Source: Thermoanaerobaculia bacterium (GTDB lineage: Bacteria; Acidobacteriota; Thermoanaerobaculia; Gp7-AA8). Taken from it: a stretch of 64,000 nucleotides of DNA. The notes under the pieces are model-generated. The model had not been told where the DNA came from. It made no database searches and saw only the letters and a program-made list of their open reading frames with translations. Both the position numbers and the translations under genes were made by a program. Positions 1-64,000 of this stretch are shown here, in pieces. Positions within the stretch are counted from its first letter, which is position 1, and the number at the start of each line of letters is the position of its first letter. The stretch is from the NCBI GenBank assembly GCA_017883205.1, contig JADGNZ010000018.1, positions 1-64,000 of the forward strand. The letters run 5' to 3'.

Positions 1-20
1 CATTTCTGCGACTCCTTCCA

Positions 21-248
21 ATCGAGCGCCTTCTCCCCCCGCGCTTTTTGCGGGGGGAGAAGGTGGCGAAGCCGGATGAGGGGGGCGTCGAAAGATGGGA
101 CAAACACGTTCTTTGCGAGCGTGACCTGATTGAAAAGCCATCCTTGCCCAGTGTTTGCGCACGTTGGCGCGACAGGCAAACGCCCCCTCATCCGGCCTTC
201 GGCCACCTTCTCCCCCACTGAGAAGCGTGGGGGAGAAGGCGCTCGATT
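21..248. repeat. Inverted pair of 68-bp palindromic repeats
   Basis: Two copies of one element lie at 21-88 and in inverse orientation at 181-248. Each runs from GAGCGCCTTCTCCCCC through a C-run/G-run hairpin to CCGGATGAGGGGGCG. The pair flanks about 90 bp of unremarkable sequence. The remaining gene-free sequence up to 393 holds a second motif (CGCAATCAACCGACAAC near 343-359) that recurs at 26205-26221. No gene is supported in 1-393. Confidence 0.8.
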
Positions 249-393
249 TGGAGCGCGGTGCCGGCAATTCCAGTGCAAGTGTGAGAAATGCGGGTTAAGC
301 CGGTTCCGACGACACAGCTTCTGATAACGCGTCGCGCAGCGACGCAATCAACCGACAACCGACAACGCGCGGCCCGCCAGGGCCGCGCAGCAT

Positions 394-747
394 TCACCCC
401 GGCGGCCAACTGAAATTGCGGCCGCCGAGGAGGTGGAAGTGGATGTGGAAGACGGTCTGGCCTGCGTCTTCGCCGTGATTGGCTACCACGCGATAGCCCT
501 CGCCGTTCAGCTTGAGCGTGCGCGCGATCTCTGAGACGCGCACGAGAGTCGTGCCGATGATGGCGGCGTCTTCCTCGTTCAGATCGTCGAGCGACGCGAT
601 GTGCTTGCGCGGGATGACCAGCACGTGCGTCGGCGCTTGCGGATTGATGTCGTTGAACGCGACTACCTGATCGTCCTCGAAGATCTTTTTCGTGGCGATC
701 TCGCCACTGGCGATGCGGCAAAAGAGGCAGCGGTCATTTGCAGGCAT
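394..747 (-). CDS. HIT family hydrolase
   Basis: This 117-residue protein is a histidine-triad nucleotide-binding hydrolase. Such enzymes act on nucleoside phosphoramidates or dinucleotides in the cytoplasm. The catalytic signature HIHFHLLGGR lies near the C-terminus, and the N-terminal CLFCRIASGEI and VLVIPRKHI segments are typical of the HINT branch. Length matches the family. The start at MPANDRC was chosen because it aligns with family N-termini; an upstream in-frame ATG at 810 would add 21 unrelated residues. It stands alone, divergent from the secreted protein at 842. The family assignment is firm; the substrate is unknown. Confidence 0.93.
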   Translation of the reverse strand: MPANDRCLFCRIASGEIATKKIFEDDQVVAFNDINPQAPTHVLVIPRKHIASLDDLNEEDAAIIGTTLVRVSEIARTLKLNGEGYRVVANHGEDAGQTVFHIHFHLLGGRNFSWPPG

Positions 748-841
748 GGATGAAATGATACGACGTTCGGCTGATGTGTCGCGCCAGTGCAGGCAGGCTT
801 GCACGGCCATCGGCTTATACTCCGATCCTGAGGGAGAGCCT

Positions 842-1312
842 ATGAATCACCGCTTGTTGCTCGGCGTTCTCACAATCTTCATGGTTCTTCCGCTCCCTGC
901 CGCAACGACAGGCAAAGTCTCGGGAACGTTCGTGGTCGCCGGGTCCGATGCGCAGCTCAAATACGTGCGCGCAAAGCGAGTCAAGCTCGACGAAAAGAAG
1001 GATGGCTACGCTGTGGTGATCTCGGCCGCGCCACCCACCGGCGAAATCATGGATTGGAAAACCGCGGAGCCATCAAAGAAGGGAAACTTCATTCACGTCA
1101 TGTTCGAATCGAATGGAGACGTGTGGGTCACCGAGCTCGGTCACGTCAAGTCATCGGCTGGACGTTTCGCCGTGGTTACCGAGGTCCACAAGGTGACCTT
1201 CGAAGTGCGCGATGGCCGCCTCGCGGCACACATCAAGACCGACGGAGATCAGATGTTCGACGATCCCTACAACGTCGACCTGACGTTCGAAACTCCGCTC
1301 GAGGAGAAGTAG
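842..1312 (+). CDS. Predicted secreted protein of unknown function
   Basis: The 156-residue product starts with a clear Sec signal peptide (MNHRLLLGVLTIFMVLPLPA, cleavage expected around residues 20-22). The mature part is rich in beta-prone segments and charged residues, with no transmembrane helix after the signal, so it is probably periplasmic or exported. The start was chosen at the ATG that opens the signal peptide and follows a GGGAGAG ribosome-binding site. I do not recognise the family. The next gene, prmC, is convergent with it. Confidence 0.7.
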   Translation: MNHRLLLGVLTIFMVLPLPAATTGKVSGTFVVAGSDAQLKYVRAKRVKLDEKKDGYAVVISAAPPTGEIMDWKTAEPSKKGNFIHVMFESNGDVWVTELGHVKSSAGRFAVVTEVHKVTFEVRDGRLAAHIKTDGDQMFDDPYNVDLTFETPLEEK

Positions 1313-1365
1313 CAGGGCTGCGGTGTCGGCCATTCCTGCGGCCGAACGGGCACTGGGCCGCGAGG

Positions 1366-2169
1366 TCAGGCGCGCCGTCGGAGCGTGACCACCCGCTCGA
1401 TTCCGGCGAGATCGTTCGTGACGTCGATGATGTCGTAGCCGCGCGCGACGTGACGCAGATCGCCGAGCTGTCCGAATCCGATCTCGAACATCACCAGCGG
1501 CGCGCGGCGCGCCTCGAGAATGCGCTTGATCACTTCCGTTCCCAGCGGCCCCGAAGTCAGCGCGACACGCGGCTCGTGATCGCGGACTTCGACGTCGAGT
1601 TGTTCGACCTCGGCTGCCGGAATGTACGGCGGATTCGAGACGATGAGATCAAACTCGCCGCGGATGGCATCAAGCGCGTCGGAGGTGGCAAAGCGGACGC
1701 GCGAGCGGTAGGTTCGTGCGTTCGACGAAGCGACGACGAGCGCGGCGAAAGAGATGTCGATCGCGACCACTTCCAGGTCCGGACGCTCGCGCTCCAGCGA
1801 TATAGCGACGCATCCGCTGCCCGTACCGACATCGAGCACGCGTCCGCCGCCGGGTGCGCGCGCAATTGCTGCTTCGACGAGGATCTCCGTGTCCGGCCGC
1901 GGGATGAGGACGCGGTCGTCAACGCGGAGATCGCGTCCGTAGAACTCCGATTTACCGCGGATGTACTGCAGCGGCTCGCCGTGCAGCCGGCGCTCGATGA
2001 GGAGAGAGAACGGCTCCGGATCGATCTCCTCCTCGCCATGCGCGAAGACCCAGGCGGTCGTGTGCCCGGTAACGTCGGCGAGCAGGACGTCGACGTCGCG
2101 CGGACTGACGGCCTTTGTGCCGGCCAGCTCGCGGTAGCGCGCCCGAAGTGATGCGATCGTTTCAGTCAT
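1366..2169 (-). CDS. prmC: Release factor glutamine methyltransferase
   Basis: PrmC (HemK) transfers a methyl group from S-adenosylmethionine to the glutamine of the GGQ motif of peptide-chain release factors, in the cytoplasm. The 267-residue length is normal. An alpha-helical N-terminal domain of about 75 residues precedes a Rossmann methyltransferase domain with the SAM motif VLDVGTGSGCVA and the diagnostic catalytic motif NPPYIP. Only 9 bp separate it from the upstream ABC ATPase at 2179-2901, so the two are probably co-transcribed. No prfA is present in the window. Confidence 0.95.
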   Translation of the reverse strand: MTETIASLRARYRELAGTKAVSPRDVDVLLADVTGHTTAWVFAHGEEEIDPEPFSLLIERRLHGEPLQYIRGKSEFYGRDLRVDDRVLIPRPDTEILVEAAIARAPGGGRVLDVGTGSGCVAISLERERPDLEVVAIDISFAALVVASSNARTYRSRVRFATSDALDAIRGEFDLIVSNPPYIPAAEVEQLDVEVRDHEPRVALTSGPLGTEVIKRILEARRAPLVMFEIGFGQLGDLRHVARGYDIIDVTNDLAGIERVVTLRRRA

Positions 2170-2178
2170 TGGCGCGGC

Positions 2179-2901
2179 TCATATCGAAGCCTCATCGCTG
2201 TACGTCAACTCCAGAAAAACATCCTCCAGCGCTCGATCGCTCTTCAATTCGCTCGTCGTGCCGCTGGCGACGATCCTTCCGCGGTTGAGGATCGCGATCC
2301 GGTCGCACACCGCGTCGGCCACCGAGAGCGTATGCGTCGTCAGGAACACGGTCTTCTTCTCCTCGGCCAGACGGCGGAACAGCAGCTTCACCTGCTTCTG
2401 CGCCAGTGCATCGAGGCCCACCATCGGCTCGTCGATGATCAACAACTCCGGGTCATGGACGAGAGCCGATACGATGACGAGCTTCTGCTTCATCCCGTGC
2501 GAGAGGTTCTCGATCCGCGCGTCCGCCCAGTTGGCGATTCCGAAGTACGCCAGCAGCTCCATTCCGCGCGCCTCGCAGTCGCGCCACTCGCGGCCGTAGA
2601 GATTCGAAACGAACTGCAGCAGCTCGCGGCCGGTCAGCTTCTCGTAGAGAAACGGCCGGTCGGGGATGTAGCCGGTCGTTGCTTTCACGCGCACGCCGTC
2701 CTTCGTCACGTCCAGGCCGTTGACGCGAACCGAGCCGGAAGTGGGAAGGGAAAGGCCGGCGAGAATGCGGATCGTCGTCGTCTTTCCGGCGCCGTTCGGC
2801 CCGAGAAAGCCGAAGATCTCGCCGCGGGCGACATCGAGCGAAATGTCATCGACCGCGGTGAAGTCGCCGTAGCGCTTCGTCAGATTGCGGATCTCGATCA
2901 T
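2179..2901 (-). CDS. ABC transporter ATP-binding protein
   Basis: This 240-residue protein is a complete ABC ATPase with Walker A GPNGAGKTTT, signature LSHGMKQKL, Walker B LLIIDEP and an H-loop in TTHTL. The sequence resembles the DrrA/CcmA/NatA type that powers exporters of the ABC-2 permease class. No permease gene adjoins it; the downstream gene is prmC and the upstream side is the divergent sigma factor. The partner is therefore encoded elsewhere or the protein works with an unlinked exporter. Substrate cannot be inferred. Confidence 0.9.
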   Translation of the reverse strand: MIEIRNLTKRYGDFTAVDDISLDVARGEIFGFLGPNGAGKTTTIRILAGLSLPTSGSVRVNGLDVTKDGVRVKATTGYIPDRPFLYEKLTGRELLQFVSNLYGREWRDCEARGMELLAYFGIANWADARIENLSHGMKQKLVIVSALVHDPELLIIDEPMVGLDALAQKQVKLLFRRLAEEKKTVFLTTHTLSVADAVCDRIAILNRGRIVASGTTSELKSDRALEDVFLELTYSDEASI

Positions 2902-2982
2902 CGGACGATCATCAGACGGTTCGGGGGCGGCAGGGTATCATCCGTCTTGAAGAACTTTCACCCGCGGGAACCGTAACCACGA

Positions 2983-3567
2983 ATGGCTGAACGTGAGCAA
3001 CTCGACGATCGTACCCTTGTGGCGCGCGTCGTCGAGGGCGACCGAGACCGGTTCACCGAACTGGTGAAGCGCTATGAAAAGCGCGTCATCAACTATGTGT
3101 ACCGGATCACGCATCGCTACGAAGATGCTCACGATCTGGCTCAGGAAATCTTCGTGAAGGTCTACGTCGCACTCGACCGCTTCGATCCGAAATACCAGTT
3201 CTCGACGTGGCTCTTTCGGATCGCGCAGAACAGCGCCATCGACGCGCTGCGCAAGAAGTCCATCAGTGAGGTCTCGATCGCGGCCAAGCCCGGCGACGAA
3301 GACTCGAAGGATCGGGAGTTCGCCGACACCGGAGTCTCGCCGTACCGCGCGCTCAACAACAAGCAGCTGGCCGATGCCATCGACACGGCTGTCACGAATC
3401 TGCCGGCCGATTATCGCGAGCTGATTCAGCTCCGGCACTTCGCGGAGCTATCCTATGAGGAGATTGCTTCGATGAAGAAGCTTCCCCTCGGCACTGTGAA
3501 GAACAAACTGTTTCGGGCGCGCAACCTGCTGAAGGTCGAGCTCGAAGGATTTGTGGAACCCCTATGA
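2983..3567 (+). CDS. ECF RNA polymerase sigma factor (RpoE-like)
   Basis: The 194-residue protein has region 2 (about residues 20-90, with HDLAQEIFVKVY and STWLFRIAQNSAID) and region 4 (about 130-185, with LSYEEIASMKKLPLGTVKN), the layout of extracytoplasmic-function sigma factors. It directs RNA polymerase to a stress regulon. The next gene overlaps its stop by ATGA and encodes a short membrane protein with a zinc-binding anti-sigma motif, so this is a likely sigma/anti-sigma pair. The promoter specificity cannot be told from this sequence. Confidence 0.94.
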   Translation: MAEREQLDDRTLVARVVEGDRDRFTELVKRYEKRVINYVYRITHRYEDAHDLAQEIFVKVYVALDRFDPKYQFSTWLFRIAQNSAIDALRKKSISEVSIAAKPGDEDSKDREFADTGVSPYRALNNKQLADAIDTAVTNLPADYRELIQLRHFAELSYEEIASMKKLPLGTVKNKLFRARNLLKVELEGFVEPL

Positions 3568-4019
3568 AAGAAGCAACGACCGACGACGCGTGTCAGCGAT
3601 ACCTGGAAGATCCCGAGGCGAATGCCGGGCATCTGGAGACGTGTGCGGAGTGCCGTGCCGTGGACGCTGCGCTCGCGGCCAAAGCGGATGTGAACGCCAC
3701 GCCGATCTCCCTCGACTCGCTGCCGCTGGCGCCGTGGGAAGGGTCGTCGCATCGTGCCTGGCCGCTGGTTCTCGGCGCCGCTGTAGCCGTCATCCTCATC
3801 GCCTTGGCCCTTTGTGATCTTGCCGGGATCTCGCCGCTGCATGTGGCGGAGAGCTCGCTGGCGGCGCTGGAAGCGCGGCGCGGTCTTCTGCGCAACGCCA
3901 CCGAATGGCTGCGTGCGGCGCCGGCGGCAATGCAGGTCGCCTTCGGTGTGGCATTCATCGTTGTGAACGCGCTGCTCGTCGTGCTGCTGCGGCGCGCGCC
4001 GAGGGGGATCGATGCGTAG
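3564..4019 (+). CDS. Putative zinc-binding anti-sigma membrane protein
   Basis: This 151-residue protein starts within the sigma gene (ATGA overlap). Residues 23-30 read HLETCAEC, the H-x3-C-x2-C arrangement of zinc-containing anti-sigma (ZAS) domains, after a short N-terminal helix. Two hydrophobic segments follow at about residues 66-88 and 118-140, so it is an inner-membrane protein with a cytosolic N-terminus. Position and motif together suggest that it holds the sigma factor inactive. It overlaps the next gene by 8 bp. The call rests on motif and context, not on full-length similarity. Confidence 0.7.
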   Translation: MKEATTDDACQRYLEDPEANAGHLETCAECRAVDAALAAKADVNATPISLDSLPLAPWEGSSHRAWPLVLGAAVAVILIALALCDLAGISPLHVAESSLAALEARRGLLRNATEWLRAAPAAMQVAFGVAFIVVNALLVVLLRRAPRGIDA

Positions 4020-4665
4020 AGGGCTGCGTCTGTTCCTGCCGCTGACGGTGGTCGCCGCGACGCTGGTGACGGCGATGGTCGCCGCGCCGCCCAACTTCGG
4101 CGCTCACGAGCCGCTGACGTTCGAGGGCGCGGCCGCGCTGATGCAGAACACCGCGGTGATCGTCTCGCTTCTGGCGGTCTGGATGCTTGCGGCAGTGGCG
4201 CTGACGCTGCTGAGCGGACGCGAGATCCGCTACTCATCGCTGGAAATGAGAGCAAGCGCGCTGCATTGCTTCGCCCTCGGACTCGTGGCCGTGACGAGCT
4301 TCGTGCTGACGGCGATCGTCTTCAGCTACCTGATCCCGTACCACGTCGGCGTGCCGCTGCTCTTCGCGCTCGGCGTGATCGCCATCCTGACCAAGATTTA
4401 CGGCACCATCGCCGTGTTCCATGCCGTGGGCACACTCGTAGCGGGCAGCCGCACGCGCGAACAACTGGCAGGCCGCCGCTGGCTGCGCGGCGATCTGGCC
4501 ATGGTCGTCGTCGGGGTCATCGTTCTCGGTGCCCTGCGTCTGATCCCGATCGCCGGCCCGTTCATCTGGGCCTTCGCCTCGGTCTTCGGCATCGGTACCG
4601 CACTAGCGACAAAATTCGGCCGGCGCGAGCCATGGTTTCTGGCTTGGCGCGCCGTCGAATCGTAA
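4012..4665 (+). CDS. Polytopic membrane protein of unknown function
   Basis: The 217-residue product has about five hydrophobic segments, including ones near residues 5-22, 45-66, 85-130 and 160-195, and ends in a short basic tail. The start overlaps the anti-sigma candidate by 8 bp, so it is the third gene of the sigma operon and may be a target or a sensor of the envelope signal. I do not recognise a named domain. A glycine-rich region near residues 165-190 resembles cytoskeleton-anchoring bactofilin operon membrane proteins only weakly, so no function is assigned. Confidence 0.65.
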   Translation: MRRGLRLFLPLTVVAATLVTAMVAAPPNFGAHEPLTFEGAAALMQNTAVIVSLLAVWMLAAVALTLLSGREIRYSSLEMRASALHCFALGLVAVTSFVLTAIVFSYLIPYHVGVPLLFALGVIAILTKIYGTIAVFHAVGTLVAGSRTREQLAGRRWLRGDLAMVVVGVIVLGALRLIPIAGPFIWAFASVFGIGTALATKFGRREPWFLAWRAVES

Positions 4666-4674
4666 GTTACTTCT

Positions 4675-4884
4675 TCAGGGGATCTTCGTCACGTTGGCAG
4701 CGGCCGGACCCTTCTGGCCTTGCTCGACGTCATACTCCACATGATCACCCTCGGCCAGACTCTTGAACCCCGAGCCCTGGATCGCCGAGTGATGAACGAA
4801 GCAGTCTTTGCCACCGTCGTCAGGAGTGATGAATCCGAAACCCTTGCTGTCGTTGAACCACTTCACTTTTCCCGTGTTGCGCAT
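4675..4884 (-). CDS. Cold-shock domain protein
   Basis: This 69-residue CspA-family protein is a single OB-fold that binds single-stranded RNA and DNA. RNP1 is present as KGFGFI and RNP2 as CFVHH (usual VFVHH), with the N-terminal GKVKWFND signature. A good ribosome-binding site (AGAGGAAAAG) precedes the ATG. It is convergent with the sigma operon and only 9 bp from it. Whether it is cold-induced cannot be told; no long 5' leader is evident. Confidence 0.96.
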
Positions 4885-5002
4885 GCTTTTCCTCTTTTGT
4901 TCTCAAACGTAGGGCGACAAACTACACTATCCGGCCGGATTTGACGTAGCGGAATGGGTACGCCGGGTCACGTAGTAGGGCACCCTGACTCTCTCCGCAA
5001 GG

Positions 5003-5317
5003 TCAGCCGGCTCGCCTGCGGGACGTCGAAGCTCTTTGGCTGTTCTTGCCCGAGCGCTCCTCGTTGATCCGTTCGGCAAGGAAGACTTTCAGCAGCGATT
5101 GGTACGGCACATCTCGTTGATTGGCGAGAAGTTTGAGCTCTGCGATCATCGACTCGGGAAGGCGAAGAGAGATCGTTCTGAGCGTGGGCCGGAAGTTCGG
5201 CAAAACGATTCTCTGCGCCTTCGACCAATCGATGTACTCGGTCGAGTCGGCGTTCGCCCAGAACTCTCGTTCGGCGTCTTCATCATTGAACGTTGGTATC
5301 TTCTTTCGAGGTTTCAT
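5003..5317 (-). CDS. brnA: BrnA-type antitoxin
   Basis: The 104-residue protein matches the BrnA antitoxin family. It has an N-terminal KIPTFNDEDAEREFW segment, then DSTEYIDW, and a ribbon-helix-helix C-terminal half (TISLRLPESMIAELK, RDVPYQSLLKVFL). BrnA binds and neutralises BrnT and represses the operon. The start chosen is ATG 5317 (MKPRKKIP); an alternative upstream start at 5338 adds seven residues. The gene overlaps the 3' end of brnT by about 35 bp, the usual toxin-first order of this system. Confidence 0.88.
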   Translation of the reverse strand: MKPRKKIPTFNDEDAEREFWANADSTEYIDWSKAQRIVLPNFRPTLRTISLRLPESMIAELKLLANQRDVPYQSLLKVFLAERINEERSGKNSQRASTSRRRAG

Positions 5318-5582
5318 ACGATCTCCGCTCACGCGCATTCATGTCGCGAGCCGTTATTGGGCGGACCAGGTGACTGCGTACCGCAAACGCGACGAATAAC
5401 CAACGGCCGCGGTTTGTCTGGCCAAGAGCGTAGTACCTGGGTTCCTGTTCAGAATGGGCAACGTCAGAGCCAAACGCGATTGGCCGGTTGAGAAAGACCT
5501 CTTCGATTTCCCAATCCGTGACTCGGTGCTTCGTCCAGTTCTTGCCAGTGTTTCCGTCGTCCCAGTCGCATCCCTCCCACAT
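5283..5582 (-). CDS. brnT: BrnT-type toxin (RelE-like RNase fold)
   Basis: The product has the BrnT signature: CDWDDGNTGKNWTKHRVTD, a central VFLNRPIAF, the HSEQEPRYYALGQT segment, and the C-terminal PITARDMNARERRSYE, in which R-x3-ARER-Y is typical. BrnT is a ribonuclease toxin inhibited by BrnA. I start it at ATG 5582 (99 residues). A TTG at 5639 would extend it but overlaps a promoter-like sequence. The gene overlaps brnA. The pair may be a plasmid-type stabilisation module or a stress module. Confidence 0.85.
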   Translation of the reverse strand: MWEGCDWDDGNTGKNWTKHRVTDWEIEEVFLNRPIAFGSDVAHSEQEPRYYALGQTNRGRWLFVAFAVRSHLVRPITARDMNARERRSYETSKEDTNVQ

Positions 5583-5587
5583 GGAAG

Positions 5588-5639
5588 GGTCAAGTTTGAC
5601 CACGAGCGATGTATATCGCTTCGGTATACGCACGGTCAA
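5588..5639 (-). promoter_or_regulatory. brnTA promoter and candidate BrnA operator
   Basis: On the minus strand, TTGACC (5639-5634) and TATACA (5615-5610) are spaced by 18 bp, a good sigma-70 promoter placing the start of transcription near 5603. Between and over these boxes lies an imperfect palindrome, GTATACCG-AAG-CGATATAC (5611-5629), and just downstream a perfect one, GGTCAA-AC-TTGACC (5588-5601). Overlap with the -10 element fits repression by the ribbon-helix-helix antitoxin BrnA. This is inferred from sequence only. Confidence 0.6.
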
Positions 5640-5677
5640 GCGTTCTTCCCGTTACGCAGTCCTTCGCTGCCTTCTGC

Positions 5678-8254
5678 CTACTCCGCCTTCATCGCCATCG
5701 CTAGGTCGATCCGCCTGGCCAGCCGCGATGGCACGAGACCGGCGACCAATGACGCCACAAACGTCACCGCCAGCGAGGTCACGATCAGTCTCACCGGTGT
5801 GTGGAACGCGATCGTCCAGCCGAAGGACTGTTTGTTGATGACGTAGATAAGAATCCAGGAGAGGACGTAGCCCATGGCCAGGCCGGCGGCGGTTGAGGTG
5901 AGTCCGAGGACGGAGGATTCCAGGACGAGCATGCGACGGACTTGCGCGACGGTCATGCCGAGGACGCGGAGGAGGGCGAGCTCGCGTTTGCGCTCCAGGA
6001 TGAGGGCGGCCAGGGTGTTGATCACGCCGAGGACGGCGACGACGATGGCGACGGCGAGGAGCGCGTAGGTGATGAGGAACGTCTGATCGAAAATCTTCAT
6101 CACTTCGCCGCGGATCTCGCCGTTCGTGACGGCGAAGGCGTGGTACTTCGGGCCGAGTGTTGCTTCGAGGCTGCGCCGCGCGGTGTCGCGGTCGATGCCG
6201 GGTTTCAGGTAGATGACGACCGTGCTGATGGCGTCGTCGTCGAAGGAGCGGATGAAGAGGCTGCGGTCCATCGCCACCACGCCGCGGTCGTTCGAATAGT
6301 CGCGGTAGACGCCGGTGATGGGGAACGAGCGCCGCCCGTGGATGGTCGTTAGCGCGATGTCGTCGCCGACGCCTTTGTTGTACTTCAGCGAGAAACTCTC
6401 CGACACGACCACCCCGTTTCGCGCGATCGCATTGAGCAATGCCTCTGATTGCTTGCTCGGCGCGATCATCGGCAGATCGCCGAACCGCGCGGCGACGGCG
6501 AAATCGCCGCTGGCAAGCAGGACGCGATCGTCGTCGTACAGCACCCCGCGGCCGCGCGCGCGGTCGAAGGCGGCGATGAACGGGATGCGGGCGAGATCGG
6601 CTGAGATCGCATTTGGAAAGAGTGCTGAATCCGCGTTCGAAAGCCCTTTCGCCGGCCGCAGCCAGAGATCGGAGCTGACGGTCTGGTCGACCCACACGCG
6701 CACCGTCTCGCGAAAGCTCCCCACCATCAGCGCGACCGCGACCATCATGCCGATGGCCAGCGACAGCGCGGCGGACGCGATCGAGGTGCGCCGCAGCGAC
6801 GCCGGGATCGACGCGGAGGCAAGCTCCCCGACGATGCCGAACGCTGCGCGATACGGCGCGCGTAGCAGCCGCGAAGCACCAGTGACGATGAGCGCCGCGA
6901 GCGCCGAGAATCCCGCCACGACGAACAGCACGGCCACGTAACCGGCGACGGCGATGCCGTTCCACGCGGGGAGGCGCGAGAGCAGCACAGCGATCACGAA
7001 GCAGACGATTGCGACGAGGATTTGGGTTCGGTGAGGCGACGACGCTTGCGTCTGATCCTGTCGCCGCGGTTGCCGGCGCCACACGGTTCCGGACAGCAAC
7101 AGACTGGGGCGCAGTTGGGCGGCCTCGATCGATGGCTGGATCGCCGAGAGAAGCGAGAGGATCGTTCCCACCGCGATGCCGGCGGCGACGATGCCGGGCG
7201 TCAGCTCTATCGCTTCCGGCGTCGAGTTGATGTACAGCGCGTTGATCGTTCTGCCAATCAGCCGCAAGATCACCCACGCCAACCCTCGGCCCAGTGCAAT
7301 GCCGGCAACCGAGCCAACCGCGCCGAAGACCAGGCCTTCGATCAGGAAGGCGGCGAACACCTGCGTGGCCGATGTGCCGAGGGTTTTTAGAACGCCAACG
7401 TCCTTGCCGCGCCGCAGGATCGAGATGAGCACCGTGTTGTAGACGAGGAACATCCCCACCAGCAGCGCCACGCCGGCCAGCGCGAAGAGATTGACGCGAA
7501 ATGCTCGCAGCATCTTCTCGACGCGCTCGTTGCGCCGCGACGGCCGCTCCAGACGCGCGCTCGGCGGGACGATGCGCTGGATCGACGGAATCAGCGACTC
7601 GTCGTTTACGATCAGATCGATGCGAGTCAGCTTGCCTTCCAAGCCGAACGCGGCCTGGACGACTGCGATGTCGGCGATGACGATCGCGCCGTTGAATGCG
7701 GTAGCCGGGCCGCGCGCCTCGAGCAAGCCGCGCACGATCATCGTCCGGCGGACCCCGTGGATGTTGAGAATCAGCGGCGAGCCGAGATGTAGCCCATGAT
7801 CGTGCGCGAAGGTGGCGGGAACGACGACCGAGTCGTTTCCGAAGAGGCTGAGATACGTCGCTGCCGACTCCTTCCCACTCGTGACAACGCTGGCGTAGCG
7901 ATAGTCGCGGAAGTGAAGGTCAGAGAGGAGATCGACGCCGAGCAGCCGGATCGGTTGCAGCGAAGGCTCAACGATTCCCTCGGCATCGATCACCGGTGCG
8001 AAGCGAACGCCGCGCGGCCAGAACGGTTGCAGCGCACGCAGAACGTCTTCGCTGAAGGCGACGTCGGACACGATCTGGTAGTTGGCTCTCCCCGCAACCG
8101 CATCGACCGACTCGCTGAACGCGCGCAGCGCGCTCTGATTCGAAAGCGCGATCGCCACGACCACGGCGACGCCGACCGCGATCCCGAGAATCGTGAGCGT
8201 CGTCCGTAGCGGCTCGCGGAGAATCGGACGCAGGACGAGAGCGCGGAGGATCAT
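5678..8254 (-). CDS. FtsX-like ABC transporter permease
   Basis: This 858-residue inner-membrane protein has the duplicated FtsX architecture: an N-terminal helix (LRTTLTILGIAVGVAVVVAI), a MacB-like periplasmic domain, a first membrane core near residues 255-400, a second periplasmic region, and a C-terminal core from about residue 735 (ALLAVAIVVAVLGVINTLAAL). The duplicated form is typical of DevC/SalY-type and lipoprotein-related permeases. Its ATG overlaps the stop codon of the ATPase gene upstream (ATGA), so the two form one export system. The cargo could be a lipoprotein, a peptide or a small molecule. Confidence 0.9.
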   Translation of the reverse strand: MILRALVLRPILREPLRTTLTILGIAVGVAVVVAIALSNQSALRAFSESVDAVAGRANYQIVSDVAFSEDVLRALQPFWPRGVRFAPVIDAEGIVEPSLQPIRLLGVDLLSDLHFRDYRYASVVTSGKESAATYLSLFGNDSVVVPATFAHDHGLHLGSPLILNIHGVRRTMIVRGLLEARGPATAFNGAIVIADIAVVQAAFGLEGKLTRIDLIVNDESLIPSIQRIVPPSARLERPSRRNERVEKMLRAFRVNLFALAGVALLVGMFLVYNTVLISILRRGKDVGVLKTLGTSATQVFAAFLIEGLVFGAVGSVAGIALGRGLAWVILRLIGRTINALYINSTPEAIELTPGIVAAGIAVGTILSLLSAIQPSIEAAQLRPSLLLSGTVWRRQPRRQDQTQASSPHRTQILVAIVCFVIAVLLSRLPAWNGIAVAGYVAVLFVVAGFSALAALIVTGASRLLRAPYRAAFGIVGELASASIPASLRRTSIASAALSLAIGMMVAVALMVGSFRETVRVWVDQTVSSDLWLRPAKGLSNADSALFPNAISADLARIPFIAAFDRARGRGVLYDDDRVLLASGDFAVAARFGDLPMIAPSKQSEALLNAIARNGVVVSESFSLKYNKGVGDDIALTTIHGRRSFPITGVYRDYSNDRGVVAMDRSLFIRSFDDDAISTVVIYLKPGIDRDTARRSLEATLGPKYHAFAVTNGEIRGEVMKIFDQTFLITYALLAVAIVVAVLGVINTLAALILERKRELALLRVLGMTVAQVRRMLVLESSVLGLTSTAAGLAMGYVLSWILIYVINKQSFGWTIAFHTPVRLIVTSLAVTFVASLVAGLVPSRLARRIDLAMAMKAE

Positions 8255-9051
8255 TGTTTGCGGGGGGTGGGGAGTGGGGGGTGGGGTGTGGGAGTAGAGG
8301 CGTTCTCCGCGACTGACTCTGGCGATGGAGCAGAGTAGTGATCGCGCGCCGGTTCCTTCTCCCACCCCCCACTCCCCACCCCCCCCACCCTCCCGTCACT
8401 AACCCCAATCACGTAATCCCCATACGCCGCCGCGCGCTCGGAGTGCGTGGCCATGACGATCGTCGCCCGACGGCTTTTGTGGATGCTGCGAATCAGATCG
8501 AGGATCATCTCGCCGTTTCTCGAGTCGAGATTGCCGGTCGGTTCGTCGGCGAGGATCAGCGGCGGGTTGTGGACGACGGCGCGGGCGATCGCGGCGCGCT
8601 GCATCTCGCCGCCGGAAAGTTCGTTCGGGAAGTGCGTGGCGCGATTGCCGAGACCGACGCTCGCCAGTGCCTCGGCCACGCGCGATTTCACATCGCTTCG
8701 CGGCGTGTTGGCCAGCGAGAGCGGGAAGGCCACATTCTCGAACACATTGAGCGTCGGGATCAGGTTGAAGAACTGGAAGATGTAGCCAATCGATCGCCGG
8801 CGCAGCATCGTCAGACGCGAGTCGTCGAGAACGGATGTCTCGTTGTCATCGAGAAAGATTCTGCCTGCGGTCGGCTTGTCAACTGCGCCGATGAGATTGA
8901 GCAGCGTCGACTTTCCGCTGCCCGACGCCCCCATCAGGACTGCGAAGTCGCCCGAGGCAATATCGAGGGAGATATCGCCGAGGACCTGCACGGCCGCCGA
9001 CTCGTCGCTTCCCGCGTATGCATGCGTAACGTGCTCGAGTCGGATGCGCAT
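8251..9051 (-). CDS. LolD/MacB-type ABC ATPase with repeat-derived tail
   Basis: The 266-residue ATPase has Walker A GASGSGKST, the MacB/LolD-type FQFFNLIPTLNVFENVAFP, signature LSGGEMQRAAIARA, Walker [13 protein letters not shown] and the H-loop THSERAA. It energises the permease at 5678-8254, to which it is coupled by ATGA. The conserved domain ends near residue 220. The last ~46 residues are encoded by two copies of a G/C-run repeat and read as Gly- and Pro-Thr-rich filler (VGGVGSGGW, TPTPHPPLPTP). The start at MRIRLEHV matches the family. Confidence 0.92.
   Translation of the reverse strand: MRIRLEHVTHAYAGSDESAAVQVLGDISLDIASGDFAVLMGASGSGKSTLLNLIGAVDKPTAGRIFLDDNETSVLDDSRLTMLRRRSIGYIFQFFNLIPTLNVFENVAFPLSLANTPRSDVKSRVAEALASVGLGNRATHFPNELSGGEMQRAAIARAVVHNPPLILADEPTGNLDSRNGEMILDLIRSIHKSRRATIVMATHSERAAAYGDYVIGVSDGRVGGVGSGGWEKEPARDHYSAPSPESVAENASTPTPHPPLPTPRKQ
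8262..8394. repeat. G-run repeat pair inside the ABC ATPase gene
   Basis: A G-run repeat (GGGGGGTGGGGAGTGGGGGG at its core, 8262-8292) and an inverted C-run copy (8361-8394) enclose 68 bp. Four or more runs of at least four G make each copy a potential G-quadruplex. Both are translated in frame as the tail of the upstream ATPase. Related G-run copies occur at 17876-17920, 20243-20276, 24391-24422 and 62952-62974. Confidence 0.8.
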
Positions 9052-9111
9052 GGCGAGCGATTGTACGCGGCACGGTCGCTGCAAATCGTCGTTTCGAAAA
9101 GGGGAGACACC

Positions 9112-9261
9112 ACGCTCTGGACGATCATCGCCATTCTGCTCATCCTCTGGATCCTCGGCTTCGTCACCAGCTACACCTTCGGCGGGCTGTTGCATCTCAT
9201 CCTCGTCGTCGCCATCATCCTTCTGATCATCCAGCTCCTGTCAGGGCGCCGCCGCCTCTGA
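9112..9261 (+). CDS. Small lmo0937-type membrane protein, apparent ACG start
   Basis: The 49-residue product is almost wholly hydrophobic, with two helices (TIIAILLILWILGFVTSY and LLHLILVVAIILLIIQLL) and a basic GRRRL end. This matches the widespread lmo0937/DUF5670 family, which typically begins M-L-W-T-I. Here the codon at the M position is ACG (9112-9114), placed 5 nt after a strong ribosome-binding site GGGGAG (9101-9106). In-frame ATG, GTG or TTG codons exist only far upstream inside the divergent ATPase gene. Either ACG initiates or the gene lost its start. Function is unknown. Confidence 0.65.
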   Translation, partial: TLWTIIAILLILWILGFVTSYTFGGLLHLILVVAIILLIIQLLSGRRRL

Positions 9262-9292
9262 TAGGCTGAGCAGCCCAATAAGGAGGTACTCC

Positions 9293-9577
9293 ATGGCAGA
9301 AACGACAAGCGGTGCCGGAACCGGCGCCGATGCGGGAACGGACTCACGGTTCGGCAAGGCCAAAGAATTTGTCAATGACCAGTACGAAGCAGCTTCCGAT
9401 GCGGTGAAGAATCAATACAACCGCGTCCGCGAGAAGGTCGAGGATGTAGACTTCGGCGCCATCACCGATCAGGTTCGCAGCTACGTTCGTTCCAACCCGG
9501 GGAAAGCACTGCTGATCTCAGTGGGTGTTGGATTTCTCGTCGGCCTGCTGCTTCGGCGCGACGACCATGAGGACTAG
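9293..9577 (+). CDS. DUF883/ElaB-YqjD-like membrane-anchored protein
   Basis: This 94-residue protein has a hydrophilic helical N-terminal region of about 65 residues and a single C-terminal transmembrane helix with a glycine-rich face (ALLISVGVGFLVGLLLRR). The pattern SNPGKALLISVGVGFLVG is that of the ElaB/YqjD/YgaM family, whose members attach ribosomes to the inner membrane in stationary phase. An AAGGAGG ribosome-binding site precedes the ATG. The next gene follows within 8 bp, and both probably belong to one stress-related membrane operon with the small gene at 9112. Confidence 0.82.
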   Translation: MAETTSGAGTGADAGTDSRFGKAKEFVNDQYEAASDAVKNQYNRVREKVEDVDFGAITDQVRSYVRSNPGKALLISVGVGFLVGLLLRRDDHED

Positions 9578-9585
9578 GAGTGATG

Positions 9586-9921
9586 ATGCCTACCACACGA
9601 GATGACGATACCGAACGCTCCGCCGCGGGCATGGACTACGACTTCCCGATTCGCGAGAAGGCCTCGCAGCTCGGGAGCACTTTTGTCGGGGATGGCCCGT
9701 CGGCGCTTTTCGAAGCGGTGGAGAACATGTTGCCCGAGTCGTGGCGGGAGCACATCCGCACGTTTCCGCTCGCCGCGGTCATTCTCGGCGTGGGTGCCGG
9801 CGTCTGGCTGGGTATGCGTAAGGGTGACGAAATCATCGCCGCCGGAACGGCGATGATCACCGCCGCGGCGATGGAGAACGTTACGAACGTAATGCACGCG
9901 GCAACGCATCCCGTCGAATAA
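9586..9921 (+). CDS. Small single-pass membrane protein, unknown
   Basis: The 111-residue product carries one hydrophobic segment near residues 60-80 (FPLAAVILGVGAGVWLGMRKG), with a glycine zipper, followed by a small-residue-rich segment. The N-terminus is acidic and hydrophilic. I chose ATG 9586 because the GGAG at 9577-9580 is 5 nt upstream; ATG 9583 is the alternative. It is the second gene after the DUF883-like gene and has a similar membrane-anchor layout, so it may be a distant partner. The family is not recognised. Confidence 0.65.
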   Translation: MPTTRDDDTERSAAGMDYDFPIREKASQLGSTFVGDGPSALFEAVENMLPESWREHIRTFPLAAVILGVGAGVWLGMRKGDEIIAAGTAMITAAAMENVTNVMHAATHPVE

Positions 9922-9961
9922 CTCTTGCGAAGCGGCCGTGCTCTCCGCACAATGACCAGGA

Positions 9962-10405
9962 ATGGAGACGTGGCCGCTTCCGCTGGGAATCGCTGATCAC
10001 CGGCATTACTATCTGGCCTCGCTCGCCGCCGAGGTGCATCGAACGTATTTTCAGAAATACCCGCCGCTCAGTGTGAAGTGGGGCCAGCAGATCACGCGCA
10101 AGAAGCGCCGATCCATCCGTCTCGGGTCGTACAACCACACCACCGCCGAGATCCGCATCCATCCGCTGCTCGACTCGCCAGAGATCCCGGCGTTCTTCAT
10201 CCAGTCGGTGATCCATCACGAGTACCTGCACCACGTTCTCGGTGCGAGCCACAACCGACGCTTTCACGCGCAGGAGCGCCAGTTCCGCTACTTCCGCGAA
10301 TCGAAGGAGTGGATTCGCCGGCACCTCTGGCTATTGCTCGGCACCAAGCGAAACCGCAATCTGGCGATACCTGTGGTGGCTCAGCCCCAAATGGTTCTTT
10401 TTTAG
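9962..10405 (+). CDS. SprT-like zinc metalloprotease
   Basis: This 147-residue protein contains HHEYLHH, an HExxH zinc site (HEYLH), followed by HNRRFHAQERQFRYF, the third-ligand region of SprT/M48-like metallopeptidases. RLGSYNHTTAEIRIHPLLDSP resembles the strand-loop segment before the active helix in SprT proteins. Some homologues act on DNA-protein crosslinks, others are uncharacterised, so the substrate is open. It lies convergent with htrA and is followed at once by a 24-bp-arm inverted repeat. Confidence 0.82.
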   Translation: METWPLPLGIADHRHYYLASLAAEVHRTYFQKYPPLSVKWGQQITRKKRRSIRLGSYNHTTAEIRIHPLLDSPEIPAFFIQSVIHHEYLHHVLGASHNRRFHAQERQFRYFRESKEWIRRHLWLLLGTKRNRNLAIPVVAQPQMVLF

Positions 10406-10406
10406 T

Positions 10407-10500
10407 GATCCGCAGATGACGCAGATGTTCGCTGATGAACGACGAAGCATGACGTTTCTCGATAGCTTTTATCTGTGAACATCTGCGTCATCTGCGGATC
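10407..10500. repeat. Palindromic ATCTGCG-family repeat
   Basis: Perfect 24-bp arms beginning GATCCGCAGATGACGCAGAT face each other at 10407-10430 and 10477-10500 around a 46-bp loop. It sits between the convergent SprT-like and htrA genes. A transcript from either strand would fold strongly, so it may end transcription, although no U-tract follows. Relatives lie at 35321-35391, 63527-63602 and 63883-63949. Confidence 0.88.
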
Positions 10501-10506
10501 AACAAA

Positions 10507-11880
10507 TCACGCCCCCATCGGGAAGGTGAGCGAGTAGATATAGCGCCCTCGGGCAACCTGCAGCACCACCGACGACCGTTCCGCCGATTGTGTCAGAGCC
10601 TGATTCAGTGCTTTGACCGTCGCCACCTCGGCGCCGTTGACGCCGACAATGACGTCTCCCTGTTGCAGCCCGATGTTCTCGCCGCGTGAACCTCGCGAGA
10701 CCTCGTCGATCACGACCTGGCGGTTCTGATCGATTATGCGAAGCCCGGCGATCTCCCACAGAATGCGCAGTCCCAGATCGCCCGGCGCCTCGGTCGGACG
10801 AACGGAGACGGGCTGCGAGCTCCCGCCGCGCAGTACCGTGAGCGGTAGCGGCTGGCCGGCGGCCACAGTCGCTGTGAGGGTGGAGAATGCTTCACGCGAA
10901 TCAACCGCTCTTCCGGCAACCGCCGTGATGATGTCGCCCGGGCGAAGCCCCGCTGCCTGCGCCGGCGATCCGCTGATCACGCGCGCCACAAGCGCACCGC
11001 GCGAGGTCTGGAGGCCCGTGCGGCGCGCCTCCTCGGGAGTGATCGTGGCCGTCACCGCGCCGATCCAGGCGCTGTGAACCTGACCGAAGCGCACGATGTC
11101 CTGAATCACTTTCTTCGCGCGGTCGACCGGGATCGCGAAGCCGATGCCTTGCGCGTTGGCGTAGATCATCGTGTTGATGCCGATTACACGACCTTCGATG
11201 TTGAGAAGAGGTCCGCCGGAGTTGCCGGGATTGATCGAGGCATCGGTCTGGATGAAATCGGTGAACGTGCGTCCCGCTTCTTTCGAGGGAACCGACCGGC
11301 CGAGTGCGGAGACCACGCCGGTCGTGACCGTGCCGCTGAGTCCGAACGGATTGCCGACCGCGATGACCGTCTCGCCGATGAGTAAGTCGGACGAGGTGCC
11401 GATCGGCGCCGTGAGCAGGTTCTTCGCATCAACGCGCAACACTGCCACGTCGCTGTCGGGATCGACGCCGATCAGCTTTGCCGGGAGCTGCGATCCGTCG
11501 CTGAAGTTGACCGTGATGCGAGACGCGCCTTCGACGACGTGATTGTTCGTAACGATGATTCCGTCCGCCGACCAGACGAAGCCCGAGCCGAGCGACTGCG
11601 ACGTGTAGGTGCGGTCCTGTCCGCCGAACACGCCGAACGGATCGAAGAACGGATCGACGGCGCGCTGCCGGATCGTCGACTCCGTCTGGATGTTGACGAC
11701 GGCTGGTCCGACGTCATGCGCGACGGTAACGATCGGCGTGCGCCGCGACGCGCTGACGGTGGGCGGGATTGGCGTCCGATCCTGCCGCGGCTGGCGCGCA
11801 TCGACCGTCTGCGATTCCGCCGCCGGCTTGCAGGCGAGTGTGACGAGAAAGAGGATGACGATAAGGCGGAGCTGCTTCAT
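10507..11880 (-). CDS. HtrA/DegP-like serine protease with two PDZ domains
   Basis: The 457-residue periplasmic protease starts with a signal peptide ending in VTLAC, which may be a lipoprotein site (the -3 residue is T, not ideal). The trypsin-like domain shows His in VTNNHVVEGA, Asp in DPDSDVAVLRVD and Ser in INPGNSGGPLLN. Two PDZ domains follow at about residues 260-350 and 365-455. DegP-type proteins degrade misfolded envelope proteins. The start at MKQLRLI was chosen because it opens the signal peptide. Gene order next to SprT and the Clp/Lon genes suggests a proteostasis neighbourhood. Confidence 0.95.
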   Translation of the reverse strand: MKQLRLIVILFLVTLACKPAAESQTVDARQPRQDRTPIPPTVSASRRTPIVTVAHDVGPAVVNIQTESTIRQRAVDPFFDPFGVFGGQDRTYTSQSLGSGFVWSADGIIVTNNHVVEGASRITVNFSDGSQLPAKLIGVDPDSDVAVLRVDAKNLLTAPIGTSSDLLIGETVIAVGNPFGLSGTVTTGVVSALGRSVPSKEAGRTFTDFIQTDASINPGNSGGPLLNIEGRVIGINTMIYANAQGIGFAIPVDRAKKVIQDIVRFGQVHSAWIGAVTATITPEEARRTGLQTSRGALVARVISGSPAQAAGLRPGDIITAVAGRAVDSREAFSTLTATVAAGQPLPLTVLRGGSSQPVSVRPTEAPGDLGLRILWEIAGLRIIDQNRQVVIDEVSRGSRGENIGLQQGDVIVGVNGAEVATVKALNQALTQSAERSSVVLQVARGRYIYSLTFPMGA

Positions 11881-11933
11881 GCTGGGGATGATACGAACGG
11901 GAGCCGCCGGAGATTCCCAGGCTGGCCCGGAAT

Positions 11934-12047
11934 GTAGCGCCGCCAACGTAGCGCCGCCGGCTCGGCGGCTGTATCGCCAGCGGCCCGCTGGCGGTTTGAA
12001 TCGGTCCCGCCGGAGCCGCCTGCACTACACAACGCGGCGCTACGTTA
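11934..12047. repeat. GTAGCGCCG-family palindromic repeat
   Basis: A cluster of short inverted motifs (GTAGCGCCGCC, GCCGCCGGCTCGGCGGC, CGCCAGCGGCCCGCTGGCGG, and GCGGCGCTACGTT) fills the interval between htrA and the divergent lipid-kinase gene. Related sequence is found inside genes at 20603-20671 and 35265-35305. Any promoter for the divergent genes must lie in or beside it. Confidence 0.7.
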
Positions 12048-12057
12048 GACTCTGCGC

Positions 12058-12921
12058 TTGCGCATCAAGCTGATCTACAACCCCATGGCTGGCCGCGGCC
12101 GCGCCTCGCGGCATCACGCCGAGGCGGAGCGGCATCTGCGGGCGCTTGGGGCTGAGGTTGATGTCCACGCCAGCACGAGCCCGGCGAACATGACGCAAGC
12201 CGCTGCGGACGCCTCGCGCGGCACGTTCGACCGCGTAGTCGTCTGCGGTGGTGACGGCACCCTGCACCTCTCCGTTCGCGAGTTCGATCTCGTCAACGGC
12301 ACGCTTGCCCTGATCCCGCTCGGTTCCGGCGATGACTTCGCGAAAGTCCTCGGCATCCCGCGTGATCTGCGCGCCGCGTGCGAGCTTGCCATGCGCGGGA
12401 GCGCGCGCGAGGTCGACGTCGCCGTCGCCAACGGCATCCGCTACCTCGGCGTCGCCGGACTCGGCTTCGATTCGGAAGTGGCCCGCTACGCGAACGAGAG
12501 CGTGAAGTTCCTTCGCGGCTCGCTCGTCTATCTCTACGCCATCCTTCGCGTTCTGCCTCGATTCACGCCGCATCGCGTGACCATCGACGGCCACCGCAAC
12601 GAAGAGATCATGTTCGCCACCGTCGGCAACTCGCGGCAATACGGTGGCGGCATCCGCATCACGCCCGACGCGAAGATCGACGATCGCGAGCTCGACCTCT
12701 GTATCGTTCATCGCACCTCGCGCATGCAACTGCTGAAGACGCTGCCGAAAGCCTACTCGGGCGCGCACGTGAAGAGTGCGTTTGTCGAGACAGGGCGCGG
12801 CACAGAGTTCAGCTTCGGTTCCGATCGCCCGATGGATGTCTACGCCGACGGCGAACGGATCACGATGACGCCGGTGCGGTTCGGGCTTGCGGAAGAGCGG
12901 CTTCGCATCGTCGCTCCGTGA
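12058..12921 (+). CDS. YegS/DgkB-type diacylglycerol or lipid kinase
   Basis: The 287-residue protein belongs to the diacylglycerol/sphingosine kinase catalytic family. Visible motifs are IYNPMAGRGRA at the N-terminus, VVVCGGDGTLH (the GGDGT nucleotide site), LIPLGSGDDFAKVLGI, and the C-terminal NSRQYGGGIRITPDAKIDDRELDL. Such enzymes phosphorylate diacylglycerol or related lipids at the inner face of the membrane. The start is TTG 12058; no ATG is available before the conserved strand. The GSGDDFA motif (usual GTGNDFA) is a small variation. Exact lipid substrate is unknown. Confidence 0.9.
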   Translation: MRIKLIYNPMAGRGRASRHHAEAERHLRALGAEVDVHASTSPANMTQAAADASRGTFDRVVVCGGDGTLHLSVREFDLVNGTLALIPLGSGDDFAKVLGIPRDLRAACELAMRGSAREVDVAVANGIRYLGVAGLGFDSEVARYANESVKFLRGSLVYLYAILRVLPRFTPHRVTIDGHRNEEIMFATVGNSRQYGGGIRITPDAKIDDRELDLCIVHRTSRMQLLKTLPKAYSGAHVKSAFVETGRGTEFSFGSDRPMDVYADGERITMTPVRFGLAEERLRIVAP

Positions 12922-12935
12922 TGAAGGTTCAGAAA

Positions 12936-13002
12936 AGCACAGACAAGAGTGTCTGTGCCACATAGAACCGGCTTGTGTGGCACAGACACTCCTGTCTGTG
13001 CT
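12936..13002. repeat. CACAGACA-family palindromic repeat
   Basis: Arms of about 27 bp (AGCACAGACAAGAGTGTCTG and its complement) with one mismatch enclose a short loop, and each arm contains its own smaller palindrome. It lies downstream of the lipid kinase and 110 bp before clpP. A triple version of the same element lies at 28165-28329. Confidence 0.85.
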
Positions 13003-13113
13003 CCCCACCCACAGAAAGCCCTCAAAAGCACTACCCATACGGTCAGGAGACGCCGCGGAATTCGGCGCTAGACTCGCTGCATTCAACGGGTCGCCCAAGG
13101 AGACACCAACGAA

Positions 13114-13701
13114 ATGGTCCTGATCCCCATGGTGGTCGAGCAGACGAGTCGCGGCGAGCGAGCCTACGACATCTACTCCCGCCTCCTCAAAGACAACGTC
13201 ATCTTCCTCGGGTCCCAGATCGACGACACGGTCTCGAACCTGATCATCGCCCAGCTCCTGTTTCTCGAAGCGGAGAACCCGGAAAAGGACATCTCGATCT
13301 ACATCAACTCGCCCGGCGGTTCGATCACGGCCGGCCTGGCGATCTACGACACCATCCAGTACGTGAAGCCCGACATCCAGACGATCTGCATCGGGCAGGC
13401 GGCGTCGATGGCGGCGGTGCTGCTTGCGGCGGGCAAGAAGGGGAAGCGTTTCGCGCTTCCGAACTCGCGCGTCCTCATCCACCAGCCATTGATGCACGGT
13501 CTCGGCGGACAGGCATCTGAGATCGACATCCACGCCAAGGACATCATGCGCATGAAAGCGCGCATGAGCCAGATCCTCTCCGACCACACCGGGCAGCCGT
13601 TCGAGAAAGTCGATCGCGATACCGATCGCGACTACATCCTCCAGGCGCAGGAAGCAGTTGATTACGGCCTCGTCGACCAGGTGATTTCGAAGCGCGAGTG
13701 A
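13114..13701 (+). CDS. clpP: ATP-dependent Clp protease proteolytic subunit
   Basis: The 195-residue protein is ClpP, the serine peptidase of the ClpXP/ClpCP proteases. The catalytic Ser is in [14 protein letters not shown], His in [13 protein letters not shown], and Asp in the TDRDYI region. The length and the N-terminal [20 protein letters not shown] are typical. A ribosome-binding site AAGGAG lies upstream. clpX follows after 113 bp and lon after that, the common clpP-clpX-lon order; no trigger-factor gene is seen before it. Confidence 0.97.
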
Positions 13702-13814
13702 TCGCGTGAAATAGCGTGTTGTTATGGAGTGCACGGAATGGTCTCGCGAAGGCTTCACGTTCACGAAAGCGCGGCGTAGAATCTAACCACCTCAAAAAGG
13801 GATCCAAGCCAGCA

Positions 13815-15065
<1,251 letters not shown>

Positions 15066-15165
15066 TACCAAGGTTGCCGGGTGATCCATGTTGCCCGGTT
15101 CCCGGAAGCGGTAACTCGGCAACAGGGCAACTCCGAAGCTCAACAGGAAAAAACTAACTAACCCA

Positions 15166-17550
15166 ATGCCCAACAAACCAGAAATCACGACTCTCCCACT
15201 CGTCCCGCTTCGGGACATGGTCGTCTTCCCGTCGATGATGGCGCCGTTCGTCGTCGGCCGCCGCGCATCGATTCTCGCGCTCGAAGCGACGCTTGCCACC
15301 GCCGGAAAGAAGATCTTCCTGGCGACGCAGAAAGATCCGAAGATCGATGACCCATCGATCGGCGAGATCTATCCGATCGGCGTCGTCGCCACCGTTGTCC
15401 AGAACCTCAAGCTTCCGAACCAGAACGTGAAAGTGATGGTCGAGGGGCTCACGCGCGCCGAGATCATCTCCACGCAGGAAGCCGACGGCTACGTCACCGT
15501 CACCGTCCGCGACATCGAAAGCGCCGTGCCGCTCACTGCCGAGGTCGCGCAGTACATGCAGAAGCTGGTCGAGATCTTCGAGTCGTACGCGAAGATGTCG
15601 CACCACCTGGCGTTCGAAGGCGTCATGTCGACGCTGAAGCTCGACGATCCCGACAAGTTCGCCGATACGCTGGCCTCGCACATCCTCATCACTACGCCCG
15701 AGAAGCAGCAGCTCCTCGAAACGATCTCTCCGTACGAGCGCCTGCAGAAGCTGCAGGACTTCCTCGAAGTCGAGATCGAGAAGATCAACATCGACAAGCG
15801 CATCAACTCCAAGGTCAAGAAACAGATGGAGCGCGCGCAGAAGGAGTACTACCTCAACGAGAAGATCAAGGCCATTCATCACGAGCTTGGCCGCAAAGAC
15901 GATCGCTCCGATGAGGTCGAAGAGCTCCGCCAGAAGATCGAAGAAGCGGGCATGCCGAAAGAGACGAAGGAAAAGGCTCTGCAGGAGCTCAAGCGTCTGG
16001 AAGCGATGCCCGGCGTCTCCGCGGAAGCGACCGTCTCACGCAACTACATCGAGTGGCTCGTCTCCGTTCCCTGGAAGAAGACGACGAAGGAGATCAAGGA
16101 TATCGATCTCGCCGAGTCGATCCTCAACGAAGATCACTACGGCCTCGACAAGATCAAAGAGCGCATCCTCGAGTTCCTGGCCGTGCGCCAGCTCATCAAA
16201 GGACCGAAGGGGACGATTCTCTGCTTCGTCGGACCTCCGGGCGTCGGCAAGACATCGCTGGCGAAGTCGATTGCCCGCGCCACCGGCCGCAAGTTCGTCC
16301 GCCTTTCCCTCGGCGGAGTACGAGACGAGGCGGAGATTCGTGGCCACCGACGCACCTATATCGGCGCGTTTCCCGGCCAGATCATCCAGCGGATGAAAAA
16401 GGCGGGCACGATCAACCCCGTCTTCCTCCTCGACGAAGTGGACAAGATGTCGATGGATTTCCGCGGCGATCCCTCGGCCGCCCTTCTCGAAGTCCTCGAT
16501 CCCGAGCAGAACAACGCCTTCACCGATCACTATCTCGACGTCGAATATGACCTGTCGAAGGTGATGTTCATCGCCACCGCGAACGTGACGCACACCATTC
16601 CGGCTCCGCTGAAAGACCGGATGGAGATCATCTCCCTCTCCGGCTACACGCATCTCGAGAAGCTCGCCATCGGCCGCCAGTTCCTCGTTCCGAAGCAGCG
16701 CCAGGAGCAGGGTATCGAAGAGAGCCAGGTCGATTTTCTCGACACTGCCATCGAAGAGCTGGTCGACTCGTACACGCGCGAGGCAGGTGTTCGCAGCCTT
16801 GAACGTGAGATCGGATCGGTCTTGCGCAAGATCGCCCGTCAGGTCGTGAAAAAAGGTCCCGAGATCAAGACCATCATGGACCGCGCCAAGGTCCGCGAGC
16901 TCCTCGGCAAGCCGAAGTTCCGCTCGCAAACAATCCACGACAAGAGCGAGATCGGTCTGGCCACGGGCTTGGCCTGGACCGAAGTCGGCGGCGAGATCCT
17001 GTCGACCGAAGTGGCCATCTCGCGCGGCAAAGGCAACCTCACGCTAACCGGCAAGCTCGGCGACGTGATGCAGGAATCGGCGCGTGCGGCACTTTCCTAC
17101 GTTCGTTCGCGCGCTGAGTTGTTCGGCCTCGATGCCGATTTCCACGCCAGCCTCGACATTCACATCCACGTTCCCGAGGGTGCGATCCCGAAGGACGGCC
17201 CTTCGGCTGGCATCACCATGGCGACTGCGCTTCTGTCAGCCGTCACCCGCATCCCCGTGCATCGCGACATCGCCATGACCGGCGAGATCACCCTGCGCGG
17301 CAAGGTGCTTCCGGTTGGTGGTGTGAAGGACAAGATCCTCGCCGCTGCCCGCGCCGGCATTACGCGCATCATCCTCCCCGCCGAGAACGAGCGTGATCTC
17401 GAAGACATCCCCGCCGATGTCCGCGAAAAGATGGAGTTCAACCTCGTCGAATCGATGGACGAGGTCGTTCTGCACGCGCTCGACGGCACGATCGTGCCGC
17501 TGGTAAAGAAACTGCCGGACGCCGTCGCATCGGAACCACCGATTCACTGA
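15166..17550 (+). CDS. lon: ATP-dependent protease Lon
   Basis: The 794-residue protein has the LonA plan: N-terminal substrate domain (about residues 1-210), coiled-coil segment, AAA+ module with [13 protein letters not shown] and [10 protein letters not shown], and a C-terminal protease domain with catalytic Ser in [12 protein letters not shown] and Lys in [14 protein letters not shown]. Lon degrades damaged and regulatory proteins in the cytoplasm. It follows clpX after 100 bp of sequence rich in GTTGCC/GGCAAC inverted motifs. A strong hairpin ends the run downstream. Confidence 0.98.
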
Positions 17551-17559
17551 ACCCTTCTC

Positions 17560-17584
17560 GACTGGCGGCGCCTCGCCGCCAGTC
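17560..17584 (+). terminator. Hairpin downstream of lon
   Basis: A perfect 11-bp stem (GACTGGCGGCG with its complement) and a 3-nt loop CCT begin 9 bp after the lon stop. The following CAGCCGCTTGTTTAC is only weakly U-rich, so this is either a suboptimal intrinsic terminator or a 3'-end stabilising hairpin. Confidence 0.6.
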
Positions 17585-17608
17585 CAGCCGCTTGTTTACT
17601 ATCGGTTC

Positions 17609-17866
17609 ATGCCGCCGCTTCGATCAAAGCTCAACGCGCAAGGACGAACTACGGTCCCCGCCGAGATCCTGCGCGAGCTCGGTATCGGCCCCGGATCGGG
17701 TCTCGAGTGGCACATCGAGGAAGGCGCTGTGGTGGTCCGCAAAGCTCGCTACACATCCGAGGACATCCGTCGCGCTCTCTTTCCGAAGCGCCCGCGGGCT
17801 CACTCGCTCGGAGAATTGAAGGAAGGCATCGCAGATTACATTCGAGAAAAGCACGCCCGCCGTTAA
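17609..17866 (+). CDS. AbrB/SpoVT-type DNA-binding protein, possible antitoxin
   Basis: The 85-residue product has an N-terminal swapped-hairpin AbrB domain (KLNAQGRTTVPAEILRELGI then GSGLEWHIEEGAVVVRKA), as in PrlF/MazE/VapB-type regulators. The C-terminal half is charged and ends in a helical KEGIADYIREKHARR, where antitoxins usually hold the toxin-binding segment. No toxin gene adjoins it: downstream is only the C-run repeat and engB. It is therefore an orphan antitoxin-like regulator or a simple transcription factor. Confidence 0.78.
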   Translation: MPPLRSKLNAQGRTTVPAEILRELGIGPGSGLEWHIEEGAVVVRKARYTSEDIRRALFPKRPRAHSLGELKEGIADYIREKHARR

Positions 17867-17875
17867 AGGCCACCG

Positions 17876-17920
17876 GGTTTCCCACACCCCACCCCCCAAC
17901 TCCCCACACCCCACCCACTG
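17876..17920. repeat. C-run repeat (G-run family)
   Basis: A run of CCCCACCCC-type blocks follows the AbrB-like gene. On the minus strand it is a G-run of the kind seen at 8262 and 24391, with quadruplex potential. The 200 bp between the AbrB-like gene and engB hold nothing else recognisable. Confidence 0.7.
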
Positions 17921-18069
17921 GCACGGACCTTCCATCCTCAGCTCCTCCGTGACCATCTCTTGACCGAAAGGCGAGAATACCTGCACAATCTCCGTCGTTA
18001 ATCACTCAAAACCTAGCTAGTACCTCTTCGCAGCACCTCTGCTTTGCATTTCCCTTAACAACCAATCTC

Positions 18070-18648
18070 TTGGACATCCGAACAGTCGAGTTCTCCCGGG
18101 CGGCGTACAAAGCCGACGACTTTCCGACTGACCGAAGACCGCAATTCGCGATGGTCGGCCGGTCGAACGTCGGGAAATCGAGTCTCATCAACGCGGTTCT
18201 GAAACGAAAAGGAATCGCCCGCGTGAGCCAGACGCCTGGAAAAACGCAGGCCATTCAGTTCTATCTCATCAATGAACGCTTTTACATCGTCGACTTCCCT
18301 GGTTACGGATACGCGAAAGTTCCGCGCGACATCGCCCGCTCCTGGGGCGAGTTGGTGCGTGGATACCTGGAGAGCGCCGATGCTCTCAAGCTGATTTTCA
18401 TTCTTCTCGATGTGAGGCGGACTCCCAGCCCCGAGGATCGTCAAATGCACGACTGGACGGTCGCTTCTGGAATCGACGAACGAATCCTCTTGACCAAAAC
18501 CGACAAGCTTTCGAACAACCAACTCGTGAAGAGCCGTGCAGCGATCGCGAAAGAGCTCGAGATCACCGAAGACCGGCTCATCACCAGTTCGGTCATCACG
18601 AAGACAGGAATCGAGCAAGTGCGGCGCGAGATCGCTTCGCGGCTTTAG
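18070..18648 (+). CDS. engB: Ribosome biogenesis GTPase YsxC/EngB
   Basis: This 192-residue GTPase has G1 [11 protein letters not shown]2 around SQTPGKTQ, G3 [11 protein letters not shown] and G4 LTKTDKLS, the set of EngB/YihA. The family is needed for 50S subunit assembly. Length is normal. The start is TTG 18070 (LDIRTVEF read with fMet), as the family begins a few residues before the [12 protein letters not shown] segment and there is no better codon. Rho follows after 32 bp, so the two may be co-transcribed. Confidence 0.94.
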
Positions 18649-18680
18649 CAACGCCATCCCAATCAACGAGGTCTGAGACC

Positions 18681-20242
<1,562 letters not shown>

Positions 20243-20243
<1 letters not shown>

Positions 20244-20276
20244 GGAGTGGGGTGTCGGGGGTGGGGAGTGGGAGAG
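20243..20276. repeat. G-run repeat after rho
   Basis: Runs of three to five G separated by one to three bases start on the rho stop codon. The sequence is of the same family as 8262-8292 and could form a G-quadruplex in the rho transcript. The rest of the 156-bp interval up to the convergent gene holds short GAGTCGGA motifs but nothing identifiable. Confidence 0.65.
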
Positions 20277-20399
20277 TCGGATTTTCGGAGACTCGGATTT
20301 CCTGCCGCGTCGAGGAGCTGACTCGCCGTCAGATAGTTATCAAGAGCGGTCTACACAGTTCGCTGGCTGCGAGTCGCGAACCGCAGAACTGTTTCAGCG

Positions 20400-21857
20400 T
20401 CAATCTTTCCCGACAACCTCGAACCTGATCCGCTCGCCCGGCGCAAGCTGGGCGAGCTTCCACAGATCTTCGGAAACCACGGTCGCAGGCTGCAGATAGC
20501 CGCCAGTCACCGGATGATCGGGCCCCATCGCGACAAGGCTCCCGTCCGCATGCCACTGCAGTGTCCCGAACTGCATCCCGCACGACGGCAACTCGCGCAG
20601 ATCGTGTAGCGCCGCAGTTCCGTGTAGCGCCGGCGGCTCGCCGGCTGGTACGCCGCCGGCCCGGCGGCGAAGTCGAATCCCAATCCGATTCAGCTCCGAA
20701 GTGACCTCCCACTCCTCTGGCAGCGGCGGCGCGTCGTGGGGCCCAGCAATGACTCGTATCGAATGCCGATCGAGCGACCTGTCGAGCGCAGGCACCGCAG
20801 ACCGTGCCGAGACATTAGCCGCCGCCCGAAGCTCGTCCCCTTTTCGCAAGACATGCGGCCCCTCCGCAAACTTCGCCCGCATTTCATCGACGCCGCCTTC
20901 GATGGCAAGGTATCCGCGAAGACCGCCATGAAAACGCCCAATGGCGAGCTCCTCTTCTGCATCAAGCGTGAACGTTCGTACCAAACCGCTCCCATCGCAG
21001 AACGCCACATGCTTCGCAACGCGAAATCGCAATCGCGGCGCCACGAGCACGCACTCCAACAGTGGCACGTCGCCGTTCCCAACCGCGCGATTCGCGCTCG
21101 CCGCTGCTATCGCATCGAACGCCCCGCCCGGCGAAACTCCGTATGAGGCGCGCTTCCAGTCACGCGCTCCGACAATCGTCGTGAGCTGTCCCGGCACCAC
21201 GACCTCGGCGACAGCATCACCATTCGCGACGACGCGATCGACAGGGGGCGCATCGAAGCGATCGATCGAAACGGCGCGAAGCTCGACGACGTCTCCGGGC
21301 GCGAAGCGATTGGGCGGCTCCGTATTCGGATCCCAGAGCGTGGCATTCGTGCGTCCGAGGATGTTCCATCCGCCCGGCGAGTCGACGGGATAGAACCCAG
21401 CCATCGCTCCGGCGATCGCGAAGCTTCCTCGGGGAACAAGATTCCGCGACCGCTGGCGGCGCGGCATCCGCCACGCCTCCGGCCAGCCTTCAAGATAGGC
21501 GAAGCCAGCGCGGAATCCGACGTAGCGAGCGGTGAGGCGCAGCGACGGAATGCGGGAGAGGAACGCTTCGCGCGAGACATGCGCATGCGCGAGTAGTTCA
21601 TCGAGATCGGGACCTGAGAAGTCGACGTCGACGACGTGCGTCCGCGGTGTGATCGTGATCGGCTTAACGTCGCCGAGATCAAGCTCCGGCGCTCCGCGAA
21701 AGATCACATAGAGCGACTGATGACCGACGATGCAGGCGATAACGTCGACGCGCGCACGCAACGCCGCCGCGCGTGCGTGAAGCTCCTCGGCCGGCACGTT
21801 CGGGCCGAAATCGGCGAGAAGGCCTCGATCGCCGGCACGCGTGACTTTCGGCGTCAT
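20400..21857 (-). CDS. Fused 5-oxoprolinase subunits PxpB-PxpC
   Basis: The 485-residue protein joins a KipI/PxpB-like domain (about residues 1-190, with RVGDRGLLADFG-like start AGDRGLLADFG and YVGFRAGFAYLEGWP) to a KipA/PxpC-like domain (from about 200, with YGVSPGGAFD, PLLECVLVAP and MGPDHPVTGGY). PxpABC cleaves 5-oxoproline to glutamate using ATP. PxpA is not in the window. Residues about 396-418 (RRRAGGVPAGEPPALHGTAA) are encoded by an intergenic-type repeat at 20603-20671. The start at MTPKVTRAG fits the family. It is divergent from the RNase gene. Confidence 0.85.
   Translation of the reverse strand: MTPKVTRAGDRGLLADFGPNVPAEELHARAAALRARVDVIACIVGHQSLYVIFRGAPELDLGDVKPITITPRTHVVDVDFSGPDLDELLAHAHVSREAFLSRIPSLRLTARYVGFRAGFAYLEGWPEAWRMPRRQRSRNLVPRGSFAIAGAMAGFYPVDSPGGWNILGRTNATLWDPNTEPPNRFAPGDVVELRAVSIDRFDAPPVDRVVANGDAVAEVVVPGQLTTIVGARDWKRASYGVSPGGAFDAIAAASANRAVGNGDVPLLECVLVAPRLRFRVAKHVAFCDGSGLVRTFTLDAEEELAIGRFHGGLRGYLAIEGGVDEMRAKFAEGPHVLRKGDELRAAANVSARSAVPALDRSLDRHSIRVIAGPHDAPPLPEEWEVTSELNRIGIRLRRRAGGVPAGEPPALHGTAALHDLRELPSCGMQFGTLQWHADGSLVAMGPDHPVTGGYLQPATVVSEDLWKLAQLAPGERIRFEVVGKD
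20603..20671. repeat. GTAGCGCCG-family repeat inside pxpBC
   Basis: The segment GTGTAGCGCCGGCGGCTCGC and the following CCGGCTGGTACGCCGCCGGC are palindromic and match the element at 11934-12047 and, in reverse, 35265-35305. It keeps the reading frame of the fused 5-oxoprolinase and adds about 23 residues to a surface-type region. Confidence 0.72.
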
Positions 21858-21887
21858 ACATGCAGATGGTAACGTGCGAGGTCGATC

Positions 21888-23375
21888 ATGACAGACGAAC
21901 ACACGCACAACGGCTGCAACCACGGCGAGATGCTTCAGGGCGTTGCCCGCCAGGCGATGATCGACAAAGGTCTCGCGCCCGACTTCTCGCCTGAGGCGGA
22001 GAAACAGGCGGAGGCGGTGACGGGTCCTGCGCAGGATGACGATGCGTCAATCAAAGACCTTCGCGATCTACTCTGGTGCTCGATCGACAATGACGACTCA
22101 CGCGATCTCGACCAACTCACGGTTGCCGAAGACCTCGGCGGCGGAAACGTCCGCGCGTTGATCGCCGTCGCCGACGTCGATGCCGTCGTCAAGAAAGGCT
22201 CGCCGATCGACGATCACGCCAGGCAGAACACGACCTCGGTCTACACCGCCGCACGCATTTTTCCGATGCTGCCCGAGAAGCTCTCGACGAACCTGACGTC
22301 GCTGAATGAGCACGAAGAGCGGATCGCTCTGGTCATGGACATCGTCGTCGATTCCAGCGGCTCGGTGACGAAGGGCGATGTCTATCGCGCCCGCGTTCAC
22401 AACAAAGCGCAGCTCGCCTACAACGCCCTCGGTATGTGGCTGGAAGGGAAAGGCGAACTGCCGGCGAAGGCGAAAGCGGTGCCGGGCCTCGCGGAAAATC
22501 TCAAGCTGCAAGACAAGCTCGCCGACAACATGCGCGAGCTGCGCCACGAGCACGGCGCGCTCGACCTGGAAACGATCGAGGCACGCGCGGTCATGAGCAA
22601 CGGCCACGTCGTGGATCTGCAGGTCGAGGCCCGCAACAACGCCAAGAACCTGATCGAAGACTTCATGATCGCGGCGAATGGCGTCAGCGCACGTTTCCTC
22701 GCCGCGAAAGGTCTGCCCAGCCTGCGACGCGTGGTGCGGTCGCCGGAACGATGGGATCGCATCGAGGCCATCGCCACGCAATACGGCGAGAAGCTGCCCG
22801 GCGAACCCGATGCGCAGGCGCTCGAAGCGTTTCTCATCCGCCGCCGCAAAGCCGATCCGCTGCGTTTCCCCGACCTATCGTTGGCGATCGTGAAGGCGAT
22901 GGGAGCCGGCGAGTACGTCGTCGAAATGCCCGGACAGACGCCGATCGGTCATTTCGGATTGGCCGTGAAGGACTACACCCACTCGACGGCACCAAACCGC
23001 CGCTTTCCCGATCTCATCACGCATCGCCTCGTCAAGGCGGCGCTTGCGCGCCAGGCGTCGCCGTATACGCGCGATGAGCTCGAGGCGCTGGCGACGCACT
23101 GCACCGGGGCGGAAGACGCGGCGAACAAGGTGGAGCGGCAGGTTCGTAAGTCCGCCGCCGCCTGCATTCTCGAGCCCCGCATCGGAGACCGCTTCGATGG
23201 ACTGGTCACCGGCGCGTCCGAGAAGGGAACGTGGGTGCGCGTTTTTCATCCGCCGGTCGAAGGGAAGGTCGTGCATGGCGCGCAGGGGCTCGATGTCGGC
23301 GACAAGGTCACCGTCAAGCTGATCGATGTGAATATCGAGCGCGGCTACATCGACTTCGTCCGCGTCCACCACTGA
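21888..23375 (+). CDS. RNase II/RNase R-family exoribonuclease (RNB domain)
   Basis: The 495-residue protein holds an RNB catalytic domain from about residue 55 to 385. DLDQLTVAEDL and ADVDAVVKKGSPIDDHA carry the family's acidic metal ligands, and FGLAVKDYTHSTAPNRRFPDLITHRLV is the signature. A C-terminal S1-like domain follows (RFDGLVTGASEKGTWVRV). The N-terminal cold-shock domains of RNase II and R are missing; about 50 residues with several His and Cys replace them (HTHNGCNHGE). The enzyme is expected to degrade RNA 3' to 5'. Its 3' end overlaps the convergent gene by 31 bp. Confidence 0.9.
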   Translation: MTDEHTHNGCNHGEMLQGVARQAMIDKGLAPDFSPEAEKQAEAVTGPAQDDDASIKDLRDLLWCSIDNDDSRDLDQLTVAEDLGGGNVRALIAVADVDAVVKKGSPIDDHARQNTTSVYTAARIFPMLPEKLSTNLTSLNEHEERIALVMDIVVDSSGSVTKGDVYRARVHNKAQLAYNALGMWLEGKGELPAKAKAVPGLAENLKLQDKLADNMRELRHEHGALDLETIEARAVMSNGHVVDLQVEARNNAKNLIEDFMIAANGVSARFLAAKGLPSLRRVVRSPERWDRIEAIATQYGEKLPGEPDAQALEAFLIRRRKADPLRFPDLSLAIVKAMGAGEYVVEMPGQTPIGHFGLAVKDYTHSTAPNRRFPDLITHRLVKAALARQASPYTRDELEALATHCTGAEDAANKVERQVRKSAAACILEPRIGDRFDGLVTGASEKGTWVRVFHPPVEGKVVHGAQGLDVGDKVTVKLIDVNIERGYIDFVRVHH

Positions 23376-24643
23376 GCGGCGAGCGCGAGAAGGAAGAGCG
23401 CCGGTGCAGCAAGATGCATCAATAACCGGTTGGCTGTCACGGCGATCAGGTCGGTGACGACCCAGTCCGTTGCGACGTAGACGCCGCAGTAGACGGCGAG
23501 CATCGACGCGATCACTGCAATCGCAATCGTGGCAGCACGGCGATCGACGCGGATCGCGAGTACTGCCGCGAGGATGACGGCAACCCAGAAGGCGCCCCAG
23601 CTCGAGAAGGCGATCATGTGCCGCGGAAATGCGGCCAGTGCGGCGCGCAGATTGGCCAGCTTCTCCGGAATCGTCGGCAACATGCGGACGAAATTCTCTT
23701 CGTCGCCTGCTGGGATGCGCGCTCGCCAGATCAGAAGCGCGACTGCGGCGACTGCGGCGAGGATGGCGGGGGTCACGATCCGCTTGCGAAAGACGAATGC
23801 TCCGATCAGAAGAAAGACCAGCGCGAAGGGCAGTCCTTCACTCTTCGTGAGGATGAGGAAGACGAGCCAGAGACCGAAGCGAATCTCGCGGTAGGGTGCT
23901 GGCGCGGTATCGCGGTCTCGCCGCGGCAACGTCTCCCCGACTAACTCGAAGAACGCGCCTGCGGCGAACGCGGCGACGGCGATGTCGTTGTATGCCGATA
24001 GCGCGCCTCCTTCGGTGGCAACGGCAAACTGCGGAATCCAGACCAGCAGCGCTGCGCACCACGCACCTGCTGCTGGCGAGACGAGATTCGTGATCCGCTC
24101 GCGCACGAGAAGTGCGAGTGCGGCGAGGAAGCCGACGTAAAGCCAGCGAAGGTGACGGTCGTCGAGATCGTGCGCGAGTCCCAGAATCACCGCTCCGTCG
24201 ATCGGAATCAGCAGCGGGTATTGATTGCGTGGATCGAGCGTGGCGCCTTGAAAGAACGGCCCGTCGATTGAGCGCTCGTGGGCAATCCCCTTCGCCTTCA
24301 ATACCCAGAACGCACGGCCATCGAAGTCGTTGAGGGGCGTGACGGCGGCAATCAGCGCAAGAACGACCAACGGAATGGCCATCGCGATTGTGGGGAGTGG
24401 GGAGTGGGGAGTGGGGTGTGGGATGTCTCTCTTGTGATTGCGATAAGTCCACACGGCGACGCCGATGCTCCCAATCAGAACCAGCGCGAGCGCTGCAACC
24501 AATGGCAGGTGCACGACGCCGGCGAAGAAGAGGATCGTGCCGACGAGGCCCGCGCCGAAGAGGAAGGCCTCGCCCCAGCTTCGCCGGGCGACGCTCCAAC
24601 CGACAAGCGGGAAGAGGAAGAGCGTGATAAATAGACCGATCAT
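23345..24643 (-). CDS. Polytopic membrane protein, GT-C glycosyltransferase-like
   Basis: This 432-residue protein has ten or more hydrophobic segments. Between the first helices and the membrane core is NDFDGRAFWVLKAKG, reminiscent of the first extracytoplasmic loop of GT-C/ArnT-like glycosyltransferases, where an Asp binds the lipid-linked sugar. Residues about 74-84 (HPTPHSPLPT) come from a translated G-run repeat. It is the last gene of an ATGA-coupled operon behind panD and the secreted protein at 24640-25695. The glycosyltransferase call is a topology-based suggestion only. Confidence 0.6.
   Translation of the reverse strand: MIGLFITLFLFPLVGWSVARRSWGEAFLFGAGLVGTILFFAGVVHLPLVAALALVLIGSIGVAVWTYRNHKRDIPHPTPHSPLPTIAMAIPLVVLALIAAVTPLNDFDGRAFWVLKAKGIAHERSIDGPFFQGATLDPRNQYPLLIPIDGAVILGLAHDLDDRHLRWLYVGFLAALALLVRERITNLVSPAAGAWCAALLVWIPQFAVATEGGALSAYNDIAVAAFAAGAFFELVGETLPRRDRDTAPAPYREIRFGLWLVFLILTKSEGLPFALVFLLIGAFVFRKRIVTPAILAAVAAVALLIWRARIPAGDEENFVRMLPTIPEKLANLRAALAAFPRHMIAFSSWGAFWVAVILAAVLAIRVDRRAATIAIAVIASMLAVYCGVYVATDWVVTDLIAVTANRLLMHLAAPALFLLALAAQWWTRTKSM
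24391..24422. repeat. G-run repeat inside the GT-C-like gene
   Basis: The plus strand reads four GGGGAGT-type units in tandem, a strong G-quadruplex candidate. The gene runs on the minus strand, so the mRNA is C-rich here and is read as a Pro/His/Thr linker in a cytoplasmic or periplasmic loop between helices 3 and 4. Confidence 0.75.
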
Positions 24644-25695
24644 GGGTTTGGTCGGGGCTCCGGCCAGTAAAAGTCGGTTTTGCCATTCAGCTCGCGCGTC
24701 GTGACGAAGGCATACACATTCCCGCTGACGTCCGGAATCGCGCTGATCGGTTTCGTCACGATCGCATGCGGCATGATCGGGATCGTTTCGGCGCCGACGG
24801 TAGTCACAGCGATCGAATCGCCGGGGTTGAGAAGAAAGAGTTTGGCGTCGCGATGGAGGGGCGCCTGCGGAATGCGCGTGGCGAACGGCTTCACATTCGG
24901 CAGCCGCGTCGCGTCGGCACGTCCTCGATTGACGAAATAGAACGCGGTGCGCAGCGGAAGGCGTGACTCAACCTGTATCCAGCCGCTCTCCATGACGCCG
25001 TAGAGTTGATAGACGAGGTCGTAGTACGAAAGGGTCTCTCCGGGCGCGATCCGCAGCGTCCGGCTCACTCCTTTCGGCCAGAACGTCATGCGTACTTCGT
25101 TACTGAATGGGCCGATTCCATCGGCCAGCGCGCTGCGTGGCCAGGAGTCGTTCAGATCGGCGAGCGTCGCCTCGATGACAAACGTCTCCGGCGCGGCACC
25201 ATCCAGCGAGGCCGCGATCGGCAGAACGAACGACGTGGCCGACTCGCTCAACTGCGGTGCGGCGACGACGCGGTGTCCCGCGCGAAGATCGCGGTCGCGG
25301 AGAACTTCGTATGAGGTCCGCTCCGTCTTTTCCGAAGTCACCGCCAGGATCGTCTTCGGCCGTGTCGGATCGGGAGCGGCGTTTCGATAGTCGTTGCGTC
25401 CGGCATAAAGTCTCGCGCGGATCGGGTACAGATAGTAGTTCGCGAAGATGGCCGCCTCGGTATCGCGAATGCCAAGGACCAGCGCGACCGGCTCTTTTTT
25501 CGGAAGCGTTCTGCGCAGCGATTGGATCGATGCGTACCACGCTCCCATCTGCCGCTCTCTTCGCGAGTCGTACGACAGCGGCAACAGCGTCAACGCTTCG
25601 CGCGTGCGTGCGACCAATCGGGGCAACGTCGTGGCTGCGAGGGAAAGCAACAGCAGCGCGCAAAGGACGCGCGGAATCAACGAGTAGCTCCTCAT
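24640..25695 (-). CDS. Predicted membrane-anchored or secreted protein, unknown
   Basis: The 351-residue product opens with a signal anchor (MRSYSLIPRVLCALLLLSLA). The remainder is extracytoplasmic, with mixed alpha/beta character and no further membrane helix. A pair of beta-rich segments with APGETLSYYDLVYQLYGV and LFLLNPGDSIAVTTVGAE is seen toward the C-terminus. I do not recognise the family. It overlaps both neighbours by ATGA (panD upstream, GT-C-like protein downstream), so the three should be translated together. It may modify or present the product of the GT-C-like partner. Confidence 0.62.
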   Translation of the reverse strand: MRSYSLIPRVLCALLLLSLAATTLPRLVARTREALTLLPLSYDSRRERQMGAWYASIQSLRRTLPKKEPVALVLGIRDTEAAIFANYYLYPIRARLYAGRNDYRNAAPDPTRPKTILAVTSEKTERTSYEVLRDRDLRAGHRVVAAPQLSESATSFVLPIAASLDGAAPETFVIEATLADLNDSWPRSALADGIGPFSNEVRMTFWPKGVSRTLRIAPGETLSYYDLVYQLYGVMESGWIQVESRLPLRTAFYFVNRGRADATRLPNVKPFATRIPQAPLHRDAKLFLLNPGDSIAVTTVGAETIPIMPHAIVTKPISAIPDVSGNVYAFVTTRELNGKTDFYWPEPRPNP

Positions 25696-26051
25696 CCTTC
25701 GCCGACCGATACGACATGATTGTTCGCGCCCAGGGTCACGATGCGCGGCTTGTGCGCGATGGTCTGTCCTTCGTGAAACGTGGCGAAGGAAAGGATGCTG
25801 ATCGTGTCGCCCGTCCGCACCGGCGAGCGCGCGCCCACATGCAACGCGATCTCGCCGCTCCCCTCCTGCGCCGGCTCGATCCACGTGCGAAACCGCTCGC
25901 CCGTGCCGGTGTTGACGACTTCGACCTCCTCGAACGGCAGGATCTCCGCAGCGTGAAGAACGAAGGCATCAACGCGCAGCGAGACAGGCCAAAGTGTGGC
26001 CGCGCTGGTGACGATGGCGTTCTGAATCACTGCATGGAGAAGGGTGCGCAT
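25692..26051 (-). CDS. panD: PanD-like aspartate 1-decarboxylase, divergent active site
   Basis: The 119-residue protein aligns along its length with PanD, the pyruvoyl enzyme that makes beta-alanine from aspartate for pantothenate. Preserved are the N-terminal MRT, the Ser at the self-cleavage site (WPVSLRVD), ERFRT with the Arg that binds aspartate, and GSGEIALHVGAR. Changed relative to E. coli are the active-site Lys9 (Val here), His11 (Gln), Tyr22 (Trp), Gly24 before the cleaved Ser (Val), Tyr58 (Trp) and Asn72 (His). panC and panB lie downstream on the same strand side, supporting the pathway. Activity is uncertain. Confidence 0.72.
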   Translation of the reverse strand: MRTLLHAVIQNAIVTSAATLWPVSLRVDAFVLHAAEILPFEEVEVVNTGTGERFRTWIEPAQEGSGEIALHVGARSPVRTGDTISILSFATFHEGQTIAHKPRIVTLGANNHVVSVGEG

Positions 26052-26070
26052 TGCCCTAATCGTACTAGCT

Positions 26071-26222
26071 GCACTCGGCTGGGAGTAGTGCACTCGGCTG
26101 TGCCGAGTGCGTTGTCTGTTCTCGGTTGATTGCGGCGCTGGCGCGCCGCGTTGTCGAGAGGGCGCGGACCCACGCGACAACCCTGCCACGGACAACGCGC
26201 GAAGCGCAATCAACCGACAACG
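26071..26222. repeat. Nested inverted repeats upstream of panD
   Basis: A perfect hairpin GCACTCGGC-TGT-GCCGAGTGC (26090-26110) follows a direct copy of GCACTCGGC (26071-26079). A wider inverted pair lies outside: CGGTTGATTGCG near 26123-26134 faces CGCAATCAACCG at 26205-26216. The latter motif also occurs near 343. The hairpin lies about 40 bp upstream of panD and could affect its leader. Confidence 0.7.
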
Positions 26223-26401
26223 TACGTGCCGCTCGTTAGGTAGTTAAGTTAGTTCAGTTAGTGCGGGAGTCGCTGATCGGGAGTCGGGAGTCGGAGAGAA
26301 CAATTCTTCTGCTCACACACCAGACATCCTACGCCCGGCGCCTGTTCGATCACCGCCTTGGGCTGCTCAATCTGTCGTTTGTCCTCTTCATGATCTGGCT
26401 T

Positions 26402-26956
26402 CAGATCTTGAATCGGCGTTTTGACGCTCGAAGGTCTGGCGCCCAGATCTTCAAAAGGGATTTTGGCTCTTCAAGATCTGGCGCCCAGATCTTCAAAAGG
26501 CTTTTTGACACTTCAAGATCTGTCGCTCAGATCTTCAAAAGGGATTTTGGCTCTTCAAGATCTGACGCTCAGATCTTCAAAAGGGATTTTGGCTCTTCAA
26601 GATCTGGCGCCCAGATCTTCAAAAGGGATTTTGGCTCTTCCAGATCTGGCGCCCAGATCTTCAAAAGGGATTTTGGCTCTTCAAGATCTGGCGCCCAGAT
26701 CTTCAAAAGGGATTTTGGCTCTTCAAGATCTGGCGCCCAGATCTTCAAAAGGGATTTTGGCTCTTCAAGATCTGGCGCTCAGATCTTCAAAAGGGATTTT
26801 GGCTCTTCAAGATCTGGCGCCCAGATCTTCAAAAGGCTTTTTGACACTTCAAGATCTGGCGCTCAGATCTTCAAAAGGCGTTTTGGCTCTTCAAGAGCTG
26901 ACGCTCAGATCTTCAAAAGGCATTCTGACACTTCAAGATCTGGCGCCCAGATCTTC
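26402..26956. repeat. Thirteen-unit 42-bp tandem hairpin array
   Basis: Thirteen units of exactly 42 bp run from 26402 to 26947, with a partial unit to 26956. Each contains a palindrome AAGATCTGG-CGC-CCAGATCTT and the spacer CAAAAGGGATTTTGGCTCTT, in some units CTTTTTGACACTT instead. Units 5-10 are nearly identical; units 1, 3, 4, 11, 12 and 13 carry base changes. Two plus-strand frames stay open through it because the unit has no stops there, but no ribosome-binding site, conserved protein or codon-biased drift is visible, so I treat it as non-coding. It lies in a 1.2 kb gene-free interval. Confidence 0.93.
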
Positions 26957-27271
26957 GCATGTCGGAGGGCCTTCTCGAAAACTGGCCGGCGTACTTTCAT
27001 GCGGCCGAAAACCTTTTGAAGGTCTGCGCTTCAGACCTTCAGACCGGTCCGGCAGATCTTCCCGGAGGAGAAAGGCTGCTGGCAAAACGAAACCGACAGT
27101 TGCTCGGGCGGAACGGACAGCGGCAGAGGTGAGGAGGATCCTCGGGCTCGCCGCGAGGCGGGTTGCGGCGCTGCAAGCGCCTCACGCAAAGACGTTTAGG
27201 CGTATCTGCGGGCATGGAATTGTCTCGAAGACGTTCATCCCGCTCGCTCGGAACACACTGCGGCAAGTTCT
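26957..27271. other. Gene-free flank of the array with a degenerate unit
   Basis: This stretch up to the panC stop holds one diverged hairpin, GAAGGTCTG-CGCTT-CAGACCTTC (27018-27040), of the same design as the array units. The remainder, including several partial AGATCTTC and CCGGTCC motifs, shows no supported gene. Sequence 26223-26401 before the array is likewise without a gene and carries GGGAGTCGGGAGTCGG, a motif shared with 63000-63018. Confidence 0.6.
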
Positions 27272-28144
27272 CTACAAGTGTGAGAAATGCAGGCTAGTTC
27301 GTGCAATCCGCACGTTGTCGATCAATCGCGTTCGTCCCAGCTTCACCGCGCCGGCGAGGAGGATGTCGCGTCGAAAGTCTGCGGGCGCGAGGAATGTCTC
27401 GGCATCGATGACCGCCAGGTAGTCAATCGTCAAGCCGGGGCTCTCTTCGATCGCCTTCCGCATCAATGCCTCGATAGCTACGCTGTCGTGAATGCCTCGG
27501 CGGATCGCCACTTCGCCGGCGCGCAGTGCTCGATAAAGCGCTGGAGCAATCGCTCGCTCATCGGCGGAGAGATAGCTGTTCCGCGATGATCGCGCCAGAT
27601 CATCGTCCTCCCGCGCCGTTTCGGCAAAGACGAGCTTCACGGGGACGTCGAGGTCGCGCACCATCCGTTCGATCACCGCGCATTGCTGCGCGTCTTTGCG
27701 GCCGAAGACGGCGAGGTCGGGCTGCACGATGTTGAGGAGTTTCAAGACGACCGTTGCGACGCCGTCGAAGTGTCCCGGGCGACGTTCGCCTTCGAGTGGC
27801 TGCGCGACAGCGCCGGTGTGGACCAATGTCTGCGATCCCGGCGGGTACATGACGCCGACTGAGGGGAGAAAAAGAAGGTCTACCGCTTTTCCTTCGAGCA
27901 CAGCCTTGTCGCGAGCTTCATCCCGCGGATAGCGCTCGAAGTCCTCATTCGGGCCGAACTGGGTCGGATTGACGAAGATCGACACGACGATGAAGTCCGC
28001 ACCGTTCGTGCGTGCGGTGTCGATGAGCGAGAAGTGCCCATCATGAAGAAATCCCATTGTCGGGATGAAACCGATGGTGCGGCCGGCAACGCGAGCCTTT
28101 GCGATCGCAGCGCGGGTGTCGTCGATGGTTGTCGCCAGGATCAT
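27272..28144 (-). CDS. panC: Pantothenate synthetase
   Basis: PanC joins pantoate and beta-alanine with ATP to make pantothenate. The 290-residue protein has the HIGH-like motif FLHDGHFSL, the FVNPTQFGPNEDFERYPR segment, GERRPGHFDGVATVVLKL and the KMSKS-like region SSRNSYL. The residues before the latter read REDDDLARSSRN, where most homologues have REPDGLAMSSRN. panB follows at 28355 on the same strand upstream, separated by a 211-bp interval full of CACAGACA repeats. PanD lies 1.2 kb downstream. Confidence 0.95.
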   Translation of the reverse strand: MILATTIDDTRAAIAKARVAGRTIGFIPTMGFLHDGHFSLIDTARTNGADFIVVSIFVNPTQFGPNEDFERYPRDEARDKAVLEGKAVDLLFLPSVGVMYPPGSQTLVHTGAVAQPLEGERRPGHFDGVATVVLKLLNIVQPDLAVFGRKDAQQCAVIERMVRDLDVPVKLVFAETAREDDDLARSSRNSYLSADERAIAPALYRALRAGEVAIRRGIHDSVAIEALMRKAIEESPGLTIDYLAVIDAETFLAPADFRRDILLAGAVKLGRTRLIDNVRIARTSLHFSHL

Positions 28145-28164
28145 CGGTGCTGTTCAGCTTCTAG

Positions 28165-28329
28165 AGCACAGACAAGAGTGTCTGTGCCACACCAAGCCCG
28201 GCTCCGAGGTGTGTTTGTGCCCAAAGCCATGTGGCATGGCACAGACACTCTTGTCTGTGCCACACCAAGCCCGGCTCCGAGGTGTGTTTGTGCCCAAAGC
28301 CATGTGGCACAGACACTCTTGTCTGTGCT
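28165..28329. repeat. Compound CACAGACA repeat between panB and panC
   Basis: Three GCACAGACA/TGTCTGTGC palindromes alternate with two copies of CCACACCAAGCCCGGCTCCG-type sequence in a direct repeat of 73 bp. The outer ends match the element at 12936-13002. It fills almost the whole interval between two pantothenate genes on the same strand and would form a large structure in a shared transcript. Confidence 0.85.
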
Positions 28330-28354
28330 CCTCGATATGCAAACGGACTAGATC

Positions 28355-29236
28355 TCATTTCGCCTTCGGCATCTCGATCACGACCCCTTCGCCATACAGC
28401 GCTCGCAGATCATCCGCGCTCGCTGCGTGGAACGACTCCTTCTCGTCGCTCGGGAAAGTGCCGTCGCGCACGTCGGTGAGATAGTGCTCGATGGCGGCGC
28501 GCATGTCGTCGGCGATGTTTGCGTAACGCCGCACGAACTTCGCCTGGTGGCCGTCGTAGATGCCGAGGAGGTCGTGGAAGACGAGGACCTGCCCGTCGCA
28601 GGAGGGGCCGGCGCCGATGCCAATCGTCGGAATCGAAACGCGTTCAGTGATCATCGCCGCAAGCTCCGACGGTACGCACTCGAGCACGATCGAGAAACAG
28701 CCGGCCTGATCGAGCGCAAGCGCCTCATCGACGAGTCGCCGTGCGTCGCCGAGATTCTTTCCCTGCAGTTTGAAGCCGCCGAGCGCGTTGACCGATTGCG
28801 GAGTGAGCCCGATGTGGCCCATCACCGGAATCTCGGCGTCGAGGATGGCTTCGATTGCGCGGATGCGCGAGGCCTTGCCGCCTTCGACTTTGACCGCCTG
28901 CGCGCCCGCCTGGATGAAGCGGCCAGCGTTGCGGACGGACTCTTCCACGCTGACGTGGTACGAGAGGTAGGGCATGTCGCCGACAACGAGCGCGCGTGCG
29001 GCGCCGCGTGCGGCCGCGCGTGTGTGGTGGAGCATGTCGTCGACCGTGACGCTCAGCGTGTCGGGATAGCCGAGGACGACCATGCCGAGGGAATCGCCGA
29101 CCAGGATGATGTCGGAGCCGGCCGCGTCGGCGACCTTCGCGCTTGGGAAGTCATATGCGGTGATCATCCCGATGCGCTTCTCGCCTTTCATGGCGCGGAT
29201 GGCCGGGACGGTGATGCGTTTCAACGTGTCTGCCAT
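28355..29236 (-). CDS. panB: 3-methyl-2-oxobutanoate hydroxymethyltransferase
   Basis: PanB adds a hydroxymethyl group from methylenetetrahydrofolate to ketoisovalerate, the first step to pantoate. The 293-residue TIM-barrel protein shows ITAYDFPSAKVADAAG, DSLGMVVLGYPDT, VMGHIGLTPQS, VPSELAAMITE and PTIGIGAGPSCDGQVLVFHD, all typical. GGAGGAGCAA precedes the ATG chosen at 29236. Metal and substrate residues in GDSLG and the GHIGL segment are intact. Confidence 0.96.
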   Translation of the reverse strand: MADTLKRITVPAIRAMKGEKRIGMITAYDFPSAKVADAAGSDIILVGDSLGMVVLGYPDTLSVTVDDMLHHTRAAARGAARALVVGDMPYLSYHVSVEESVRNAGRFIQAGAQAVKVEGGKASRIRAIEAILDAEIPVMGHIGLTPQSVNALGGFKLQGKNLGDARRLVDEALALDQAGCFSIVLECVPSELAAMITERVSIPTIGIGAGPSCDGQVLVFHDLLGIYDGHQAKFVRRYANIADDMRAAIEHYLTDVRDGTFPSDEKESFHAASADDLRALYGEGVVIEMPKAK

Positions 29237-29268
29237 TTGCTCCTCCGTGGTGGGCCGGAAGGAGGAGC

Positions 29269-29340
29269 GAAGGATGAAAGATGAAGGACGAAGGATGAAT
29301 CTCGCGTATTCATCCTTCATCCCTCATCCTTCAGACTTCC
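29269..29340. repeat. TCATCCTTC-family inverted repeat
   Basis: Tandem GAAGGATGAA-type units on the left face TTCATCCTTC-type units on the right, giving a long imperfect hairpin between panB and the kinase gene. The same family returns at 30009-30091. Confidence 0.8.
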
Positions 29341-29362
29341 TACCCCGTCTCGGTCCGTGTAC

Positions 29363-30064
29363 TCAGGATCCAAGCGGTACGTAGTACTGCGTGCCCTTCT
29401 TCGCATTGCGAATCTGCTCGATGAGCTGATCGAAATGCTCGGGCGTGTTGACGAAATCGATCTCGTTTGTGTTCACGACCAGCAATGGCGTCTCGTCGTA
29501 CCGGTAAAAGTAGTGTGAGTACGCCTCGCTGAGCTCTTTCAGGTAATCCTGCGAGATCGACTTCTCGTAAGCCCGTCCGCGCTTCTTCACGCGTTTGACT
29601 AGTGTATCAAGCGAAGCCTGCAGATAGATAACCAGATCCGGCTTCGGCACGCTGTCGTACAGGAGCTCGTACATCCGGTTGTAGATCATCAGCTCCGAGT
29701 CTTCCAGCGTCATGTACGCGAAGATCTTGTCTTTCGGAAACGAGTAGTCCGCAAGGATCAGCTCGGTGAAGAGGTCGCGCTGCGAGATCGATCGCTGCTG
29801 GTCGTAGCGCGACAGTAGAAAGAAGAGCTGGCAGCGGAAGGCCGCGCCCCGCTTGTCTTTGTAAAAATCGGCGAGGAACGGGTTGTCGACATCCTCGAGA
29901 ATCTTCGTCCCGCGAAAGCGCTTGGCGAGGAGATTCACCAGCGACGTCTTCCCGACGCCGATCGGCCCCTCGACAGCGATATGACGAAACGGCAGCGGCG
30001 GCACGACAGGAAGGATAAAGGATGAAGGATGAAGGATGAAGAAAATGAGCGTGACGGCCTTCAT
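29363..30064 (-). CDS. Deoxynucleoside kinase (dGK/dCK type)
   Basis: The 233-residue protein phosphorylates deoxynucleosides for nucleotide salvage. P-loop GPIGVGKTSLVNLLA, the DRSIxSQRD-like RSISQRDLFTE region, and the lid RVKKRGRAYEKSIS are those of bacterial dGK/dCK kinases. The first ~19 residues (MKAVTLIFFILHPSSFILP) are encoded by the TCATCCTTC repeat and have no counterpart in the family, which starts near FRHIAVEG. I use ATG 30064 because GGAAGGATG precedes it; GTG 30004 is the alternative. The gene lies head to head with the M16 pair. Confidence 0.9.
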   Translation of the reverse strand: MKAVTLIFFILHPSSFILPVVPPLPFRHIAVEGPIGVGKTSLVNLLAKRFRGTKILEDVDNPFLADFYKDKRGAAFRCQLFFLLSRYDQQRSISQRDLFTELILADYSFPKDKIFAYMTLEDSELMIYNRMYELLYDSVPKPDLVIYLQASLDTLVKRVKKRGRAYEKSISQDYLKELSEAYSHYFYRYDETPLLVVNTNEIDFVNTPEHFDQLIEQIRNAKKGTQYYVPLGS

Positions 30065-30091
30065 CGCTCATCCTTCCGACTTCATCCTTCG
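30009..30091. repeat. TCATCCTTC-family repeat at the kinase start
   Basis: Three AAGGATGAAG-type units (30011-30043) face CATCCTTC units up to 30091. The element carries both the ribosome-binding site and the first codons of the minus-strand kinase gene, and it ends about 20 bp before the divergent M16 gene. Confidence 0.78.
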
Positions 30092-30113
30092 GCTGTGATA
30101 CAACCCGCCGCCG

Positions 30114-31370
30114 ATGCTTTCGATTGAAACCTACACTCTCGACAACGGCCTCCGAGTCGTCCTCAACGAAGACCACTCCGCCCCGCTCGTCGCAGTCAAC
30201 CTCTGGTATCACGTCGGCTCGAAGAATGAGCGGCCCGGGCGCACCGGGTTTGCGCATCTGTTCGAGCACATGCTCTTCTCCGGCTCGGAGCACGTGGGCA
30301 ATAACGAGCATTTCCGCTACGTGCAGTCGATCGGCGGCGTACTGAACGGCACGACGTTCTTCGACCGCACGAATTACTTCGAGACGCTCCCGTCGAACTA
30401 CCTAGCGCTCGGCCTATGGCTGGAGTCCGATCGGATGGGCTTCTTTCTGCCGGCTCTGACGCAGGAGAAGCTCGACATTCAGCGCGAGGTGGTGAAGGAA
30501 GAGCGCCGCCAGCGCTACGACAACGTCCCGTACGGCACGGCCTTCGAGCGCCTGCTCAACCTCGCTTACGATCCCGACTACTCCTACCACTGGCCCACCA
30601 TCGGCTCGATGGAAGACCTGGGCGCTGCATCGCTCGACGACATCCGCGAGTTTTTCAGCACCTGGTACCGTCCCGACAACGCCACGCTCACGCTGATCGG
30701 AGACTTCGTACCCGAGGAAGCGAAGCAGTTGGTCGAGCACTACTTTGGTTCGATCCCCGCGGGGAAGTCTTTTCCGAAGTTCGCGTTGACGCGGAAGCCT
30801 CTGAACGGCGAGCGCCGCGAAACGTTCCCTTCGCCGGTGCAGCTGCCGCGCGTCTACCGTCTCTATCACCTTCCGAAGATGGGTCACCCGGACTGGATCG
30901 CCAGCGATCTGCTGTCGTCGGTACTCAGCGGCGACAAAGCCAGCCGGTTGGAGAAGGCTCTCGTCCTCGAGCAGCAAATCGCCACGGACGTCGCTGCGTA
31001 CGTGCTGCCCACCGAGGCGACCGGCATCCTCATGCTGCAGGCGACGGCGAACGACGATGTTCCGATCGAAGACGTCGAGCGCGCCATCGATGCCGAGATC
31101 GCGCGCGTCGTGTCCGATGGCATCACTGCCGATGAGCTGACGCGCGCGAAGAATCGTGCCGAGGTCGAGTACGCGCACCAGATCGAGAACTACGACTCGC
31201 GCGCTGATCTGATCGGCATGATGTCGACCTACTTTGATGATCCCTCGCTGGTTCACACGTGGCTCGATCCGTACCGGGCCGCAACCATCGCCGACCTGCA
31301 GCGCGTGACGCGGGAGTACCTCGTGCCCGACAACCGCGTCACCAGCACGTTCGTACCGGAGAGCGCATGA
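30114..31370 (+). CDS. M16 family zinc peptidase, catalytic subunit
   Basis: The 418-residue protein has the inverted zinc motif HLFEH (FAHLFEHMLFSGS) and the downstream glutamate in REVVKEERRQR. It matches the M16B (PqqL/mitochondrial-processing-like) peptidases, two-domain clam-shell enzymes that cut peptides. There is no signal peptide, so it is cytoplasmic or exported by other means. The next gene overlaps by ATGA and encodes the inactive partner. These proteins usually work as such heterodimers. Confidence 0.94.
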   Translation: MLSIETYTLDNGLRVVLNEDHSAPLVAVNLWYHVGSKNERPGRTGFAHLFEHMLFSGSEHVGNNEHFRYVQSIGGVLNGTTFFDRTNYFETLPSNYLALGLWLESDRMGFFLPALTQEKLDIQREVVKEERRQRYDNVPYGTAFERLLNLAYDPDYSYHWPTIGSMEDLGAASLDDIREFFSTWYRPDNATLTLIGDFVPEEAKQLVEHYFGSIPAGKSFPKFALTRKPLNGERRETFPSPVQLPRVYRLYHLPKMGHPDWIASDLLSSVLSGDKASRLEKALVLEQQIATDVAAYVLPTEATGILMLQATANDDVPIEDVERAIDAEIARVVSDGITADELTRAKNRAEVEYAHQIENYDSRADLIGMMSTYFDDPSLVHTWLDPYRAATIADLQRVTREYLVPDNRVTSTFVPESA

Positions 31371-32737
31371 CGACGATCGACCGCACGACCGCACCGCAGC
31401 CCGGGGCGCCGCGTCCATACCATTTCCCTCACGTTGTCCGCCGCACGCTGGATAACGGCCTGCGCCTTCTCGTGGCGGAGAACCACAACGCGCCGCTCGT
31501 ATCGATGCGCACGCTGTTTCACTCCGGCGCCGATTACGACACGCCGGAGCTGGCAGGCCTGGCGTCGCTGACGTCAGAGCTGCTCGATGAAGGCGCCGGC
31601 TCCCGAGACGCCGTCCGTCTCGCCGAGGACCTCGGCCTGCTCGGCGCATCACTTGGCAGCGGTGCCGACTGGGACGCGTCGTACGTCTCCGTCGATTCGC
31701 TCTCGCGCACATTCGACGAAGCGCTGGCCATCTTTGCCGACGTCAATCGCCGGCCGATGCTTCCGGAGTCTTCGCTCGATCGCGTCCGCAGCGAGCGGCT
31801 CATGGAGTTGCTCCAGCAGAAAGACGATCCCGGCGCGATCGCCGGCAAGCGCTTCTCGCACCTCATCTACGGCCGGGGCACCTACGGCAATACGGTCATC
31901 GGCAATCCTGAGTCGGTCGCGCGCATCACGGTCGATGACGTCCGCCGCTACTACGCCACGCATTTCGTTCCGAACAACGGCTCGATCGTGGTGGCGGGAG
32001 ATGTCGATGCCGAAAAGGCGCTGGATGGACTGGCGCGCTGCTTCTCCGACTGGCCTGCGGTCGAAGTTCCTCCTCGGCCGAAGATCTCACCAAAAGCCAA
32101 CGAGGCAAGCCGCATCTACCTGATCGACCGTCCCACAGCGGTTCAGTCGGAGATCCGCGTGGGCCACATCGGAATCGCCCGCAGCACGGAAGACTACTTC
32201 GCGCTGTCGGTGATGAACGCGCTCCTCGGCGGCGTTTTCAATTCGCGCATCAACCTCAATCTGCGCGAAAAACACGGCTACACGTACGGCGCCCGGTCAG
32301 TCTTCGCATTCAGACGCCAAGCCGGACCCTTCGTTGTGAGCGCTCCGGTGCGCAACGAGGTCACACGCGAGTCGGTGACCGAGGTGCTCGCCGAACTGCG
32401 GCGGATCCGCACGGGCGACGTCGAAAAGCGCGAGCTCGAAGACACAAAGAACTACATCATGGGCTCGTTCCCCTCGACCGTCCAAAGCTCCAGCGACATC
32501 GCCGGCCGCGTGCTGGACATGGAGCTCAACGATCTGCCGCAGAACTACTTCGACCGCTACCGCGAGAACATCGGCGCCGTCTCCAAACAGGCCGTCGAGC
32601 ACGTCGCACAAAAATACATCGACCCCGACCGCGTCATCGTCGTGATCGTAGGCAACGCCGCGCAAATCCGCGAGCCGCTGCTAGCACTCGAAATGCCGAT
32701 CCACGAGTTGGATATCGAGGGGCAGGCGATCGCGTAG
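31367..32737 (+). CDS. M16 family peptidase-like protein, non-catalytic subunit
   Basis: The 456-residue protein shares the M16 fold with its upstream neighbour, including the C-terminal substrate region (LNLREKHGYTYGARSVF with the conserved R and Y). The zinc motif is lost: where HxxEH should be, it reads LASLTSELLDEG. Such proteins pair with an active HxxEH subunit and help bind substrate. The ATG overlaps the upstream stop (ATGA), so synthesis is coupled. After it comes the structured RNA candidate. Confidence 0.93.
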   Translation: MTTIDRTTAPQPGAPRPYHFPHVVRRTLDNGLRLLVAENHNAPLVSMRTLFHSGADYDTPELAGLASLTSELLDEGAGSRDAVRLAEDLGLLGASLGSGADWDASYVSVDSLSRTFDEALAIFADVNRRPMLPESSLDRVRSERLMELLQQKDDPGAIAGKRFSHLIYGRGTYGNTVIGNPESVARITVDDVRRYYATHFVPNNGSIVVAGDVDAEKALDGLARCFSDWPAVEVPPRPKISPKANEASRIYLIDRPTAVQSEIRVGHIGIARSTEDYFALSVMNALLGGVFNSRINLNLREKHGYTYGARSVFAFRRQAGPFVVSAPVRNEVTRESVTEVLAELRRIRTGDVEKRELEDTKNYIMGSFPSTVQSSSDIAGRVLDMELNDLPQNYFDRYRENIGAVSKQAVEHVAQKYIDPDRVIVVIVGNAAQIREPLLALEMPIHELDIEGQAIA

Positions 32738-32785
32738 GTCAGTTTTTGCCTGCGCGGGCAGATCTTGCTAGAGAGTTCGGTTACA

Positions 32786-32801
32786 CTTGACTGAAGTCAA
32801 G
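32786..32801. promoter_or_regulatory. Palindrome upstream of the RNA candidate
   Basis: CTTGACT-GA-AGTCAAG is a perfect 7-bp-arm palindrome about 10 bp before the structured RNA. It may be an operator, a small hairpin of the RNA itself or part of a promoter. TTGACT could serve as a -35 box, but no convincing -10 lies at the right distance. Confidence 0.45.
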
Positions 32802-32811
32802 AATTAGTAGA

Positions 32812-32876
32812 GAGACCGGCGACAAGAGGCCCTTCGGCCTCTCCCGTGGCAACACGGGTAGCCGGTCTCGATTTTT
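32812..32876 (+). ncRNA. Three-way-junction structured RNA next to DUF3800 gene
   Basis: On the plus strand GAGACCGGC (32812-32820) pairs perfectly with GCCGGTCTC (32861-32869). Inside are two hairpins: AGAGGCC-CTTC-GGCCTCT (32825-32842) and CCCGTG-GCAA-CACGGG (32843-32858), the latter with a GNRA loop. GACA and UA link them to the outer stem. GATTTTT follows. Every predicted helix pair is Watson-Crick. The U-tract and GNRA loop favour the plus strand. It ends exactly at the stop codon of the convergent DUF3800 gene. It may be a distinct RNA or the elaborate 3' end of the M16 transcript. Confidence 0.68.
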
Positions 32877-33531
32877 AGTAGTACTTCCTGGTTCCTGAAG
32901 CGAACAGATCAAATTCAGTTTGGACGAAGCCTTTGATCACGTCGTAGCCCCGCCGGTCTCCCGCTTCCCACTTCCTCTGAATCGCCCAGGCGCAGTAGTC
33001 CGCGACCTGCAAGCACGGATCACTCGCGGCGCTCCAGCTTGCCACTCTGGCCTTGGCCGTTGGCGACACTTGTCGAATGACGTCCGTTACTGCCGCGTGG
33101 AAAGCCTTCTTCCTCGCGTTCGTTCCAATCGATGCGCTCACAACGAGGAGATCGTCCGTCGATACGGCGATCTTCGGTGCTACATACTTCATGTGCTGGT
33201 ACCAAGCCGTCTTGTAGAAACGTTCATCGGTCACGCGTACGGCCGGGTATGCCTTTGACTTCTCGAGAATGACCGCGTCGATTCGCATCGGCGAGGTGGC
33301 GATTGTCGCGAACACTTTGTCCCGCATCGGCTTGGGATCATGTGCGGCATGAAACTCTCGATCGAGGCCGAATCCTTGAAGGGCCAGGTCTCGACGGAGG
33401 TCGAGCAGTTGCTGCCCCACCGAGCACGTGTCAACAGTCACCGTAACGAGAATGAAGTATCGACTTGCCCCAGCCTTGGAGGAGAAGTCGAAGTTTCCGC
33501 ACTCATCGGCGAATACATACTTTCGAGACAT
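32875..33531 (-). CDS. DUF3800 domain protein
   Basis: The 218-residue protein has the DUF3800 landmarks: N-terminal YVFADECGNFDF (usual DESG), EFHAAHDPK in the middle, and the C-terminal CLQVADYCAWAIQRKWE, where the second acidic and Asp-Tyr positions lie. DUF3800 is regarded as an RNase-H-like fold and is often found in defence or mobile regions. It is convergent with the RNA candidate and divergent from the cyclase gene. The start MSRKYV aligns with the family. Base composition is a little less GC-rich than its neighbours, which fits transfer. Function is unknown. Confidence 0.86.
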   Translation of the reverse strand: MSRKYVFADECGNFDFSSKAGASRYFILVTVTVDTCSVGQQLLDLRRDLALQGFGLDREFHAAHDPKPMRDKVFATIATSPMRIDAVILEKSKAYPAVRVTDERFYKTAWYQHMKYVAPKIAVSTDDLLVVSASIGTNARKKAFHAAVTDVIRQVSPTAKARVASWSAASDPCLQVADYCAWAIQRKWEAGDRRGYDVIKGFVQTEFDLFASGTRKYY

Positions 33532-33647
33532 TGCCTTCGCTTTGGAGGACTCGACTCTAACATTGCGATTCGAGCTCTCGTGCGGCAATGACTCGCTTCG
33601 CCTGTCGCGATGGGCCGTGGCGGCAGCAGCTATAATCCTCCCTTCGA

Positions 33648-35318
33648 ATGGAGCAGCTCCAACTTCACTACGTCGATCTCGGTGTGCCGCGGGTCATGGA
33701 CCTGAAGCATGAGCTGTCGGTTGGGCGCACCGAGGGGAATGATTTGATTTTGAATCACCCGTCGGTCTCGCGGAAGCATGCGAAGTTCGAGCTGCGCGGC
33801 GATCACTGGTGGGTAATCGATCTGAAGTCGACGAACGGCGTGAAGGTGAACGGGAACCTCGTCACCGAGGCGCAGGTTGCGGCCAGCGACAAGATCTCGA
33901 TCGGTTCCGTGCTGATCGATGCGCGCGCGCTCCCCTCGGTCGACTTCAACGCCGACTCGATGTTCGACAACCCCTCGGGCACGGTCATCCGGCGCATCTC
34001 GGATTTCAATTCCGAGTTTGGGCTCGACATCGCCGAGTTGGCGGACAAGGGTCCGGTCACGCGGCCGCCGTCGCAGCCGGGAATCCGCGAGCCGGCGGTG
34101 TCTCGCGAGAAGATCTTCCAGGTTCTCGTTCAGGTGGCGAAAGCGCTCCTCGCGTCGGAAGAGCTGCAGGTCGTGCTCACGACTGTGATGGACATCATCT
34201 TCCGCTATCTCCCGGTCGAGCGCGGACTGATCATCCTCTTCGACGAAGACGGCAATCCCGTTCCGAAACTGACGAAGTTCATCGAAGGGGCGGAGCAGCA
34301 GGACATCCCCATCTCGCGCACGATTCTGAAGATGGTGTCGCAGCAGCAGGTGGCGTTGATGACCTCGAACGCGCTCGAAGACGCGCGCCTCCTCGGCGGG
34401 AAATCGATCGCCATTCACGGCATCCGATCGGCGATGTGCGTACCGCTCTGGAACCGGCAGCGCGTCATCGGTGCGGTGCAGGTCGACTCGCCGATTCACA
34501 TCGGCAGCTTCACGGAAGAGGATCTCGATCTGCTCACGGCGCTGGCGAACTTTGCGGCGGTGGCCATCGAGCGAGCGCAGCTCGCTGAGAAAATCGAGGA
34601 AGAGCGCAAGATCCGTTCGCGCATGGAGCGCTACCACTCGCCGGCCGTCGTCGACGAGATCGTGAAGGGCTCGATCTCGACGGAGTCGGAGGTGCGTAGT
34701 ACCGATGTGTCGATCCTCTTCGCGGATATCAGTGGCTTCACGACTGTCTCCGAGACGAAGAAACCGGAAGAAGTGGCGGAGTTCCTCTCGCACTTCTTCG
34801 GATTCGCCGTGGAGTCGATCTTCGCGTACGGCGGAACGCTCGACAAATTCATCGGCGACGCGGTGATGGCGTTCTTCGGTGCGCCGCTGCCGCAGGATGA
34901 TCACGCCGACCGCGCCGTTCTGACTGGCCTGATGCTGCAGCGCCTGGTGAATGACTGGAACGTGGAGCGGGCGAAGACCGATCTGCCTCCCGTGATGGTG
35001 CGCGTCGGAATCAACAGCGGTCTGGCTGTCGTCGGCAACGTCGGCACGGAGAAGCGCGTCGACTACACCGTCCTCGGATCGTCGGTAAACATCGCCTCAC
35101 GGATCGAGAGCGGCGTCGCCAAACCGGGTCAGGTCGTCATTTCGCAGAACACAATGGACCGGATCATGGGCAGCTTTGAGACCGAGTCGCTCGGCGAGTT
35201 TGCGTTGAAAGGTCTTCAGCAGAAGATGCCGGTATTCCAGGTAAAGGGAACCGTCGGCCTGACCAGCGGCGGTACACCAGCCGGCGGGACGCCAGCGCTG
35301 CAGTCGACGGCCAGGTAA
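33648..35318 (+). CDS. FHA-GAF-adenylate/guanylate cyclase
   Basis: This 556-residue cytoplasmic protein joins three domains. Residues about 5-90 form an FHA phosphothreonine-binding domain (VGRTEGNDL, SVSRKHAKF, STNGVKVNG). Residues about 145-310 form a GAF sensor. Residues about 345-530 form a class III cyclase with metal-binding Asp in LFADISGFT and KFIGDAVMAFF, and NIASRIE with the transition-state Asn and Arg. Both metal Asp are present, so it should make cAMP or cGMP. The last ~17 residues (GGTPAGGTPALQS) come from a repeat. The protein may link Ser/Thr kinase signalling to a cyclic nucleotide. Confidence 0.92.
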   Translation: MEQLQLHYVDLGVPRVMDLKHELSVGRTEGNDLILNHPSVSRKHAKFELRGDHWWVIDLKSTNGVKVNGNLVTEAQVAASDKISIGSVLIDARALPSVDFNADSMFDNPSGTVIRRISDFNSEFGLDIAELADKGPVTRPPSQPGIREPAVSREKIFQVLVQVAKALLASEELQVVLTTVMDIIFRYLPVERGLIILFDEDGNPVPKLTKFIEGAEQQDIPISRTILKMVSQQQVALMTSNALEDARLLGGKSIAIHGIRSAMCVPLWNRQRVIGAVQVDSPIHIGSFTEEDLDLLTALANFAAVAIERAQLAEKIEEERKIRSRMERYHSPAVVDEIVKGSISTESEVRSTDVSILFADISGFTTVSETKKPEEVAEFLSHFFGFAVESIFAYGGTLDKFIGDAVMAFFGAPLPQDDHADRAVLTGLMLQRLVNDWNVERAKTDLPPVMVRVGINSGLAVVGNVGTEKRVDYTVLGSSVNIASRIESGVAKPGQVVISQNTMDRIMGSFETESLGEFALKGLQQKMPVFQVKGTVGLTSGGTPAGGTPALQSTAR

Positions 35319-35391
35319 CCCATCTGCGGTCATCTGCGCCATCTGCGGACCGAGGTTTTATCCACAGATGACGCAGATCGACGCAGATCGG
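35265..35391. repeat. Two repeat elements at the cyclase 3' end
   Basis: 35265-35305 matches, in reverse, the GTAGCGCCG element inside pxpBC and is translated as the cyclase C-terminus. 35321-35391 is a member of the ATCTGCG family, with CATCTGCGG units facing CAGATGACGCAGAT. Together they fill the space up to lolD. Confidence 0.7.
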
Positions 35392-35409
35392 AACGATAAT
35401 CTCCCCCCC

Positions 35410-36090
35410 ATGCCTTTTCTCGAAGCGCGGTCGCTGTCGAAAACGTATCGCAACGCCGAAGTTCCCGTCCCGGTGTTGAGCGGGCTGGAGTTGACTGTGG
35501 AGCGCGGCGAGATGCTGGCCATCGTTGGCCCATCGGGCATCGGCAAATCGACGCTGCTGCACCTGCTGGGCGGCCTCGATCATCCCGACAGCGGCACGAT
35601 TCGAGTCGGCGACGCGGCAGTTTCGTCGATGAGCAACGACGAGCTGGCGCGCTTCCGCAACCACAACGTCGGCTTCGTGTTTCAGTTTCACCATCTGCTT
35701 CCGGAGTTCACCGCCGCCGAAAACGTGGCGATGCCAGGGTGGATTGGGCGATTCGGAAAAGATGAAGCGCTGCTCAAGGCAAATGCGCTCCTCGCCGAGC
35801 TGGGCCTCGAGCATCGAAGCCGCCATTTTCCGAACCAGCTTTCGGGAGGCGAGCAACAGAGGGTGGCCATTGCTCGGGCGCTTCTCGCCGATCCGTTGCT
35901 CTTTCTCGCCGACGAGCCGACCGGCAATCTCGATCTCGAAACGAGCGAGCGGGTCTTCGATCTGATGCGCGAATGTCACGCCAAGCGTGGACTAACCTCC
36001 GTGATCGTCACGCACAATCGTGATCTTGCAGCACGCTGCGACCGCGTGTTCGAAATGAGGCAGCGCGTAACCGCCGAGATTGTGTCGTGA
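35410..36090 (+). CDS. LolD-type ABC transporter ATP-binding protein
   Basis: The 226-residue ATPase has Walker [30 protein letters not shown] (the LolD motif), signature [14 protein letters not shown], Walker [14 protein letters not shown] and H-loop VTHNRDLA. LolCDE releases lipoproteins from the inner membrane; no LolC/E gene adjoins it here, so the partner is distant. I start at ATG 35410 ([13 protein letters not shown]) as in homologues. There is no good ribosome-binding site; the sequence before it is a C-run and a repeat. Confidence 0.88.
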
Positions 36091-36184
36091 GAGTGCCGGC
36101 CGTCACAGAACGGAGTGATTGCCCAAGAATGACGGAGGCCGGAACGAAGTTATGACGGAGCGGCGGTAAACTATACCCAACCTC

Positions 36185-38611
36185 ATGTTCGAAAAATACA
36201 ACGAGAAAGCACGCCGCGCACTCTTCTTTGCCCGCTACGAAGCCTCCAAGCTCGGCTCCCGCGTCATCGAGTCCGAACATATCCTCCTCGGCGTCCTGCG
36301 CGAAGGGGAAGAGATCATCAAAGAGATCTTTTCGCGCTTCAACGTGAAGCCGGAGCAGATCCGGCGCGAAGTTGAAGGCGATCGCCTCTTCGTCGACCGC
36401 ATCTCCTCCTCGGCCGAACTGCCGCTCTCCGAGGAGTCGAAGAAGATCCTGGCGTACGCGGCGCACGAAGCGGAGTCGATGCTGCACCAGTACGTCGGCA
36501 CAGAGCACCTGCTGATTGGCATCCTGCGCGTGGAGTCATCGACCGCCGCGCGCATCCTCACCGCCAAAGGGCTCAACGTTTATGGGGTGCGTGAGGAAAC
36601 GATCTCCATCCTTAAAGAGCGCGAGGCCGACAAGCAGAAGAAAGAGCTGCCGTTTCTCGCTGAGTACGCGCGCGATCTGACGGCGATGGCGCACTCGGCC
36701 ACGTTCGATCCGCTCATCGGACGCGAAAAGGAAGTCGAGCGCATCATCCAGATCCTCTCCCGGCGTACGAAGAACAACCCCATCCTTCTCGGCGAGCCCG
36801 GCGTCGGCAAGACAGCCATCGTCGAAGGTCTGGCCCAGCGGATCGTCGACGGCAACGTCCCGCTTTTCATCGCCAATAAACGCATCCTCTCGCTCGACCT
36901 CTCGCTCATCGTCGCCGGCACGAAGTACCGCGGGCAGTTCGAAGAGCGGCTCAAGGGAATCATCAAAGAGCTGAAGGAAAACACCGACATCATCATCTTC
37001 ATCGATGAGATCCACTCGCTCATCGGCGCGGGCTCTGCCGAAGGCTCGCTCGACGCGGCGAACATCCTCAAACCGGCTCTTTCGCGCGGCGAGATCTCCT
37101 GCATCGGCGCAACGACGATCCGCGAATACCGCCGCTACATCGAGAAAGACCGCTCGCTTCTGCGCCGCTTCCAGGCCATCAACGTCGCGCCGCCGAACGA
37201 AATCGAGACGCTGCAGATCCTCGAAGGCGTGAAGGAACGCTACGAGAGCTTCCACAAGGTGAAGTACAGCGATACTGCGATCCGCAGCGCGGTTTACCAA
37301 TCGAACCGCTACATCACCGACCGCTTCTTCCCCGACAAGGCGATCGACATCCTCGACGAAGCTGGCGCGAAGGTGAAGTTGCGCCGGGTGGCCGACACGC
37401 AGAACCTGCGGCGCCTCGAATCGGAGATCCGCTCCATCGTCAAAGAGATGAAGAAGGCGATCTCCGACAAGGATTTCGAGAAGGCCGTTTTCCTGCGCGA
37501 GCGCGAGATCGAGTTGAAGGAAGAAGTGGAGCGCTTCAAGCAGGAGCGCGAGGCTGTCGGCGAAGAGATGATGGAAGTGACGAAGAGGGACGTCGAGGAG
37601 ATCATCAGCTCCTGGACGGACATTCCGGTCACGTCGATCGAAGCGGACGAAGCAGCGAAGCTGATCAACATGGAAGACTCGTTGATGCGGCGCGTGGTCG
37701 GTCAGGACAAGGCGATCCGCGCCATCTCGCGCGCCATCCGCCGCTCCCGCCTCGGCGTGGCCTCTCCGAACCGGCCGATGGGATCGTTCATCTTTCTCGG
37801 CTCATCCGGCGTCGGGAAGACCGAAGTTGCTCGGCGTCTGGCCGAGTTTCTCTTCGGATCGCAGCGGCATCTCATCCGCTTCGACATGTCGGAGTACATG
37901 GAGAAGCACGCCGTGTCGAAGCTCATCGGCTCGCCGCCGGGCTACGTCGGGCACGAAGAGGGCGGCCAGCTCACCGAGCGCGTTCGCCGCAATCCCTATT
38001 CAGTCGTGCTGCTTGACGAGATCGAGAAGGCGCATCCCGACATCGCCAACATCCTGCTGCAGATTCTCGAAGACGGCATCCTCACCGACTCGCTCGGCAA
38101 TCAAGTCGACTTCCGCAACACGCTGATCATCATGACCAGCAACCTCGGCACGCGCTTCCTCACGACGAAGGGCCACATGGGCTTCCGCGAGAAATCGAGC
38201 GAGGCCGATCAGAAGGCAGCGGAGGCGATGATCCACCAGGAGCTGAAAAAAGAGTTCAGCCCCGAGTTCATCAACCGCATCGACGACATCATCATCTTCA
38301 ACCCGCTGACGCACGTCGAGCTGCGCGAGATATGCCGGCTTCTGGTCGACGACGTCAATCTAGCGCTTGTACAAAAAGGCGTGCAGATCGCCATCGACGA
38401 CTCCGTGATCGACTGGCTGCTGCGGCGTGCCGAGGAGGAGTCAAACTCCGGCGCCCGTCCGTTGCGCCGGGCCATACAGCGCTATATCGAGGACGAGTTG
38501 TCCGAGTTCCTGATCCGCCACAAGGAGGCCGTCCCCGAGTGGATCGACTTCACGATGAACGCGAACGAGGTGCTGCTGATGCCAAGGAGCAGCGAGGCGT
38601 TGACGCCGTAG
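36185..38611 (+). CDS. clpC: Clp protease ATP-binding subunit ClpC
   Basis: The 808-residue HSP100 has the Clp N-terminal repeats (about 3-145), a first AAA+ domain ([23 protein letters not shown]), a middle domain with a UVR-like segment [20 protein letters not shown], and a second AAA+ domain ([24 protein letters not shown]). Size and middle domain fit ClpC rather than ClpA or ClpB. It unfolds substrates for ClpP, encoded at 13114. No McsA/McsB or CtsR genes are nearby. A 94-bp interval separates it from lolD. Confidence 0.96.
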
Positions 38612-38657
38612 GTCTGGTGGAGCGCTGCCGTTTTTCTCGGACGGTCGACAAGAATGA

Positions 38658-38720
38658 ACCACAGAGACACTGAGGACACAGAGTTGAAGCCGTCTCTGCG
38701 ACCTCTGAGTCTCTGTGGTA
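38658..38720. repeat. ACCACAGAGAC-family inverted repeat
   Basis: ACCACAGAGACACTGAGGAC on the left faces CTCTGAGTCTCTGTGGT on the right, between clpC and the cyanophycinase-like gene. A looser relative lies at 57312-57366. Confidence 0.75.
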
Positions 38721-38730
38721 AAAACCGCTC

Positions 38731-39414
38731 GTGACCGCCCTCCGCCTCGATCTCGTCGTCCCCGCGCAGCTCATCGTCCTCATCGGCGGCGGCGAGTTTT
38801 CTTTTGGCGAGACGCGCGAGATCGATGAGTTTCTTCTGCGCCGCATGCCGGCGGAGCGGCGCGTCGTCGCGTTCATCCCTGCGGCGTCGGGATCGGCTGA
38901 ATACGCGATGCACTTCGGGAAGTACCTGCACGGAATCGATCCGGCTGTCGAAACCGTGAATGTTCCGATCTATCGCGGACGCGACAGCCGGCGGCAGAAG
39001 AACCTCAACGCCATTCTGTCGGCCGGCATGATCTACCTCGGCGGCGGCGTGACGAACAACCTGCTGGCGGTGTTGCGGGAATCGGCTGCCGATCTGGCGA
39101 TGCGCGAGGCGGCTGCGCAAGGCACGGTGATCGCGGCAATCGGAGCCGCCGCCTCGTGCTTCGGCATCGCCGCCCGCGATATGCACGGCATCGCCGCTTC
39201 ACTTCCCGCTCTTGGCTGGATTGCGAACACCGTTGTCGACACCTCGTTCGAGCCGGAGAACGACACGAACTTGCGGCGCCTGATGTCGGTTCCCGAAACG
39301 CAGCTCGGACTCGGCATCCCCGCAGGCACCGCCCTGGCGATTCACAGCGGCGGCGAGACGGAGATCATCGGCGCGGGGCACGTCGCCGCCTTTCGGAAGG
39401 GTCAGGCCCGCTAG
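38731..39414 (+). CDS. Cyanophycinase/S51-like protein lacking the Ser nucleophile
   Basis: The 227-residue protein has the class-I glutamine-amidotransferase-like fold of cyanophycinase (peptidase S51): LIVLIGGGEF, AERRVVAFIPAASG, and AGMIYLGGGVTNNLL. Where the nucleophile elbow should read GTSAGA, it reads AIGAAASCFG, so the catalytic Ser aligns with Ala. The family hydrolyses cyanophycin or Asp-X dipeptides. Loss of the Ser suggests a non-catalytic or altered role. GTG 38731 is the best start, without a strong ribosome-binding site. No cyanophycin synthetase gene is nearby. Confidence 0.75.
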   Translation: MTALRLDLVVPAQLIVLIGGGEFSFGETREIDEFLLRRMPAERRVVAFIPAASGSAEYAMHFGKYLHGIDPAVETVNVPIYRGRDSRRQKNLNAILSAGMIYLGGGVTNNLLAVLRESAADLAMREAAAQGTVIAAIGAAASCFGIAARDMHGIAASLPALGWIANTVVDTSFEPENDTNLRRLMSVPETQLGLGIPAGTALAIHSGGETEIIGAGHVAAFRKGQAR

Positions 39415-39452
39415 TTGCAGAAATGCGCGTACTGCCAGGCCCGGAGCAGTCG

Positions 39453-40163
39453 ATGCAAGTTGAAGACAAGTCCGACGAAGTTTTGACCGTAGAGGAGCTG
39501 ACGCGCCTCTTCGGCGTTCTGTCTCACGACCTCAAGTCGCCGATCTTCTCGGTTGATGGGTTCAGCGACCTGCTGCTGGCCGATTACTCCGACAAGCTCG
39601 ATGAAGAAGGGCAGGATTTCCTCCGCCGCATCCGCTCCAGCGCGCAGCAGATGAAGAAGGTGCTCGACGAGATGTCGCACATCGTCAAACTGCTGTCGCG
39701 TCCCAATGCGCGGCGCCCAACGCCGTTGCGGGAAATCATCGAGGAGGTCATCCTCAAGTGCAACTACCAGATCGAAGAAGGCGGAGTGAAGGTCGATCTG
39801 CCCGACGATCTGCCGACGGTCACCGTTGACCCGGAGAAGATGCGCGAAGCGATCAGCGCGATCTTCGCGAACGCTCTCTTTTTCAACGACCGGCCGAAAG
39901 GGGAGCGCACGATCGCCATCGACTGCAACGTCGATCCTGACGGCTACCGAATCTGCATCAAAGACAATGGCATCGGCTTCGATCCCCAGTACACCAAACA
40001 GATTTTCGACCTCGGCCTGAAACTCGACAAGTCGCGCGGCGGCGGGCCGGGCTACGGTCTCTATCTTGCCAAACGCATCATCGAAGATCAGGGCGGGACG
40101 ATCAGCGTCGACGCACTGCCCGACGAGGGCAGCACCTTCTGCTTCACGATCCCGCAGTCTTGA
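39453..40163 (+). CDS. Histidine kinase without input domain
   Basis: The 236-residue protein contains a HisKA dimerisation domain with the phospho-acceptor His in GVLSHDLKSPIFSVDGFS and a HATPase domain with IKDNGIGFDP and GPGYGLYLAKRIIEDQGG. No membrane segment or sensor domain precedes it, so it is soluble and must receive its signal from a partner. I start at ATG 39453 because GGAG lies 6 nt upstream; ATG 39423 would add 10 residues. No response regulator adjoins it. Confidence 0.85.
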   Translation: MQVEDKSDEVLTVEELTRLFGVLSHDLKSPIFSVDGFSDLLLADYSDKLDEEGQDFLRRIRSSAQQMKKVLDEMSHIVKLLSRPNARRPTPLREIIEEVILKCNYQIEEGGVKVDLPDDLPTVTVDPEKMREAISAIFANALFFNDRPKGERTIAIDCNVDPDGYRICIKDNGIGFDPQYTKQIFDLGLKLDKSRGGGPGYGLYLAKRIIEDQGGTISVDALPDEGSTFCFTIPQS

Positions 40164-40184
40164 ACCGGTGGAGTGCGCCGCGCT

Positions 40185-40826
40185 CTACTGGCCCGTTGGG
40201 GTCAGAGCCGCGGTCTCTTCGATGATCGTCGACTTCGGTCCGTCGATCGCATCCTCCGGCAGGGGGTCCTCCCCCGGAAGGCCGATGATGCGGATCAGCA
40301 CGGAACGGTCTTCCGCGACGTCGACGCCGAGGTAGCGCGCGGCAGCCTGGGAGAGATCGATGACGAACTTGTTCACGTACGGCCCGCGGTCGTTGACGCG
40401 TAGGCGGAGCTTCTTGCCCGTAGCGCGTGATGTGATCTCGACCCACGATCCGAGCGGCAGGGTCAAGTGCGCTGCCGACATCGTCTTGTTGTGGTAGCGC
40501 TCGCCATTCGCGGTGAGCGTGCCGTCGAGCGAGGTCGAATAGTAGCTGGCCAGACCGTTCAGGCGATGTTTCACCGCCACCGCGGCGTACTTCAGGAGGC
40601 GGAGTTTGATCGGGTCGGGGTCCGGTTGTGCAACGGCGACGGGGGCGGGTGGGGGAATGGGCGGACCGAAACGATACGACTGCATCGTGGCGTCGTCGAG
40701 CTTGAAACTCTCCTCGCAGAGATAGCCCTGCGCATGAGCCGCCTGCGTGAGCGCCAAGGCGCCGGCAACGGCGAACAACCAGATCGTCAACTTCGGTCTC
40801 ATAGCCAATACGGTACTGCTTGTCAT
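40185..40826 (-). CDS. rlpA: RlpA-like double-psi beta-barrel protein
   Basis: The 213-residue protein starts with a signal peptide (IWLFAVAGALALTQAAHAQG). Residues about 90-180 are the RlpA barrel: GLASYYSTSLDGTLTANGERY, MSAAHLTLPLGSWVEIT, VRVNDRGPYV and IDLSQAAARYLGV. The NDRGPY motif and the Asp-Leu-Ser segment are intact. RlpA is a septal lytic transglycosylase acting on naked glycan strands. There is no SPOR domain at the end. ATG 40826 has an AAAGG site; ATG 40802 is possible. It is convergent with the kinase gene. Confidence 0.9.
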   Translation of the reverse strand: MTSSTVLAMRPKLTIWLFAVAGALALTQAAHAQGYLCEESFKLDDATMQSYRFGPPIPPPAPVAVAQPDPDPIKLRLLKYAAVAVKHRLNGLASYYSTSLDGTLTANGERYHNKTMSAAHLTLPLGSWVEITSRATGKKLRLRVNDRGPYVNKFVIDLSQAAARYLGVDVAEDRSVLIRIIGLPGEDPLPEDAIDGPKSTIIEETAALTPTGQ

Positions 40827-40996
40827 TTTATCTGCCTTTCAACGGGCGAGCCAATCCATGCCAAGCCGAAGTCGCCATTGCAGAGCTAACTTCAACTGGA
40901 TGAATTGTTTCGGTTGTGCTCGTCGTGGCTTCTTACTTGCAAATAATTGAAGCGAGGATTCCGTTTCGAGAGAGGACGGAAAGGGGGAGTACGACG

Positions 40997-41902
40997 ATGA
41001 GCGAGCCCAACACAAGCAGGCCCTTCCGTGAAAGATTCCTCGATGGCTTCGACCGCACTCAACTCAACGAGGCGGTCTTGAAGGTTAAGCCACGCAGAAT
41101 CAGTGGGTTAAGAAAGAAGTATGCAGGCTGGGCGCTAGGTGCATCACTCGCCCTCGGAGGGCTCGGGATCCCGCTGAAGATCGGAAACATGCTGCAATCC
41201 GCCGACGCCAATGCTCATCGGCAGACCTTTGCCGGTCTTACCGAAAAGCCTCTGACAGATGCGAAATCGCAACCTCAAACGTCAGCGCAGATCGAGGGCG
41301 ATCTGGCGACGGCGAAACAGATTGCGGACCAAGTCACGTCGGGAATCGCCGGCGGTGTTACCGGAGCCGTCCAGGACGTAGCGACGACCGTGGCATCCGC
41401 GCCGGCCAGGGTCGCGGATGCGCCCAGCCAGATTGTGGCCGCCGCGGATCAACTCAGAGAGCAGTTCTTCCTGAAGCAGGTTCCCTTCGGCGGCATCATC
41501 TACAGTGAGGCAAGGAAGAACGACCTGCCGCCGGAGCTGGTCGCTGCCGTCGTCCACACCGAGTCGAGTTTCGTGCCGACGGCGCGGTCGAACCGTGGCG
41601 CCGTCGGGCTGATGCAGCTCGTGCCGAGAACGGGGCGCTGGCTGGGTGCGGACAATCTCTCCGATCCTGCGCAGAACATTCAGGCGGGAACCAAGTACCT
41701 CCGCTACCTCACCGACCGTTTCGGCGGCGACCAGCAGAAGGCGATCGCCGCGTACAACGCCGGGGAAGGGAACGTCCGCCGTTTCAACGGGACGCCTCCG
41801 TTCAAAGAGACACGCAACTACGTGCAGCGGGTGAACAACTTCCGGCATGATCTTGGCTCGCGCGTTGACGACGAAACCGCAGCGATAACCGCCGCACAAT
41901 AG
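40997..41902 (+). CDS. Lytic transglycosylase (SLT domain)
   Basis: The 301-residue protein has a basic N-terminus, one membrane anchor near residues 42-60 (KYAGWALGASLALGGLGIPL), a linker, and a C-terminal SLT domain from about residue 170. Catalytic Glu is in VVHTESSFVPTARS, followed by GAVGLMQLVPRTG and IAAYNAGEGNVRR. It cuts peptidoglycan glycan strands to 1,6-anhydro ends. GGGGGAG precedes the ATG chosen. It may act with RlpA encoded divergently at 40185-40826. Confidence 0.93.
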   Translation: MSEPNTSRPFRERFLDGFDRTQLNEAVLKVKPRRISGLRKKYAGWALGASLALGGLGIPLKIGNMLQSADANAHRQTFAGLTEKPLTDAKSQPQTSAQIEGDLATAKQIADQVTSGIAGGVTGAVQDVATTVASAPARVADAPSQIVAAADQLREQFFLKQVPFGGIIYSEARKNDLPPELVAAVVHTESSFVPTARSNRGAVGLMQLVPRTGRWLGADNLSDPAQNIQAGTKYLRYLTDRFGGDQQKAIAAYNAGEGNVRRFNGTPPFKETRNYVQRVNNFRHDLGSRVDDETAAITAAQ

Positions 41903-41935
41903 GACGTAAACAACGCGGACGCATACAATACGGCC

Positions 41936-42175
41936 ATGTCGGGGCCTCGCTTGATCGTCGGTATCATCGTGATGGGAATCGCGGTTCCGCTGACGATCTT
42001 CTTTCTGCTCGGTCTTCACAGCGTTAGCGAGTTCTTCAGTGTGGCCGCTACGACCTTCCTCGCCTGGGGAACCGCCGATTTCCTCTCCACGATCCTGGAA
42101 AGACCGCGGCTCCAGAATCGTTCACCGGGATTGGCGATCCGGGAAGATCTCGACCGGCGGCGCGCGGACGAGTAG
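41936..42175 (+). CDS. Small two-helix membrane protein, unknown
   Basis: The 79-residue product has two hydrophobic segments (about 6-27 and 31-50, with LIVGIIVMGIAVPLTIFFLL) and a charged C-terminal tail. It follows the transglycosylase by 34 bp and may be co-transcribed with it. It does not resemble a family I know. Convergent with the sensor kinase gene at 42186. Confidence 0.55.
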   Translation: MSGPRLIVGIIVMGIAVPLTIFFLLGLHSVSEFFSVAATTFLAWGTADFLSTILERPRLQNRSPGLAIREDLDRRRADE

Positions 42176-42185
42176 ATCGAGAGCT

Positions 42186-43151
42186 TCAACCTTGCGGAAG
42201 TTGAAGCCGCGCCCGCAGGCCGCCCGCCGGCGATCCTTCCAGGCTGATCGACCCTCCGTAGACTTCTGCCAGATCGCGCACGATCGCCAGTCCAAAGCCA
42301 GTGCCCGGCGCGGATTCGTCCGCGCGCACGCCCCGCTGCAAAACCTCGTCGCGCATCGAAGGAGGCAGCCCGGGGCCATCGTCGTCGATGGTGATTGCGA
42401 TCAGCTTTTCTAACTGCTCGGATGAGACCACGACGCGCACTCTTGCGAAACGGCAGGCGTTATCGAGCAAGTTGCCGAGCATCTCGTCGAGGTCTTCGCG
42501 GCGAACACGAACCGTATGATCGGCAGAGACATCCGACTCGATCACGATGCCACGCTCGGCGTGCAGGCGGCGCAATGTGCGCGAGAGTCCGTCGACCGAG
42601 TCGGCGACGGAGCAATGGATCCCGGCACTCGTTCCCGCGGCGCCGGCGCGCGCGTGCGCAAGGTGATAGTCGATCTGGCGGCGCATCCGTTCGACCTGCT
42701 GCCCGATCAGCGCTCCGGCCTCGCTGCCCATTCCTTCACCGCGCGCCGCTTCCTGCGCGATCACGGCGAGCGGCGTCTTCAATCCATGCGCGAGATCGCC
42801 GGCTTTCGCAACTGCACGGCGCACCGCTTCTTCGCGCTCGCCGAGCAGCGCATTCAAGTCGTTGACGAGCGGCTGCACTTCGGACGGATACGTCCCCTCG
42901 ACCCGATTGCTGCGTCCTTCGCGCACGTCGATCAGCCGCACCCGCAATTGCTCAATGCGCGACACGCCGCCGCGAAGGTAAAGAAGCCCGGCCAGCATCA
43001 ACACCGCGCCGCCGAGGAGCACCATGTGCGGATTGATCCGAAAGACCGCGTGCCAGCGGAGCACGAGAAGAAACAGCATGTGCGAAATGCTGAGCAGGCC
43101 CGCCGTCCAGAGGAGCGAGCCGACGAGCAATCGCGATCGGAGCGATCTCAC
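42186..43151 (-). CDS. Sensor histidine kinase (PhoQ/BasS-like)
   Basis: The 321-residue membrane kinase has two N-terminal helices (about 8-28 and 42-60) enclosing a very short periplasmic loop, a HAMP-like linker, the H-box GDLAHGLKTPLAVIAQEA of PhoQ-type kinases, and a HATPase domain with IDDDGPGLPP and GTGFGLAIVRDLAEVYGG. It starts with GTG overlapping the stop of its response regulator (GTGA), so the two are one system. With so short a loop it likely senses membrane or cytosolic signals. Confidence 0.93.
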   Translation of the reverse strand: MRSLRSRLLVGSLLWTAGLLSISHMLFLLVLRWHAVFRINPHMVLLGGAVLMLAGLLYLRGGVSRIEQLRVRLIDVREGRSNRVEGTYPSEVQPLVNDLNALLGEREEAVRRAVAKAGDLAHGLKTPLAVIAQEAARGEGMGSEAGALIGQQVERMRRQIDYHLAHARAGAAGTSAGIHCSVADSVDGLSRTLRRLHAERGIVIESDVSADHTVRVRREDLDEMLGNLLDNACRFARVRVVVSSEQLEKLIAITIDDDGPGLPPSMRDEVLQRGVRADESAPGTGFGLAIVRDLAEVYGGSISLEGSPAGGLRARLQLPQG

Positions 43152-43810
43152 GTGCGCTCCTCGATCCGGTAGCCCAGTCCGCGCACGGTCTCGATGACGG
43201 CGGATCCGAGTTTCCTCCGCAGCCGGGCGATGAAAACCTCGACGGTGTTCGAGTCACGATTGAAACTCTGCGCGTAAATGTGCTCTGTCAGTTCGGCCTG
43301 CGAAACGACGCGTCCACGGTGATGCATGAGGTACGACAACACGCGAAACTCGTGGCTGGTCAGGCGGACCGCCGCGCCGTCGACCCTCACTCGTCCGGTG
43401 CGTGGATCGAGCGTGACCGCGCCGCATCGAAGCTCGGGGCTGGCGTTGCCGCTGGCGCGCCGGATCAGTGCGCGCAATCGCGCCAGCACTTCCTCCATGC
43501 GAAACGGTTTGGACATGTAATCGTCGGCGCCGCCGTCGATGCCCTGGACCTTCTCGTGCCAGCTTCCACGCGCGGTGAGGATGAGAACAGGAACGAAGAG
43601 ACCCGCCTCGCGCCACCGGCGAAGGAGCGTCAGGCCGTCGATCTTCGGCAACCCGAGGTCGAGCACGACCGCGTCGATCTCTTCGGTCTGGATGAGATAG
43701 TCCGCGCGCTCGCCGTCCGCTGCAGAATCGACCGCGTAGCCCGCCTCTCCCAGAGCTTCTGCCAACTGCCGGCGAAGCTGAGGCTCGTCTTCAGCAACCA
43801 GTATGCGCAC
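43148..43810 (-). CDS. OmpR/PhoP-type response regulator
   Basis: The 220-residue regulator has a receiver domain (about 1-115: LVAEDEP, phospho-Asp in VVLDLGLPKIDG, Lys in MSKPF) and an OmpR-type winged helix (RLTSHEFRVLSYLMHH, SNTVEVFIARLRRKLG, VIETVRGLGYRI). GTG 43810 gives MRILVAEDE, the standard start; TTG 43825 is an alternative. It is translationally coupled to the kinase downstream. The divergent gene at 43850 may be under its control because they share a 40-bp promoter interval. Confidence 0.93.
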   Translation of the reverse strand: MRILVAEDEPQLRRQLAEALGEAGYAVDSAADGERADYLIQTEEIDAVVLDLGLPKIDGLTLLRRWREAGLFVPVLILTARGSWHEKVQGIDGGADDYMSKPFRMEEVLARLRALIRRASGNASPELRCGAVTLDPRTGRVRVDGAAVRLTSHEFRVLSYLMHHRGRVVSQAELTEHIYAQSFNRDSNTVEVFIARLRRKLGSAVIETVRGLGYRIEERT

Positions 43811-43849
43811 GGCCCCATTATGCAAACGAATCTGAATGAGGGCTGAACG

Positions 43850-45361
43850 GTGAGCGCAAGCGTCGCCGTGAGCTATCCTTCGCTAGTGTCCGATGACGTC
43901 CGGCGAGCGACTCGAGTGGCGCGAGCTTTCCCTACTGCGTTGGCGATCGTCTGCGTTGTTACCTGCTACGCGTTCTTTGCGGGCGGAGGCAAGTTCGATT
44001 TCCGGCAGCTGGGGATATGGGAGGAGACCAACTACGCCAGCCTCGCAGAAGGCTTCCTTCACGGACACCTCTACCTCTGGGTCACTCCGGAGCGGCAGCT
44101 GACGGCGCTTCCGAACCCTTACGATTTCGCGGCGCGCCACGGATTCAACTATCGATGGGACACGAGCTACCTCAACGGCCGGTACTACCTCTATTCATCG
44201 CCTCTGCCTGTGCTCCTCGCTTACATTCCCCTTCGCCTTCTGCGGGGCCGCTATCCGCCTGACTCCTTCGTTGCTCTTCTCTTCAGTGCGTGGGCGTTCC
44301 TGGCGATCGTTGCGTTCGCCCGGCGCGCGCTGAAACTTGGCGGCCGGCCATTGGTGATCCCTCTCCCACTATGGGTGCTCTTTATCGGCCTGGGAAACGC
44401 CGCTGCATTCGTTCTGGTGAGCGTACATATGTACGAGATTTCCGTCCTGACGGGAATGGCGATGACGGCGATGTGGGCGGTTGCCCTCCTCCGATTCAAT
44501 GTTTCGCCCGCTCCAGGCCGCGCAGCCTGGGTCAGCCTCTGGCTTGCGCTCGCCATCGCGGCGCGCCCGAATCTCGGCGTGTTGCTCGTCGTGACCGCAT
44601 TCGTGATGATCGCCGCGGCGCGGAAGCGCGGACCGTCCGTCAAAGCGATTCTGGCATTCGTTGCGCCGCTCGCCGTGGTCGCTCTCGCCATGTTCTGGTA
44701 CAACGCCGCGCGGTTCGGTGACCCTCTCGAATTTGGAATCCGTTACCAGCTCACGCACATCGACATGGCTGGGAAGAAGGTCTGCAGCCTGTGCACCTTC
44801 CCCGAGCTGGCGCGCTTTGGAAACAACGTCGGTCACTATCTCTTCTGGCCCCTGCAAATGCGAAGTACCTTTCCCTTCGTCGATGCCAAGCCGGCATGGC
44901 TCGATCGCGCCGTCTCCTGGCCGACGCCCGGAGCCGTTACCGAGCAGATCATCGGCATCGCACCATTGGCACCCCTGGTGTTGCTGGGCGTGCTCTTTGC
45001 CGTCCTGCTGAGCCTCGGCCTGAACCATGGCGCCTTTGACGCCGGCACTCGATCCGCGATTCAGGTGATGGCTGGCGGATGGCTGGTCCTGTTTGGCCTA
45101 TCGACCTGTTGGTGGATCGTGGCGCGCTACTCGCTCGATTTCATCTTGCTGATGTCGGCATCAGCAGTCATCTGCATCGAAAACGGCCTTTTGAGTCTGC
45201 GAGCGATCGGCGTGCGAATCCTCCCGCTGCGGCTCGCCGTCGCCGTGATGGCGTGCTACTCGATCCTGATCGGATTCCTCCTCGGATTCATCGGGCCCGG
45301 TGACGCCTTCCAGCGCGCGAATCCGGCGATGTTTGAGATGATTTCGCGTTGGTTCAAGTGA
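43850..45361 (+). CDS. Polytopic membrane protein, GT-C-like
   Basis: The 503-residue protein has about eleven hydrophobic segments. A large first loop contains WEETNYASLAEGFLHGHLYL and RWDTSYLNGRYYLYSSPLPVLLAY, a pattern seen in GT-C glycosyltransferases and O-antigen ligase-like proteins of the DUF2029/PMT kind. GTG 43850 is preceded by GAGGG. It lies head to head with the OmpR/PhoQ-like system and tail to tail with the LytR gene. Function is suggested only by topology; a sugar or lipid transferase of the envelope would fit. Confidence 0.6.
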   Translation: MSASVAVSYPSLVSDDVRRATRVARAFPTALAIVCVVTCYAFFAGGGKFDFRQLGIWEETNYASLAEGFLHGHLYLWVTPERQLTALPNPYDFAARHGFNYRWDTSYLNGRYYLYSSPLPVLLAYIPLRLLRGRYPPDSFVALLFSAWAFLAIVAFARRALKLGGRPLVIPLPLWVLFIGLGNAAAFVLVSVHMYEISVLTGMAMTAMWAVALLRFNVSPAPGRAAWVSLWLALAIAARPNLGVLLVVTAFVMIAAARKRGPSVKAILAFVAPLAVVALAMFWYNAARFGDPLEFGIRYQLTHIDMAGKKVCSLCTFPELARFGNNVGHYLFWPLQMRSTFPFVDAKPAWLDRAVSWPTPGAVTEQIIGIAPLAPLVLLGVLFAVLLSLGLNHGAFDAGTRSAIQVMAGGWLVLFGLSTCWWIVARYSLDFILLMSASAVICIENGLLSLRAIGVRILPLRLAVAVMACYSILIGFLLGFIGPGDAFQRANPAMFEMISRWFK

Positions 45362-45362
45362 T

Positions 45363-46094
45363 TCACAGCAACTCCCGCAGCTTCTGATATCCGCTCCTGC
45401 TCACCGGCAGCCTTGTTCCATCGCGCAGAATCGCCACGCGGCTGTCTTTCGCGTACAGCTCGATCTTCTCGATGCGCTCGATGTTGACGAGGTACGCGCG
45501 ATGGATGCGCACGAAGCGGGCGGGATCGAGTTGTTGCGCGAGCTCGCCGATCGGTTGTTGTTTGCGCAGCTTCGCGCCGGCGGTGGCGATCAGGATGGCG
45601 TCGTCGGCGGCTTCGGCGTAGTCGAGCCGCGCGACCGGAATGACCTGAATCGCGCCGTCGTCACCACGTACGACGACGCGCTGCAATGGGCGGGCGCGCA
45701 GCGAGGCAGCGATACCGGCAACCGGAGCACGATCGTGGTGTCCTGCCGTTCGCTTGACGCGCTCAAGCACCTGACGGAACCGCTCCTGCGAAAACGGCTT
45801 GAGGAGGTAATCGAGTGCGTGAACCTCGAACGCACGAAGCGCGTGCTCATCGTGCGCGGTGACGAAAACGACGATGGGCGAGCGGTCAAGCAGCTCGAGC
45901 ACTTCGAAGCCGTCGAGCTTCGGCATCTGGATGTCGAGGAGGAGCAGATCGGGATCGTGCTGCGCGACCGCCTTCACGGCCTCGAATCCGTTCGCGCATT
46001 CCGCGACGATCTCGCAGTCGTCGTCGGCGGTCAGGTACTCGCGAAGAAGCTCGCGAGCCGGCGCTTCATCGTCGACGATGATGACGCGGATCAT
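45363..46094 (-). CDS. LytTR-type response regulator
   Basis: The 243-residue regulator has a receiver domain (about 1-120: IIVDDEAPARELL, phospho-Asp in LLLLDIQMPKLDG, Lys in LLKPFS) and a LytTR DNA-binding domain (about 140-240: FVRIHRAYLVNIERI, LPVSRSGYQKLREL). It is the output of the LytS-type kinase encoded just upstream (ATGA overlap). LytTR regulators often control envelope genes; its own operon includes three LiaF/LiaI-like proteins. Confidence 0.95.
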   Translation of the reverse strand: MIRVIIVDDEAPARELLREYLTADDDCEIVAECANGFEAVKAVAQHDPDLLLLDIQMPKLDGFEVLELLDRSPIVVFVTAHDEHALRAFEVHALDYLLKPFSQERFRQVLERVKRTAGHHDRAPVAGIAASLRARPLQRVVVRGDDGAIQVIPVARLDYAEAADDAILIATAGAKLRKQQPIGELAQQLDPARFVRIHRAYLVNIERIEKIELYAKDSRVAILRDGTRLPVSRSGYQKLRELL

Positions 46095-47131
46095 CGCGGC
46101 AACTCGATGACGACATGGAATCGTCCGTCGTCTTCTTTCGCCTGAAGCATGGCCCGCCCTTCCGACACCGCGCTCAACCTTCCTCGGGCGTTCTCCAGTC
46201 CGACTCCTTCGCCGCGCGCGTCGGCGCGGTCAGGGTCGGCCGGATTGTCGATCACGATGCGCAGCATGTGGTTTTCGAGAGTACCGACAATATCGACCGT
46301 GCCGCCATCCACCATCGACGCGACGCCGTGCCGCACCGCGTTTTCCACCAGCGGCTGCAGAAGCAACGGCGGCACGAGGCACTGTGACGCCGCCTCATCG
46401 ACGTTGATGTGAACGGTGAGCCGGTCGCCGAAGCGAACCTTCTCGATCTCGAGGTAGCGGGTGACCAGATCGATCTCCTCGGCGAGCGTGATCCGCTCCA
46501 GAGCGCCGAGGCGGAGGATCAGCCGGAAGAAATCGGCGAGGCGCTGCGCCATCTCGCGCGCCTCGAGCGGGCGCGAACCGCACATCGAAGCGACGGCGTT
46601 GAGGCTGTTGAAAAGGAAGTGGGGATCGACCTGCGCTTTGAACGCGCGCAGCTCCGCCTCGCGAGCCAGAACGCGATAGCGCAACACTTCATCCTCGGCC
46701 TCGCGCACCGCTTCGATCTCGAGTAACAAATAGTGCACAGCCACCGCCGCGAGATAGAGGAGGATCGCCAATCCGAAGAGGAGCGAGTAGTCGGGTGCAA
46801 GCTTCGTCGCGACGTGCTCGTTGACGACCGGCGCCCACGACTTCCACGTCAGGATCCACAGCCCGCTGGCTGCCGCGGCCGATCCCGCGTGCGCAATCGC
46901 GATCGAGGTTCGCGACGCGCTTCGCAGCGGCAACGCGCTGCAAAGGAAGCGCGATGCCAGGGCGATTGCGCCGAGAAGAAGTGACGGAGGAAGAGCAGCA
47001 GCGATCGATGGGCCGACCGCAGCACCTCGGGTCCACAAGAAGAAGACGGAGCTCATCGTCGCGGCTGCGGTCACCGCGCCGACGGCGTACAGGGCGAGCG
47101 TTCCGCGGCTCAATGTTTTGCGCGTCAGCAT
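46091..47131 (-). CDS. LytS/YpdA-type sensor histidine kinase
   Basis: The 346-residue membrane kinase has four or five N-terminal helices (to about residue 155) and then the His_kinase domain with QVDPHFLFNSLNAVASM, the signature of this class, followed by a HATPase (LQPLVENAVRHGV, GVGLENARGRL). It is coupled to the LytTR regulator by ATGA and lies 3 bp after the LiaF-like gene. It probably senses a membrane state, with the LiaF/LiaI proteins as accessories. Confidence 0.94.
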   Translation of the reverse strand: MLTRKTLSRGTLALYAVGAVTAAATMSSVFFLWTRGAAVGPSIAAALPPSLLLGAIALASRFLCSALPLRSASRTSIAIAHAGSAAAASGLWILTWKSWAPVVNEHVATKLAPDYSLLFGLAILLYLAAVAVHYLLLEIEAVREAEDEVLRYRVLAREAELRAFKAQVDPHFLFNSLNAVASMCGSRPLEAREMAQRLADFFRLILRLGALERITLAEEIDLVTRYLEIEKVRFGDRLTVHINVDEAASQCLVPPLLLQPLVENAVRHGVASMVDGGTVDIVGTLENHMLRIVIDNPADPDRADARGEGVGLENARGRLSAVSEGRAMLQAKEDDGRFHVVIELPR

Positions 47132-47134
47132 CGT

Positions 47135-47893
47135 TTACCTCTTCGGGTGCTTCACTTCGACGCCGCCCATGATCGCGCTGCCGCGAATGATGAGGCGGGG
47201 TGCGCCGGCAGGGACGTTGTCATCGGTCTTGTCGACGACACCGCCGAGGATGGCGTTGACGTGATTCTCGATCCTCCAACCCCGAGGAACGCGGATGTCG
47301 ATGCCGCCCCAGAAGGCCAGGACGTCGATCGTGGCTTCCTTTGTGATCTTCGCGCCGCCGAGGTTGATCTCACACCCCCCCATCACCGCAACGGCATCGC
47401 CGCCCGCGAAATCGCTCGACGCCACCGCGCGGCCCACGCCGCCCATCACCGCAACGGTGTGGAACGAGTCAGCCTTCGACGCGCCTTTCGCCGCGGGCGA
47501 GAGCGCCTGACGGATCAGCGACACACCTCCGAGGCTGATGAGCAACGGCCACACCGCGACAATCGCAGACACGCGGAAATGCGGCAGGAAGGGCAGGGGC
47601 GGAAGAAACAGCATTCCTATCGCGACCAACGCGACCGCCGAGACCCACTGGCGATGCGGCATTTGCGCCACGCCGAGCGCGATGAACACGAGCGGCCACC
47701 ATGGCAGGAAGTCGGATGCGTGAAGGCTGCCGCTGTGATCGAGCCAGCCGATCACGCCCGCGGCGAGAATCGCCGCGCCCCACACCAGCCGTGCCCACGG
47801 ATTGTCGCCGCGTTTGCGGGGTTTGATGCGAAGGTCGTGGCGCGAGAGACCATCGGCGTCGATGGACACGCGCCGTCGTTCGTCGTCATTCAT
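47135..47893 (-). CDS. LiaF-like membrane protein
   Basis: The 252-residue protein has four hydrophobic segments (about 35-50, 62-78, 85-100, 110-130) and a C-terminal right-handed beta domain of repeated AVMGG/IMGG turns (TVAVMGGVGRAV, AVAVMGGCEINLGG, ILGGVVDK, AIMGGVEVKH). This is the LiaF/DUF2154 type, which in Firmicutes inhibits a LiaS-like kinase in envelope stress. It is third in a five-gene operon and overlaps the small gene before it by 8 bp. Confidence 0.85.
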   Translation of the reverse strand: MNDDERRRVSIDADGLSRHDLRIKPRKRGDNPWARLVWGAAILAAGVIGWLDHSGSLHASDFLPWWPLVFIALGVAQMPHRQWVSAVALVAIGMLFLPPLPFLPHFRVSAIVAVWPLLISLGGVSLIRQALSPAAKGASKADSFHTVAVMGGVGRAVASSDFAGGDAVAVMGGCEINLGGAKITKEATIDVLAFWGGIDIRVPRGWRIENHVNAILGGVVDKTDDNVPAGAPRLIIRGSAIMGGVEVKHPKR

Positions 47894-48257
47894 GACGGTT
47901 CTCTCCTTCCAGCGCGTCCCGGCGCCGGAACGACTCGATGATGGTGCGTCCGATCATGCCGGCGCCGAGGATGACGAGTAGTAAGGGCCACGATGAGTTG
48001 TAAGTCAGGCCGTACCAATGAAGCGTCACAGCCTGCAGCCACGCGCCCACTGCAATCAACCACATCCCCGACCAGATCGAGCGGCGATGAGCAAGCTTCG
48101 ACATCCCGACCAACACGATGAAGAGCGGCCACCACGATCCAAGGTTCCACGAAAAGTCCGCAATTCGAAGACGCTGGAGAAGCAGCAAGGAACCGCCCCC
48201 GATCAGGAGCAAGCCCCAGAAAACGCCGTCGGCATTGATCCGCCGCCGATTGCTCAT
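47886..48257 (-). CDS. Small LiaI-like (DUF5668) membrane protein
   Basis: The 123-residue product contains three or four hydrophobic segments (GVFWGLLLIGGGSLLLLQRL, WWPLFIVLVGMSKL, MWLIAVGAWLQ and LLLVILGAGMIG). The SWNLGSWWPLFIVLVG segment is a LiaI/DUF5668 feature. Its start overlaps the previous LiaF-like gene (ATGA) and its end overlaps the next LiaF-like gene by 8 bp. It is probably a membrane partner of the two LiaF proteins. Confidence 0.75.
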   Translation of the reverse strand: MSNRRRINADGVFWGLLLIGGGSLLLLQRLRIADFSWNLGSWWPLFIVLVGMSKLAHRRSIWSGMWLIAVGAWLQAVTLHWYGLTYNSSWPLLLVILGAGMIGRTIIESFRRRDALEGENRHE

Positions 48258-48970
48258 ACTGCCTCCGCCGCGACGCTCTTGATCTCGACGCCGCCCATGA
48301 TTGCCAGCCCGTTGACGATCAGCCTGCGGCCGCCCGGTGCTGCTTTGGTTCGGATCTCCGCGCCGCCCATGATCGGAACGGTGTTGCCGACGACTTCCCA
48401 CCCGTCGGGCACCTTGATCTCGATGCCGCCCCACATCACGAACAGCTCGATCGTCGCCGGTCCCTGCTCCATGTCCGCCTTTCTCAGGTCGAGCTCACAT
48501 CCGCCCATGAAGGCAATGATCCGAGCGCCCGTGTAGGCGCGGGAGTCGACTTTGATTTTGCGGACGCCGAGGATTGCCCAAACGGTTGAGTCGGACTGGT
48601 TGGACACGGACGGCAGGCGAAAACCGAAGGCGTGAGCGACGATCCCGATTCCGGCCAGGATCAGCGCGGCCGGCCAGAGGTCGAAGATCGAAAAGCGAAA
48701 ATCGACGGTGTTGGATAACAGGATGAGAGCGCCGATGCCGATCACGAACGCGCCGAGAACCCTGTGCCCGGCGTTCTGAAACGTGAGGATGCCGATGGCG
48801 ATCAGGACGAGCGGCCAGTAAGTAAGGTAGCGGTCCGCGTCGATCAGATCGAGGTTGTCGAGAGTCAGCAGCACGCCGAGGATCGCGAAGAAGACTCCGA
48901 TGATGAGCTTGAAGCCTGAGATGCCCGCCACCCCATCCGGAGCCTGTTTCTGTGTGAGTGTCATGTTCAT
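48254..48970 (-). CDS. LiaF-like membrane protein, first gene of operon
   Basis: The 238-residue protein has four N-terminal hydrophobic segments (for example LIIGVFFAILGVLLTLDNL and WPLVLIAIGIL) and a C-terminal beta domain with IIAFMGGCELDLRKAD, VMWGGIEIKVPDGW, PIMGGAEIRTK and AIMGGVEIKS. It is a paralogue of the protein at 47135-47893. I chose ATG 48970 (MNMTLTQ), preceded by AAAGGA. It leads the operon LiaF-LiaI-LiaF-LytS-LytR, all overlapping or within 3 bp. Confidence 0.84.
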   Translation of the reverse strand: MNMTLTQKQAPDGVAGISGFKLIIGVFFAILGVLLTLDNLDLIDADRYLTYWPLVLIAIGILTFQNAGHRVLGAFVIGIGALILLSNTVDFRFSIFDLWPAALILAGIGIVAHAFGFRLPSVSNQSDSTVWAILGVRKIKVDSRAYTGARIIAFMGGCELDLRKADMEQGPATIELFVMWGGIEIKVPDGWEVVGNTVPIMGGAEIRTKAAPGGRRLIVNGLAIMGGVEIKSVAAEAV

Positions 48971-49061
48971 GAGAAATCCTTTCGTCAACGACAGGCGCAA
49001 GATACGGAGCGTTGCGAACTGCGTCTGCGCGCCACCGGCGAACGGCGGTTAATAGGCGGCG

Positions 49062-49110
49062 AATGGAGTGCGAGCGTCTCGCTCGCGGCGGCGAGGCGTC
49101 TCGCCTCGCC
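49062..49110. repeat. Tandem hairpins GCGAGCG/GGCGAGGCG
   Basis: Two perfect hairpins follow each other: GCGAGCG-TCT-CGCTCGC (49070-49086) and GGCGAGGCG-TCT-CGCCTCGCC (49090-49110), with the same loop TCT. They lie between the divergent LiaF operon and the GH47 gene. The rest of 48971-49195 holds nothing else recognisable. Confidence 0.75.
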
Positions 49111-49195
49111 GTATTTCCTGGCAAGAGAGACCAGGCAAACGGGATCGCCGCGGCCCGTTGCCGTTGACCGCGGGGCGCTCGTTATACTCCGCTGC

Positions 49196-50536
49196 ATGAG
49201 GCAACGAATCGTCGCCGGGGCCGCGGTTTTCCTGTTCGCACACGCATTGCTCGCCACGCCACCGATCGATCGCGTGGCCATGCAGGCCCAAGTTCGCGCC
49301 GAGTTTCTCTATTCGTGGAAGGCGTACGAGAAGTACGCCTGGGGCCACGACGAGCTGCGTCCGCTGAGCAAACAACCGCGCGACTGGTATGGCGAATCGC
49401 TTCTGATGACGCCAGTGGATTCGCTCGACACGCTGCTTCTGATGGGACTCAACGATGAAGCGGATAAGGCAAAGACGCTGATCGTCGAGAAGCTAAACTT
49501 CGACAAAGACATCTCCGTCAAGGTCTTCGAGATCACGATCCGCGAGCTCGGCGGTCTCCTTTCCGCCTACGAAATGACCGGCGACCCGCGCCTCCTTCAC
49601 CTCGCCGACGACCTCGGCACCCGCTTGCTTCCGGCGTTCAACACGCCTACCGGCATGCCGTACATGTACGTCAATCTGCGCACGGGGAAGACGAGCGGCG
49701 CGCGATCGAATCCCGCCGAGGTCGGAACGTTGATTCTCGAGTTCGGAACGCTCAGCAAACTGACGAACAAGCCGGTCTACATGGAGAAAGCAAAGCGCGC
49801 GCTCGTCGAGCTCTACAAACGCCGCTCCAAGATTGACCTCGTCGGCGAAGAGATCGACGTCGAGACCGGCGCGTGGGTCAGCAAAGCGAGTCACGTCGGC
49901 GGCGGGATCGACTCGTATTACGAGTACGTGCTGAAGTGCTCGCGCCTTTTCGGTGACAAAGAGTGTGAGTCGATGTGGCAGACGAGCATTCGAGCGGTCA
50001 ACAAGCATCTCGCAGACGAAGCTCCATCAGGTCTCTGGTACGGCGAAGTGGACATGAACAGCGGCAAGCGCACGAATCCTGAATTCGGCGCTCTCCACGC
50101 CTTCCTCCCCGCCGTTCTCGTGCTCGGCGGCGACACGAAACGTGCCCGACGCCTCGAAGAATCGTGCTTCCGCATGTGGACGCTCAGCGGCATCGAGTCC
50201 GAGGTTCTCAACTACCGCACGATGACGATCAAATCGCCTGGATACCAACTACGCCCCGAGATCATCGAGTCCGCCTACTACCTCCACCACGCCACCCACG
50301 ACGCCCGCTACCTGATGATGGGCAAGACCTACTTCGATGCCATCGTCGCCCACTGCCGCACGGACGCCGGCTACACAACGTTGAAGAGTGTGGTGACGAT
50401 GGAAAAAGGCGACCTGATGCCAAGCTACTTCCTCGCCGAGACGCTCAAGTACCTTTACCTGCTGTTCGCTCCGGACTCCGCGCTCGACCTCGACAAGGTG
50501 GGGTTCAACACGGAGGCGCATCCGCTGAGGAGGTAG
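49196..50536 (+). CDS. GH47 alpha-1,2-mannosidase, secreted
   Basis: The 446-residue protein begins with a signal peptide (MRQRIVAGAAVFLFAHALLA). The rest is an (alpha/alpha)7 GH47 domain with its hallmarks: WKAYEKYAWGHDELRPLSK, VDSLDTLLLMGL, FEITIRELGGLLSAYEMTGD, GGGIDSYYEYVLKCSRL, LRPEIIESAYYLHHAT, SYFLAETLKYLYLLF and the terminal FNTEAHPL whose Thr binds calcium. GH47 removes alpha-1,2-mannose from N-glycans, mainly in eukaryotes; bacterial members are uncommon. Its exported location suggests use on environmental glycoproteins or mannans. Confidence 0.92.
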   Translation: MRQRIVAGAAVFLFAHALLATPPIDRVAMQAQVRAEFLYSWKAYEKYAWGHDELRPLSKQPRDWYGESLLMTPVDSLDTLLLMGLNDEADKAKTLIVEKLNFDKDISVKVFEITIRELGGLLSAYEMTGDPRLLHLADDLGTRLLPAFNTPTGMPYMYVNLRTGKTSGARSNPAEVGTLILEFGTLSKLTNKPVYMEKAKRALVELYKRRSKIDLVGEEIDVETGAWVSKASHVGGGIDSYYEYVLKCSRLFGDKECESMWQTSIRAVNKHLADEAPSGLWYGEVDMNSGKRTNPEFGALHAFLPAVLVLGGDTKRARRLEESCFRMWTLSGIESEVLNYRTMTIKSPGYQLRPEIIESAYYLHHATHDARYLMMGKTYFDAIVAHCRTDAGYTTLKSVVTMEKGDLMPSYFLAETLKYLYLLFAPDSALDLDKVGFNTEAHPLRR

Positions 50537-50542
50537 AAAGCG

Positions 50543-50662
50543 GAGATAAGGGAATTCACAGATCAGAGATCAGAGACGAGAGATAAGAGATAAGAGGAAA
50601 CATCGCTGATGACCATCTTTTGCCTCTTGTCCGCTGTCACTTAACTCTTGTCTCTGATTTCT
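50543..50662. repeat. GAGATAAGAG-type inverted repeat
   Basis: GATCAGAGATCAGAGACGAG and AGATAAGAGATAAGAG on the left face CTCTTGTCTCTGA-type sequence on the right, between the convergent GH47 and kinase genes. It is a long imperfect hairpin resembling the other simple-unit palindromes of this window. Confidence 0.7.
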
Positions 50663-50671
50663 TTGCTCCTT

Positions 50672-52564
50672 TCACAGCGTTATGTTCTCACCGCCTGCCT
50701 CCGGTACCTGGAACGACGGTTCTCCCAGCGGCAGCGCAATGTAGAACGTCGATCCGGAGCCGGGAGTGCTTTCGACGAGAACCTCTCCCCCGTGATCGGC
50801 GATGATCTGGTGCACGACGGCGAGACCGAGTCCGGTACCTCCGTACTTTTTCGTCGTATAGAGCGGCTCGAAAATGTGTTCGAGCGCTTCGGGTGGAATG
50901 CCCAGGCCGCGATCGCGCACGAACAGCGCCGCGAATCGATGCGGGTTCGCCAGCCGCTCCCGTAGGAAGGGGATCGTTGCAGCAGATGCGGCGCCGATCG
51001 CGATGATCGCGCCGGCGGGGCTGGCATCGCTTGCGTTCCTTATGAGATTGGCCACTACCTGTGAGAGTTGTTCCGAGTCGGCGTCGATGATGAGAGACTC
51101 CGCCGTTGCCACTTCGAGTTTCCGATCGCGAATCATCAGGCGCGCTTCTTCGCTGAAGTTGCGTACCCACTCGCCAAGATCCAATGATGCCAGCCGAGGT
51201 TCAGCCGGGCTTGCGAAGCGAAGGATCTGATTGCTGACCGCACGGCCTCTCTTTACGGCATTGAGGATGTGCTTGAGCGGCTTCTGCAGAATGGCATCGT
51301 CGCCGGCATTGCGGCTGAGGATCTCTGCGAACGGCTGAATTCCCATGAGCACGTTGTTGAACTCGTGAGCAACCGAGGCCGCGACGCGGCCGAGCGATGA
51401 AACGCGTACGGCCTGATCGACTTTCCGTTCCATCTCCTTCTGTTTCGTGATGTCGCGGAAAGCGACGACAACGCCCCTCCTTCGCCCTTCGCTATCGAGC
51501 TTCGGAGCGACCACGTAGTCGACGTGAAACGACGTTCCATCCCTGCGCCAGAAGACGTCGTCGTTCACGTTCCGCACGACGCCGTCGGCAATGGTGGCGA
51601 GTATCGGGCAGTCATCCTGGTGACGCGAAGTGCCGTCAGGCCGGGAGTGATGAATTGTTTCGTGCGCGGGCTTTCCAATGAGATCTGATGATTCCCATCC
51701 GAGCATTGCAGCGGCCGCGGAGTTCTCGAAGGTGATGTTACCGAAGATGTCCAGGCCGTGCACGCCATCAGCGATCGAATTCAGGATCGCCACATAACGG
51801 CGACGCAGCTGCTCCGAGGCATCGAGCGCCTCATGCCGTTCGGTGATGTCGCGAAAGCTCACCACGTTGGCGGCATCGCCACGCCGGTTGGCCCGCACGA
51901 CCTCCAGATAGCGCCACGTTCCGTCACTGTGACGGTATCGCAGGTCCATCCTGTGCGACGGTTGGAGGCCATCGTCGCCGTCGTCAAAGTGCTGGCGGGC
52001 CGTCATCACGTCATCCGGGTGAATCAGTGAGAAATGGTTGCTTCCGACGAACTCCTCGACGGAGTAGCCGAGCACTCGTGCGATAGAAGGGTTGGAGTAA
52101 AGGATGCTTCCCTCGCGATCGACCAGGGCGATCCCGTCCGAGCAGTCCTCGACAAGGCTGCGGAATTTCGCGTCCGATGCCCGTAGGTCGTTTTGGGCGC
52201 GACTGCGCGCGAACGCGTAACGGATCGAACGCACGATCGTCTCCGCCGCCGCATCTTTGATCAGGCAGTCCTGGGCTCCCTGCGCGATTGCATCGAGCGC
52301 GGCCTGCTCATGGCTGTTCCCGGTGATGATGACGATAGGAATGCCTGCGGCCCGTTTGTGGAGGGTTTCAGAACCATGACTGTCAGGGAGCATCAGATCG
52401 AGCAGGATGACGTCGACATGCGTTGAGCGGAGCACGGCCAGCGCATCCGAAAGCCGCTCCACGGACGTGACCTCGAACGAGGGTGAGCGCAAAATGTCCT
52501 GGATCATTTGCGCATCGGCGGGAGTGTCTTCAATGAGCAGAACGCGGAGAGGCGGGACGGACAT
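50672..52564 (-). CDS. REC-PAS-PAS hybrid histidine kinase
   Basis: The 630-residue cytoplasmic kinase has an intact receiver domain (about 5-120: VLLIEDTPADAQ, phospho-Asp in VILLDLMLPDSHG, Lys in CLIKDAA), two PAS domains (about 130-250 and 262-385), and a HisKA/HATPase core with H-box SVAHEFNNVLMGIQPF and RDRGLGIPPEA, GTGLGLAVVHQIIADHGG. No membrane segments are seen. It is the last gene of the cluster that includes two sigma-54 activators and could supply phosphate to the receiver of the upstream one, although that receiver lacks acidic pocket residues. Confidence 0.94.
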   Translation of the reverse strand: MSVPPLRVLLIEDTPADAQMIQDILRSPSFEVTSVERLSDALAVLRSTHVDVILLDLMLPDSHGSETLHKRAAGIPIVIITGNSHEQAALDAIAQGAQDCLIKDAAAETIVRSIRYAFARSRAQNDLRASDAKFRSLVEDCSDGIALVDREGSILYSNPSIARVLGYSVEEFVGSNHFSLIHPDDVMTARQHFDDGDDGLQPSHRMDLRYRHSDGTWRYLEVVRANRRGDAANVVSFRDITERHEALDASEQLRRRYVAILNSIADGVHGLDIFGNITFENSAAAAMLGWESSDLIGKPAHETIHHSRPDGTSRHQDDCPILATIADGVVRNVNDDVFWRRDGTSFHVDYVVAPKLDSEGRRRGVVVAFRDITKQKEMERKVDQAVRVSSLGRVAASVAHEFNNVLMGIQPFAEILSRNAGDDAILQKPLKHILNAVKRGRAVSNQILRFASPAEPRLASLDLGEWVRNFSEEARLMIRDRKLEVATAESLIIDADSEQLSQVVANLIRNASDASPAGAIIAIGAASAATIPFLRERLANPHRFAALFVRDRGLGIPPEALEHIFEPLYTTKKYGGTGLGLAVVHQIIADHGGEVLVESTPGSGSTFYIALPLGEPSFQVPEAGGENITL

Positions 52565-52645
52565 TTGTAGGTGACATAGTCAAGGTCGATGCCGCATGTA
52601 AGTCTTTGAAGGCATAGGGACGACGGTGACCGCAAAGCGACGAGA

Positions 52646-52663
52646 TTTCGTCGATCGACGAGA
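52646..52663. promoter_or_regulatory. Palindromic site between activator and kinase genes
   Basis: TTTCGTCGATCGACGAGA is a near-perfect palindrome (core TCGTCGATCGACGA) 9 bp downstream of the REC-type activator gene and about 80 bp upstream of the kinase gene. The same core occurs at 54192-54221 behind the other activator. It may be a binding site for the Fis-type domain of these activators. Confidence 0.6.
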
Positions 52664-52672
52664 TTGTGGACA

Positions 52673-54118
52673 TCAGGGCGACGGCCGGAAACGGGCCGGA
52701 TCGATGCGGTGTTTGCGCAGCTTCGAGTAGAGCGTCGTCGGCCGGATGCCGAGACGTTCTGCTGCGCCGGCCGAGCCTCCTACCTTTCCCCCGCTTCCGC
52801 TCAACGCCTGTTCGATCGCCGATTTCTCGATCTCGGCAAGCCGCAGCGGGAGCGCTCCCCCGCGGCTCGCGTGGACCGGCTGCCGCGGAAAAAGCGCCGG
52901 GGCCACGACCAACGCTGGGCCCGAGGAGAGGATCACCGCGCGCTCGATCACATTCTCCAGCTCGCGCACGTTTCCAGGCCAGGCGTACTCCACCAGCCGA
53001 GCCATGCTTCCCTGCGAGATTCGGGTGATCGGTTTGTCGCTTCGGCTCGCGAACGCCTTCGTGAAATGCTCCACCAGCGGAGGGATGTCTTCACGACGCT
53101 CGCGAAGCGGCGGGATCTGGATGGGAAAAACGCTGAGACGGTAGAAGAGATCATTTCGAAAGGTCCCTTCGCTGACCATCTTCATCAGATCGCGGTTCGT
53201 GGCGGCGATGACGCGGGCGTTAGCACGCAGTGTTTGCGTGCCGCCAACGCGTTCGAAGGTCCGCTCCTGAAGGACGCGGAGAAGGGTCACCTGCACCTCG
53301 CCCGGCAGCTCGCCCACCTCGTCGAGAAAGATCGTTCCTCGGCTGGCCAGCTCGAAGCGGCCGATGCGACGCTGCATCGCGCCCGTGAATGCGCCTCGCT
53401 CGTGTCCGAACAACTCACTGGCGATCAACGACACCGGCAGCGCGGCCGAATGAACGGCGATCACCGGGCCGCCGGCTCGCTGCGAGCGGCGATGAATCTC
53501 GCGGGCGATCAGCTCCTTGCCCGTTCCGGTCTCTCCGGCGATCAATACCGTGGCGTCGGTCGGCGCGACTTTGTCGACGTTCGACAATACCGATCGAATG
53601 GCGTGCGAAACGCCGATGACGGAGCCCATGAGCAGGCGTTCATCGATCTCATTCCTGAGAAAAACGTTCTCATCAACCAACTCCTCAACGCGCTTGCGGC
53701 CGCTGTTCTCGGCCAGGGCTCGGAGTCGAATCTCCGAGACGTGATTGCGCTCGAACGCATAGCGGATCGACCGCACGATCGTCAACGCATCCGCTTCTTC
53801 CTTGATCAGATAATCCTGCGCTCCTTGCGCTATTGCTCGGAGAGCCGCTTGCTCGTCGGCTTTTTCGCTAAGGACCACGACGGCGATTCCGGGAGCGCGC
53901 TCCATGATGATCCGTAGCGTCTCGGCGCCACAATTCTCGGTTAGCGGCAGGTCGAGCAGAATGGCGTCGATGTGTGTAAGGTGGAGCACCGCCGGACTGT
54001 CCGAAAGCCGCTCCACGGCGGTCACGTCAAACGACGGCGCGGTCAGGATGTTTTGGATTCGTTGTACGTCGGTTGGGTTCGTTGCGATGAGTAGAACATG
54101 GATCGGCGAATTCGGCAT
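52673..54118 (-). CDS. Sigma-54 activator with degenerate receiver domain
   Basis: The 481-residue protein has a receiver domain (about 5-120), a short coiled link, a sigma-54 AAA+ domain (about 165-395: GETGTGKELIA, GAFTGA in HERGAFTGAMQRR, GTIFLDEVGEL) and a Fis-type HTH (about 440-478). In the receiver the phospho-Asp (AILLDLPL) and Lys (LIKEEAD) remain, but the acidic pair of the pocket reads AT instead of ED (VLLIATNPTD). Its AAA+ and HTH parts are nearly identical to the GAF-type activator at 54225, so the two arose by duplication. Confidence 0.94.
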   Translation of the reverse strand: MPNSPIHVLLIATNPTDVQRIQNILTAPSFDVTAVERLSDSPAVLHLTHIDAILLDLPLTENCGAETLRIIMERAPGIAVVVLSEKADEQAALRAIAQGAQDYLIKEEADALTIVRSIRYAFERNHVSEIRLRALAENSGRKRVEELVDENVFLRNEIDERLLMGSVIGVSHAIRSVLSNVDKVAPTDATVLIAGETGTGKELIAREIHRRSQRAGGPVIAVHSAALPVSLIASELFGHERGAFTGAMQRRIGRFELASRGTIFLDEVGELPGEVQVTLLRVLQERTFERVGGTQTLRANARVIAATNRDLMKMVSEGTFRNDLFYRLSVFPIQIPPLRERREDIPPLVEHFTKAFASRSDKPITRISQGSMARLVEYAWPGNVRELENVIERAVILSSGPALVVAPALFPRQPVHASRGGALPLRLAEIEKSAIEQALSGSGGKVGGSAGAAERLGIRPTTLYSKLRKHRIDPARFRPSP

Positions 54119-54191
54119 TGACCCTGTATAGACAAGGGGCGTACCGCCCGTAACTCACTGAAAACAAGGTGCAAATGATACTCAGCCGCGG

Positions 54192-54221
54192 TCAGGTTTT
54201 CGTCGATCGACGAAAACCTGA
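54192..54221. promoter_or_regulatory. Perfect 30-bp palindrome between the two activators
   Basis: TCAGGTTTTCGTCGA and its exact reverse complement abut at 54192-54221. The palindrome starts 3 bp after the stop of the GAF-type activator and 74 bp before the start of the receiver-type activator. There is no U-tract, so an operator or enhancer-binding site is likelier than a terminator. The core is shared with 52646-52663. Confidence 0.72.
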
Positions 54222-54224
54222 ACA

Positions 54225-55706
54225 TCATCGCGCGCGTTTGAAGCGGGCCGGATCAACGTGGTGCTTGCGCAGCTTCGAATAGAGCGTCGTCGGACGAAGA
54301 CCGAGGCGGGCCGCCGCGCCGGCGGGACCTCCTACGCGGCCGCCACTATCCGTCAATGCCTCCTCAATCGCCGATTTTTCCATTTCTTCCAGCCGGAGCG
54401 GCAGCGCGCCCCTCCGGCTCGTTTTTCCCGCCGGCGGCGGACAGAGGCCGGGCGCGACAATGAGATCGTTTCCCGGTGCAAGAATCACCGCGCGCTCGAT
54501 GACATTCTCCAGCTCGCGCACATTGCCTGGCCACGAGTACTCCATCAGCCGGGCCATGCTCGCCTTGGCGATGCGCTTGATCGGCTTCTCGAGCTGCCGG
54601 GCGAATACCTTCGTGAAGTGCTCGACAAGTGCCGGGATGTCTTCGCGGCGTTCGCGAAGCGACGGGACGTGAATGGGAAAGACGCTGAGGCGATAGTAGA
54701 GATCCTCACGAAAGGTCCCTTCGCCAACCATCTTCAAAAGATCGCGGTTCGTGGCCGCGATCACCCGCGCCTCGCTGCGCAACGTCTGGATTCCGCCGAC
54801 GCGCTCGAAGGTCCGCTCCTGCAGCACGCGCAAAAGCGCCACCTGCATCTCGGGTGGCAGCTCACCTATTTCGTCGAGGAAGATCGTCCCTCGGGTGGCC
54901 AACTCGAAACGGCCGATGCGCCGTTGCATGGCGCCTGTGAAGGAGCCGCGCTCGTGCCCGAACAACTCGCTGGCGATCAGTCCGGCCGGCAGAGCCGCCG
55001 AATGGACGGCGATCATCGGTCCTCCAGCGCGCCGGGAGCGCCGATGAATTTCGCGCGCGATCAGCTCCTTCCCCGTCCCCGTCTCGCCGGTGATCAGGAC
55101 CGTGGCATCGGTCGGAGCGACTTTGTCGACGTTCGACAGCACGGATCGTATCGATCTCGAAACCCCGATGACGGATCCCATGAGCAGGCGTTCATCGATC
55201 TCATTGCGGAGAAGGACGTTCTCCTCCACAAGCTCCTCGACACGCTTTCTGCTGATGACGGTGTTGGCGAGATTGAGAACGACGGTCAGCAGGAGAAGAT
55301 CGATCTCCATTGGAAATTGCTGATCGGCCGACGCGGCAACGAACGCGAGTTCCGACGCGCTGCCGCCAATGCTGACGGTAGCCCGGAGAGAGCGCGTTGC
55401 ATCCAACGGATCGGGGATCGTCACCGCCGTGGAGTTGCCCGAGGCCAGCAGCCGCTCAGCCGCTGCCGCGACGCCGCTGGTATCAATGCCTCCCTGTTTC
55501 GCGCGCGCTGCCGCGATTGGCAGTTCATCGTGGAACAAACAGACGTAAACGAACTCGAGGCCGAGGGTTCTTAGAAGCACCTCTGCCACGTCGTCGACAA
55601 TCTGCGGCAAGCGGTATGCGGACCAGGCCGCTGGAAGCGCTGAGAGCGCGACCACCTCGCGGAACGCGTGGCGCAAGCGGGCACTGTCGGCACTCTCGCT
55701 CCTCAT
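54225..55706 (-). CDS. Sigma-54 activator with GAF-like sensor
   Basis: The 493-residue protein has an N-terminal GAF-like region (about 25-165, little conserved motif), the sigma-54 AAA+ domain (about 185-410: GETGTGKELIA, HERGSFTGAMQRR, GTIFLDEIGEL) and a Fis-type HTH (about 450-490, GPAGAAARLGLRPTTLYSKL). The sigma-54 contact loop reads GSFTGA instead of GAFTGA; Ser is a known variant position. The start overlaps the stop of the MEDS pseudogene by ATGA. It probably reads a ligand, while its duplicate at 52673 has a receiver. Confidence 0.94.
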   Translation of the reverse strand: MRSESADSARLRHAFREVVALSALPAAWSAYRLPQIVDDVAEVLLRTLGLEFVYVCLFHDELPIAAARAKQGGIDTSGVAAAAERLLASGNSTAVTIPDPLDATRSLRATVSIGGSASELAFVAASADQQFPMEIDLLLLTVVLNLANTVISRKRVEELVEENVLLRNEIDERLLMGSVIGVSRSIRSVLSNVDKVAPTDATVLITGETGTGKELIAREIHRRSRRAGGPMIAVHSAALPAGLIASELFGHERGSFTGAMQRRIGRFELATRGTIFLDEIGELPPEMQVALLRVLQERTFERVGGIQTLRSEARVIAATNRDLLKMVGEGTFREDLYYRLSVFPIHVPSLRERREDIPALVEHFTKVFARQLEKPIKRIAKASMARLMEYSWPGNVRELENVIERAVILAPGNDLIVAPGLCPPPAGKTSRRGALPLRLEEMEKSAIEEALTDSGGRVGGPAGAAARLGLRPTTLYSKLRKHHVDPARFKRAR

Positions 55707-56333
55707 GCCACGAGCTGGCTCCTCTCACGAAGCTGCTGAAGCATTTGCGCCGGTGGTACGTAGAAGAACGGGTTGTGCTGGAGGGCGTCTCCGACCCAAG
55801 CGGCCGGATGCGTGCGCATAACATCGAATAAGACGGAGCCGCTGAAGCGGGTGAGATCGTAGGCACAGATGACCCAGACATTGTGACGGGCATAGACCTC
55901 GTTCAACCGTGCTTCCAGCGCGATGAGCTCTCCATCAGGTACATGATCTTCGAGCGCCCAATCCATGTCGCCGATGACGCGTGTGCGCCGATAACCGTTC
56001 TCGCCGGCAGCACTCATCAGGTGGTCGATCATTTCGAATGCCGAGTCTTGATCGATTACTCCCTGCCGCTCAGACTGGCCATGATATCACTTCCAACTGC
56101 CCGCTCCGCACGGCCGCTTCGGCATCGACACCAATCTCGGTCATGCGGCGCCTGTAGGCTTCGCGAAGATTGACATTGATGACGTGGATGGCCTTTTCGC
56201 CGGCAATCAAACCATCGAGGATAAATGGCGAGAGCCTTCGGAACGCCTCGTCCTTGTTGTGAAAGAACGCGCAGAGGGGATGAGCTCCGTTGAAAACCGC
56301 CTCAGCAAACCGCTTGCTGCTCGATGCGGACAT
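55703..56333 (-). pseudogene. MEDS domain gene broken by a frameshift
   Basis: Two reading frames together encode one MEDS (DcmR-type sensory) protein. The first (MSASSSKRFAEAVFNG to EVISWPV) ends at a TGA at 56070-56072. The second resumes with DQDSAFEMIDHLMSAAGENG and runs to 55703. The intact paralogue at 56447-57109 shows the expected join WP-x17-MID, so one indel near 56033-56081 explains the break. An AGG-type site precedes ATG 56333. The last codon overlaps the start of the downstream activator. A sequencing error or programmed frameshift is possible. Confidence 0.8.
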
Positions 56334-56446
56334 CGTTGCCTCCCGGTTCTGGCGCCTTGGGTTTGTGAGCAAGATAAGCTCCACCGCGAAGCGGCGGCGC
56401 AATTTCATGCGTTGAAAGGTGCATCGCAATTCAGCCTCGCGCTTAT

Positions 56447-57109
56447 TCAACTTAATCTCGATGCTCGCTCATCGGCTGCGATCTCGCCTCTTTCTCGAAG
56501 CTCGTGCAGCATTTGCTCCGGCGGAATGTAGAAAGGGTTGTGATGGAGAACGCCGCCGATGAGGGCTGCGTGGTGGGTGCGCATCACATCGAGTACGACG
56601 GAGCCGCCGGAGCGTGAGAGATCGTAGGCGCAGATGATCGGGTCGTCGTACCGAGTGAGGATCGTGTTCAGCATTGCCTCGTACGCCATGAGGGCGCCGG
56701 CGCGAATCTGATTCTGAAGCGCCCAACTCATGTAGCCGATGCCGCGCGTCCGACGATACCCCTGCTTGCGGGCGGCATCCAGCACCTGGTCGATCATTTT
56801 CAGAGCGCGCTCCGGATCGAACTCACCGCCATCTAACAAATGACTGTCCGGCCACGCGATGATGTCGAGTTGCCCGCTCTGCTCGACCGATGCGACGTCG
56901 ATGCCGCCATCGCTTAGACGTCGCCGGTATTCTTCGCGGTCGTCGGCGTTGACCACATGAATCGCTTTCTCGTCCGCTGACAGACCCTCGGCAATGAACG
57001 GTAATAGCGTTCGCAATCCCTCATCCTCGCTATGAAAAAACGCGCATAGATGACGATCGCCGTTGAGGACCGCTCCCCCGAAATTGATCTTGCTGTTCGA
57101 TGTAGTCAT
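56447..57109 (-). CDS. MEDS domain protein (DcmR-type sensory)
   Basis: The 220-residue protein is a stand-alone MEDS domain, as in DcmR and KaiC-like sensory proteins: HLCAFFHSEDEGLRTLLPFIAEGL, KAIHVVNADDREEYRRRL, GQLDIIAWPD, YRRTRGIGYMSWAL and the C-terminal DVMRTHHAALIGG. The domain is thought to sense small organic or hydrocarbon ligands. It leads the cluster MEDS, MEDS pseudogene, GAF activator, REC activator and kinase. GGGAGAG precedes its ATG. Confidence 0.85.
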   Translation of the reverse strand: MTTSNSKINFGGAVLNGDRHLCAFFHSEDEGLRTLLPFIAEGLSADEKAIHVVNADDREEYRRRLSDGGIDVASVEQSGQLDIIAWPDSHLLDGGEFDPERALKMIDQVLDAARKQGYRRTRGIGYMSWALQNQIRAGALMAYEAMLNTILTRYDDPIICAYDLSRSGGSVVLDVMRTHHAALIGGVLHHNPFYIPPEQMLHELRERGEIAADERASRLS

Positions 57110-57397
57110 GAGCTCTCCCTCTGGATCGAGCTGCCGACATTACGTTCGAACAGAATCTATGCTCATTCGAGGCACCATGCGCTGGTTTTCCGTGAAAAAC
57201 GGAGAGAGATCACGCCGCAAGGAATTACGTTGCGCTTCCATTTCTGGCGCTTCCCTCGTCCCGCGCACTCCTTCGCGCTGTTAAACGCTATGAAAATAGT
57301 GCGAAGGAGGCAGCCAGAAACGCAGAGCACCCAGAGATAACCTCGTGCTCCCTGCGTCTCTCTGCTTGAAAAAACCGGCACGTTCTCCGCACAAGAC
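57110..57397. other. Gene-free interval with a weak CAGAG repeat
   Basis: This 288-bp interval separates the divergent MEDS and membrane-protein genes and should hold both promoters. At 57312-57366, AACGCAGAGCACCCAGAG faces GTGCTCCCTGCGTCTCTCTG, a loose member of the ACCACAGAGAC family. CGCAA-GGAATTACG-TTGCG near 57219-57237 is a short inverted repeat. No clear sigma-54 box (TGGCAC-N5-TTGCA) was found. Confidence 0.5.
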
Positions 57398-57403
57398 GTG
57401 TGC

Positions 57404-57880
57404 ATGAACATGCCCTCCATTCTTTTATGGGGCCTTGCGGCGACGATCGTGCTCACGACTCTCTCGATCGCGGGGCAGTCGCTCGGCTTCACGCGGATCG
57501 ACATTCCCTTCATCGTCGGGACGATGTTCACGCCCAACCGCGACCGGGCCAAAGTCATCGGTCTCGGCGTTCACGTCATCAACGGATGGATCTTCGCGCT
57601 GGTGTACGCGTTCGCCTTCGAGAACCGGCATGCGGCATCGTGGTGGTTTGGCGGCTTGATCGGAGCGGTGCAGGGGATGTTCATCGTGGTCGTCCTGCTG
57701 CCGGTGCTGCCGGGTTTACATCCGCGGATGGTCTCGGATTTTCGCGGGCCGGAGCCAACGCGGTTGCTCGAGCCGCCCGGATTCTTCACCACGAACTACG
57801 GTTTCAAGACGCCGTTCGTGCTGCTGTTTGCGCACGTGGTTTATGGAGTTGTGCTGGGGACGTTTTATACGTTGCGGTGA
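57404..57880 (+). CDS. Four-helix membrane protein, unknown
   Basis: The 158-residue protein has four hydrophobic segments (about 3-22, 54-72, 82-103 and 137-156) with a central loop FRGPEPTRLLEPPGFFTTNYGFKTP. The first loop holds FIVGTMFTPNRDRAK. The pattern is that of small conserved bacterial membrane proteins without a known role. ATG 57404 is used. It is convergent with the GH15 gene, 7 bp apart. Confidence 0.6.
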   Translation: MNMPSILLWGLAATIVLTTLSIAGQSLGFTRIDIPFIVGTMFTPNRDRAKVIGLGVHVINGWIFALVYAFAFENRHAASWWFGGLIGAVQGMFIVVVLLPVLPGLHPRMVSDFRGPEPTRLLEPPGFFTTNYGFKTPFVLLFAHVVYGVVLGTFYTLR

Positions 57881-57887
57881 TTCTCGT

Positions 57888-59762
57888 TCAAACCGTTTCA
57901 CGCGGAGACGCGGCGGCGCGGGGCTTGGCTTCGCCTTTCTTGCTGGCTTCTTCGAGCGCGAGCGCTGCGTTGAGCAGAGCGATGTGGGTGAGCGCCTGCG
58001 GGAAGTTGCCGAGTAAGGCGCCGGTGTGGACGTCGATCTCCTCGGAGAGCAGGCCGGCGTCGTTGGCGTGGCGGACGACGTCATCGAAGAGCGCGTGGGC
58101 GTCGTCGACGCGGCCGGCGAGCGCAAGCGCTTCGACGAGCCAGAAGGTGCAGGCGACGAACGCGCCTTCGCCGGCTGGGAGGCCGTCTGTTGTCTTGCGG
58201 GTGTCGTAGCGATAGAGCAGTCCGTCGCCGCCGAGTGTGGAGCGGATGGCGTCGATGGTGCCGAGCATGCGCGGATCCTTCGGATCGATGAAGCCGACGC
58301 GGGCGATGAAGAGCAGGCTGGCGTCGACCTCCTTCTCGTCGAAGATGCCGACGAACGTGTTGTTCTCCGCATCGAAGCCGCGAGTGAGAACAGCTTCCTT
58401 GATTTCTGTCTTGGTTTGCTCGAGGTGGGCGCGGTCGACCTCAATGTGGCATCGATCGGCGATTTTCAAGGCGCTGTCGAGCGCGGACCAGGCCATCACT
58501 TTTCCGTGCACGTGCTGGCGCGCTCCGCCTCGCTTTTCCCAGATGCCGGCGTCGGGCTCCTGCCATCGCTCGCAGACGGTTTCGGTCAGACGGCGCAGCA
58601 GTCGTTGCGAGTCGCGATCGAGATGCGCGCCGCGTTGTGTAGCCTCGTCGACCGCGCCGATCACTTCGCCGTAAACGTCGAGCTGGAACTGTGCGTGCGC
58701 TGCGTTGCCGATCCGTACCGGCCGTGAGCCGCGGTAGCCATCGAGATCGTCGAGCGTCTTCTCAGGAACGTACGCTTCGCCGAAGACGTCGTACAGCATC
58801 TGCAGATTCGGTTGCGTGAGCCGCGTGGAGTAAAGCAGCCAGTCGAGAAAGGCGGCGCCTTCGTTGGAGAAACCGCAGTCGTAGAGCGCGCTGACGGTCC
58901 ACGACGCGTCGCGCAGCCAGCAGTAGCGATAGTCCCAGTTCCGCTCACCGCCGATCCACTCCGGGAGCGACGTCGTGGCCGCGGCGACAATCGCACCCGA
59001 AGGTGCGTAGGTGAGGAGCTTGAGCGCGAGGGCCGAGCGGAGGACGAGATCGCGATACGGGCCGTCGTAAGTCAGCTGGCCGGACCACTCGCGCCAGAAG
59101 GCGATCGTTCCCTCGATCTCCGCGGTTGCCTCGTCGCCGATCGATGCGAGTACGACAGGCGTGTGATCGTCGAAGCCGAGCGCGAACGTGCGCAATTCAC
59201 CGGCGCGAAGGTTGAACTGCGCGGTGGCCGTGCCGCCCTCGACGATGAGCTCCGCATCGCTGCGCAGATTGAGGACTCGCGCGCGCCACGCGCAGGAAAC
59301 GGAATCGCTGCGCACCTTGAGCGCAGGCGTGATGCGGCCATAGTCAGGCCGCGGCTCGTACATGACGATGATCGGAACCTCTCCGTCGACGCATTCGACG
59401 CGCCGCAGCAATTGCCGGAACGGCGACAGCCGCTTTTGCTTCTCCAACTCGGTCATCACCGGCATCAGATCGAGGAGGCGCACGATTCCCGATGCCGTCA
59501 TGAACGTCGTCTCGATGACGTTCGTCCCTTCGAGGTAACGGCGCTTCGATTCGAATGGAATGGCGGGCTGGATGGCGAAGTAACCGCCTTTCTCCGCGTC
59601 GAGGATCCGGCCGAAGACCGACTCCGAATCGAAGCGCGGCCAGCAGAGCCAGTCGATCGAGCCGTTGCGCGAGACCAGCGCGATGGAACGCGTGCAGCCG
59701 ATCACCGCGTAATCGGCGATCGGAACGTATCGATCGATCACTTTACCTAACGCTTCCGCCAT
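57888..59762 (-). CDS. GH15 glucoamylase/trehalase-family hydrolase
   Basis: The 624-residue protein has the N-terminal beta-sandwich and C-terminal (alpha/alpha)6 barrel of GH15. Motifs are YAVIGCTRSIALVSRNGSIDWLCWPRFDS, LPEWIGGERNWDYRYCWLRDAS (general acid side) and LSEEIDVHTGALLGNFPQALTHIALLNAA (base side). There is no signal peptide, so it acts in the cytoplasm, as intracellular trehalases and glucoamylases of this branch do. The start MAEALGK overlaps the end of the dehydrogenase gene by 16 bp, so the two are co-transcribed. Trehalose or glycogen/maltodextrin may be the substrate. Confidence 0.92.
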   Translation of the reverse strand: MAEALGKVIDRYVPIADYAVIGCTRSIALVSRNGSIDWLCWPRFDSESVFGRILDAEKGGYFAIQPAIPFESKRRYLEGTNVIETTFMTASGIVRLLDLMPVMTELEKQKRLSPFRQLLRRVECVDGEVPIIVMYEPRPDYGRITPALKVRSDSVSCAWRARVLNLRSDAELIVEGGTATAQFNLRAGELRTFALGFDDHTPVVLASIGDEATAEIEGTIAFWREWSGQLTYDGPYRDLVLRSALALKLLTYAPSGAIVAAATTSLPEWIGGERNWDYRYCWLRDASWTVSALYDCGFSNEGAAFLDWLLYSTRLTQPNLQMLYDVFGEAYVPEKTLDDLDGYRGSRPVRIGNAAHAQFQLDVYGEVIGAVDEATQRGAHLDRDSQRLLRRLTETVCERWQEPDAGIWEKRGGARQHVHGKVMAWSALDSALKIADRCHIEVDRAHLEQTKTEIKEAVLTRGFDAENNTFVGIFDEKEVDASLLFIARVGFIDPKDPRMLGTIDAIRSTLGGDGLLYRYDTRKTTDGLPAGEGAFVACTFWLVEALALAGRVDDAHALFDDVVRHANDAGLLSEEIDVHTGALLGNFPQALTHIALLNAALALEEASKKGEAKPRAAASPRETV

Positions 59763-62700
59763 CGTCGCAAGAGGGCCAGTGCTCCGGCAGCGAGAGCGAT
59801 GCCAAAGGCTACGACCGCCGCTCCCCAGGCCACCTTCTTGATATCGACCGGCGCCGGCTCGTCGGCGTACCCGCGCTCCGGCAACGCGTCCGGCGCGGTC
59901 TGCTTCATCGCCAGATGGAGCACCTGCGCGAGGTGCAGTGCTTCGCGGCCGGTTCCCTGCGCGATCTGTTCGCGGCAACTAAAGCCGTCGGCGACGATGA
60001 TCGTGTCGCGCGCCGCTTCGCGCACGGCCGGGAGCAGTACGCGCTCGCCGACGCGCATCGACAACTCGTACTTGTCGGGCTCGAATCCGAACGCGCCCGC
60101 CATGCCGCAGCAGCCGGAGTCGGGCTGATCGACAGCGAGTCCCATTTTGCCGAGCACCTGCACTTCGTCGTCGAAATGAAGCACCGCTTTGTGATGGCAA
60201 TGCGCCTGCACGAGCGCTTTGCCTTTGAGCTGCGGCAGGGCGACGTTCTCCTGCAGTAGAAACTCGGGCAGCGTTTTCACGGCTTTCGACAAACGCATCG
60301 CCACATCGTTGCCGGGAAAGAGATTCGGCAGCTCATCGCGAAACACAGAGATGCAGCTCGGCTCGAGGCCGACGATGGGGATGCCGGCGTCGAGCTCGGG
60401 GCGCAGCGCCTCCATCGTTTCGAGCAGGAGCTTCTTCGCCATGCCGAGGAATCCCCAGTCGTAAAGCGGGCGTCCGCAGCAGAGGCGCTTGCGCGGGATG
60501 ATCACTTCAAACCCGGCCGCTTCCAGCACCTCGGCAGCCGCATTCGCAGTGCCGGGATGAAAGTGATTGTTGAAGGTATCGGGCCACAGGAGGACCTTAC
60601 GTAGGTCGGACTCTCCAGTCCGACGTCTCGTTTTGTCGGACTGAGAGTCCGACCTACGTTTGAACTGTTCGACGAACGTGCTCTTCGCAAAGCGCGGAGC
60701 TTTTCGCTCCGGCGCAACGCCACCGAGGCTCTTAAAGATCGGCAGCGACATAATCGCGTTCGCGATCCCCGGCGCGAGCGAGGCGATCTGCGCCCACCAG
60801 TAGATCCACCCCATCGAGTAAGCGGCCACCGGCCTCAACTTGCGCTCGTAGTAGTGCGAGAGGAACTCCGCCTTGTACGTGGCCATGTCGACGTTGACGG
60901 GACACTCGCCCTTGCAGCCTTTGCAGGACAAGCAGAGATCGAGCGAGTCCTTGACCGCCTCGCTGTTCCAGTCGGCGGGGATGACCTGGCCTTCGAACAT
61001 CTCGAACAGCAGCCGCGCCCGGCCGCGTGTGGAGTGCTCTTCCTCGCGTGTGACCATGAAGCTTGGACACATCGTGCCGCCGTCCAGGCGCCGGCATTTG
61101 CCGACGCCGACGCAGCGTCCGACCGCGCTCTCGATGCGGCCGTGATCGTCGGGAAACTGGAAGTGCGTGGCCGGTGACCATTGCTTGAAGTCGCTGCCGA
61201 GCCTGAGATTCTCGGTCGGGTGATACGGCTTCACCACCTTGCCGGGATTCATCTTCCACTCGGGATCCCAGAGCGATTTGAACTCATTGAACGCCTGGAT
61301 CAGCTCAGGTCCGAACATCTTCGGCAGCAGATCGGCGCGCGCCTGACCGTCGCCATGTTCGCCGGAGAGGGAGCCGTTGTACTTGATGCAGAGGTCGGCC
61401 GCTTCGTCGAGATACGCGCGGAACTTCGCGATGCCCGCTGCGCTCTCGAGATCGAAGTTGTTGCGCGTGTGGACGCAGGCCTGGCCGAAGTGGCCGTAGA
61501 GATCGCCGCTGTATCCGTACTTGTTGAGCAGCGCGCGCAGCTCGCGGAGGTAGGCGCCAAGGTGTTTCGGATCGACGGCGGAATCCTCCCACCCTTCCCA
61601 ACTGTGTCCTTTACCGGGAACGAACGCGGTGGCGCCGAGGCCCGACTCGCGGATTGCCCAGACCAGCTTTGCGTCGCGGTCGTTGCAGACCCGATGCGCA
61701 ATCTTGAATGGCGAGGCAGCCAGCGACGCGATCATCGTTCGCGCATAGGCGTCCGAGGCTTCCTTCGTCTCGCCGCCGAACTCGACGAGCAGCCATCCTT
61801 TGCCCTCGGGTAGCAGATGCAGCTTGTCGATGTTGAGGCCTTTGGCGCGCATGTCGGCGACGAGACGGTCGTCGATGCCTTCCAATCCGATGGGACGAAA
61901 CTCCAGCAGGCGCGGCACGTCGTCGGCGGCGAGGTAGATGTCGTCGTAGCCGAGGACGACGAGAGTGCGCGACGGCGGCGAATCGACGAGGCGGCACTTC
62001 GCTTCGAGCACGACCACGCACGTGCACTCGCTACCGACGAGCGCCTGGGCGACGTTGAAGCCGTTCTCGGGGAGGAGGGCGTCGAGGTTGTAGCCGGAAA
62101 CGCGGCGCGGGATCTTCGGATATTTCGCGCGAATGAGCGGTCCGTAGGTGTCGCGAATCCGCTTCAATCCCGCGTAGATCTCGCCCCTTCTCCCACCCTC
62201 GGCGATGATCACTTCGAGCTCGCTCTCGCTCGTCGCGCCGACGCGCATGCGCACGCCGTCGTACGTGAGGATGTCGAGCTCCTCGATGTTGTCGACGGTC
62301 TTGCCGGCCATCAATGCGTGTACGCCGCAGGAGTTGTTGCCGATCATCCCGCCGAGCGTGCAGTACGCGTGCGTGGCGGGGTCGGGGCCGAAGGTGAGAT
62401 TGTGCTTTTCCGCTGCGTTGCGAAGATCGTCGAGGATGATGCCCGGCTGCACGCGCGCGAACCGAGCGTTAGGATTGATTTCGGGGATGGCGTGCATGTA
62501 CTTCGAGAAGTCGAGGACGACGGCGACGTTGCAGCATTGGCCGGCCAGCGACGTTCCGCCGCCCCGCGCCAGGATCGGTGCGCCATGCTTGCGCGCCAGC
62601 GCCACAGTGGCGACGACGTCGTGCGCATCGCGCGGAACGACGACGCCGATCGGCACCTGCCGGTAGTTGGAAGCGTCGGTGGCGTAAAGCGCGCGGGCGC

Positions 62701-62929
62701 CGTCGTCGAAACGAACTTCACCGCGAATCTCGCGATGCAGGTCCGCCGCGAGCAGAGCTGCATCGACGTTCAGCGTCTGAATGCGGTCGCTGTGCTCGAT
62801 GCGCGTCCGCACCGGACGGTCATGCTCGAAGGCGACCGGATCGAAGCGCGTCCGCTCGTCGCGATCTTTCGGCGAGGCAACGCCGCCGACTGCGAGGTCC
62901 TCAGCGTGTACGTGCGGTGTCTCAGACAT
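59747..62929 (-). CDS. Fused FAD dehydrogenase-Fe-S (GlpC-like) protein
   Basis: The 1060-residue protein joins a FAD_binding_4/GlcD-like domain (about 60-540: RGGGTSLAGQCCNVAVVLDFSK, NNSCGVHALMAGKT), a 4Fe-4S module (about 620-700: LCLSCKGCKGECPVNVDMATY) and a C-terminal CCG-type domain (about 800-1000: CCGRPLYDWGFL and SGCCGMAGAFG). A single helix near residues 1032-1052 anchors it to the membrane. It resembles D-2-hydroxyacid (D-lactate or glycolate) dehydrogenases. Residues ~757-777 (RRSDSQSDKTRRRTGESDL) are encoded by a palindromic repeat. Confidence 0.9.
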   Translation of the reverse strand: MSETPHVHAEDLAVGGVASPKDRDERTRFDPVAFEHDRPVRTRIEHSDRIQTLNVDAALLAADLHREIRGEVRFDDGARALYATDASNYRQVPIGVVVPRDAHDVVATVALARKHGAPILARGGGTSLAGQCCNVAVVLDFSKYMHAIPEINPNARFARVQPGIILDDLRNAAEKHNLTFGPDPATHAYCTLGGMIGNNSCGVHALMAGKTVDNIEELDILTYDGVRMRVGATSESELEVIIAEGGRRGEIYAGLKRIRDTYGPLIRAKYPKIPRRVSGYNLDALLPENGFNVAQALVGSECTCVVVLEAKCRLVDSPPSRTLVVLGYDDIYLAADDVPRLLEFRPIGLEGIDDRLVADMRAKGLNIDKLHLLPEGKGWLLVEFGGETKEASDAYARTMIASLAASPFKIAHRVCNDRDAKLVWAIRESGLGATAFVPGKGHSWEGWEDSAVDPKHLGAYLRELRALLNKYGYSGDLYGHFGQACVHTRNNFDLESAAGIAKFRAYLDEAADLCIKYNGSLSGEHGDGQARADLLPKMFGPELIQAFNEFKSLWDPEWKMNPGKVVKPYHPTENLRLGSDFKQWSPATHFQFPDDHGRIESAVGRCVGVGKCRRLDGGTMCPSFMVTREEEHSTRGRARLLFEMFEGQVIPADWNSEAVKDSLDLCLSCKGCKGECPVNVDMATYKAEFLSHYYERKLRPVAAYSMGWIYWWAQIASLAPGIANAIMSLPIFKSLGGVAPERKAPRFAKSTFVEQFKRRSDSQSDKTRRRTGESDLRKVLLWPDTFNNHFHPGTANAAAEVLEAAGFEVIIPRKRLCCGRPLYDWGFLGMAKKLLLETMEALRPELDAGIPIVGLEPSCISVFRDELPNLFPGNDVAMRLSKAVKTLPEFLLQENVALPQLKGKALVQAHCHHKAVLHFDDEVQVLGKMGLAVDQPDSGCCGMAGAFGFEPDKYELSMRVGERVLLPAVREAARDTIIVADGFSCREQIAQGTGREALHLAQVLHLAMKQTAPDALPERGYADEPAPVDIKKVAWGAAVVAFGIALAAGALALLRRWRKR
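60599..60659. repeat. Palindromic element inside the FAD dehydrogenase gene
   Basis: ACGTAGGTCGGACTCTC and the following AGTCCGAC form a 25-26 bp arm that pairs with its reverse complement at 60635-60659 across a 10-nt loop, with a single bulge. It encodes ~21 hydrophilic, Arg/Ser/Asp-rich residues between the Fe-S and CCG domains. The reading frame is kept on both sides. Confidence 0.88.
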
Positions 62930-63161
62930 CGGAAGACATGGTATTGGTTTTGGGGGGTGGGGAGTGGGGTGTGGCCACGTTTGTCCGTGGGTCGCGGATC
63001 GGGAGTCGGGAGTCGGAGCAACCGGGTCCGCTTGTACGATCCGACTCGCAGCTCACGACCCAAACGAGAAAGTCGGATGTGGTTTTCGCCATGTTGTTAC
63101 ATGACGAAGCAGGATTTGTGCGCGATTCAAAGCGGAACACCGAGGGAGAATGTAGGGAACC
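62930..63161. other. Gene-free interval with G-run and GAGTCGG repeats
   Basis: A G-run repeat (62952-62974) is followed by GATCGGGAGTCGGGAGTCGG (62998-63017, also at 26276-26295) and by GTACGATCCGACTCGCAGC. No gene is seen. The interval contains the upstream regions of the divergent dehydrogenase and the small gene at 63162. Confidence 0.65.
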
Positions 63162-63398
63162 ATGACAAGGAAAGCGAAGCAGGACGACGAAATGCGAAGT
63201 CACTACGACTTTTCCGGCGGCGTGCGCGGCAAGTACGCGGCGCGCTATGCCGAAGGAACGAATGTTGTCGTGCTCGCTCCCGACGTGGCCGCGGTGTTTC
63301 CCGACTCAATCGCCGTGAACGAGGCTCTCCGTACCCTCGTTCGGATGTCGGCAAGGACGGTCTGGGCCAAAGCTGCGCCGAAGAAACGTGTCGGTTGA
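63162..63398 (+). CDS. Conserved small protein (YDFSGGVRGKY type)
   Basis: The 78-residue product contains HYDFSGGVRGKYAARYAEGTN and VVVLAPDVAAVFPDSIAVNEALRTLV, a pattern that recurs in many uncharacterised small bacterial proteins, often annotated as antitoxin-like. The N-terminal motif resembles the YDFSKGxRG start of some BrnA-like antitoxins. AGGGAACC precedes the ATG. No toxin gene lies directly beside it; the next gene is 278 bp away. Confidence 0.7.
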   Translation: MTRKAKQDDEMRSHYDFSGGVRGKYAARYAEGTNVVVLAPDVAAVFPDSIAVNEALRTLVRMSARTVWAKAAPKKRVG

Positions 63399-63431
63399 TT
63401 CGACCTGACCCCTTCCGCATGCCAGGACCTT

Positions 63432-63471
63432 GGTTTCTTGAGTCCCGACTCAAGACTTTTGAGTCGAAACC
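63432..63471. repeat. Alternative hairpins GACTCAA/TTGAGTC
   Basis: CTTGAGTC (63437-63444) can pair with GACTCAAG (63447-63454), or the same GACTCAA can pair with TTGAGTC (63459-63465). GGTTTC (63432-63437) and GAAACC (63466-63471) can close the whole. The two middle pairings exclude each other. Confidence 0.55.
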
Positions 63472-63526
63472 ATCGATTCTGGAATGCATCGCGGTAAAAC
63501 TTGCCGAATGCATCGCGTGATCAACC

Positions 63527-63602
63527 CATCTGCCACGTCTGCGTCATCTGCGGATCGATCGGGGTGACCTCCGCAGATGTCGCAGATGTACGCAGATAAA
63601 GC
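63527..63602. repeat. ATCTGCG-family repeat, third copy
   Basis: CGTCTGCGTCATCTGCGGAT on the left faces CCGCAGATGTCGCAGATG on the right. The right arm (about 31 bp) is identical to that of the copy at 63883-63949, so the pair flanks the small gene at 63677. Confidence 0.85.
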
Positions 63603-63676
63603 TGCGACGTATGATGCGAGCGATCAAGCTGGCCAAATCGGAATGTCTGGCTCGCTCGGCTCAGTCAGGAGACGGC

Positions 63677-63865
63677 ATGACAGAAGTCCAACCCAAAGTT
63701 CTTGTCTTCGAGAAGGTGCATGCAAAAGGTTTCAAGCTGGAGATTCTTGACGATCGGATCCACCGAGCCAAGATTCCAGGCGGCTGGCTTGTCACGATCC
63801 GAGACGAAGGGATCACCTTCGTGCCCGACCCGCTGCACGACTGGGACGGCGGCTCGGTGGCGTAG
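63677..63865 (+). CDS. Small hypothetical protein between two repeats
   Basis: The 62-residue product (MTEVQPKVLVFEKVHAKGFK and on to LHDWDGGSVA) is mostly beta-prone with no membrane segment. CAGGAGACGGC precedes the ATG, a good ribosome-binding site. It has no recognised family. It is enclosed by direct copies of the ATCTGCG repeat at 63527 and 63883. Confidence 0.6.
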   Translation: MTEVQPKVLVFEKVHAKGFKLEILDDRIHRAKIPGGWLVTIRDEGITFVPDPLHDWDGGSVA

Positions 63866-63882
63866 ACGGTCTTGCGGCGTGC

Positions 63883-63949
63883 CTGCGTCCATCTGCGGAT
63901 CGATCAAGTAGGACCAATCCGCAGATGTCGCAGATGTACGCAGATAAAG
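63883..63949. repeat. ATCTGCG-family repeat, fourth copy
   Basis: CATCTGCGGATCGATC faces CCGCAGATGTCGCAGATG and CGCAGATAAAG. It matches the copy 356 bp upstream almost exactly on the right arm and lies just beyond the stop of the partial gene at the window edge. Confidence 0.85.
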
Positions 63950-63955
63950 GCCGTC

Positions 63956-64000
63956 TTAGAACTTCACGCCGACGATCACCCTTCGTCCCGGCGACGCGTA
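63956..64000 (-). CDS. Partial C-terminus, TonB-dependent receptor-like
   Basis: Only the last 14 codons lie in the window, reading YASPGRRVIVGVKF and a TAA stop. PGR-x4-G-x-x-F with a terminal Phe is the usual last beta-strand of TonB-dependent outer-membrane receptors and related barrels. The rest lies beyond the right edge. The call depends on this short motif. Confidence 0.55.
   Translation of the reverse strand, partial: YASPGRRVIVGVKF

Follow-up and report, generated by a model that had tools for sequence, protein, structure and literature searches.

Phased dyad arrays linked to an undescribed protein family in two Acidobacteriota classes point to a possible two-part DNA–protein system

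What is a long tandem array of palindromic units doing between the panC and panD genes of a Thermoanaerobaculia soil bacterium? The array lies in a stretch of 64,000 nucleotides (hereafter the window), for which an initial annotation, made from the letters alone, had described an exact 42-bp period in 13 units, each with a perfect 9-bp palindrome around a CGC loop, in a gene-free interval. TRF places the array at 26384-26956 (strand unassigned) with a period of 42 bp, 13.7 copies, 90% matches, no indels and a score of 880; 13 full units occupy 26402-26947, and a closing half-site extends to 26956. The period and coordinates stand as described, but the sequence is not exact, with 9 of 42 columns variable among units 2-13. 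Likewise, the three-base CGC loop is present in all 13 units, but the 9-bp arms are perfect in only seven, the remaining six having one mismatch. The array shares regular palindromic repeats with CRISPR loci, yet its units run head to tail with no variable spacers, and its bordering genes are panC and panD; the initial judgment that it is not a CRISPR array was sound. Each 42-bp unit consists of the dyad AAGATCTGG-CGC-CCAGATCTT and, about 21 bp away in its second half, a weaker dyad seen by eye, CAAAA-GGGA-TTTTG, which makes the real step of the array approximately 21 bp. The window has no Rfam match and no tRNA.

Four further arrays of the same unit occur in the bacterium's own genome (G000; 6.37 Mb, 105 contigs), on contigs C19, C44, C49 and C65. 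The C19 array lies 115 bp before an intact gene: its 3' flank leads into a 164-codon ORF preceded by a clean Shine-Dalgarno site. Several of the five arrays have flanks in common, which break off at differing positions within the gene. A search for the unit in other genomes, proposed at the outset, was run, and among 396 genomes of the phylum AAGATCTGNCGCNCAGATCTT occurs at up to one mismatch in the own genome only, with no stretch in a collection of genome contigs. At two mismatches, G003 has one match, apparently in coding sequence, and G009 has one, in a repeat that is related to this unit but distinct from it. When viral contigs were scanned with a 15-mer, 51 stretches each had a single match, which we took as chance. 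On contig C50 of the own genome (position 35412; locus L083), an isolated AAGATCTGGCAGCCAGATCTT palindrome stands amid several CCATGGAC palindromes.

The flanks of the window array tie it to these sister copies. The 5' flank (26261..26432, + strand) is common to the C19 and C44 arrays at 83-84% identity. Its first 40 bp or so are a dispersed genome repeat; positions 26261-26300 are a GGGAGTCGCTGATCGGGAGTCGG-type repeat, in which most of the 70 genome matches to the 233-bp 5' flank fall. The 3' flank (26957..27246, + strand), which contains a further hairpin, CCTTTTGAAGGTCTGCGCTTCAGACCTTCAG, is common to C19 (to ≈27246), C44 (to ≈27210) and C49 (to ≈27101) at 76-79% identity. The array itself carries no sign of a protein, in keeping with the initial annotation, but within this flank, at 27060..27242 (+ strand), lies the decayed 5' part of a protein gene, with 54% identity to the C19 query over residues 7-67. 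The ORF through this remnant matches the family profile described below with an E value of 1.3e-5. Because the remnant retains 61 codons at this identity and lacks the GTG start that follows the Shine-Dalgarno site in C19, we read the window array as a copy whose gene part has decayed.

On either side of the array lie panC (pantoate-beta-alanine ligase, 27272..28144, − strand) and panD (aspartate decarboxylase, 25692..26051, − strand). The gap between them is ≈1.2 kb here; two congeneric species have a gap of ≈0.1 kb with no such array in it, so the window array is most simply a lineage addition. The panC-panD gap of one same-genus genome, G002 (L171, ≈2340-2480), has an inverted repeat of its own, and the gap therefore seems prone to repeat insertion.

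The C19 ORF, used as a single query, finds 36 matches in its own genome, itself included. A family profile matches 67 sequences in the own genome, 56 and 9 in the same-genus genomes G002 and G001, 29 and 2 in G009 and G016 of the same family, and one, weakly, in G007, with no match in 12 of 18 genomes of the taxonomic family; a two-pattern scan of the collection of genome contigs returned seven loci, all in Acidobacteriota. Compared with Pfam, NCBIfam, PHROGs, PADLOC and PDB sequences, the 36 members gave no convincing match and no recognised DNA-binding, transposase, integrase or replication domain, and profile searches of members matched no RHH or HTH family. One member used as a query found nothing in phage and plasmid records, nor did one alignment scan of viral contigs. 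The existence of this family, together with the second dyad in each unit and the four sister arrays, had escaped the initial annotation, and it changes what the finding is.

Judged by their sequences, the family members look like real proteins under purifying selection: Shine-Dalgarno sites are mostly good, and dN is below dS in all 13 of 13 close gene pairs, with ratios of 0.17-0.67. Two structure models, whose alignment rows came from six relatives, are all-helical at low confidence (mean pLDDT 42 and 47), from which we take helices to be likely and nothing further. Contig ends lie no more than a few hundred bases from many family genes (in the own genome on C2, C9, C17, C22, C27, C29, C30, C37, C72, C82, C92, C100 and others), as if the arrays break the assembly, and the true numbers are thus probably higher. 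In one subfamily, array and family gene are separated by a second conserved ORF, Arg-rich and ≈240 codons long, for which Pfam gave nothing above cut-off (L194, L196, L197, L200, L270-L279 and L285-L289).

How regularly does such an array accompany the gene? Upstream sequence of 1.5 kb or more is available for 93 members in five genomes, and in 77 of these a tandem array lies no farther than 1.8 kb upstream (TRF score of at least 150, any period): 40/45 in the own genome, 18/23 in G002, 15/18 in G009, 4/5 in G001 and 0/2 in G016. By comparison, in a 320-kb control from the own genome an array accompanies 17 of 175 gene starts. These counts draw on 51 of the 67 matched members in the own genome, 25 of 56 in G002, 19 of 29 in G009, 5 of 9 in G001 and 2 of 2 in G016; nine with less than 1.5 kb upstream were omitted from the 93, and L249 is absent. 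They include L192_39435 as array-positive, although its array probably belongs to the upstream neighbor, and this array was excluded from the tests on 92 and 75 arrays given below. Because the members are paralogues, the 93 loci cannot count as independent observations, and a binomial p of 2e-35 overstates the case. We nonetheless regard the linkage of gene and array as well supported.

The linked arrays also have a characteristic step. For the 78 strongest upstream arrays, counted with no period filter and with short-upstream members included, the smallest strong period is 20-22 bp in 55, 41-43 bp in 15, 63-64 bp in four and another value in four, and some members without a TRF array show weaker 21-bp periodicity. 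Arrays of this 21-bp class number 11 in 320 kb of the own genome and two in 140 kb of G009, and none in 260 kb of G010 and G012, relatives that lack the family. A detected family ORF adjoins only one of the 11 arrays in the 320-kb control, and six of 10 gene-less control arrays have at least 15% of their 8-mers in common with some gene-linked array.

The pairing extends beyond the class of the window. In a phylum-wide search, in which seven or eight candidates per genome were scored, five of 396 genomes were matched, and G336 of a second class of Acidobacteriota has a distant homologue (E 2.3e-9). A profile including this homologue matches nine of 162 genomes of that class. At 13 of 14 second-class loci (L352 being the exception), the 400 bp after the stop codon are periodic at a lag of 21 or 42 bp with z > 4, against a background maximum of 3.9 in 624 windows, while none of the 12 testable upstream regions exceeds 3.3. 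A 15th copy, L376, also has its array downstream, for a total of 14 of 15. By eye, many of the second-class 21-mers have an AAnnTT-like core inside locus-specific palindromes. With arrays upstream in one class and downstream in the other, the pairing spans two classes and its side can switch.

Although the pairing persists, the sequences of the arrays do not. Relative to controls in which columns were permuted and periodicity was kept, dyads are in excess with z > 2 in 73 of 92 arrays and z > 3 in 60 of 92, and the commonest spacings between strong dyads are 10.5, 21, 42, 31.5 and 43 bp. Arrays share more than 10% of their 8-mers in nine of 10 paralogue pairs with at least 70% identity, in three of 12 at 50-70% and in one of 443 at lower identity. 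The geometry is kept while sequence turns over, and phasing and dyads mostly persist across loci.

The explanation that we find best, at a little short of an even chance, is that the array serves as a phased platform on double-stranded DNA to which the partner protein would bind, in the manner of a centromere or an operator. A DNA binder acting cooperatively as a dimer would require such dyads, two turns apart, indifferent to strand and retained next to a single protein family. Sites would recur every two helical turns (21 bp; in the window, two alternating dyads per 42 bp), such that bound subunits would stack along the same face of the double helix. The binding protein would most likely be the small helical one encoded beside the arrays, as the linkage suggests, and because site sequences differ from one gene subfamily to the next, a given protein would read the arrays that belong to it. 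Through cooperative binding a phased nucleoprotein filament could then form that would control the partner gene and mark or organize the locus. Since the gene part in the window is broken, protein for the window array would have to come in trans from the intact C19 gene, whose array has the same unit. A binding array was one of three guesses made in the initial annotation, alongside tandem RNA hairpins and a recombination site, and it fits best of the three; we infer the binding itself, the identity of the binder, the filament and any benefit to the cell or the element. Counting against a binding platform, the family has no recognised DNA-binding domain, 19 of 92 arrays are without a clear dyad excess, and many arrays, including most in the 320-kb control, have no adjoining family gene. 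Moreover, array sequences are mostly unrelated between paralogues below ≈70% identity, so recognition of the sites would have to change fast.

The nearest working analogy to such a platform comes from plasmid centromeres, where an array is paired with a binding protein. In ParR-parC and TubR-tubC, as described in available excerpts of PMC5016525, protein dimers stack along consecutive repeats, repressing the operon, and a short-repeat (iteron) array beside a small gene is what we find here as well. In contrast to those systems, the loci described here sit in a chromosome-sized genome, with many paralogues per genome and dyad-symmetric 21-bp steps. The binders in the plasmid systems are ribbon-helix-helix or winged-HTH proteins; here there is no profile match and the structure models are of low confidence. 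The plasmid operons also have an actin- or tubulin-like motor gene, of which none was noticed here, and the second conserved ORF of one subfamily is without a Pfam match above cut-off. We therefore treat the resemblance as an analogy, and the loci as at most candidate members of this group.

The main and strongest rival, which we consider rather unlikely, is a selfish satellite or mobile cassette in which array and gene spread together, the protein serves replication or movement, and gene-less arrays are debris. Several features would follow naturally: the window copy, with its truncated gene, sits as an insertion in the panC-panD gap and is absent in two species of the same genus; five arrays have one unit, and several of their common flanks break off at different gene points; gene-less arrays are common, and six of 10 such controls resemble a gene-linked array. 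However, the family has no transposase, integrase or replication domain and no match in phage or plasmid records (one member) or viral contigs (one scan), and spread requires neither 21-bp phasing nor dyads. An element that spreads and is bound by its own protein would satisfy both the binding-platform and the selfish reading. REP/RAYT systems, too, combine dispersed palindromes with an associated gene (excerpts of PMC3733652), but those palindromes are single or paired hairpins as opposed to tandem phased arrays, and no Y1/HUH transposase match was found in Pfam for the 36 members.

Less probable still, and in our judgment unlikely, is that the arrays are an architectural feature of the DNA (bending, cruciforms or supercoil sinks) or a product of slippage, with no specific partner and with proximity to the gene otherwise caused. 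Turnover of sequence under a constant architecture and the many arrays without a gene would suit this explanation. It fits poorly with a linkage of gene and 21-bp array that holds in both classes, the array lying before the gene in one and after it in the other, and with the absence of 21-bp arrays in the sampled sequence of gene-lacking relatives.

An action through RNA appears more doubtful. Tandem repeats directly upstream of a small gene recall type III toxin–antitoxin systems such as ToxIN and CptIN (excerpts of PMC8860590), and by that model the array would be transcribed to a repeat RNA that binds or neutralizes the protein, which we hold to be quite improbable. The suggestion in the initial annotation that the array is a source of RNA hairpins was not borne out: only 35 of 76 related arrays fold better on the strand of the gene (p = 0.37). 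Mismatches in the dyads show no excess of G.T (180, versus 292 A.C), and the variable stem pair in the five sister arrays (G-C 16, G-T 10, A-T 4, A-C 3 and T-T 1) shows no covariation. These negative results disfavor an RNA reading; the tests are indirect, and RNA from the other strand may be made at some loci. In addition, no terminator-like site was found at the one locus searched, L096 5900-6700, which holds the C19 array and gene start, and the 36 members have no match to the ToxN, CptN or TenpN toxin families in Pfam, NCBIfam or PADLOC. The loci described here further differ from type III systems in having no endoribonuclease match, arrays downstream of the gene in the second class and far more copies per genome.

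That the array encodes a protein of 14-residue repeats (7 × 2) is very improbable: two + frames are open through the window array, and arrays have on average more open frames than permuted ones (2.09 versus 1.16 of 6), but 19 of 75 arrays have no open frame, 28 of 75 have none on the strand of the gene, the best period is 20, 22, 41 or 43 bp in 16 of 76, which breaks frames, and Pfam gives nothing above cut-off for the window array. The initial caution that coding was not shown was well placed. Matches of the ORF through the array to HTH_91 and DUF2122 fall below cut-off and were taken as low-complexity. We gave no weight to the diversity by codon position in the window array (0.069/0.095/0.046), the most variable class being the third position in one of three frames.

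The arrays that accompany this undescribed family in two Acidobacteriota classes thus point to a two-part DNA–protein system. Tentatively, and with slightly less assurance than we attach to the binding platform, we propose an undescribed class of chromosomal two-part Acidobacteriota loci in which a large family of paralogous small helical proteins would each have a private phased dyad lattice, constant in geometry, whose sequence turns over faster than the protein. Such pairs, dozens of them in some genomes, would act as self-specific nucleoprotein addresses, a bacterial counterpart of fast-evolving satellite and centromere systems. We found no account of such loci in the literature covered on bacterial phased and satellite repeats and repeat-associated proteins, available partly as excerpts and with most subscription papers and all preprints outside it. 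If the proposal is true, some bacteria have DNA lattices by the dozen, each specific to its locus and paired with an unnamed protein of its own; the 11 arrays in 320 kb of sampled sequence amount to ≈1 per 30 kb. A constant geometry with free change of sequence would be nearer to eukaryotic satellite DNA than to known bacterial repeats, and the proteins would form an uncharacterised family missed by current libraries. Whether each protein reads its own array only, and with what consequence for the chromosome, is directly testable.

Two other kinds of repeat were observed in the window. Between panB and panC, at 28179-28328, a 73-bp unit in 2.1 copies has palindrome-like ends, TGTCTGTGCCACA, and looks like a dispersed REP-type repeat. 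Heptamer tandem repeats of GTGGGGA and GAAGGAT lie at 24390-24422 and 30010-30041.

What the first reader, a model, noticed from the sequence alone, without database searches (positions are those of the whole stretch)
32812..33531. Structured RNA beside a DUF3800 gene
Seen: a three-way junction with a 9-bp closing stem, a CTTC-loop hairpin, a GCAA tetraloop hairpin and a U-tract, ending on the stop codon of a convergent DUF3800 gene. Known from memory: comparative studies have described several unrelated RNA motifs next to DUF3800 genes. Inference: this is such a pair, possibly a defence-like RNA-protein unit.
Basis: partly seen in the sequence, partly recalled or inferred. Interest (0 to 1): 0.75.

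Follow-up and report, generated by a model that had tools for sequence, protein, structure and literature searches.

The report
Undescribed RNA paired with DUF3800 nuclease
A small folded RNA sits tail-to-tail with a gene for a predicted RNA-cutting enzyme; the pair recurs in bacteria of at least seven phyla, and many viruses of bacteria carry a copy of the RNA without the enzyme, which suggests a defence-and-decoy contest that can now be tested.

Summary
Window 32812-32869 (+) folds into a three-way junction (z about -5.6) that ends on the stop codon of a convergent DUF3800 gene. It is not an M16 terminator. Of 77 loci holding relatives of this DUF3800, across at least seven phyla, 64 carry the same junction 6-171 nt (median 26) after the DUF3800 match, always on the opposite strand. 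Base pairs covary (12 of 18 pairs; 0/500 shuffles). Wobble direction (69 G.U against 11 A.C) and promoter scores put the RNA on the strand opposite DUF3800. The window copy matches no Rfam family credibly. Rfam DUF3800-IX has the same architecture but is a separate motif beside a different DUF3800 type; one genome carries both pairs in tandem. The protein is predicted to have an RNase HII fold. No neighbouring gene is conserved, so the unit is autonomous and mobile. Unexpectedly, RNA-only searches found 25 virus records with the junction, 22 without DUF3800, some inside phage tRNA arrays, whereas all five RNA-only hits in bacterial genomes are DUF3800-linked. Best reading: the RNA binds and restrains the nuclease (antitoxin-like defence) and phages carry decoy copies. 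The pairing is shown; the antitoxin and decoy roles are inferred.

The parts
32812..32869 (+). Structured RNA, three-way junction P1-GACA-P2-P3-UA-P1'
   Evidence: Fold z -5.6; model R1 62 bits; covariation in 16 sequences
32812..32820 (+). P1, 5' strand (GAGACCGGC), pairs with 32861-32869
   Evidence: 7 of 8 aligned P1 pairs change on both sides across relatives
32821..32824 (+). Junction strand GACA (GAYA or GAA in relatives; G and A invariant)
32825..32842 (+). P2 hairpin AGAGGCC-CTTC-GGCCTCT (AGAGCC-CCUG-GGCUCU is the usual form)
32843..32858 (+). P3 hairpin CCCGTG-GCAA-CACGGG, variable in length and loop among relatives
32859..32869 (+). Invariant UA plus P1 3' strand (UAG invariant in alignment A1)
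32872..32876 (+). U-tract after P1', overlapping the DUF3800 stop codon; likely end of the RNA
   Evidence: region 3' of P1 is T-rich and A-poor over 65 loci (T 0.32, A 0.17 per position)
32786..32801 (+). Short dyad CTTGACT-GA-AGTCAAG upstream of the RNA; kept in the same-genus copy; role unknown
   Evidence: L004
32875..33531 (-). DUF3800 protein, 218 aa, RNase HII-like fold; DE-x-G motif at residues 9-12 near-invariant
32738..33625 (.). Variable cassette (RNA + DUF3800) between the M16 gene and the FHA-GAF-cyclase gene; replaced in G001 by an AAA_15 ATPase and a ParE-like toxin; G+C about 0.56-0.58 against 0.60-0.68 in the flanks

Best explanation
A self-contained, horizontally moving two-part unit. 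Part 1 is a small non-coding RNA (three-way junction) read from its own promoter, convergent with the gene. Part 2 is a DUF3800 protein with an RNase HII fold, likely a metal-dependent RNA-cutting enzyme. The RNA is the cognate ligand of the protein. Most likely it binds the nuclease and holds it inactive, as an RNA antitoxin would; when phage infection disturbs RNA production or the complex, the nuclease is freed and harms the infected cell. Phages carry the RNA alone and express it to keep the nuclease silent (a decoy or antitoxin mimic). Shown here: pairing, structure, strand, autonomy, mobility, predicted fold, solitary copies in virus records. Inferred: binding, inhibition, toxicity, defence, decoy role.
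For: 64/77 DUF3800 loci carry the RNA 6-171 nt (median 26) beyond the DUF3800 match, all on the opposite strand, with no hit above 20 bits elsewhere in 528 kb. Covariation: 12/18 pairs changed on both sides, 0/500 shuffles. Strand: G.U 69 against A.C 11, P = 2e-11; promoter score upstream of the RNA beats 95% of shuffles in 33/64 loci against 6/64 on the other strand. In 28 of 38 genomes the model found a single hit, at the DUF3800 locus. RNA and protein distances correlate, Mantel r 0.56, 0/2000 permutations. No neighbour gene is shared: at most 4 of 105 neighbouring ORFs share a Pfam family, an IS1595 transposase. Same-genus site swap with an OLD-like ATPase and a ParE-like toxin. RNase HII fold, Z 12.9 over 165 residues, pLDDT 94.6. 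DUF3800+RNA lies beside the immunity repressor of Gordonia phage Kenna. RNA-only searches: genomes 5 linked and 0 solitary, viruses 3 linked and 22 solitary. Solitary copies lie in phage tRNA arrays or between terminase and portal genes, and one of about 110 nt is conserved between two phages with unrelated flanks. Precedents: RNA RCd22 neutralises AbiF by direct binding (PMC12373285); phage pseudo-ToxI mimics defeat ToxIN (PMC3475682).
Against: No expression, binding, toxicity or phage data exist for this unit. Apart from the G001 swap, neighbours are mostly housekeeping genes, so there is no defence-island enrichment. Virus records are fragments and only 25. The promoter score in the window itself is weak (3.2, near the shuffled mean 2.7). 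An RNA that activates or guides the nuclease would leave the same anatomy.
Confidence: 0.45

Rival explanations
1. The RNA is an activating cofactor or guide scaffold: DUF3800 with the RNA forms an active nuclease complex, in the way OMEGA RNAs serve TnpB/IscB.
For: Strict RNA-protein pairing; RNase HII/PIWI-like fold; DUF3800 proteins occur as accessory proteins in some V-A2 and VI-F CRISPR loci (PMC12669027, PMC10910872).
Against: No variable guide segment seen next to the junction, and the RNA appears to end at or near P1'. The cassette does not multiply in genomes (one hit per genome). Phage records with the RNA but no nuclease are hard to explain.
Confidence: 0.22
2. DUF3800 is a processing or decay enzyme and the RNA is its product or effector; the RNA acts elsewhere, for example on phage or host RNAs.
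For: The RNA occurs alone in 22 virus records, so it can have a use without DUF3800 on the same record.
Against: All five RNA-only hits in about 790 bacterial genomes are DUF3800-linked. No unpaired region with conserved seed-like sequence.
Confidence: 0.15
3. The structure controls DUF3800 in cis only: a two-way terminator or 3'-end element of the convergent gene pair.
For: It lies at the 3' end of DUF3800 with a U-tract.
Against: Invariant junction letters GA and UAG, a promoter signal and G.U bias on one strand, and copies far from any DUF3800 in phages.
Confidence: 0.1
4. Terminator of the M16 operon only.
For: It lies 75 nt after the M16 stop codon.
Against: No model hit in G001 (L116), which keeps the same M16 gene. 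The motif follows DUF3800 in unrelated contexts.
Confidence: 0.01
5. A folded DNA site (recombination or replication signal) rather than an RNA.
For: The cassette moves between sites and phyla.
Against: G.U pairs (69) far exceed A.C (11) on one strand, which a DNA hairpin would not favour.
Confidence: 0.05

Closest known systems
DUF3800-IX RNA (Rfam RF02968; Weinberg et al. 2017)
   Same: Three-way junction P1-GAA-P2-P3-UA-P1' with U-tail, beside a DUF3800 gene and on the opposite strand in L326/L327.
   Different: The window has no RF02968 match at E<=10. Model R1 does not hit the genuine RF02968 sites in L326-L328 even at E<=10. RF02968 sits next to another DUF3800 type (DDSGDPGF...); L326 carries both pairs in tandem. 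L073 is a marginal cross-hit (37.7 bits, cut-off 36.8).
AbiF with abiF RNA (RF03085; RCd22, PMC12373285)
   Same: A small structured RNA from the same kind of survey, next to a gene for a nuclease-type protein, on mobile DNA; there the RNA neutralises the toxin in cis and in trans.
   Different: HEPN protein instead of RNase HII fold; unrelated RNA.
Type III toxin-antitoxin systems (ToxIN and others; PMC3475682)
   Same: RNA restrains a nuclease in the proposed mechanism; phages carry RNA mimics.
   Different: Here one junction instead of tandem repeats; convergent RNA instead of an upstream RNA in the same operon; unrelated protein fold.
DUF3800 effectors of retron type VII (PADLOC DUF3800_VII; retron link from memory)
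   Same: DUF3800 domain; weak profile match (E 8e-6).
   Different: No reverse transcriptase or msr-msd found beside this gene.
DUF3800 accessory proteins of Cas12a2 and VI-F loci (PMC10910872, PMC12669027)
   Same: RNase H-fold DUF3800 domain.
   Different: No TPR domain, no CRISPR-Cas gene next to it.

Membership tests
DUF3800-IX RNA (RF02968) | Score at or above the Rfam gathering cut-off | tested here: not met
   Window: no RF02968 match at E<=10; 40 related loci scanned at gathering: only L073, 37.7 against 36.8
DUF3800-IX RNA (RF02968) | Recognised by a model of the same motif (reciprocal test) | tested here: not met
   R1 gives no hit at the RF02968 sites of L326, L327, L328 at E<=10
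DUF3800-IX RNA (RF02968) | Three-way junction with GAA and UA junction strands and U-tail | tested here: met
DUF3800-associated RNA motifs (general kind) | Conserved structured RNA next to DUF3800 genes in many lineages | tested here: met
DUF3800-associated RNA motifs (general kind) | Identity with one of the 11 published motifs that may not be in Rfam | not testable with these tools
   The 2017 paper is not held; only Rfam 15 was searched
DUF3800 protein family (PF12686) | Score above the Pfam cut-off | tested here: met
   33.5 bits against 21; all 58 aligned relatives match
RNase HII fold | Whole-domain structural match | tested here: met
   1eke Z 12.9 over 165 residues; RNase HII/H2/H3 fill ranks 1-16; Foldseek E 3.5e-6
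RNase HII fold | Catalytic D-E-D-D set | tested here: inconclusive
   D9-E10-x-G12 near-invariant and D178 invariant, but positions were not superposed; a catalytic rearrangement is reported for DUF3800 (PMC10910872)
Type III toxin-antitoxin | Tandem RNA repeats upstream of the toxin on the same strand | tested here: not met
   One copy, convergent, 3' of the gene
Type III toxin-antitoxin | RNA neutralises a toxic nuclease | not testable with these tools
   needs experiment
Retron type VII | Reverse transcriptase and msr-msd in the locus | tested here: not met
   The flanking genes are two M16 peptidases and an FHA-GAF-cyclase

The most novel reading that the evidence does not exclude
An undescribed RNA-controlled nuclease defence unit: a single three-way-junction RNA holds an RNase HII-fold DUF3800 toxin in check, and phages across lineages have captured the RNA alone, sometimes in their tRNA arrays, as a ready-made antitoxin.
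Probability: 0.35. Interest if true: 0.85.

Novelty: new variant of a known kind. Interest (0 to 1): 0.66.

Why it matters
DUF3800-associated RNAs have been a published puzzle since 2017, and none of the held papers that mention DUF3800 appears to report what such an RNA does. This work gives a compact unit (about 60-nt RNA plus a 218-aa protein), the RNA strand, a predicted nuclease fold, evidence that protein type and RNA motif are matched (two different pairs in tandem in L326), and natural solitary copies of the RNA in phages. The last point turns an open question into a direct test: does a phage copy of the RNA silence the bacterial nuclease?

Tried and rejected
Rfam on the window: nothing at gathering; at E<=10 only chance hits. 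M16 terminator: rejected. Filing as DUF3800-IX because of the L073 hit: rejected after the reciprocal test. First descriptor script gave wrong misses through a loop error and was rerun. A loose virus pattern gave mostly chance matches: 1 clear and 1 weak model hit among its new loci. Search for a shared third gene: none. Defence islands by PADLOC over 105 neighbours: only single matches per family, no enrichment seen. No PDB sequence relatives. Rfam on the solitary phage RNAs: no match at their sites. The second DUF3800 gene of the genome (G000 C93) is another type with no R1 hit.

Full report
What is there. The window's + strand at 32812-32869 folds as a compact three-way junction: P1 (9 bp), GACA, P2 (7 bp, CTTC loop), P3 (6 bp, GCAA loop), UA, P1', then GATTTTT running into the DUF3800 stop codon. 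It is far more stable than shuffled sequence (z -5.6). The convergent gene on the - strand encodes a 218-aa DUF3800 protein.

It is conserved and locus-specific. A scan of GTDB genomes with the protein gave 77 loci in Acidobacteriota, Gemmatimonadota, Chloroflexota, Armatimonadota, Pseudomonadota, Bacillota and Actinomycetota. Their 3' flanks show the same junction by eye and by descriptor. A plain MAFFT alignment of 16 divergent copies gives 96% paired cells and 12 of 18 pairs with changes on both sides, beyond all 500 shuffles and all slid controls. A covariance model (R1) built from these finds the junction in 64 of the 77 loci, 6-171 nt (median 26) beyond the DUF3800 match, always on the opposite strand. 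In 528 kb the only other model hits are one weak reverse-strand echo at the same site in L022, the window itself, and L117, which is the same place as L004. Of the 13 loci without a hit, two end at the contig edge; several alphaproteobacterial ones show a divergent form by eye. In 28 of 38 whole genomes searched the model found one hit, at the DUF3800 locus. RNA and protein distances correlate (Mantel r 0.56).

It is an RNA of the strand opposite DUF3800. Within P1 of 65 copies, read at fixed positions, G.U pairs number 69 and A.C pairs 11 (P 2e-11; the copies were found with a model of this strand, which may favour G.U somewhat, but the plain MAFFT alignment shows the same lean, about 28 to 7). 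A sigma-70-like promoter score upstream exceeds 95% of shuffles in 33 of 64 loci, against 6 of 64 on the other strand. The window's own promoter score is weak.

It is a mobile, autonomous cassette. In the same genus, G002 (same place as L004) has RNA and DUF3800 between the M16 and FHA-cyclase genes, while G001 has an AAA_15 (OLD-like) ATPase and a ParE-like toxin there instead. The cassette is lower in G+C than its flanks. Among 396 Acidobacteriota genomes only G000 and G002 gave a hit. Among 105 neighbouring ORFs of other loci no family is shared beyond four IS1595 transposases.

The protein. AlphaFold2 gives pLDDT 94.6. Foldseek and VIA-align place it with RNase HII (1eke, Z 12.9 over 165 residues; RNase HII/H2/H3 take ranks 1-16, Argonaute PIWI follows near 9). 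D9-E10-x-G12 is near-invariant and recalls the DEAG motif of RNase HII (family knowledge); D178 is invariant. Published work also assigns DUF3800 an RNase H fold with a catalytic rearrangement (PMC10910872). PADLOC gives only a weak DUF3800_VII match.

It is not DUF3800-IX. RF02968 shares the architecture, and L073 scores just above its cut-off. Genuine RF02968 sites (L326-L328) are not recognised by R1 at E<=10, and in L326 and L327 that RNA sits after a different DUF3800 type. L326 holds both pairs in a row: DUF3800 type A with an R1 RNA, then DUF3800 type B with a DUF3800-IX RNA. So each DUF3800 type appears to have its own RNA. Whether the R1 motif equals one of the eleven motifs of 2017 that are not in Rfam could not be checked, because the paper is not held.

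Solitary copies in phages. A pattern of the RNA alone, scanned over IMG/VR, gave 16 records; further patterns brought more. With R1 at 30 bits or more, 25 records hold the junction; only three have DUF3800 next to it, and whole-record searches found no DUF3800 on the other 22. RNA-only searches of about 790 Acidobacteriota and Actinomycetota genomes gave five hits, all DUF3800-linked (Fisher 4e-4, with the caveat that records are fragments and not independent). Solitary copies sit between terminase and portal genes (L142), inside tRNA arrays (L321, L322), after a holin gene (L141) and near methylase genes. L140 and L147 share a block of about 110 nt around the RNA while their flanks are unrelated, and their folds differ by paired changes. 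Most solitary RNAs and the DUF3800-linked ones of Gordonia phage Kenna, Roseobacter plasmids and Coriobacteria share AAACGUUCC or close forms before and GGUC after P1. In Kenna, DUF3800 and its RNA follow the immunity repressor.

Mechanism. Shown: a fixed RNA-protein pair, its strand, mobility and autonomy; predicted nuclease fold. Inferred: the RNA binds the protein; it inhibits it; release harms infected cells; phage copies are decoys. The AbiF/RCd22 pair (PMC12373285) and phage pseudo-ToxI (PMC3475682) are working precedents for the inferred steps, not proof. I give about 0.93 to 'RNA and protein form one functional unit' and 0.45 to the full antitoxin reading; an activating RNA is the main rival.

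Noticed in passing
window 28164-28330: Between panB and panC: a palindromic 24-nt unit (GGCACAGACACTCTTGTCTGTGC) in three copies spaced 68-73 nt, within 71-nt repeats 94% identical; looks like an interspersed repeat element.
   Followed up: partly
L326 1-1571: Two different DUF3800-RNA pairs in tandem: type A DUF3800 with R1 RNA (246-295, -), then type B DUF3800 (876-1496) with DUF3800-IX RNA (1501-1571, -).
   Followed up: yes
L142 2704-2792: A phage record with a tmRNA match of only 89 nt that keeps both ends of tmRNA but lacks the middle (53.7 bits); ARAGORN calls nothing there.
   Followed up: no
G001 C17 17727-20219 (L116): OLD-like AAA_15 ATPase (open frame split in two) and a ParE-like toxin occupy the site of the DUF3800 cassette.
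   Followed up: partly
L073 3001-3639: DUF3800 of this Coriobacteriia record has an in-frame stop in the middle although its RNA is intact.
   Followed up: no
G000 C93 36054-36632 (L126): A second DUF3800 gene of another type in the window's genome, with no R1 RNA next to it.
   Followed up: partly
L321 1301-1348 and L322 9696-9739: The RNA lies inside phage tRNA arrays, 9 nt before a tRNA-Ser (L321) and between tRNA-Asn and tRNA-Ile calls (L322).
   Followed up: partly
alphaproteobacterial loci such as L013, L018, L046, L048: A variant of the junction with a split P1: an inner stem, an internal loop and an outer stem such as GUGACCC/GGGUCAC; scores low with R1 and deserves its own model.
   Followed up: partly
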